From IMG/VR virus record IMGVR_UViG_3300038456_000326, positions 1 to 25,325 of that record: DNA of 25,325 nt; one strand, given 5' to 3'. The position numbers and the translations under genes are program-made. This document shows, piece by piece, positions 1 through 25,325 of the stretch (within the stretch, counting starts at the first letter, position 1; each line of letters begins with the position of its first letter). The notes under the pieces are model-generated. The model worked only from the letters and a program-made list of their open reading frames with translations. It had not been told where the DNA came from and searched no databases. This stretch comes from a virus.

Positions 1-322
1 TGCGCGTGATGTAACTCAGCGAGCCCCACGCCACCGAAGGGTACTTCGAGCTCGTCGGATTCTGGCAGCCCGTCCAGGCCAGATCGAAGTCCAACGTCAC
101 ACCCGCCAGGGAGAAGTCCGGCAGGTAGCGCGAGGTGTACAAATGCCCGTAAACATCGTCCGAGTCGAACAGGACCGCCACCGCGAAATCCGCTTGGTCC
201 GACCAGCAGCCGGAGAGCGTGAAGCCGGCGGCCGACGCGTTGTGCAGCGACGCCGCAGCTCCGCGCCGGTCGAAGCCGCGCAGGTACATCGACCGATGCG
301 GTTGTAGTTTGGCAATCGACAT
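1..322 (-). CDS. Tail-associated protein of unknown fold, 5' part only
   Basis: This gene runs off the left edge of the window, so only about the first 107 residues are visible. It starts with ATG (MSIAKLQPHRSMYLRGFDRR) nine bases after the stop of the large tail-tip gene and stays open to the edge. The visible part is soluble, rich in aromatic and aspartate residues (for example SGCWSDQADFAVAVLFDSDD, then YTSRYLPDFSLAGVTLDFDL), with no signal peptide or membrane segment. Its position directly downstream of the tail-tip gene suggests a tail tip, fibre or adhesin-associated component that acts outside the cell during adsorption. The context supports a phage structural role, but I cannot name a family. 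Alternatives are a tail fibre N-terminal anchor or a baseplate-like accessory protein. Confidence 0.7.
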   Translation of the reverse strand, partial: MSIAKLQPHRSMYLRGFDRRGAAASLHNASAAGFTLSGCWSDQADFAVAVLFDSDDVYGHLYTSRYLPDFSLAGVTLDFDLAWTGCQNPTSSKYPSVAWGSLSYITR

Positions 323-331
323 GAATCGGGC

Positions 332-3300
332 CTACATGTAAATGAACACCGAGAGGTCCGCGCCCGGAACCGTAGTGCCGACGGCGGTGATGTCCATGGT
401 GATACTGGCGCTGCCGGCGATGGAGCCGGCGGCCGTCAACTGCGCGGTGGTAGCCTGCACCGACAGATCGCCCGCTGGAATCGTGAGGTTCATCCAAAGC
501 ACGCCGCCCACGTTGATGTTGATCGTCAACCCCGCACCGGTCGGCGCGGCGCCCACCAACGCCACGACCTCGTTGGGAGTCCGTGTCGCGTTCAACTGCA
601 ACGGCGGCGCCTGATTGCTGCCAATCGCCAGAGTGCCGGCCACCTGCAGCGTCGCGCCCGGAGACGCGTTGGTCCCGACCGCGCCGTAGATCCAATCCTC
701 GCGGACCGGCGCATCGCCGTCCGGCGACTCGTTGCCGTTCACGTCCACCGTGAAGCCGCCAATCAGCATCGGCTGTTTGATGAAGTTGCCGGTCGGCACC
801 GAGAGACTGACCGGAGTAAGCGGGCTCGCGTTGTCGATGCTGGTGGAATCCGCCTGGAAGGCCCACGTCGAACCCTCGACAATCCACACCGACGTGTCGT
901 CCATCGTAAGCGCCGGCTGGAAGGTCAAGCCCGTGGCGGTGTTCCCCGTGATGGTGCTCGGCGGCTGCCCGCGCCCGGTGTTGGCGATGATGCGGATCAG
1001 GTTCCCGATCTCAACACCGACTCCGGCAACGACGCCCATCCCGCCGTAAGAGTTCAACGAGTTCTTGCAGCCGTTGTCGTTTACCGTGGTCACCGAGGCC
1101 GGCATGCTGTTCAGGTTGTCAGCCTTGAATCGGATTGCGAATGCGTCGCCCACCAGCACGATCCCGGTCGGGTCGCGGTCGAGCGTAAGCGTTCCCGTCG
1201 CCGGCACGTGGTTCGTGATGTTGAAACTCGCATACGGCGTGCTCGCGTTCGGTCTCCCGATGAGCGAAAGCACGCGTCCGGTCGCGTTGAACGGCGTGGC
1301 CGAGGTATCGACCATGTCGTTCGAGACAATCGTGTTGGTCGAGACGCTGGCCACGGACGCGCCGATCACCCCCGAGTGCACCAGGAGCTTCGCCTTGACC
1401 CGCACCTTCGCGACGTACGGCGAAGGCATCGCCCAGGTCGACCGCGTCAACGGGCCGGAGAACGCGATGGAAGAAGGGCTATAGGTCGTGCCATTGCCGG
1501 TGGGCGTGAGCGCGCCAGTCAACTGCTCGCAGATCAGGTCGTCCTGGGAGGCGACGAACAGCACGAAGGAGGCGAGCCCGGTGACCGCCGGCCACGTGAT
1601 GTTCGCGAGCGTAAACGAGTCGGTGCCCGTGACCGAGGTGCCGATGACCAGGATGTTCGACGGCACGGAGGGCAGCCCGCTTGAGTCGATGGCGCAGATG
1701 GAGACGTACAGGGTCACCATTGCCGGCAGCGAACCGCCCGTCGAGGACTGTCCCACCAGCCCGACGCCCGGCGCGCCCGCGCCCGTGGCGCTGAACTCGT
1801 TCACCGGGAGCTTTCCGGTGATCACCAAGTAGGCCTGCTGGCCGCCATCCTGCAGGGGCACGTATACCTGATCCGAGTCGAAGGTCCATTCGCCAGGGAA
1901 GAGCGCGTCGCTGGCGTTGGCCTGCACTTGGTACGGAGCCCATACCGGTCCGGCCGGGATCGCGTAGAAGATCGGCGACGGCGGCGCGGGCGCTACGTCC
2001 ACCGGCTTGGGCCCGACGTCGAGGTCGTACATCGACGCGGTTACGGTTTGCCCATCCAGTTGGACCGACCAATCTTTCTTGAGGCTCCACCGCTGAACCC
2101 GGAAGCACATCGTGATGACGTGGAACACCAGGCCTGTGCCGCTCGGCGGCGCGGGGTTGGTGGTGATAGTGGAACCGTCGGACGCTACAGCAGTGATGAC
2201 CACCTCGATACCGCCGATCAGAATCGCCTTGTTGACGAGCTCGGTGTCGCCAACCGCCGTGCCGGCGTACGTCCACACGTCGCCGCTTGCCCAGGTCGCG
2301 ACCGCGCCGGTCACGTTGCAGGTGCCGCGCGCGCCCGGAATGTCCGGGTGCGTCATCGAGATTACTTGGCCGACCTCGTTGTTGAGCCCGAGGAGCGTCG
2401 TCTGCCAGGAAACGTTGCGAGCGTTGCGCCACTCCATCGGCGTGACGCCGCCGCACTCCTCGCGCGTGCGCGTCGCCGCGATCCGTAGCGCCTGACTCAG
2501 AGTCGAGATGCCCACCGAGTGCATCTGGCTCGTGAGCGGCGAGCCGGCGCGGCCATAGTATGCCGCGTGGCTCTTATCGACGTAATCGGCTGTGTTGGTC
2601 TGGTACTGATACGCGACGTCGGCGTAGGAAATAATCAGGTGCTCGAATGCCGCCACAATCGGGGTCTGCTTGAGGCTCTGGAACAGGATGCTGCTGATGG
2701 TATAAGCGTCAAGTGCGCTCGCGTTGATGCGGCATCCCAATTTCAGCTTGCCGAATTCCCACGCATAAAATCCCAGGCAGCAGTTCAGGACCTCGGTAAG
2801 CCAGTCGCGGAAAGGCTTCTGGCTGCTGACCGATCCCTGAAACTGGAACTGGATTTCGTCGCCGGTGCCCAGGATCGCCGGGACCTGGGCAGCCGCGATC
2901 TCCGCAGTGCCGCTGCCGTCGCCAACGATCAGCGAAGAGAGGACGAAGGCCGACAATTGTTCCGCCGACACGCTGGGATACGACATCGAATCGCCGGGCG
3001 TGGCGCTGCCGGTGATGGGGGTGAGGTAGTAAGCGAACCAGTCGTATTTGCCGTCGCCCGTAAACGTTATGCTGCCAACCGTCAACGTCATGCCGAGCGT
3101 CATCCGGTCCTCGACGGATGCGATCAGCGCCTTCTCTGCGTTCCCTGTTGGATTAGGCCCGGCGATCACCACGCACGCCTGCACGTACGCCTGCCAGACC
3201 GTCGTGAAGTTGGCCGCGAAGATGGCTTGGTTCGCTGCGGTCTGGTATCGAGGCGCGAGGCTCTGCCAGTTGTAAAGATTCTGCGCCAACAGGACCGCGG

Positions 3301-5350
3301 CCTGGTTCGCCGCGTTGCTCATGGGCACGCTGTACGCGTTGCCTGCGAACGCGCTCCCGATCCACGCGATCAAACAGGCCCACATGCCAATGGGATTCCC
3401 GGTGAACGCCACGATCTCGAAGTCGCCGATGGTGGAACCGCTGAAGCTGAAGAACGAACTGGGCGGCAGCGTGATCGTGATTGTCTGCGTGTTGAGTGGC
3501 GCCTCAAGGCCGGCGGTGAGCCCCATGGCGCGCAAGAGCATATTCACGCAGATCCAGAACGGGTTGATAAGGCCGGCGACCACGGAGCGGTTGCCGTTCT
3601 GGTCCCACACAAAACCGGAGAGCCCGTAGTCGAGCGGGATCGTCATCTGGTGCTGGTCCGGAGTGCTCGGCTGGATGGCGCTCGACTTCATGATGCGAAG
3701 CTCGCAGAGCGCGACGCCCGCCGCGTAGTTGTTCGGCTCCCATGTCTGCGGCGTGCCCTGGCCAAGCGAGAAGTAGTCCGTCGATGGATTTGCCGGATCG
3801 TTGCCGAGCACCTGCCGAAGTCCCATGCCGGGCTGGTTCTTCGTGATGGTCAAATTGCCATTGACCTGGAAGCCCTGCCACGTGTAGCCATCAACCATCG
3901 GCGCAACCACATAGCGGTAGCCGTCGGCGTTCATGACGATCTGCGACGGCGTAAACCCGCCCAGCGGTCCCGCGCCGAGGATGCCCAGCGAGTCGGCGTA
4001 GGTGGACTCATCGCGGTACGCGACCATCAAAGCGTTCGCCATGAATGCGTAGAGCGCGTTACCGCCCGAGTTGCACCAGATTTCCGGCAGCGCCAAGCCC
4101 CAGATGTATTCCGTGATGATCGAGGTGGCGGTGACCTTGTTGCGCCCGAAGCCGAGGAAACCGGTGGAGTCGTCCTTGATGATCACGCCCTGCGGGTCTG
4201 CCTGCTGGCCACCGAAGTACGGAGACATGCCGTGCACCTGACAGCCGTTCGCCGACTCCAGATAGAAGTCGCAACTGTTCGGGTCGCCGCCCGCCGCCGT
4301 GACTGCCGCAGCGCTCGCGCCCTTGGTCGCCCATAAGCAGTAGACGCCATCGTTGTATGTCTTCCAGCACTGCCGGCTGGCCTGCCGCTCCGGGTACTGA
4401 TTCATGATCTGGAAGAAGCCGTCGGAGCAGACCACCGGGAAGTTCGGTGTGCCGTCGCTCGTAAAGTTCTGGATGACGCCCTTCCAGATTTGAATCAGGA
4501 TGCCGGAGTTGACGTGGAACGCGCAGAAGTCGATCTCCGCGTATTTGAGATCGGTGTCGTTGGCGAGGTCCGTCATCGTGCGGTCGGCGTTGCCGAAGTT
4601 GAATCGCACGCTGTCGGAGGATCCCTTGATGTCCTGGGAGATCAGCGTGTCGGAGCCGGGCTCGCCGATCCCGGTGATACGCGGCAGGTAGGGTTGCGAA
4701 CTGCCCGCCCAGCCGAGCGCGGCGGCCACCGCGCCGGCAGCGCCATCGGTGAGCGTCACGCGCCGGTCCGAAAGCCAGATGTCCGGCACGGTGGCCTCTT
4801 GCACGCGGATGTGAATGAGCGGAACGATCTCCTGGACTTCGGAAAGCAGCGCCGCGGAGAGCGCGGTCGAGGGGAATCGCAGGCAGGGCGCGGCTACCAC
4901 CGAGTAAGTCGGTGCGGCAGTCGGATCGACGACTTCGACCAGATTAAAGCCAACCTGACAAGCGTTGCGCAGGTAGTTGAAGGAGATCGGCGTCTCCTCG
5001 AAGGTCACGAGCACCGACATGGTGGTTCCACCGGGGTTGGGAACGTTGTAGGTGAATGCCTCCCATGGGCCCTGCATCGACTCCCAAAAGGATCTGAGCT
5101 CGCGCGCCTCGGTCCAGCCGAGATTGCCGCGCGAGAACCGGAACTTACGAGGCCCGATGCCGCTATAGAAGCGCTGCTCCTGCTTGGCGTCCATGCTGCC
5201 GAAGCGATGGACAACCACCGGGCGCTCGACGGCGAACCCGTACGAAGACAGTTCCGTACTAAGAGGAAAGACTTGCGTGCCAGAGAGGCCGGCGCCACCC
5301 GTCGAGAGTACCGTCGTCGGTACGGAAATCCGCCCGATTAGATCTGCCAT
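332..5350 (-). CDS. Composite tail-tip / host-specificity protein (gpL- and gpJ-like regions)
   Basis: A 1672-residue protein that probably forms the tail tip and contacts the host. I chose the ATG giving MADLIGRISV because it overlaps the stop of the upstream gene (TGATG). A longer in-frame start adds 15 unlikely residues. Residues about 25-142 resemble the preceding 138-aa minor tail protein, with a shared C-terminal NLVEV/QLVEV ending. Residues about 235-390 look like the DUF2163/lambda gpL class. Cysteines 328, 338, 360 and 370 are followed by YFGG, which matches the spacing idea of the gpL iron-sulfur cysteines. Roughly 850-1200 resembles gpJ-like tail-hub regions, and the rest is beta-rich, Ser/Thr/Gly-rich and repeat-like, as in fibronectin or fibre-like stalks. 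One chain would therefore cover jobs that lambda splits among several proteins. The domain calls are by eye. The tail-tip role is well supported by size, position and content. Confidence 0.82.
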   Translation of the reverse strand: MADLIGRISVPTTVLSTGGAGLSGTQVFPLSTELSSYGFAVERPVVVHRFGSMDAKQEQRFYSGIGPRKFRFSRGNLGWTEARELRSFWESMQGPWEAFTYNVPNPGGTTMSVLVTFEETPISFNYLRNACQVGFNLVEVVDPTAAPTYSVVAAPCLRFPSTALSAALLSEVQEIVPLIHIRVQEATVPDIWLSDRRVTLTDGAAGAVAAALGWAGSSQPYLPRITGIGEPGSDTLISQDIKGSSDSVRFNFGNADRTMTDLANDTDLKYAEIDFCAFHVNSGILIQIWKGVIQNFTSDGTPNFPVVCSDGFFQIMNQYPERQASRQCWKTYNDGVYCLWATKGASAAAVTAAGGDPNSCDFYLESANGCQVHGMSPYFGGQQADPQGVIIKDDSTGFLGFGRNKVTATSIITEYIWGLALPEIWCNSGGNALYAFMANALMVAYRDESTYADSLGILGAGPLGGFTPSQIVMNADGYRYVVAPMVDGYTWQGFQVNGNLTITKNQPGMGLRQVLGNDPANPSTDYFSLGQGTPQTWEPNNYAAGVALCELRIMKSSAIQPSTPDQHQMTIPLDYGLSGFVWDQNGNRSVVAGLINPFWICVNMLLRAMGLTAGLEAPLNTQTITITLPPSSFFSFSGSTIGDFEIVAFTGNPIGMWACLIAWIGSAFAGNAYSVPMSNAANQAAVLLAQNLYNWQSLAPRYQTAANQAIFAANFTTVWQAYVQACVVIAGPNPTGNAEKALIASVEDRMTLGMTLTVGSITFTGDGKYDWFAYYLTPITGSATPGDSMSYPSVSAEQLSAFVLSSLIVGDGSGTAEIAAAQVPAILGTGDEIQFQFQGSVSSQKPFRDWLTEVLNCCLGFYAWEFGKLKLGCRINASALDAYTISSILFQSLKQTPIVAAFEHLIISYADVAYQYQTNTADYVDKSHAAYYGRAGSPLTSQMHSVGISTLSQALRIAATRTREECGGVTPMEWRNARNVSWQTTLLGLNNEVGQVISMTHPDIPGARGTCNVTGAVATWASGDVWTYAGTAVGDTELVNKAILIGGIEVVITAVASDGSTITTNPAPPSGTGLVFHVITMCFRVQRWSLKKDWSVQLDGQTVTASMYDLDVGPKPVDVAPAPPSPIFYAIPAGPVWAPYQVQANASDALFPGEWTFDSDQVYVPLQDGGQQAYLVITGKLPVNEFSATGAGAPGVGLVGQSSTGGSLPAMVTLYVSICAIDSSGLPSVPSNILVIGTSVTGTDSFTLANITWPAVTGLASFVLFVASQDDLICEQLTGALTPTGNGTTYSPSSIAFSGPLTRSTWAMPSPYVAKVRVKAKLLVHSGVIGASVASVSTNTIVSNDMVDTSATPFNATGRVLSLIGRPNASTPYASFNITNHVPATGTLTLDRDPTGIVLVGDAFAIRFKADNLNSMPASVTTVNDNGCKNSLNSYGGMGVVAGVGVEIGNLIRIIANTGRGQPPSTITGNTATGLTFQPALTMDDTSVWIVEGSTWAFQADSTSIDNASPLTPVSLSVPTGNFIKQPMLIGGFTVDVNGNESPDGDAPVREDWIYGAVGTNASPGATLQVAGTLAIGSNQAPPLQLNATRTPNEVVALVGAAPTGAGLTININVGGVLWMNLTIPAGDLSVQATTAQLTAAGSIAGSASITMDITAVGTTVPGADLSVFIYM

Positions 5351-5766
5351 CACGCCACCTCGACCAGTTGCAGGCCCTGGACGTTGGTCCGGCACAGGTC
5401 GCTCAACTGCGACCAGTTGCCGCGAACCACGACCGTCACGCGGCCTTGCGTGTTGTTGCCGGTGGCGTCATAGTTGCTGCCGATCTGCTGGCCGGCGAGC
5501 ACGTCGAACGGGTTGTAGAAAAGGAACGGCGTCATACCGAAGTTCTGCGAAGTGAGGAAGGCGTAAAGGGTCGAGAGCAGCGTCGCGGTGAGACGCATGT
5601 TTGGCCGGAAAATCCGGCGCGACGTCTGGGCCAGTTGCGCCCGCTGGATTGTGCCGTCGCGATATTGGTTCTGCAGTTGCGCGTACTCACGCGTCTCCGC
5701 GAACGCGGTGCACAGCGAAAATGGCATCACGCCGTTCGGTACGGCTGCGAGGATATTTCCTGGCAT
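5350..5766 (-). CDS. Minor tail protein (gpM / distal-tail-like)
   Basis: A 138-residue protein between the tape measure and the tail-tip protein, the usual place for a minor tail or distal-tail component that joins the tube to the tip. It has no membrane segment. The central part (TATLLSTLYAFLTSQNFGMT) and the end (NVQGLQLVEVA) have the short beta-rich look of lambda gpM or DUF2460-type proteins. The N-terminal domain of the next protein ends almost the same way (ACQVGFNLVEV), which suggests the two are paralogous domains. Its stop overlaps the ATG of the tail-tip gene by one base, so translation of the two is likely coupled. The ribosome binding site in front of it is weak. Family assignment is by position and general resemblance. 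Confidence 0.65.
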   Translation of the reverse strand: MPGNILAAVPNGVMPFSLCTAFAETREYAQLQNQYRDGTIQRAQLAQTSRRIFRPNMRLTATLLSTLYAFLTSQNFGMTPFLFYNPFDVLAGQQIGSNYDATGNNTQGRVTVVVRGNWSQLSDLCRTNVQGLQLVEVA

Positions 5767-5804
5767 GGGGTTCGAAGACTCAATGGCGGGGGGCGGTCAC
5801 GATA

Positions 5805-8800
5805 TCAAGCCACCATCAGACCCGGCACCTGGAGGTTGGCTGACTGCTGCGTGCGTCCGTAGCTGGCATTCTGCGCCGCCAAAGACTGGTCGGCCACGAA
5901 ATCCGCGGTGATCGGTTGCCCGTTGATGTTGAGCGACACGTACGTGCTGCCGCCCGCCGTCGTGTTCGGACCCGGCGTCATGGGGAACGTCGTCCCGCCG
6001 ATGCCGCCCAGCGTGGGGAGATCCGATGCGTACGAGTGCCACGCGTTGTTCTGAAAGCTCGCCTGCTGGTAGAGATTGCCGCCCTGCTCGGCCAAGCTGC
6101 CGGCGTACGGCGTCGATGCAGAGAGAGGCATCTTTTGGCCGGTGGCTTCGGAGTAGAGCATCACCAGTTGGCGCACTTTCGGCGACCGCACGGCCACGGC
6201 GATGTCGTTGCCGAACTCGGACTGCGCGATGCCCACGACTTGCTTGATGGTGCCGCTGTTCTGGGGAATATCGACACCGTAAATCTGTTTGATGTCGTTG
6301 TGCGCCTTAACCGTGGGCGACTCGATCCCGGCCAGCTTTTCACCGACACCGATCCCGAAGCCAGCGATAGCGCCGATACCGGCACCGAGCACCGCACCCA
6401 TCGGCCCGCCCACCTGCATACCGATTCCCGCGCCCAGGAGGCCGCCGCCTACCGTGCCCATGCCGACGCCGCCCCAGCTTCCCATCTGCTTTCCCATCAG
6501 GCCGCTGGTCGCGAGCATCATTCCGGCGGCTGTCGCGGCGGGCGACGTGGCAACAGCCAAGCCACCGCTCGCGGCTTGGCCGGCGAACGTCGTCTGATCG
6601 ATGGGGAGACCGTGGTACGCCTTGGTGTTCCAGACGGAACTCTCAAGGCCCGACAATCCTGGGAAGCCCTGCTTACCGCCGCTCAGACCGGGCGCCAACA
6701 TCTGGAAGAGCGGACTCTGATGGTTTAGCGGCAAGTTCGCCAGCGCGGACATGCTGGAGCCGGCAGCCGGTGCGCCGCCGGCAGGCGCGCCGCCCCCAAT
6801 GCCGAGCGCCTGTGCGACGCGGTCCGGGCTCATAGGCAGGCCGGGATACGTCGGAACCGCCTCAGGTGCGGCAGCAGCGACCCCGCCGCCACCGCTGATA
6901 TTGACCGCAGCCATCCGCGCCGGCACCGAGATGCTTGGTATGGAGACGCCCGCCAAGCCGGCGATCCCTGCGGGCGCGGCCACCGCCGGAGCGGTCATCC
7001 CCATCGCGCCGGCAAGCACCGCGGTGAGCGCCGCCACGTGCGCGGTATTCAGAATCGTCGCGGTGGTGTTTTGGTCCGTCGATATCTTTACCGGGTCGGC
7101 GGGCTTGCTGCCGCCGAAGATCCCTTTAAAAATGCTGGCCAGCCCGCCGCTCCCGTCCGCGCCGTAGATCGCCGGATGCAGGATGTTGGCGGTCATCGAC
7201 GCCATGCCTTCCGCCACGGGCTTAATCACCGCCTGGTGAACGGTACTCGCGAGTTCCTTCGGGAACTTGGTGGGGTGCATAAGCAGCGTGTTCCACAGGC
7301 CCTCGCTTTCCTTTTTCAGCGAGTCCATCTGCTGCTTCTGAATTTCAAGCTCCTTGATCGTCGCCTCTTCCTGCGCGTCGGCGACTTCTTTATTGAGGAC
7401 CTTCATCGCCCTGGCGCCCGCAACCAACTGCTCGGAGCCGGTGGTCTCTTTCAGAATCCGTTCCGCTTCCACCTCGGCGAGTTGCTTGGCGAGGTCGATC
7501 CGAATCTGATAGGTCTCGCGGACGGCATCCATGCCTTCAGCACCGCTCAAACCCACCATCTTCTGGGCGTGGCTGGCTTCGCGGGTGAGCAGATCCTTCT
7601 GCGATTCGAGGTTGATGGAAGCAACTTGGTCATGGGCGCGGAACCAGTCCTCCCATTCCTTCATCTGCTCCTTGGTCGGCCCCATGCCCTCGGTCATCTT
7701 CAGAGAACGCTTGGCCTGATCCGCTGCTGCGTACTCTTCGAATTTCTGCCAGTCCAAATCGAACTTCGACTTCTCCGCGGTGCGGAGCTTTCCGGCCTGC
7801 TCATCGGCCGCCTTGCGGATCGCGGCGATCTCCGACTCCGACGCTTTCACTTGCACGGCCTGCTTTAGAAGCTGGTCCCGCTGATAGAAGATCTTGCCGA
7901 TCGCGTCGAGCTCGGCTTCATCGCCCTTCTTCTCGAACTCTGCCGCCTGGCGGCGAAACTCCTTGAGTGCTTCCCCGCCCTTAGCGGTCGCGTCCAATGC
8001 CGCCTTGCGCCGCGCTTCGTTGGCTTCGGCGCCCTGGAGTTGCTGGCCGAGATCCTGCGCCTGTGCTTTCGTCAACGGCTTGTCCGGCTCGAACAGTTCC
8101 TTCTGCAACCGCTCGACATCCTTCTTGGCATCGGCGTAGGCCTTCTCCATGCCCTGATGGGTGCCGAAGAACCGCGCGCGCAGCCGATCCGTCTCCTCTT
8201 TGCCGGCGTGCAGATCCTTCCGCCTGGTCGATGCCTCGGCATCGTCCAGCATCTTCTGCAACTGCTGAATCTGCCCCTGGATTTCGGTCGCCTTTTGCGC
8301 CTTGGCTTCCTCATCCTTCGTGGGCGCCACCGCCTGGAGCAAACCGAAATCGCCCACCAGCTTTTGCTGCTGGTCGCGCAGTGCCGCGATTTGTTGCAAC
8401 GTGGCATCGCGGTTCTTCATGATGTCCGGCGCGCGACGGTCCATATCGGCCATCTCCTGCCGGTGTGCCGCGATTGACATCTTGGCGCCAGGGCCGCCCG
8501 CCGCCCGGATGTCGGCGGCGTCCTGCATCGCCTGTTCCTCTTCGCGGCGCTGCCGCTCCTCATCCCCGGCAGGCGAGATGTTGTTGAGGAACCAGTCGAC
8601 TCCCTTGCCGACCCACGTCACGGTGACGACTAGCCCCTCTTTGAATTTGCGGACCAGAGCGTCCCACTTGGTTTCGAGCACGGTCACTTCGCGCTGGTAT
8701 TCGGTGAATCGCCGAATGTCCTCCTCGGTCGGTCCGAAGCCCTCGTCATGGGCGATGCGCAGGTTCTCGTTGAGTTCCGTCATGAACGGAATTGCTTCCA

Positions 8801-9707
8801 CGCCCACCCGCTTGAAGAGATCCATGGCTGCAGCGTCTCGCTGAAGGCCTTCCGGGAGCTTGTTCAAGGCCTCGGAAATCTCAACCAGGATTTCGGACGT
8901 GGGTTTCATCTCTCCGGCGGCGGTGTGCAGATCGATACCCATCCCGCGCAGCGTTGTCCGCGCCTTCTCGCCTTCCTGGGAGTTGTCGTCGGCCGCCTGA
9001 GAGAGGCCGCGCATGAGACGCTCGACAATCGAGATGTCCTGCCCAACCGCGCGCGCCGCGAAGCCGAACTGCCCAACCTCCTTCGCGACCAAGCCGGTGC
9101 GCAACTCCGCGTCTTTAGTGCGCGTGCCGTACTCGCCGAGGCTCTTCGCCGCCTGGAACGCCGAGAGTGCAACGGTGCCGAGGACGGCAGCGCCAGTCGC
9201 GACCGCGACACCAAAAGGACCAAGAGCGGTGAGCACGGACGAGATTGCGCCCCGCGCGCCCTGGAGCGGGTTCTCCATGGACTGGCTGACACGCTCTCCG
9301 AACGCCGTGATGGATTCGGCCTGCTTCCGCAGCGCATCCTCTGCGTCCTTCGCCGCTTTGGCCGCGAGCGATTCGCGGGCCACCTTCTCCTCGACCGCGA
9401 TCATCTTCTCGTACGAACGCGTGATGGCGTCGATGGCCTGGGGCTCCTTGGAGTACCGCTGGAGAAGCTGGTCACGCTGCACGATGAGCTTCTCGACGCC
9501 GGTCTTGCCGAACGTTTCGGCCTGCTTTTCGAGCGACGCCACGAGGCGCTGCACACTGGTCCTGGTCTGATCCGTGATACGGACCACCTTCTCGTGCGCC
9601 GTCGTCGCCTTCTTCTCGAAGCCGTCCAGACTGGTGTTGGCCTTATCCACCACCGGACTGACTTGGTCCTCGGCTTCGAGAACTACTCGTTCAGCTTGAT
9701 CGCCCAT
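5805..9707 (-). CDS. Tail tape measure protein
   Basis: A 1300-residue protein that sets tail length and is thought to be ejected into the host envelope ahead of the DNA. The evidence is its great length, its place just before the minor tail genes and its composition. Residues about 15-130 and 370-800 are long charged helices rich in Lys, Glu, Gln and Ala, expected to be coiled coil. Residues about 150-190 form a hydrophobic Ala/Gly/Val stretch. Residues about 1050-1130 form a Gly-rich hydrophobic zone with glycine-zipper spacing (GGGLLGAGIGMQVGGPMGAV), a plausible membrane-inserting part. At the accepted ruler of about 0.15 nm per residue the tail would be near 195 nm (inference). The start lies five bases after the stop of the upstream gene and has a weak Shine-Dalgarno sequence, so coupling is likely. 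No lytic-transglycosylase or peptidase domain was recognised. Confidence 0.93.
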   Translation of the reverse strand: MGDQAERVVLEAEDQVSPVVDKANTSLDGFEKKATTAHEKVVRITDQTRTSVQRLVASLEKQAETFGKTGVEKLIVQRDQLLQRYSKEPQAIDAITRSYEKMIAVEEKVARESLAAKAAKDAEDALRKQAESITAFGERVSQSMENPLQGARGAISSVLTALGPFGVAVATGAAVLGTVALSAFQAAKSLGEYGTRTKDAELRTGLVAKEVGQFGFAARAVGQDISIVERLMRGLSQAADDNSQEGEKARTTLRGMGIDLHTAAGEMKPTSEILVEISEALNKLPEGLQRDAAAMDLFKRVGVEAIPFMTELNENLRIAHDEGFGPTEEDIRRFTEYQREVTVLETKWDALVRKFKEGLVVTVTWVGKGVDWFLNNISPAGDEERQRREEEQAMQDAADIRAAGGPGAKMSIAAHRQEMADMDRRAPDIMKNRDATLQQIAALRDQQQKLVGDFGLLQAVAPTKDEEAKAQKATEIQGQIQQLQKMLDDAEASTRRKDLHAGKEETDRLRARFFGTHQGMEKAYADAKKDVERLQKELFEPDKPLTKAQAQDLGQQLQGAEANEARRKAALDATAKGGEALKEFRRQAAEFEKKGDEAELDAIGKIFYQRDQLLKQAVQVKASESEIAAIRKAADEQAGKLRTAEKSKFDLDWQKFEEYAAADQAKRSLKMTEGMGPTKEQMKEWEDWFRAHDQVASINLESQKDLLTREASHAQKMVGLSGAEGMDAVRETYQIRIDLAKQLAEVEAERILKETTGSEQLVAGARAMKVLNKEVADAQEEATIKELEIQKQQMDSLKKESEGLWNTLLMHPTKFPKELASTVHQAVIKPVAEGMASMTANILHPAIYGADGSGGLASIFKGIFGGSKPADPVKISTDQNTTATILNTAHVAALTAVLAGAMGMTAPAVAAPAGIAGLAGVSIPSISVPARMAAVNISGGGGVAAAAPEAVPTYPGLPMSPDRVAQALGIGGGAPAGGAPAAGSSMSALANLPLNHQSPLFQMLAPGLSGGKQGFPGLSGLESSVWNTKAYHGLPIDQTTFAGQAASGGLAVATSPAATAAGMMLATSGLMGKQMGSWGGVGMGTVGGGLLGAGIGMQVGGPMGAVLGAGIGAIAGFGIGVGEKLAGIESPTVKAHNDIKQIYGVDIPQNSGTIKQVVGIAQSEFGNDIAVAVRSPKVRQLVMLYSEATGQKMPLSASTPYAGSLAEQGGNLYQQASFQNNAWHSYASDLPTLGGIGGTTFPMTPGPNTTAGGSTYVSLNINGQPITADFVADQSLAAQNASYGRTQQSANLQVPGLMVA

Positions 9708-9711
9708 TTTG

Positions 9712-10299
9712 CTAGGCTGCCCTTGCGTCGCTGATGTACTGCGCGAAACCGACCTGGCGCATGCCGCTGAAATACCGGGCGCTCGCCCGGCCTTGCGCCG
9801 CCGTGCCGCCCGATGCTACGACCATCCCCCCTGCTGTTTGGATCTCCTGAAGGGTCACGACGGGGCGGTAGTTGTAGATCAACGGGATGACCTTCTGGCG
9901 ATCAGCCGGCGAGACGCCCCACTGACGCTCCCGTTGGTTGTTCCAGAAAGCAATCTGCGAGGCAGTCTGACTTCGGCCAGGCATCGCCTCGTCCAGGAAC
10001 CCAATCGCCGCGCGGTTCTCATTGGCGGTCAGAACCTTGAGGCACCGCATCGTGTGTCCGGTCCACGTCCAGTCGCGGATCGGTTGGAGGCCGCGCGCGG
10101 CCTTATAGTCCGGGTAGCCGCGCCGCCCAGGAAGCGCCGGCTTCAGTGGGGCCGCCGCCTGATCGTAGACGTTCTGGCCGCTCTGGATGCGCGCCCGGAT
10201 GGTGTCGGCGAGCAACTGTGCGAAGCCTTGCATCTCCTGCGCGGTAAACGGGGAATACGCAAAACGTGCGCGGCGAACGACGGTCTGAAATCGGGGCAT
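9712..10299 (-). CDS. Putative phage morphogenesis / tail-completion protein
   Basis: A 195-residue soluble protein (MPRFQTVVRR) directly upstream of the tape measure, with a good ribosome binding site (GGAAGG) eight to nine bases before ATG. The first half is helical and basic (FAQLLADTIRARIQSG). It is followed by a segment reading DWTWTGHTMRCLKVL that recalls the TG-containing core of gpG-like virion-morphogenesis and HK97 gp10-like proteins. That resemblance is weak and I did not confirm it. The position fits a minor structural or assembly factor that belongs to the tail module. It is separated from the tail chaperone genes by the cargo segment, so it marks where the phage core resumes. 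A minor tail protein of a private family is equally possible. Confidence 0.55.
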   Translation of the reverse strand: MPRFQTVVRRARFAYSPFTAQEMQGFAQLLADTIRARIQSGQNVYDQAAAPLKPALPGRRGYPDYKAARGLQPIRDWTWTGHTMRCLKVLTANENRAAIGFLDEAMPGRSQTASQIAFWNNQRERQWGVSPADRQKVIPLIYNYRPVVTLQEIQTAGGMVVASGGTAAQGRASARYFSGMRQVGFAQYISDARAA

Positions 10300-10489
10300 G
10301 ATTACCTTCCACGGTCAGAAAGACATCTATGGGTGGTTCTCACCTCTAATGGACGTGACTGGGTCTTCAGACGGGAATGATCTCCCAGAACCCCATTTGG
10401 GGCCAACTTGACGGTTCACCGACCATACGTCGCGAAGAGGGCCTGCCGGAGTGGTGAGAAGCCTACATGCCCCGTGAAGGCGGAACGAG

Positions 10490-11098
10490 TCAAGGGTCGG
10501 GCCGAACCAGCGCGTCGTACTCAGATTGAAGTTTCATCAGACGGGTTTCCAAAGAAGTGATGAGCTTTTCCGGAAATGGTTCGCCCACGTCGATCGGGTT
10601 CAGATCATAGGTCTTTGTTGAACGCAGTGCATCGTAAACGGCAACGTGCCTGACGTATGCGGCGATTTCGCGAAGGAGTTCCGCGTCCGGTTGAGCAAAA
10701 TGGATATTTGCCTCCATCAGCGACACGATCTCCTCATGGTTCTTGATTAAATGGTTCAACTCGATCTCGCGTCCGACTCGGTCAGGCAGGGCGGTTGTGT
10801 GGTCCGACAATTGGGGAACAATCTTCCAGATCGCGGAGTCTTTTGCGAAGCGAAAGTGAATGGGCCAGTAGAACTGCGATAGCTGCTTTTCCTTGAACTC
10901 GATTTGCCGCGTGAGTTTGAGTCTGTCGAGTTCGTTTTTCAAGACTACCTTGTCTCGTTCCAGGGCAGACATGCGCTGTTGATCGGTCTTGAATTGTTCG
11001 AGGCGTCTGGAGATCCAATACCCAATCAGGAGCACAATGATGGCAAGAGCCCCTTTGTCGAGTAGTGTAAGAAGTAGTTTTTGCTGAAACTCTGTCAC
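10490..11098 (-). CDS. Membrane-anchored coiled-coil protein, cargo gene
   Basis: A 202-residue protein starting with GTG in a GTGA overlap with the upstream gene, so the two are likely coupled. Residues about 12-29 form one transmembrane helix (KGALAIIVLLIGYWISRR, basic residues after it, so the C-terminal part is probably cytoplasmic). Residues about 30-75 form a charged coiled coil. A conserved-looking aromatic block follows (QFYWPIHFRFAKDSAIW), then a helical domain to the end. This anchor, coil and soluble domain layout resembles small bacterial membrane proteins of unknown function, some of which occur near defence genes. That is inference from memory, not a match I could test. The DNA looks less GC-rich than the flanking tail genes, which fits a later insertion. 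It is not a recognised structural protein. A superinfection-exclusion or defence role is only a hypothesis. Confidence 0.72.
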   Translation of the reverse strand: MTEFQQKLLLTLLDKGALAIIVLLIGYWISRRLEQFKTDQQRMSALERDKVVLKNELDRLKLTRQIEFKEKQLSQFYWPIHFRFAKDSAIWKIVPQLSDHTTALPDRVGREIELNHLIKNHEEIVSLMEANIHFAQPDAELLREIAAYVRHVAVYDALRSTKTYDLNPIDVGEPFPEKLITSLETRLMKLQSEYDALVRPDP

Positions 11099-11388
11099 GA
11101 CGTACCTCCGTCCGCGGCGTTTGGCGCCGGAGCCCGTTCGGGTTCCTTAGGCCTCACCATCTCCCTCAAATGATAACGGAATTGCGCAAATTGGATGGAT
11201 GACAGAACCAGACGGTGCAGTGACGGGTGCCATGCTGCGTCGAAGTCGCGCTGGGCGAGATTGACGCTTTGACGAGCAATGTTAATGTTCCCGATCTCCT
11301 CGAACAGTTGGGGCCAGTTTCCGAGGCGACGGCCGCATATGGTCCTTCCGACGACGCGGCTCTCCGCACATCTAGCCTCCGTTGGCAT
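11095..11388 (-). CDS. Small unknown protein coupled to membrane protein gene
   Basis: A protein of about 97 residues. I chose the ATG (MPTEARCAES); a TTG seven codons upstream is also possible, and neither has a clear ribosome binding site. The middle (NINIARQSVNLAQRDFDAAW, then HPSLHRLVLSSIQFAQFRYH) looks like a real helical protein, and the end is a Pro/Glu/Ala-rich tail. Its TGA stop overlaps the GTG start of the membrane protein gene, so the two probably work together or need balanced amounts. No family was recognised, and no signal peptide or membrane helix is visible. The N-terminal 15 residues are of low credibility and the true start could lie further in. Confidence 0.5.
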   Translation of the reverse strand: MPTEARCAESRVVGRTICGRRLGNWPQLFEEIGNINIARQSVNLAQRDFDAAWHPSLHRLVLSSIQFAQFRYHLREMVRPKEPERAPAPNAADGGTS

Positions 11389-11605
11389 AGGAACGCCTGC
11401 GAAGCGCAAACCGGTTCCGGTTCCCCTAATTCCGGTATGGGATTGCGCGCGTTGCCCAACTGCGGCGGCACATCTACACCAAGTTGCTCTAATGACTGGT
11501 CGGGGGGCGGGTGGGGCTGTAAAATATCCCTGCCACCTCGACCGTCACGAAAGGATCTCACCGGTGAACCCGAGATCGGACCGCCTTGGGCTCGCTGAAC
11601 TCAAC

Positions 11606-12853
11606 TCATTCCACCTTCCACCAAATCCCTGTCCCCTGGGTATCGCGTCGCATTAAGTAATTGTGCCTTGGGACCAATTCGCCTGAAATATTCACTTTTC
11701 GCCCGCAGCTGGCCTTGAACTTGTATTTGGTCTTGAACCCGGGCAGATCCAAGCCGACAAATGACTCCGTCTCGTGTGACGCCGACCAGCTGAAGGTGAA
11801 CTTTCTAGGGCCATTCGATTGATCTTGACTCAATGGAATCGAAATGTCCTCGATCCGCCCCTGTGCCTCCAAGGGCGAGAGGTGATCGCGTAATTCAATA
11901 GGCTGCACGGGTCTGGAGGGGCAAACAACAGTGACCGCCTCCGCCCTCGGCACTTCCACACGCCAGAAACTTGCGCCGATAGCCTTTCCGTCCCGGACCG
12001 GTTGCAGCAGCCTCGCATCCAGTTTAAGAGGCAGAAACACCAGTGTCCCGGTATGCCAACAACTGCGATATGGCACCTCGACGCTAACACCCAGCGTGCT
12101 CGAATCGCCCATCCCTACTCCAGCAAGGGATATCGTCCATCCATGCGTATTCCCTGACTCGAGGGTCTCAGCGTAGTCCACAACACACCCTTCCACATCC
12201 GGAGAGGAAAGCCAAAATAAAGGAATTTCGCATGGGACGCTTCGCACCTCCTCGCACCGATATTTGAAGAACCCCAGCAACCCTTGTATCTGCACCTTGG
12301 CGTTCTGAAACCTGCCGAGCCAATCAACGAAACCGGCATCGTCGGCCGGACGGTCACCCAAGTCCTGCGACACCTTATCTCGCGTTTTTCGCCAGGCCTC
12401 CGCATATTCCCTGTCGAAGCCAGCGTCCGACATTCCCTGCTCAAACACATCTGAGTTCAGCACCGCTAGGTCTAGCCATTCACTCCTTCGCAGAGGCGTC
12501 ACCCGCAACTCCGGAACGTACGCAGTAAGGTGACTGGAGTACTGGTGCATTTTCTCGTCCGCAGCAATTTCCTGGAACAGCGTCTCCAGGACGGCAAGGC
12601 ATCGGTTCTCGACTTCTGGCAGCCGTTCACCGGATTCGTCGCGAAGCGCTTTAAGGCCGTCATAAAACGCAATCTCATCAGAGAGAGAATCCTTAGGTAG
12701 AGGCGGAAAGCAAACCCTCTGCTTGATCATTTCCGCTAAATCGTCTTGCCGAAGCCAGCCGTTCTTCGACGCACCCCGCAGTTGCATCTCGTAGCTATTG
12801 AGGATTGACTCAAGGGCTACTTTGGACCGAGACTTACCTCCAAGTTTATCCAC
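11606..12853 (-). CDS. Unknown 415-aa protein, cargo gene
   Basis: A protein of about 415 residues with no family I recognise. The frame stays open to an ATG 54 codons further up, but I chose GTG (VDKLGGKSRSKVALES) because AAGGAGG lies six bases before it. The upstream extension is very basic and has no ribosome binding site. The N-terminal half is helical and charged (residues about 1-200, with DDLAEMIKQRVCFPPLP near 35-50). The C-terminal half is beta-rich with several aromatic residues and ends GIWWKVE. There is no membrane helix or signal peptide, so it is probably cytoplasmic. It stands alone between the zinc-ribbon tail gene and the two coupled small genes, about 200 bases from the next gene. 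Base composition looks less GC-rich than the tail genes. It may be a phage accessory (moron) gene. Function unknown. Confidence 0.72.
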   Translation of the reverse strand: MDKLGGKSRSKVALESILNSYEMQLRGASKNGWLRQDDLAEMIKQRVCFPPLPKDSLSDEIAFYDGLKALRDESGERLPEVENRCLAVLETLFQEIAADEKMHQYSSHLTAYVPELRVTPLRRSEWLDLAVLNSDVFEQGMSDAGFDREYAEAWRKTRDKVSQDLGDRPADDAGFVDWLGRFQNAKVQIQGLLGFFKYRCEEVRSVPCEIPLFWLSSPDVEGCVVDYAETLESGNTHGWTISLAGVGMGDSSTLGVSVEVPYRSCWHTGTLVFLPLKLDARLLQPVRDGKAIGASFWRVEVPRAEAVTVVCPSRPVQPIELRDHLSPLEAQGRIEDISIPLSQDQSNGPRKFTFSWSASHETESFVGLDLPGFKTKYKFKASCGRKVNISGELVPRHNYLMRRDTQGTGIWWKVE

Positions 12854-13281
12854 GTGTTCCTCCTTGCAGAACCGGGGTCTTCGCTGGGGAAAACGAAAAT
12901 GGGTCTTCCTTTCCCACTGGGATTTCCGTTTTGGCTCCAGGCTGCATACGATCTTATCACTGGCCGCCAGTTTTCGATCCCCCGAAATAAAGGGCTCTGA
13001 CAAATTGCTCGGCATGCCTCAAAGATGCAACCTCGATTCTCCGGGAGCTATTGATCCTGCTTTAATCGCTCCCACTCCGCGGAAGTGGCCGGAAAGGCCC
13101 GTGAGATCCCCTTTGGGGCGAGCGTCGGTTGACAGGCTTTTCGGAGATTCCTCTGAACCCATGTTTTACGGGCCCCAAGTCGCGCGCCGGGAAGCTTCGA
13201 TCACTCCCGTGACACCCCTCAAATTGGTGCAAACGGTGTTGGCCACGAGCACGTGACGTCGCTGCCCCCCACTACTTCGCA
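12854..13281. other. Non-coding spacer before the cargo gene
   Basis: About 430 bases with no convincing gene on either strand. It separates the tail assembly genes from the cargo gene and is unusually long for this compact operon. On the minus strand it probably holds the 5' leader and any private promoter of the 415-aa gene; I saw no convincing -35/-10 pair. It contains a short palindromic patch (CCCCTTTGGGG) near 13,108, similar to one (CCCCATTTGGGG) near 10,390 on the other side of the cargo segment. The similarity is too short to prove insertion ends. Confidence 0.5.
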
Positions 13282-13725
13282 TCATCGCCGCGACAGCTTC
13301 CGAATCAGCAGTTCCTGGAAGCTCTTCGCATCGCGGTCCTCGGCCGCGACGTATTCCTTCTGCTCGCTATCGATCAACTCCATCACCCGGAATTCCTCCT
13401 CGGTAATGTCCTGCAGAGTAATCGTCAGCCCAATGGTCTTCGCGTTGAGAAGCCGGAAACACCGCCGAACCAGAATCCCGTTCGGCGAATCCATCGCCTC
13501 GTCGAGCAGATTCCTCGGGCAATTGGGTCCGTGGCTTACGTCGATGGCCTTCCAGCCGGCGGCGCACACCGGACAGCCATCCAACTCGTCCGGAGAAGAG
13601 TAGCCACACTGCCGGCACCGGAACACGCGGTCTGGGCAGTCTTCCTCCTTTCCGCAGGCCGATCCTTGGCGGCACGCTGAGCGGATCATAAATCGCAAGC
13701 CCGGCCCCTCCGGAGAGTCGGGCAT
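13282..13725 (-). CDS. Zinc-ribbon protein coupled to tail assembly chaperone gene
   Basis: A 147-residue protein that starts two bases after the stop of the tail-chaperone-like gene (TAGCGATG), so translation is likely coupled. Cysteines 37/40 and 51/54 form two CxxC knuckles (CRQCG ... CPVC), a typical zinc ribbon. Further cysteines lie at 18, 24 and 30. The C-terminal half is helical and charged (ITEEEFRVMELIDSEQKEY). By position it occupies the slot of the second tail-assembly-chaperone reading frame (gpT in lambda), and it sits in the -1 frame relative to the gene before it. However, I found no slippery heptamer, and it has its own ATG. It could be a tail assembly factor or an unrelated metal-binding accessory protein. 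Confidence 0.72.
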   Translation of the reverse strand: MPDSPEGPGLRFMIRSACRQGSACGKEEDCPDRVFRCRQCGYSSPDELDGCPVCAAGWKAIDVSHGPNCPRNLLDEAMDSPNGILVRRCFRLLNAKTIGLTITLQDITEEEFRVMELIDSEQKEYVAAEDRDAKSFQELLIRKLSRR

Positions 13726-13727
13726 CG

Positions 13728-14336
13728 CTATTCCGGGTCGTCGTCTGCCTCGATTGCAAGCTGAGCGATGACCTCGGACACCGCTGCGGATTTGTGCACG
13801 ATTGGAACGTCGCCAGCATAGCCCTCGTGCGACACGTGCAGCTTGTCATAGAGCGCGCCGCTCGGCTCCAGGAACGCCCGCGTCTCGACGGAGCGCCTGG
13901 CGGCCACGACGCTGGTGGACGCCTTCTCGTGATCCTGCATCTCCTTGGCGGTCGGCATCCGCAGGACGTGCGTCACGCGCGCGCCGGGAACTTTCATCTC
14001 GATCCGGTAGTTGACGCCCTCGCGCTGGATGTCCGCCACCTGACACCGCTCGACGCGGCCGATGACTATGCCAGCCTCGGCGTCGTCGAATTCCGGACCG
14101 TCCTTGTCGATGCGGATCTTCCTGAACAACTCCCCGTTGATTTTGGGAAGATCCACGTCCTCGCTCTGCGACTTCCCGCGCCCGAGGAAATGGCGAATGG
14201 TGCGCTGTGCCCGCGCCCAGAAACACCAATCCTCATCCGTCGGGAAGCGCACCTCGCACCGCTTCTCGCCGCCCGACAATATCGGCACGACGATAGGCTT
14301 CGAAGCGTCAAACAACGGCTTACTCGTTTGTTCCAT
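13728..14336 (-). CDS. Tail assembly chaperone-like protein
   Basis: A protein of about 202 residues located between the tail tube gene and the tape-measure region, the classic place for the gpG-type tail assembly chaperone that keeps the tape measure soluble while the tube polymerises. I prefer the ATG (MEQTSKPLFD), which has AAAGGA just upstream. A GTG four codons earlier lacks a ribosome binding site. The protein is acidic and soluble. It starts with a domain of about 60 residues (CEVRFPTDEDWCFWARAQR), continues with a beta-rich middle and ends in a helical acidic tail (IAQLAIEADDDPE). The sequence itself does not match a family I can name with certainty, so the call rests on gene order. 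It could instead be another tail accessory protein. Confidence 0.62.
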   Translation of the reverse strand: MEQTSKPLFDASKPIVVPILSGGEKRCEVRFPTDEDWCFWARAQRTIRHFLGRGKSQSEDVDLPKINGELFRKIRIDKDGPEFDDAEAGIVIGRVERCQVADIQREGVNYRIEMKVPGARVTHVLRMPTAKEMQDHEKASTSVVAARRSVETRAFLEPSGALYDKLHVSHEGYAGDVPIVHKSAAVSEVIAQLAIEADDDPE

Positions 14337-14355
14337 ACGTCCTTTCACAAGGGGC

Positions 14356-15387
14356 CTATTGGGCGATACCGCCCTGCGGCGTCGTTATCGACATAGTCAC
14401 CAAGCCGTTTACGGGATCGTACAACTGGACACCGGTCACCTGAAGGGTGGCGATGCCATCGGTGTTCGACAATTCGACGACGTTGAAGCCCATCGCCTGG
14501 ATCAGCATCGTGAACGCGTTGTTGGCGTCGCGGGTGAACGTGATGGTGGCGGTGCCGACCGTCTGAGCGATCAGCGCCGCATACTCAGCGGACCCGGTCT
14601 GCACTCGCACGACGAACTGCACCGCGAAAGTGCGGTCGCCCCACTCGAAGCGTCCCTGGATCTGGTAGCCGTCCTGAAGCCCGGAGCCGGGGAAGAAGCC
14701 CGGCCGGAAATTATTCTCCCAGGACGCATCGAGCGACACGAATTGCTTGCCACTGCCGCCTGTCAGATAGTTGATGCCGTTGATGGTCAACGCGCTGACC
14801 ATGCCGGCGTTGAATTCGTGCAGCGCCGTCGCAGCCGGCAGGGTGATGGTGCTGGGCGAAACGTACTGCCCGGTGGTCACACACTCGACCGAGAGCATCG
14901 CGCTGGCGCGGCCGGGAGAATTCTTGATGGCCAGCTTCCAGCCCTTGACCGCGCAGCCCACCAGGAGTTCATCAAGCAGCGATGACCCGCCAGGCCGGAT
15001 CTGTTGGACGTAGGAGAAGTACGGCAACTCAAGCCCGGTCGCGTTGGTCGCGCCGAGCGCCGGCACGATGGTGTAAGTGTACGGTGCAGTGGTGCCGACG
15101 ACCGTGACGTTGCCCAGCGAAAACGCGAGCGCCCAAGCCAGGAACTCCGACGATGCGTACTTCGAGATCTCGAAGGATGGCATGTTGTAGTGCGACTTGA
15201 AAAGCTGCGTCGGAAACTCATGGCCCTTGCCGACTTCAGCCCGGTCGTCCTCGTTCACCGGAACCTTCGCCCAGGGCTTTGTATTGAGGTTCGTCAACCG
15301 CCAAATCTTGGCGACGAGCGATGGGGTGCCGATGGCGGCCTGTTTGCCGAAGCCCCAACCCTCAACCAGTTCATTGATATTCGCCAT
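14356..15387 (-). CDS. Major tail tube protein
   Basis: A 343-residue protein that very likely polymerises into the tail tube. It begins MANINELVEGWGFGKQAAIG, typical of tail tube proteins of this group, where the first segment describes a sample-like beta-sandwich start (GxGKQxAxGT). The rest is rich in beta-strand-forming Thr, Val, Gly and aromatic residues, and the C-terminal third looks like a second, related beta domain (VSLDASWENNFRPGFFPGSG). No membrane helix or signal peptide is present. The gene lies between the tail terminator and chaperone genes, as expected, and starts two bases after the stop of the small upstream gene. There is no nearby sheath gene, so the tail is probably non-contractile. 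Family length is usually 200-350 residues, which fits. Confidence 0.78.
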   Translation of the reverse strand: MANINELVEGWGFGKQAAIGTPSLVAKIWRLTNLNTKPWAKVPVNEDDRAEVGKGHEFPTQLFKSHYNMPSFEISKYASSEFLAWALAFSLGNVTVVGTTAPYTYTIVPALGATNATGLELPYFSYVQQIRPGGSSLLDELLVGCAVKGWKLAIKNSPGRASAMLSVECVTTGQYVSPSTITLPAATALHEFNAGMVSALTINGINYLTGGSGKQFVSLDASWENNFRPGFFPGSGLQDGYQIQGRFEWGDRTFAVQFVVRVQTGSAEYAALIAQTVGTATITFTRDANNAFTMLIQAMGFNVVELSNTDGIATLQVTGVQLYDPVNGLVTMSITTPQGGIAQ

Positions 15388-15389
15388 CG

Positions 15390-15662
15390 CTATTTTGCCT
15401 CCTTCGTTTCCGTGGTTTCCGCCGTCGGCGCGGCCGGCGCAGGCACCTGATGCCAGCCCGCCACCATCAGTGGCTTATCCCGAATTCCGGATAAGCCTCT
15501 TTCTTCCGAATCCCGGATTATTCCGGGCTGAGCCGTAACCGTAGGCGCCGGCACTTGATGCCAGCCCTGCGACATTAGCGGCGACAAAGACTCCGTTGTG
15601 GCTTCGACTTCCCTGATCTCGTCGCCTTGAGGGGACGCCAAGAACACCTTATTAATGGCCAT
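15390..15662 (-). CDS. Small phage protein with internal 36-aa repeat (intact copy)
   Basis: A 90-residue protein starting at ATG (MAINKVFLASPQGDEIREVE) nine bases after AGGAGG. No family recognised. It contains two copies of a PLMxxGWHQVPAP motif spaced exactly 36 residues apart. The underlying DNA repeats match at 22 of 24 bases, so the gene grew by an internal duplication. The linker between them is coded by palindromic DNA. The C-terminus is Ala/Pro/Thr/Glu-rich and probably disordered. The broken gene about 1 kb upstream encodes a clear paralog (MQNVETVHLQSPEGEIREVE). Most of this gene's 5' half is part of the perfect inverted repeat. It lies directly before the tail tube gene, so a small tail or head-tail accessory role is likely, but this is inference. 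Confidence 0.7.
   Translation of the reverse strand: MAINKVFLASPQGDEIREVEATTESLSPLMSQGWHQVPAPTVTAQPGIIRDSEERGLSGIRDKPLMVAGWHQVPAPAAPTAETTETKEAK
15472..15497. repeat. Long near-perfect palindrome inside a coding region
   Basis: A 26-bp inverted repeat with arms GGCTTATCC and GGATAAGCC around a centre holding GAATTC. Twelve of thirteen base pairs match. It lies within the small repeat protein gene, next to the left end of the 183-bp inverted repeat. A second palindrome (CCCGGA, four-base loop, TCCGGG) lies 15 bases further right at 15512-15527 and again at 16510-16525 in the other repeat copy. They may be remnants of small palindromic insertions or a recombination hot spot. Confidence 0.75.
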
Positions 15663-15681
15663 TTTGTTTACCTCCTCTGAA
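15499..15681. repeat. 183-bp perfect inverted repeat, left copy
   Basis: Read on the minus strand, this stretch is identical over all 183 bases to 16356-16538 on the plus strand; I compared them base by base. It holds the ribosome binding site, the start codon and about the first 54 codons of the small repeat protein gene. The identity stops within one base of the palindrome described nearby. The two copies face each other and enclose 674 bases. Confidence 0.95.
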
Positions 15682-15886
15682 ATGTATCGATTGTGGAATC
15701 CCATCCATTCCGGGAACACTCGCTTCTGTTGCGAGCCTTTGCAGATGCCCAAGCCTTCCGCAGTTGGCACTTTCGGAATAATCCTGCCAACCTTCTCTTG
15801 TCAGCGAGAAAGGGCTGATAAAGAAGAAATGATCGAAAACTACTTTTGTGCAGAACACGTGCTCTCACGCCTTTCACAATGGCCCC
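15682..15886. other. Inserted DNA before the recombinase fragment
   Basis: About 200 bases between the left repeat copy and the recombinase fragment. No gene is convincing. Two small hairpins are visible: GGAAT ... ATTCC at about 15697-15713, and CTCGC ... GCGAG at about 15727-15743. The motif CGGAATAATCC, also present in both inverted-repeat copies, occurs near 15775. This may be the original upstream region of the recombinase gene. Confidence 0.5.
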
Positions 15887-16369
15887 ATGGCTCCGTACCT
15901 GCCGGGCCTCATCCGGGCCCTGGAAGAGCAGCACTTCCGATGGCGCGTTATTCGCCGGAGCGTCCGCACGGCAGACGCGCTGGGCCAATGGCTCAAGGAA
16001 CAAGGCGTTCCCCTTGTGGAGGCGAATGGAGCTCACGCCAAGGCATTTGTAATTCAACGTTCCCGTACTCCGTATGGTCGCCTCGCAGCATCTGGTGTGC
16101 CTCGGATTGTTCGGGTTCTGCAAGGACAGGGAATCCTGAACGCGCCGGAGGCGCGCACGGAAGCGGATCGCTGGCTCCAGCGCTTCGATGAACACCTTTC
16201 ACGCGTGCACGGCCTCTGCCCGGATGGTCGTGGCAACTACCTCCGTTATGCCCGCCGGTTCTTGGCATCGCGCCAAACTCCGCTTGGCGCCCACGAGCGT
16301 TGGCCGCTAAGCGAAGTTCCGATAAAAGTCCGATCACAATCCAAACCCACAGGAGTTCAGAGGAGGTAA
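15887..16369 (+). pseudogene. Tyrosine recombinase N-terminal fragment, truncated
   Basis: A 160-residue frame on the strand opposite to all neighbours. The start used is MAPYLPGLIRALEEQHF; another ATG lies 13 codons upstream. Residues about 20-75 (TADALGQWLKEQGVPLVEAN ... GVPRIVRVLQGQGIL) and especially about 95-125 (LQRFDEHLSRVHGLCPDGRG, NYLRYARRFL) match the look of the SAM-like DNA-binding N-terminal domain of tyrosine recombinases from transposon-type integrases. The catalytic domain with R-H-R-Y residues is entirely missing: the frame ends as it enters the right copy of the inverted repeat. It is therefore a remnant and cannot recombine DNA by itself. It marks a past mobile-element event in the tail operon. 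The family call is by eye and fairly good for the last 35 residues. Confidence 0.68.
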
Positions 16370-16538
16370 ACAAAATGGCCATTAATAAGGTGTTCTTGGC
16401 GTCCCCTCAAGGCGACGAGATCAGGGAAGTCGAAGCCACAACGGAGTCTTTGTCGCCGCTAATGTCGCAGGGCTGGCATCAAGTGCCGGCGCCTACGGTT
16501 ACGGCTCAGCCCGGAATAATCCGGGATTCGGAAGAAAG
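16356..16538. repeat. 183-bp perfect inverted repeat, right copy
   Basis: This is the plus-strand copy of the repeat, identical to the reverse complement of 15499-15681. It carries a duplicate of the ribosome binding site and 5' half of the small repeat protein gene in the wrong orientation for the operon. Its outer end lies inside the broken paralogous gene, and its inner end cuts off the recombinase fragment. Because the left copy continues into an intact gene, this right copy is probably the secondary, inserted one. Confidence 0.95.
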
Positions 16539-16602
16539 CGGTGTGAGTGTCGTGGTGGTCCCTTCGACCTCCCGGATTTCGCCTTCCGGCGATTGCAGGT
16601 GA
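16375..16602 (+). pseudogene. Inverted partial duplicate of the small repeat protein gene
   Basis: The duplicate begins with the same AGGAGG site and ATG as the intact gene and encodes the same first 54-55 residues (MAINKVFLASPQGDEIREVE onward). At the end of the inverted repeat it runs into the antisense of the broken paralog and stops after about 20 unrelated residues (SGVSVVVVPSTSRISPSGDCR is the approximate tail). It is on the opposite strand to the operon, so it would be made only if transcription came from the recombinase side. I treat it as a by-product of the duplication and not as a selected gene. Confidence 0.7.
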
Positions 16603-16622
16603 ACCGTTTCTACGTTCTGCAT
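16506..16622 (-). pseudogene. Truncated paralog of the small repeat protein
   Basis: A 38-codon frame with a good ribosome binding site (GAGGA, five bases before ATG), 30 bases after the stop of the tail-terminator-like gene, so it was a proper operon member. It starts MQNVETVHLQSPEGEIREVE and continues GTTTTLTPL, closely parallel to MAINKVFLASPQGDEIREVE and ATTESLSPL of the intact gene. At that point it hits the inverted repeat. The remaining residues (SSESRIIPG) come from antisense repeat DNA and end at a stop. The break therefore happened inside a once longer gene. The pair shows that two tandem paralogs existed before the rearrangement. Confidence 0.75.
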
Positions 16623-16652
16623 TTCAGTCCTCGATCCGGTAGGCAACCGGGC

Positions 16653-17150
16653 TTATGGGTTATAAGATTCGATCAGCCGCGCCGCGACCTCGAAGTATTC
16701 GAACGTGGCACCGTCCGCGCTGATCACGATAGTGTTGCGCCTGGCTGACGGCAGGTAGAAGTCCATCGGCTCGCAACCGGGATCGACCTGGATGTGCAGC
16801 ATCTTAAGCGTGCTGCCCTCCGGGATGTCATTGACGATCCAGTTGAACAGATCCTCGTAGCCGATGCTGCCCGTCTCCGGAGCGCGGAGGTAGAGCGCAA
16901 AGTCATGAACGAACACGAGGGCATTGCCCAGCCTGCCCGGCGCCGTGCCGTGCCACACGACCATGATCGATCCCGGCGGCATTCCGAGAACGGCCAGACG
17001 AACGTTCGCCTGTGTGGGTTGGCCGAAGACCGTCATGTTCTCCGAGTAGAACTGAATCGAACTGGCGTTGCCACCCAAGGCTTCCATCAGATTGGGCAAA
17101 GCCTGAAGCGCGGTCACCCACTCGGCCAGAATGGTTTTGGGATTGATCAT
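16653..17150 (-). CDS. Putative tail terminator / head-tail completion protein
   Basis: A 165-residue soluble protein (MINPKTILAEWVTALQALPN) with mixed alpha/beta character. Its ATG overlaps the stop of the head-tail joining gene (ATGA), which points to coupled translation. It sits after the head-tail joining gene and before the tail tube gene, the position of the tail terminator (gpU class) that caps the tube and lets it dock to the head. Size fits that class (about 130-170 residues). Visible features are a helical start, a beta-rich centre (NVRLAVLGMPPGSIMVVWHG) and a C-terminal helix (FEYFEVAARLIESYNP). Sequence similarity to a named family could not be judged by eye, so the role is from gene order. 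Confidence 0.62.
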   Translation of the reverse strand: MINPKTILAEWVTALQALPNLMEALGGNASSIQFYSENMTVFGQPTQANVRLAVLGMPPGSIMVVWHGTAPGRLGNALVFVHDFALYLRAPETGSIGYEDLFNWIVNDIPEGSTLKMLHIQVDPGCEPMDFYLPSARRNTIVISADGATFEYFEVAARLIESYNP

Positions 17151-17473
17151 GACGGCTGCAACGTCAGAGTCAGATGGACCATGCCGTATGGATCGGGCTG
17201 GCGAACGGTCGTCACCGTAAATTGCGCGCCCCAGGCGGCGACCGTATCGCCACGCTGCGGCGCGTTGGGAAGATCGACAGGGTTCAGTTCGATCTCCTCC
17301 ACGCTCGCCACCGCTCCCGATTCGGCCCGTTCGCGGATACGGCGAATGACGGTAATGGTCGCCGGATCGCCGGAGGCCTGCCCAGCCTGCATCGCTTGGT
17401 ACACCACCGGTTCACCGAACTTGTTCTGCATGATGCGGTTCGCGTTCGCGCCAATAGTGGGCCATCCGGACAT
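17147..17473 (-). CDS. Head-tail joining protein (gpFII-like)
   Basis: A 108-residue protein that starts MSGWPTIGANANRIMQNKFG and ends in a beta-rich region (GDTVAAWGAQFTVTTVRQPD, then GMVHLTLTL). The pattern of a short N-terminal helix, a variable middle and a final barrel that states a value and its correction (RGDTV...FTV...) is typical of gpFII-like head-tail connectors, usually 105-120 residues, which attach to the connector after DNA packaging. It follows the decoration gene after 41 bases that contain a hairpin and overlaps the next gene by four bases. No membrane or signal sequence. The family call is moderately sure, the virion role is more so. Confidence 0.66.
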   Translation of the reverse strand: MSGWPTIGANANRIMQNKFGEPVVYQAMQAGQASGDPATITVIRRIRERAESGAVASVEEIELNPVDLPNAPQRGDTVAAWGAQFTVTTVRQPDPYGMVHLTLTLQPS

Positions 17474-17487
17474 AAGTCAGCGAGAGA

Positions 17488-17508
17488 GGGCGGCTACGAG
17501 CGCCGCCC
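17488..17508. other. Intercistronic hairpin between decoration and joining genes
   Basis: A perfect seven-base stem (GGGCGGC / GCCGCCC) with a seven-base loop lies in the 41-base gap after the decoration gene. In the operon direction it is not followed by a run of T, so it is not a classic terminator. It could stabilise the capsid and decoration part of the message or reduce read-through, giving more head proteins than connector proteins. That role is inference. Confidence 0.5.
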
Positions 17509-17514
17509 CAGTGT

Positions 17515-17877
17515 TTAGAACGCGGGATTCAGCCGCACCCGGACGGTAGGATCGCTGGAGGCGCCACCGGGAGCGTTGGTCCCATTAGCCTGCATCAGGA
17601 CGGCAACGCCGATCTTCTTGTTGGTTCCGACAGTCGAGGTGGCCTGTAACGTGGTGTTGTTCCAATAGACGTAATCGCCCTCGCTGAATGTGCTGGTGTC
17701 TTTCGCCAGGTCGAACACGCCCTCCACCTGGATTTCCATGTTGTCGCCCAAATTCTGCGTGTTGACGGCGATCCCGAACAGGTACCCTGTGCCGGCCACC
17801 TCCACACCACCGCCGGAGGTTACCCCGTAGGGTGCGATCACCGTGAGCGTCTTCCCTTGCTGGACATAGTTGTTCAT
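17515..17877 (-). CDS. Head decoration / capsid-stabilising protein (DUF2190-like)
   Basis: A 120-residue protein beginning MNNYVQQGKTLTVIAPYGVT, the usual opening of DUF2190-type phage proteins, which are linked to capsid decoration or stabilisation. The rest is typical of that group: GGGVEVAGTGYLFGIAVNTQ, then GVFDLAKDT and a beta-barrel end (KKIGVAVLMQANGTNAPGGA). The start is set by a strong site (AAGGAG, eight to nine bases before ATG). A much longer frame upstream overlaps the capsid gene and is not credible. The gene follows the capsid gene directly, which matches the usual capsid plus decoration pair. Expected to bind the outside of the head. Confidence 0.83.
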   Translation of the reverse strand: MNNYVQQGKTLTVIAPYGVTSGGGVEVAGTGYLFGIAVNTQNLGDNMEIQVEGVFDLAKDTSTFSEGDYVYWNNTTLQATSTVGTNKKIGVAVLMQANGTNAPGGASSDPTVRVRLNPAF

Positions 17878-17945
17878 CGATTCTTCTCCTTCTGTACCGG
17901 GTCGAATCCGGCCCGGCGCTGCTGTCTTTTTCCTGTTCGCCGCTC

Positions 17946-20249
17946 CTATTGGCCGGCGTTCTTCTGCATGCCGCGATAATCGATGGCCGCCGCGCCGAAA
18001 TCCATGCGCGCCTTGATCTCCACACCGTCGATTTCGAAGCCCTGCTTGGTCTCGATATACACGCCCTGCTGTCCTTCGAGGTAGCAGTACTCCACCGTGT
18101 CCACCTGCGCCGGGTCCGCGATCAGATACCAGCCAGTCGCACTGTTGGCGTCGAGACGCGGCTCGACGATAGGCACCAGGCTGCGCACCCACTCCGGCAC
18201 GACTTTGGTCGCGTCAGCCGAGGCGATGTTGATCGGGTACACGACCTGGAGCATGTAGGTTTCGAGGGCCGTCGGCACCGCGATGAACCGCGGAACCAGA
18301 TTCAAAGGAGTACCCTGGGGCCCCTTCTGCTGGCGCAGAGCCTTGCGGCCATCGCCGAGGGCCACCAATGCCACCGCGCCGGCCACGGTGGGGTCGATGC
18401 TGCTGGCAGCCCCGGTGAGCAGGTTGTTGTGTCCAGCCGCAAACAGGGCAGTGGACGTCTTATCGCCGGCATAGATCGCCGCCGGATTCGACGTGATGAT
18501 CGCCCAGACCGTGTCCGATTCCAGACGCGCCGCAGCGACGCCCAGCAGGGCGGGGACGCGAGTGAACGCCTGGAGGTCGTCGTTGATGATGACCTTGCGA
18601 GTCAGCGCCACAATCTCGCCGTAGGTAGCGAGCTGGTAGCTGACGTTGTTGTCGGTGAGTTGCGCCCGGTGATACTCGCCTTTTTCATTCAACTGCTGCA
18701 GCGAGGGCGCATCGGCCAGCATCACCCGATTGATGGGCTTGAAGTCCTGCGCCGTCATCTGGCGGCAGAACGGCTGGAACGTGCGGGGGTAGGCTTCGTA
18801 GCCCTGCCGCAAGGTCTTGTTCGCGACGTTGGCCAGGATCGCGGGGAAATCCGAAGTGGACTCGGCGCCGCCATCGAAGTATTCCACGTCACGCGACGGC
18901 GCACGGAGAGCCACGTCCGCGATCCGCGTAGTGTCCCAACCCCGCGGATCGACACCGCGAAGTTGGAGATACTCCTTGGCCATGTCGATGAGCTTGAAGT
19001 TGCGGTACTCCCGCGCCATGTCCTGCGCGTCGGCCTGCTGCTTCTCCCCGCAACCGGCCAGGAACTGGCCGCTCATCGGATGCCGATTGAGGAAGAACCG
19101 GCTGTCGGCCCGCAGCAGCATAGCGGACTGCATGCACTCCAGACGCTTCACCATGACGTCCTTCCCACCGCCAAACGTCGGGATGGTAGGCGGCGGGTTG
19201 AAGACCCCGCCGGTGGCGTCCCTCTTGCCTTTCGATTCCAACGCGGCAAACAGATCCTTCCGCGCCTGGTCCACGGACACGCCCTTCGCGATGAAATCGC
19301 TGATGACGGTTCCGTCGATCCCGTACTTGCCCACGGTGGCGCCCAGCGATTGAATCTCGCTGACGCGCAACCGCTCGGCAGTGACCGCCTCATCCCGCGC
19401 GGCGGCCAAAGCCTGTTCGTTCACTGCTCGGGCATCCGCGCCGGCGCCCGTTCCCTGCTGCGTTGTTTCCGTCATTGCAGGTTTCTCCTTTAGCGGGCTG
19501 ATTGCCCGAAGTCGCTCGATCACTGCGGCGTCCGGCACGCCGAAAACTGCCATCTCCCCGCTCGGTTGAGCGTTCAGAAAGCACGTGTTGAAATCGGCGG
19601 GAACCGTGCACGGAGAGATTTCGAACGGTTCCCAATCTGTCGCCTTGAACATCCCGATCTCCTGGTTGTTCAAGTACGGAGCTTTCCCCTCCGGCATGCC
19701 CTCCGTCTGCATGTCGGTTTTCTCGCGCTTATAAATGAACGTGCCGAAACTGAGATTCTGGAGGATGCCGGTCGAGGCCTTGCGGAACATCTCCGCGCCG
19801 TCCGGATCGCCCATATCGAACTGGAGCGTGGCCATTCCCTTGTCGCCGTTGGGCCAGGCGCGCCGGACGACACCGACTTGAGCCCGCGTGCCGACCTTGC
19901 CGGCCATGATCGACTTGAAATCGTCGCCGGTAAAGTGAGTGTCGAAGACCGGCGCGCCGTTGTTCAGCCGGTCGAGGCGGGCGCCCTCCATGTCGAGCTT
20001 CAGCATGTAAGGCTCGCCGGTCGAGCGGTCGATCCGCGGCACGAACGCCCCGCTGTACCAGACGACGTCGATAGTGCCGTCCTTAGGGTTCGCCGTCGAT
20101 GGAAGCACCTGCGCGTCGGCGGAGAAGACCTCCGACTGGCGTCCGTCCGCGGCGGCGGCCTCTGCCCGATGAACTCCTGTTGCTGCCGGCGGGTCCGGCG
20201 TAGCGGGCGCGGCTCCACGGTCAAGTTGATGTTCCGTTAAAAGCGGCAT
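17946..20249 (-). CDS. Prohead protease-major capsid protein fusion
   Basis: A 767-residue chain that joins two proteins normally made separately. Residues about 40-225 form a prohead protease of the HK97/U35-like class, with likely catalytic His105 (DTHF), Ser167 (NLSFGT) and an acidic residue in EPFEISPCTVPAD (about 207-210). Residues about 226-370 are charged and helical and would act as scaffold or delta domain. Residues about 380-767 are an HK97-fold capsid protein of the Mu gpT-like class (PINRVMLADAPSLQQL, VSYQLATYGEIVALTRKVII, ending AIDYRGMQKNAGQ). Such fusions are known in phage annotation. AGGAGG lies eight bases before the ATG. A second strong ribosome binding site inside the frame should give a separate capsid product. 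The protein would self-assemble into the prohead, then cut itself during maturation. Confidence 0.9.
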   Translation of the reverse strand: MPLLTEHQLDRGAAPATPDPPAATGVHRAEAAAADGRQSEVFSADAQVLPSTANPKDGTIDVVWYSGAFVPRIDRSTGEPYMLKLDMEGARLDRLNNGAPVFDTHFTGDDFKSIMAGKVGTRAQVGVVRRAWPNGDKGMATLQFDMGDPDGAEMFRKASTGILQNLSFGTFIYKREKTDMQTEGMPEGKAPYLNNQEIGMFKATDWEPFEISPCTVPADFNTCFLNAQPSGEMAVFGVPDAAVIERLRAISPLKEKPAMTETTQQGTGAGADARAVNEQALAAARDEAVTAERLRVSEIQSLGATVGKYGIDGTVISDFIAKGVSVDQARKDLFAALESKGKRDATGGVFNPPPTIPTFGGGKDVMVKRLECMQSAMLLRADSRFFLNRHPMSGQFLAGCGEKQQADAQDMAREYRNFKLIDMAKEYLQLRGVDPRGWDTTRIADVALRAPSRDVEYFDGGAESTSDFPAILANVANKTLRQGYEAYPRTFQPFCRQMTAQDFKPINRVMLADAPSLQQLNEKGEYHRAQLTDNNVSYQLATYGEIVALTRKVIINDDLQAFTRVPALLGVAAARLESDTVWAIITSNPAAIYAGDKTSTALFAAGHNNLLTGAASSIDPTVAGAVALVALGDGRKALRQQKGPQGTPLNLVPRFIAVPTALETYMLQVVYPINIASADATKVVPEWVRSLVPIVEPRLDANSATGWYLIADPAQVDTVEYCYLEGQQGVYIETKQGFEIDGVEIKARMDFGAAAIDYRGMQKNAGQ
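19473..19491 (-). promoter_or_regulatory. Internal ribosome binding site and in-frame start for capsid part
   Basis: Within the fusion gene, AAAGGAG lies nine bases before an in-frame ATG (Met259, MTETTQQGTG). This is as good as the site at the gene's real start. Initiation here would give a 509-residue scaffold-plus-capsid protein without the protease, much like the nested starts of other phage protease/scaffold genes. It would explain how many capsid subunits are made per protease. Confidence 0.78.
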
Positions 20250-20261
20250 CGACTGTGCCTC

Positions 20262-20750
20262 CTAGTTCTTCACCGCGTTCACGGCGATGTAATCGCTCTC
20301 GCCCAACTTCTGGATCTGATAAAGCTGCTGCTGGAGCCATGCCAGATGGCCTTTGAACTTGTCGTCGCCTTCGCGGTGCCACTTCGCGAGGTGCTGATAA
20401 AAGTGAAAGTTCGACATGTCGTCGCCCTCGTAGCACTGCTTACAGAGCACCGTGAATCGGGCAACGGCAGCCTGTTCGGCGGCGCTGGCGTCGGTGAGGA
20501 TGTCACCGATCTTGTTGTGCGTCGCGGCGGGTTTGGGTTCGAGCACCGGCGCACCTTCCAGGAACAGCAGCCGGCTAGTGAGGCACTTCAGATGTTCCTC
20601 GCACTGGTCGTGAAGCTGTTTCAGCCCGTTGGCCAGATCGAGTCCCAGCCGTCTCACGTCGCGCTCGTCCGTGAAGTACTGGAGCATTAACGTGCCCTCG
20701 ATTCCGATGGCTTCTTGCAAGCCGGTCATTACATCCGCATTTCCCTTCAT
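20262..20750 (-). CDS. Bacterioferritin-like protein with altered ferroxidase site
   Basis: A 162-residue four-helix protein, the usual bacterioferritin length. It begins MKGNADVMTGLQEAIGIEGT and keeps family landmarks: LQYF at 23-26, SRLLFLEGAP around 59-68, IGDIL around 81-85, and the ending QLYQIQKLGESDY. Against E. coli Bfr, Glu18, the second-helix His (53), Glu92 (for Glu94) and His135 (for His130) are kept. The place of Glu51 holds Cys50 and that of Glu127 holds Phe132, and the haem-binding Met52 is absent. It is therefore probably a ferritin fold without normal ferroxidase or haem function. Alignment was done by eye with one deletion. AAGGAG precedes the ATG. It sits between portal and capsid genes, so it is expressed with the head. 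A structural role, iron or DNA protection are all possible. Confidence 0.78.
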   Translation of the reverse strand: MKGNADVMTGLQEAIGIEGTLMLQYFTDERDVRRLGLDLANGLKQLHDQCEEHLKCLTSRLLFLEGAPVLEPKPAATHNKIGDILTDASAAEQAAVARFTVLCKQCYEGDDMSNFHFYQHLAKWHREGDDKFKGHLAWLQQQLYQIQKLGESDYIAVNAVKN

Positions 20751-20776
20751 CGGTTGTCTCCTTTTGCGTTCCCTGT

Positions 20777-22498
20777 CTATCCCCGATAAATCCGGGTGGT
20801 CGATTGCCAGTTGGTCGTGACGCGGCTGATGCCGGCGACCAGAAGCTCCCTGACCATCGCGAGGTCGTCCTCGGACAACTCGCAGACGCCAAGTCCCTGG
20901 CTGCCGGAGCCGCCACCAACCGGCTTGCTTGACGGTGTGCGCTCTTCGGTGTTGGCCGGCTGCTCCTGACCGCGCAGAGTCACGTTACGCGGATCGACGT
21001 CGAGAATAATCTCGTACTTGTCCACCAGCTTGTTGAACAGCGAAATCTGTTGGAGCTGCGTCGTCGGGTCGTACCCGTTCTCCAGCACCGCTTCGAACCA
21101 AGACTTCCGGCCAATGCGAACATCCTTCAAGACCGCCTCGGCGTCCTTTACCGGATCGACCGACTCGAACCGGGGCGCGGTCCACTGAACCTGCTTGAGG
21201 TTGATTTTCGGATCGTTTACCGCCGCCATCGGAATCTTGCCCTGCAGGATCAGCACGTCGATGAACCGCCTCCACACGGGCATGCAGCAAAGCGGCATCA
21301 AAGTGAGCCACCGGTAGTTTTCAACGGTGTTCCGGAAGCCCAGCATCCCGCCGCGCCAGGACGAATAGTTCACCTGCGACATGTCGCCGGTGCCGAGCTC
21401 ATATGGCAGGCCGAGGCCCGCCATGATCCCCTGAAGCTCAGTCATTTTGTACTCGCGGTAGCCGCCCGCCGGAGGTGGGTTATTGAATTTGACATCCTGG
21501 CCGGGCTTCAAATACTCCACCATCCCCGGCTGGAACGTCTCGACCCCCGTTGTGCTCAACGGATCGGTGCCGGCGATGCCCACAGGATCGCCATCGATTC
21601 CTTCCGGTTGCGTCACGAAGGCGGCGACGCAGGCCTCGATCTTCTTCCGGACGCGCTCGGCGTCGCAGTAATCGTCGAGGTCGCGGAGCGCCATCATCAC
21701 GGGCGCTAGCCACGGCGCGCCGCGCACCTGCCCAGGCCGGAGCACGCGATAGACGTGCATGATCTGGTCGGCTGGCACCGGCTGGCTGATGATGCCACCG
21801 CGCGGATTGAGGATCAGCACGCCACCCGGGTGATAGCTGAACAGCCAGTACGCCACGCGATGGCCGTCTTCGTCGAACTGAACGCCCTCCATCACGTGGC
21901 CATTTATCAACCCCATCGTTCGGGACTGATCGAGAAAATCTGCTTCGAGCATTTGCAACTGCAGTGGAACGCGGAGACCGGAATCGATGAGGCGCGGCCG
22001 GAATCGCAGAATGGCCTCGCCGCTCTCTGCCATGGTCCGAACGGTGAGCGTCTGCATGCCATAGAAGTCGAGGCGCTGCGGCTCGTCGCACTGCTCGCAG
22101 AACCACGGCCACTCGTTATCGATGATCGCGTCGATAGCGATGGCGCCGGTCTTGGCCTTCGGAACGATGCCCGTTCCCACGACATTACCGGCCAGCTCTT
22201 CGACGGCGCGCGCCGCATACGGGTTGTTGCGAACGAGCTCCCGGCTGCGGTTGCGCAGCCAGATGAGCGCGCCCATCAACTCGACGTTGGCGTCGCTCGA
22301 TGCGGCGTACCAGCCATAGGCGCGGCGTCCGGCGGTGGCGCCTTCGTAACTGAAGCGTTGAGTGTGCCGGCGGCGATAGCCCTCGACCAGCTCGCCCACC
22401 ACGCGCTGCACGGCGTAGCGGCCGGAGGATGAAGATCGCGCGGTCCAGTCGCGGCGCAGCAGCGGGATGGGGCGTCTTACCGCCACGTCAGTAGTCAT
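20777..22498 (-). CDS. Portal protein, lambda family
   Basis: A 573-residue portal protein that forms the dodecameric ring at one capsid vertex through which DNA enters and leaves. The lambda gpB-type hallmarks are present: an N-terminal region with Arg-rich start and RRAYGWYAASSDANVELMGA, then NRSRELVRNNPYAARAVEEL around 85-105, NVVGTGIVPKAK around 107-118, a long wing and stem region with ADFLDQSRT and NGHVMEGVQFDEDGHRVAYW, and a crown helix region with LDDYCDAERVRKKIEACVAA. The end is Ser/Gly/Pro-rich followed by an acidic helix (LSEDDLAMVRELLVAGI). The ATG lies 11 bases inside the previous gene, so the two overlap. In lambda, portal follows gpW, and here the gpW-like gene is upstream with three extra genes between. 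Length is normal for the family. Confidence 0.93.
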   Translation of the reverse strand: MTTDVAVRRPIPLLRRDWTARSSSSGRYAVQRVVGELVEGYRRRHTQRFSYEGATAGRRAYGWYAASSDANVELMGALIWLRNRSRELVRNNPYAARAVEELAGNVVGTGIVPKAKTGAIAIDAIIDNEWPWFCEQCDEPQRLDFYGMQTLTVRTMAESGEAILRFRPRLIDSGLRVPLQLQMLEADFLDQSRTMGLINGHVMEGVQFDEDGHRVAYWLFSYHPGGVLILNPRGGIISQPVPADQIMHVYRVLRPGQVRGAPWLAPVMMALRDLDDYCDAERVRKKIEACVAAFVTQPEGIDGDPVGIAGTDPLSTTGVETFQPGMVEYLKPGQDVKFNNPPPAGGYREYKMTELQGIMAGLGLPYELGTGDMSQVNYSSWRGGMLGFRNTVENYRWLTLMPLCCMPVWRRFIDVLILQGKIPMAAVNDPKINLKQVQWTAPRFESVDPVKDAEAVLKDVRIGRKSWFEAVLENGYDPTTQLQQISLFNKLVDKYEIILDVDPRNVTLRGQEQPANTEERTPSSKPVGGGSGSQGLGVCELSEDDLAMVRELLVAGISRVTTNWQSTTRIYRG

Positions 22499-22754
22499 CG
22501 AATCGCTTCAGCTTGAAACCCGGTTCCAGAATCAAAAAGTCGAGGCCGTACTTCTCCCTGACCTCGTCGAGCATTTCCTGGAGGTTGTTGTAGGAGTCCG
22601 GCGATATTTCGAAGTCGGTCTCGATCACATAGAGTTTGGCGGTCGGCAGCTTCGACTTTGGCCGAGGCTCCTTGGCCAGAGTCATGAAGCTCTTGGGGCC
22701 GTCGTCGCGCAAAGACGGACGGACAAACCGGCCTATCCGATCCAGGATCGTCAC
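22488..22754 (-). CDS. Small unknown protein before the portal gene
   Basis: An 88-residue protein starting with GTG (MTILDRIGRFVRPSLRDDGP) in a GTGA overlap with the gene before, and overlapping the portal start by 11 bases. The tight coupling on both sides supports a real gene. The C-terminal half looks like a compact alpha/beta domain (AKLYVIETDFEISPDSYNNL, then REKYGLDFLILEPGFKLKRF). No membrane helix and no named family. An internal ATG at residue 24 is an alternative start. Role unknown, perhaps head assembly. Confidence 0.65.
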   Translation of the reverse strand: MTILDRIGRFVRPSLRDDGPKSFMTLAKEPRPKSKLPTAKLYVIETDFEISPDSYNNLQEMLDEVREKYGLDFLILEPGFKLKRFDDY

Positions 22755-22939
22755 CGCGACTCCCGCCCGTCGAAAGTCTCCGCGTCCGGCCGATCCGCCG
22801 ATGCCAGACGCAACTCCCGCGCCATCGCGTTGAGCGCCGTGTCGCTGAAGACGGCGTACCGCGATCCTTCGGGTTGGTCCTTCTCTGCGCCTTGCCGCTG
22901 CGTGCGTTCGAGCGCGTCCGCGATTTCCGAAATGCTCAT
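22751..22939 (-). CDS. Small unknown helical protein
   Basis: A 62-residue protein (MSISEIADALERTQRQGAEK) with a good ribosome binding site (AAAGGA about eight bases before ATG). It is charged and mostly helical, with a motif ALNAMARELRLASADRPD. Its stop overlaps the GTG of the next gene. No family recognised. It could be a small head accessory or a regulatory protein. The coupling and the ribosome binding site support it as real. Confidence 0.6.
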   Translation of the reverse strand: MSISEIADALERTQRQGAEKDQPEGSRYAVFSDTALNAMARELRLASADRPDAETFDGRESR

Positions 22940-22954
22940 CCGGTTATCCTTTCC

Positions 22955-23617
22955 TCACGTCGTGCCGCCGGAGCCCTGTGTCTTCTCGTCCGCAGCCGCC
23001 AAGCTGCCGTCCCTCATTTGCATCCCGATATTGGCGATCTTGACGTTCACCGTGTTGGCTTCCTTGTACGCCGCGTGGGCTTCGTCCTTCACCTGGCCAA
23101 GCTTCTCGATCACGTCTTTTTGATGGCCCCTCGCGTCCTCCAGTGCCCATCGGCGGTCGCGTGCGTCGGTATACCCCTTCCACAGCAGTCCGACCAGCAC
23201 CGCCATGAAGCCGAACGCCTGGGTAATCATCAGGGCGACGTTCTGGGCCTGCGCCGTGCTGGCGGCGCCCTTCGCCATCAACGCCGCATCCTCCGCCGCT
23301 TTACGCGCCGCCGCTCCGTTGGCAGTGGCGATGATCTGGGCGGTAGCGGCGTCCGCAGCGGCATCGATGGCGGCGGCTGCAATCGTGCCGGCATCGAGTT
23401 TTCCGGACCGGCTGGCCGCGGCCGCCCGCGCCACGGCGGCGGCGTTCGCCTTCGCCAGTTCCGCAGCCAGTTGCTCGCTTGCCCGAGTAGAAGCGCCCAG
23501 AGCAGCATTCGCCGCGTCAAGCTGGGCTTGCAGCGCCTTCTCTTTCGCCGATTGGCCGAAGAGGCAGATGGAGAGCACACCTACCAGCAGGAGTTTCGGA
23601 ATCGTCATGGTCTTCAT
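22955..23617 (-). CDS. Two-TM Ala-rich coiled-coil membrane protein in head module
   Basis: A 220-residue protein. Residues 6-21 form a hydrophobic start (IPKLLLVGVLSICLFG) that is a signal peptide or anchor. Residues about 24-125 are Ala/Glu/Lys-rich and strongly helical, probably coiled coil. Residues about 127-146 form a second hydrophobic helix (NVALMITQAFGFMAVLVGLL) followed by basic residues (WKGYTDARDRRW), and the C-terminal part is a charged helix of about 70 residues. The basic residues predict a cytoplasmic C-terminus and a periplasmic coil. This is not typical for a head gene: a spanin-, holin- or superinfection-type membrane role is possible. LSIC is not a proper lipobox (Ile before Cys). 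AAGG sits just before the ATG, and the gene follows the gpW-like gene by seven bases. Confidence 0.68.
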   Translation of the reverse strand: MKTMTIPKLLLVGVLSICLFGQSAKEKALQAQLDAANAALGASTRASEQLAAELAKANAAAVARAAAASRSGKLDAGTIAAAAIDAAADAATAQIIATANGAAARKAAEDAALMAKGAASTAQAQNVALMITQAFGFMAVLVGLLWKGYTDARDRRWALEDARGHQKDVIEKLGQVKDEAHAAYKEANTVNVKIANIGMQMRDGSLAAADEKTQGSGGTT

Positions 23618-23624
23618 GTTGGCC

Positions 23625-23879
23625 TTACCACCTATCGAACTGCGACGGGCCTGTCGGTCCGTCGCCGCGCTTCGTCTGCGCCAGCCGGACGCGCCCGCCC
23701 GTCGCGCCGCTCATCTCCCTGATGTCCTCTTCGATTTCACCCTTGGCCTTGCGCAACTCATCGATGGTCCGGTACTGGACCTCGCGGCCATCCGGGAAGC
23801 GCACGCGCAAAGTCGGATCGCCAATGGCCGAGTTGACCGCGTCCAGGTTCGCCTGCAACTGCGCCAGCGTTAGAGCCAT
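23625..23879 (-). CDS. gpW-like head-tail connector protein
   Basis: An 84-residue protein (MALTLAQLQANLDAVNSAIG) with the layout of lambda gpW-type proteins: an N-terminal helix, a short beta hairpin with REVQYRTIDELRKAKGEIEE, and a helical, flexible end. The VQYRxxxEL pattern is the most recognisable part. gpW acts after DNA packaging, plugging and extending the portal. In lambda the order is W then B, and here the portal follows after three extra genes. It is the first minus-strand gene after the divergent DUF3489 gene, so a late promoter may lie in the 148-base gap upstream. A GGAG site precedes the ATG. Family length is about 65-85 residues, which fits. Confidence 0.72.
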   Translation of the reverse strand: MALTLAQLQANLDAVNSAIGDPTLRVRFPDGREVQYRTIDELRKAKGEIEEDIREMSGATGGRVRLAQTKRGDGPTGPSQFDRW

Positions 23880-24027
23880 GTGAGAACTCCGTCGTTCGCC
23901 TTATATTCGGGCCGCATATCTTTTTTTCCGAAAGTCCGCAGATTCTGCTTGCTGTCCGGGGCGAGAAGAGTGATGAATCGTGGTGCGCACAGACGCGCAA
24001 GAGATTGAAGAAAAAGGACTAACACCA

Positions 24028-24492
24028 ATGAAAACCAACGAAGCCACCACCGCCACCGAAACCACCGAAACCGCCGCCGTTGCGGAACAGGGCGCGCACG
24101 TCGCGCCGGAGAAGGCCCCCTCGAAGAAGACTGCCAGCCCGAAGAAGGGCGCGCCCAAGAGCCAGAAAAAGGCCAAGGGCGGCAAAGCCAAGGCCGCCGC
24201 GCCGAAGACGCAAGCCAAGGTCGCGCCGAAGACGGAAGCCAAGGCCAGCAAGAAGGCCGCCAAGCCCGCACAGGCCAAATCCACCGCCCCGCGCGAGGGG
24301 ACCAAGACCGCCCAGGTGGTCGCCCTGCTCCAGCGCAAGAACGGCGCCACGCTGGCCGAGATCATGGACAAGATGGGTTGGCAGAAGCACACCGTCCGCG
24401 GGTTCATGGCCGGCGCGATGAAAAAGGCCGGCTACACCGTCGAATCCTTCAAGTCCGACAAGGGCGACCGCACTTACCGCATCAACGCGTAG
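24028..24492 (+). CDS. DUF3489-like winged-helix protein with H1-like tail
   Basis: A 154-residue protein and the only convincing intact plus-strand gene. The ATG (MKTNEATTATETTETAAVAE) lies nine bases after AAGGA. Residues about 1-30 are Thr/Glu-rich, and 28-88 are very rich in Lys, Ala and Pro (KKAKGGKAKAAAPKTQAKVA), like a histone-H1 tail. Residues about 89-154 form a winged-helix-like domain of the DUF3489 type (TKTAQVVALLQRKNGATLAE, MGWQKHTVRGFMAGAMKKAG, then GDRTYRI). Such a protein would bind DNA in the cytoplasm, perhaps as a compacting or regulatory factor. It is transcribed away from the head genes and ends at a strong terminator, so it is an independent unit. Family call is by the C-terminal motif and is fairly firm. 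Confidence 0.85.
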   Translation: MKTNEATTATETTETAAVAEQGAHVAPEKAPSKKTASPKKGAPKSQKKAKGGKAKAAAPKTQAKVAPKTEAKASKKAAKPAQAKSTAPREGTKTAQVVALLQRKNGATLAEIMDKMGWQKHTVRGFMAGAMKKAGYTVESFKSDKGDRTYRINA

Positions 24493-24515
24493 CCTCAAGC
24501 GCATCCCCTTTCCTG

Positions 24516-24547
24516 GCCCGCCCGGCTGCGGCCGCGGCGGGCTTTTT
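24516..24547 (+). terminator. Intrinsic terminator after DUF3489-like gene
   Basis: A GC-rich hairpin (outer stem GCCCGCC / GGCGGGC, with an inner CGGC / GCCG stem) is followed directly by TTTTT. It starts 24 bases after the stop of the plus-strand gene and fits a Rho-independent terminator for it. The T run is only on this strand, so it should not stop the minus-strand genes. Confidence 0.85.
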
Positions 24548-24735
24548 GCTTCTGGCTGCGATTCCTGCCCACACGGCGGCGCGACGGGTTACCGCTGGCG
24601 GAACACGCCAAGCCGTCGCCACCGGAGCGAACGTGGGCCGTCTGTGGCGAAACGGTGGCCAACCCGTGGCTGGCACGCAACGGCTATAGCCAGCTGCGTT
24701 TTTCGCTGGCCGCGCTTCTCCGTGTACCGCCACTC
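24548..24735. other. Spacer between convergent genes
   Basis: About 190 bases between the terminator and the 3' end of the small minus-strand gene. No convincing gene: a plus-strand frame passes through it but its best part is antisense to the minus-strand gene. No tRNA was seen. Confidence 0.4.
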
Positions 24736-25047
24736 TCAGTTCCATCTGTGACTCGGATTGATGTCCTGCGAGGCGCCGTCTACAAACGCCAGTTCCGCAT
24801 AGAGCTTGTCGAGGCCCTCAAGCTCGCCGGCTGGAGCCGGTTCGAAGATCCGATCTTCCGTCCCAGTCCGTTCCAGGAGGACTTGGCTGAGCTCCTGTAG
24901 CGCATAGCCGACAACTTCCGGGTCCCAGGACGACGCGCCCCGGTCCGCGATATCTCGGATCAGGCCCAGACACTTTCGCGCCAGGTCAACATTTGTGGCT
25001 CGACATCCTTGATGGCAGCAATCTGCCGACGGCAGCGCTTGATTCAC
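24736..25047 (-). CDS. Small unknown protein coupled to the methyltransferase
   Basis: A 103-residue protein. Its GTG start lies in a GTGA overlap with the stop of the methyltransferase gene, so it is translated from the same message. Residues 1-20 contain three cysteines (ADCCHQGCRATNV). The middle is helical (DLARKCLGLIRDIADRGASS, then WDPEVVGYALQELSQVLLER), and the end is DINPSHRWN. No family recognised. The overlap suggests it supports or modulates the modification function, or is simply part of an early or middle operon. A longer upstream start would overlap the methyltransferase and is not needed. Confidence 0.6.
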   Translation of the reverse strand: MNQALPSADCCHQGCRATNVDLARKCLGLIRDIADRGASSWDPEVVGYALQELSQVLLERTGTEDRIFEPAPAGELEGLDKLYAELAFVDGASQDINPSHRWN

Positions 25048-25325
25048 ACGGGCACCTTCAACCGCTCGTGGCGGATTTCGTCGAAGGAGCGCTCGCCGCC
25101 TTCCAGCACTGCGGCCAGACCCGAATACTGCTCCCATCTGGTGACTATCACGTCGGCATACTTTGGATCGATCTCAGCCAGACGCGCCTTGCGGTTCATG
25201 CGCTCGCATCCAATGAGCGTGGACCCCGAACCTCCGAACAAATCCACAATGACGTCGCCGGCCTTGCTGCTATTGACGAGGGCTCGCTCAACCAACGCCA
25301 CCGGTTTGGCAGTAGGGTGCAGGCG
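25044..25325 (-). CDS. DNA adenine/cytosine-N4 methyltransferase, C-terminal part
   Basis: The last 93 residues of a methyltransferase whose start is beyond the right edge. They contain HPTAKPVALVERAL, the conserved motif before the SAM site, and then VIVDLFGGSGSTLIGCER, motif I that binds S-adenosylmethionine. This order places it in the beta class of N4-cytosine/N6-adenine methyltransferases, where the catalytic (D/S)PP(Y/W) motif comes earlier and so lies outside the window. The family is common in phages, often after a ParB-like domain, as protection against restriction or as a regulator. It is in the same strand as the structural genes, and its stop overlaps the next small gene. No restriction enzyme gene was seen nearby. 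Confidence 0.9.
   Translation of the reverse strand, partial: RLHPTAKPVALVERALVNSSKAGDVIVDLFGGSGSTLIGCERMNRKARLAEIDPKYADVIVTRWEQYSGLAAVLEGGERSFDEIRHERLKVPV

Follow-up and report, generated by a model that had tools for sequence, protein, structure and literature searches.

Integrative islands of the tRNA, dusA and comM types restore their own target gene. Those of the dusA type are the subject of PMC4482086. RIT elements are recognised by three adjacent, overlapping genes (ritA, ritB and ritC), terminal inverted repeats (TIRs) with half-sites, a palindrome beside one terminal repeat, a length of about 3.5 kb, and intact catalytic residues. An inverted repeat of 28-9 bp with an overlapping palindrome has been mentioned for them (PMC3414803), and their terminal repeats have elsewhere been given as 34 bp (PMC10214605); in the 2012 survey, three prophage proteins but none from phages belonged to the RitA-C families (PMC3414803, Table 1). 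Here we describe a locus in a phage tail operon with the ends and a recombinase fragment of such an element, in which both terminal repeats carry a copy of the interrupted gene. The window, i.e., the whole stretch of DNA that was analysed (25,325 bases), is IMG/VR record IMGVR_UViG_3300038456_000326, the sole record for this genome.

The tail operon of the window is encoded on the minus strand, and the genes on either side of the locus were assigned as tail-terminator-like and tail-tube-like from position and synteny (Table 1), neither being named by any family model searched; the same searches on the window named the portal, a head/protease protein, a Phage_attach head-tail protein, and the tape measure. 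A preliminary description of this DNA had placed a perfect 183-bp inverted repeat between these two genes, and the order of terminator and tube around it is backed by synteny in 114 relatives. The repeat itself and its exact limits were likewise confirmed: the two arms are inverted, identical at 183/183 bases, and separated by 674 bp. No other inverted repeat longer than 26 nt was detected across the window, so a chance origin of the 183-bp repeat is excluded. Elsewhere in the window (10490-13015), two minus-strand ORFs of 202 and 469 aa, located between conserved tail genes and without a DNA match in near relatives, are probable cargo genes.

Table 1. Coordinates of the gene G locus in the window (strand "." where none applies).
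Feature	Position	Strand	Basis or remark
Tail-tube-like gene	14356-15387	-	position and synteny
Native gene G, 3' part: LMVAGWHQVPAPAAPTAETTETKEAK, then stop	15390-15470	-	homology to gene G of relatives
90-codon fusion ORF: gene G copy, element end PGIIRDSEERGLSGIRDKP, native 3' part	15390-15662	-	open frame
Whole insertion	15471-16538	.	1,068 bp = 28 + 183 + 674 + 183; defective RIT-derived element
20-bp palindrome TTATCCCGAATTCCGGATAA, one end only	15475-15494	.	9/10 pairs; core of a 26-bp palindrome, 15472-15497
Left TIR, 183 bp	15499-15681	+	identical to right TIR; spacings 6 and 17 as in RITs
Half-site TTCTTCCGA of left TIR	15501-15509
Half-site TTATTCCGG of left TIR	15518-15526		followed by gene G copy, minus strand, outward
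Gene G copy, codons 1-45: MAINKVFLASPQGDEIREVEATTESLSPLMSQGWHQVPAPTVTAQ	15528-15662	-	GGAGG before start; translation and relatives; L151 alike
Subterminal region before ritA	15682-15828	+	DNA alignment with L151
Inverted half-site CGGAATAATCC	15774-15784		in the region before ritA; common to L151
ritA fragment, N-terminal part only	15829-16355	+	alignments with L151 RitA and plasmid RitA
Right TIR, 183 bp, inverted copy without palindrome	16356-16538	-	gene G copy outward on plus strand
Second gene G copy, antisense to operon	16375-16509	+	identical to first copy
Native gene G, 5' part: MQNVETVHLQSPEGEIREVEGTTTTLTP	16539-16622	-	homology to gene G of relatives
Tail-terminator-like gene	16653-17150	-	position and synteny

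In the relatives, a single small gene of about 55 aa, which we call gene G, lies between terminator and tube; its products share the pattern V.L.SP.GE..EVE.T...L.PLM..GWHQVPAP, and no model in Pfam, PHROGs or NCBIfam names it. The slot between terminator and tube measures 167-232 bp in 113 of the 114 relatives with both neighbours, and 1,269 bp in the window, where the native gene G is split between the codons P and L (MQNVETVHLQSPEGEIREVEGTTTTLTP / LMVAGWHQVPAPAAPTAETTETKEAK). Deleting 15471-16538 restores gene G in frame with zero extra bases, and in a near relative (L049) the gene is uninterrupted. Except for a 28-bp block at the left end, the arms extend outward to the limits of this insertion. 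The junctions carry no target-site duplication beyond one ambiguous base; together with the lack of a transposase frame, this led us to reject a DDE insertion sequence. The only outlier in slot length among the 114 relatives (L118, IMGVR_UViG_3300033405_000781; 842 bp) contains a different insert, of about 640 bp (3357-3996), with gene G intact on one side and the tail tube on the other. Within it are a fragment from the C-terminal part of a tyrosine recombinase (PF00589), with RitA as its closest likeness, and an inverted repeat of 17 bp duplicating native sequence beside the tube start; the insert is possibly a second remnant at the terminator-tube slot.

The end structure of RITs is partly known from the papers cited above, and a spacing rule was derived in the present analysis by comparing 16 plasmid RIT loci at their ends. 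Of these, 13 (including L132 and L137, whose palindromes have 8/10 pairs) show at one end a 20-bp palindrome, then 6 bp, a 9-bp half-site and, 17 bp on, a second half-site, with a mirrored terminal repeat at the opposite end. The insertion in the window has the same layout, with the palindrome TTATCCCGAATTCCGGATAA beside one terminal repeat, 6 bp from the first half-site, the half-sites TTCTTCCGA and TTATTCCGG 17 bp apart, and a mirror of 28/28 positions at the other end, whereas no palindrome with a mirrored terminal repeat was found in 1.11 Mb of control loci. In GTDB, the exact palindrome TTATCCCGAATTCCGGATAA was present in one Desulfosporosinus contig only, with no recombinase among the ORFs listed for it; in Desulfosporosinus sp. 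I2 (L125:6010-6069) it forms the centre of a near-perfect palindrome of roughly 58 bp. An unrelated phage (L045, IMGVR_UViG_3300043775_002731; 3996-6032) has at least five copies of a palindrome, TTATCCGGAATTCCGGATAA, in the gaps between small genes; these intergenic copies have no terminal repeats and were set aside as a different kind of repeat.

The recombinase fragment noticed earlier between the arms turned out to be RitA-like: the 674-bp centre contains a fragment that resembles the RitA of recombinase trios on plasmids and lies on the plus strand, antisense to the operon. Its frame starts at 15829, is shifted by one extra base near 15862, and is then open to 16355, where it breaks off (16355/16356) ahead of the catalytic domain. 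No model in Pfam, PHROGs or NCBIfam names the fragment, and a GTDB scan using it gave no match; in a phage database neither the locus, searched as DNA, nor the RitA fragment had a match, and a full RitA gave partial matches only. Alignment with the complete relative described below shows the loss of ritB, ritC and the far subterminal region. With 1,068 bp and its catalytic domain deleted, the insertion departs from RITs in length and in catalytic residues, and because it holds only a 5' fragment of ritA instead of three overlapping genes, it was filed as a RIT-derived remnant and not as a RIT. Since ritA is cut and frameshifted and ritB and ritC are lost, the element is unable to move by itself; as a defective derivative it could be mobilised, if at all, only by a related RIT.

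A pattern scan of viral contigs for RIT-type ends recovered a relative (L151, IMGVR_UViG_3300045902_000776) that qualifies as a complete RIT: it has terminal repeats and full ritA, ritB and ritC genes with R-H...Y motifs. Over 139 aa, RitA of L151 and the fragment in the window are 66% identical (E 5e-53). The element is lodged between a tail terminator (35% identical to that of the window) and a tail tube (41%), in a phage that is only distantly related, terminator, tube and portal being 35-41% identical. It splits the gene G of its own phage at the same codon (...ATLVP / LMVRGW) and in the same orientation as in the window, and two insertions at one codon of gene G suggest, as far as sequences can, that these RITs are mobile. 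The independent insertion also bears on the origin of the contig itself, which the preliminary description had thought might be an assembly artefact. A chimera generated by assembly or amplification would be compatible with a single metagenomic record that comes without reads and with arms that are 100% identical and exceed the usual short-read length; it is, however, scarcely credible, because the two flanks join exactly into a single conserved gene, the boundaries coincide with a palindrome and half-sites at the expected spacing, and the insertion recurs at the identical codon in an independent contig. We dismissed it because the empty site is exact and L151 has a twin insertion.

Each arm in the window comprises about 29 bp at its outer end, followed by a ribosome-binding site and 45 codons of gene G that read outward and span the entire conserved core (MAINKVFLASPQGDEIREVEATTESLSPLMSQGWHQVPAPTVTAQ). 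In a weak tree of short sequences, the copy is closest to gene G from phages like L005 and L010, and the interrupted native gene to that from L049. None of the relatives examined has two copies of gene G, by which tandem gene G paralogues were ruled out as the origin of the arms. The terminal repeats of L151 are 178 nt long and 90% alike, and each encodes an outward-reading gene G product of 56 aa that ends at the TAA of a half-site (GCGGAATAA), so that, by sequence, gene G copies are present in all four TIRs of the two elements. The two copies in L151 differ by 10.5 silent versus 6.5 amino-acid changes (pS 0.25, pN 0.051; Fisher p 0.002), a signal of protein conservation that, with 17 changes in one pair, is suggestive only. 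In the window the first half-site reads TTCTTCC instead of TTATTCC as in L151; the stop of the copy is thereby lost, and the left copy continues on the operon strand through the element end into the native 3' part, from 15662 to 15390, as an open fusion frame.

We consider it probable (about 0.7) that the element in the window descends, by internal deletion, from a RIT lineage with gene G as its target, and that the copy in the TIR replaces the broken gene; the lineage is known from two elements, those of the window and L151. A RIT-type tyrosine-recombinase element would have inserted site-specifically at one codon of a siphophage gene G, and the TIRs of its lineage, of about 180 bp, would each combine a recombinase-binding end with an outward-facing copy of the gene. 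The operon transcript would read through the inserted element, and the tube-side copy would be translated and function in place of the native gene G, terminating in L151 at the stop that the half-site supplies and continuing in the window, for want of that stop, in frame into the native C-terminal part. Maintenance of the far-end, antisense copy is best put down to recombination between the terminal repeats, a process that would likewise keep the arms 100% identical, and the short form in the window would have arisen by internal deletion. What speaks against repair is that the fusion product of the window has 90 aa versus the usual 55 or so and that the far-end copy, being antisense to the operon, allows no rescue in the present orientation. 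The locus might instead be a decaying RIT remnant whose TIRs took up a fragment of a phage gene by accident, the copies being useless to phage and element alike. A truncated, frameshifted ritA and the absence of ritB and ritC would suit such decay, and identity between the terminal repeats of other RITs extends over 26-89 nt, so that end sequences can evidently homogenise without a function; we nevertheless regard this explanation as unlikely, because gene position, frame and direction agree in the complete element of L151, the copies run from the start signal to the end of the conserved core, and those of L151 differ mainly at silent sites.

The preliminary description had also proposed that recombination between the arms could flip the 674-bp centre; as an invertible DNA switch, this would alter expression of the tail operon. 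Perfect arms of 183 bp do allow homologous recombination, and their length makes the orientation of the centre uncertain in a short-read assembly, which is unable to fix it. A switch is very improbable all the same, since the recombinase fragment lacks its catalytic domain, the complete element of L151 is found in the same orientation, and the tube-facing copy, being the same in either orientation of the centre, would be unaffected by flipping; a better account of the repeat is that its arms are TIRs, bearing gene copies, of a mobile element. That the transcript can fold into a 183-bp hairpin, as had been suggested, agrees with the minimum-energy fold, in which both arms pair; in the operon RNA, such a predicted hairpin could mask the start signal of the gene G copy or draw RNase III.

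Five further complete RITs were found in IMG/VR viral contigs (L143, L144, L145, L149 and L150), and all five interrupt a DUF3489-type gene (Pfam run on L150 only) at one codon, W[QL] /.H[ST][VI]RG. It thus seems that RIT sublineages each have one codon of a conserved gene as their target. The terminal repeats of these five contain no gene copy, and a gene-bearing repeat is therefore peculiar to the gene G lineage in our sample. The RIT of L143 sits in a phage related to that of the window, and the DUF3489 gene of the window (23980-24492, plus strand) is intact. A subgroup of RITs with TATCTACCC ends, on Aromatoleum and Cupriavidus plasmids (L042 and L128), appears to adjoin tyrosine recombinase genes at conserved R-H motif codons, which suggests that integrase genes are the target of this subgroup.

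Insertions into compact structural operons of phages are usually expected to be lethal, and the survival of a mobile element at such a site would be explained by a repair copy in each of its terminal repeats. We give even odds to the broader proposal that a RIT lineage has specialised on one codon of gene G, with its TIRs serving as twin spare copies, that it is nearly harmless and moves gene G alleles between distant phages, and that degraded elements may persist because the TIR copy is the sole working gene of the phage. The movement and target choice of RITs have so far had no formal tests, and the gene G element offers a target specified to the codon, ends of defined structure, and an outcome that can be selected for.

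Like the target-restoring islands, the element would supply what its insertion removes, so that the host loses little; those islands, however, carry a short segment of identity at one end, whereas here a whole, divergent copy is present in both TIRs. The element, which is small and transposon-like, falls outside that group because it has neither a homologous integrase nor island genes. In SE and GInt elements, which have been compared with RITs, there are also several tyrosine recombinases acting together, but these elements differ in a fourth gene (ginD/srap) and large cargo (PMC10214605, PMC5385486). With the RITs themselves the window shares RitA homology, paired half-sites in the TIRs and a one-sided palindrome (PMC3414803; PMC10214605). 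RITs are about 3.4 kb long, versus 1,068 bp in the window without ritB, ritC and the catalytic domain of ritA, and while their TIRs usually comprise 26-89 nt and no gene copy, those of the gene G lineage extend over about 180 bp and carry a copy of the target gene.
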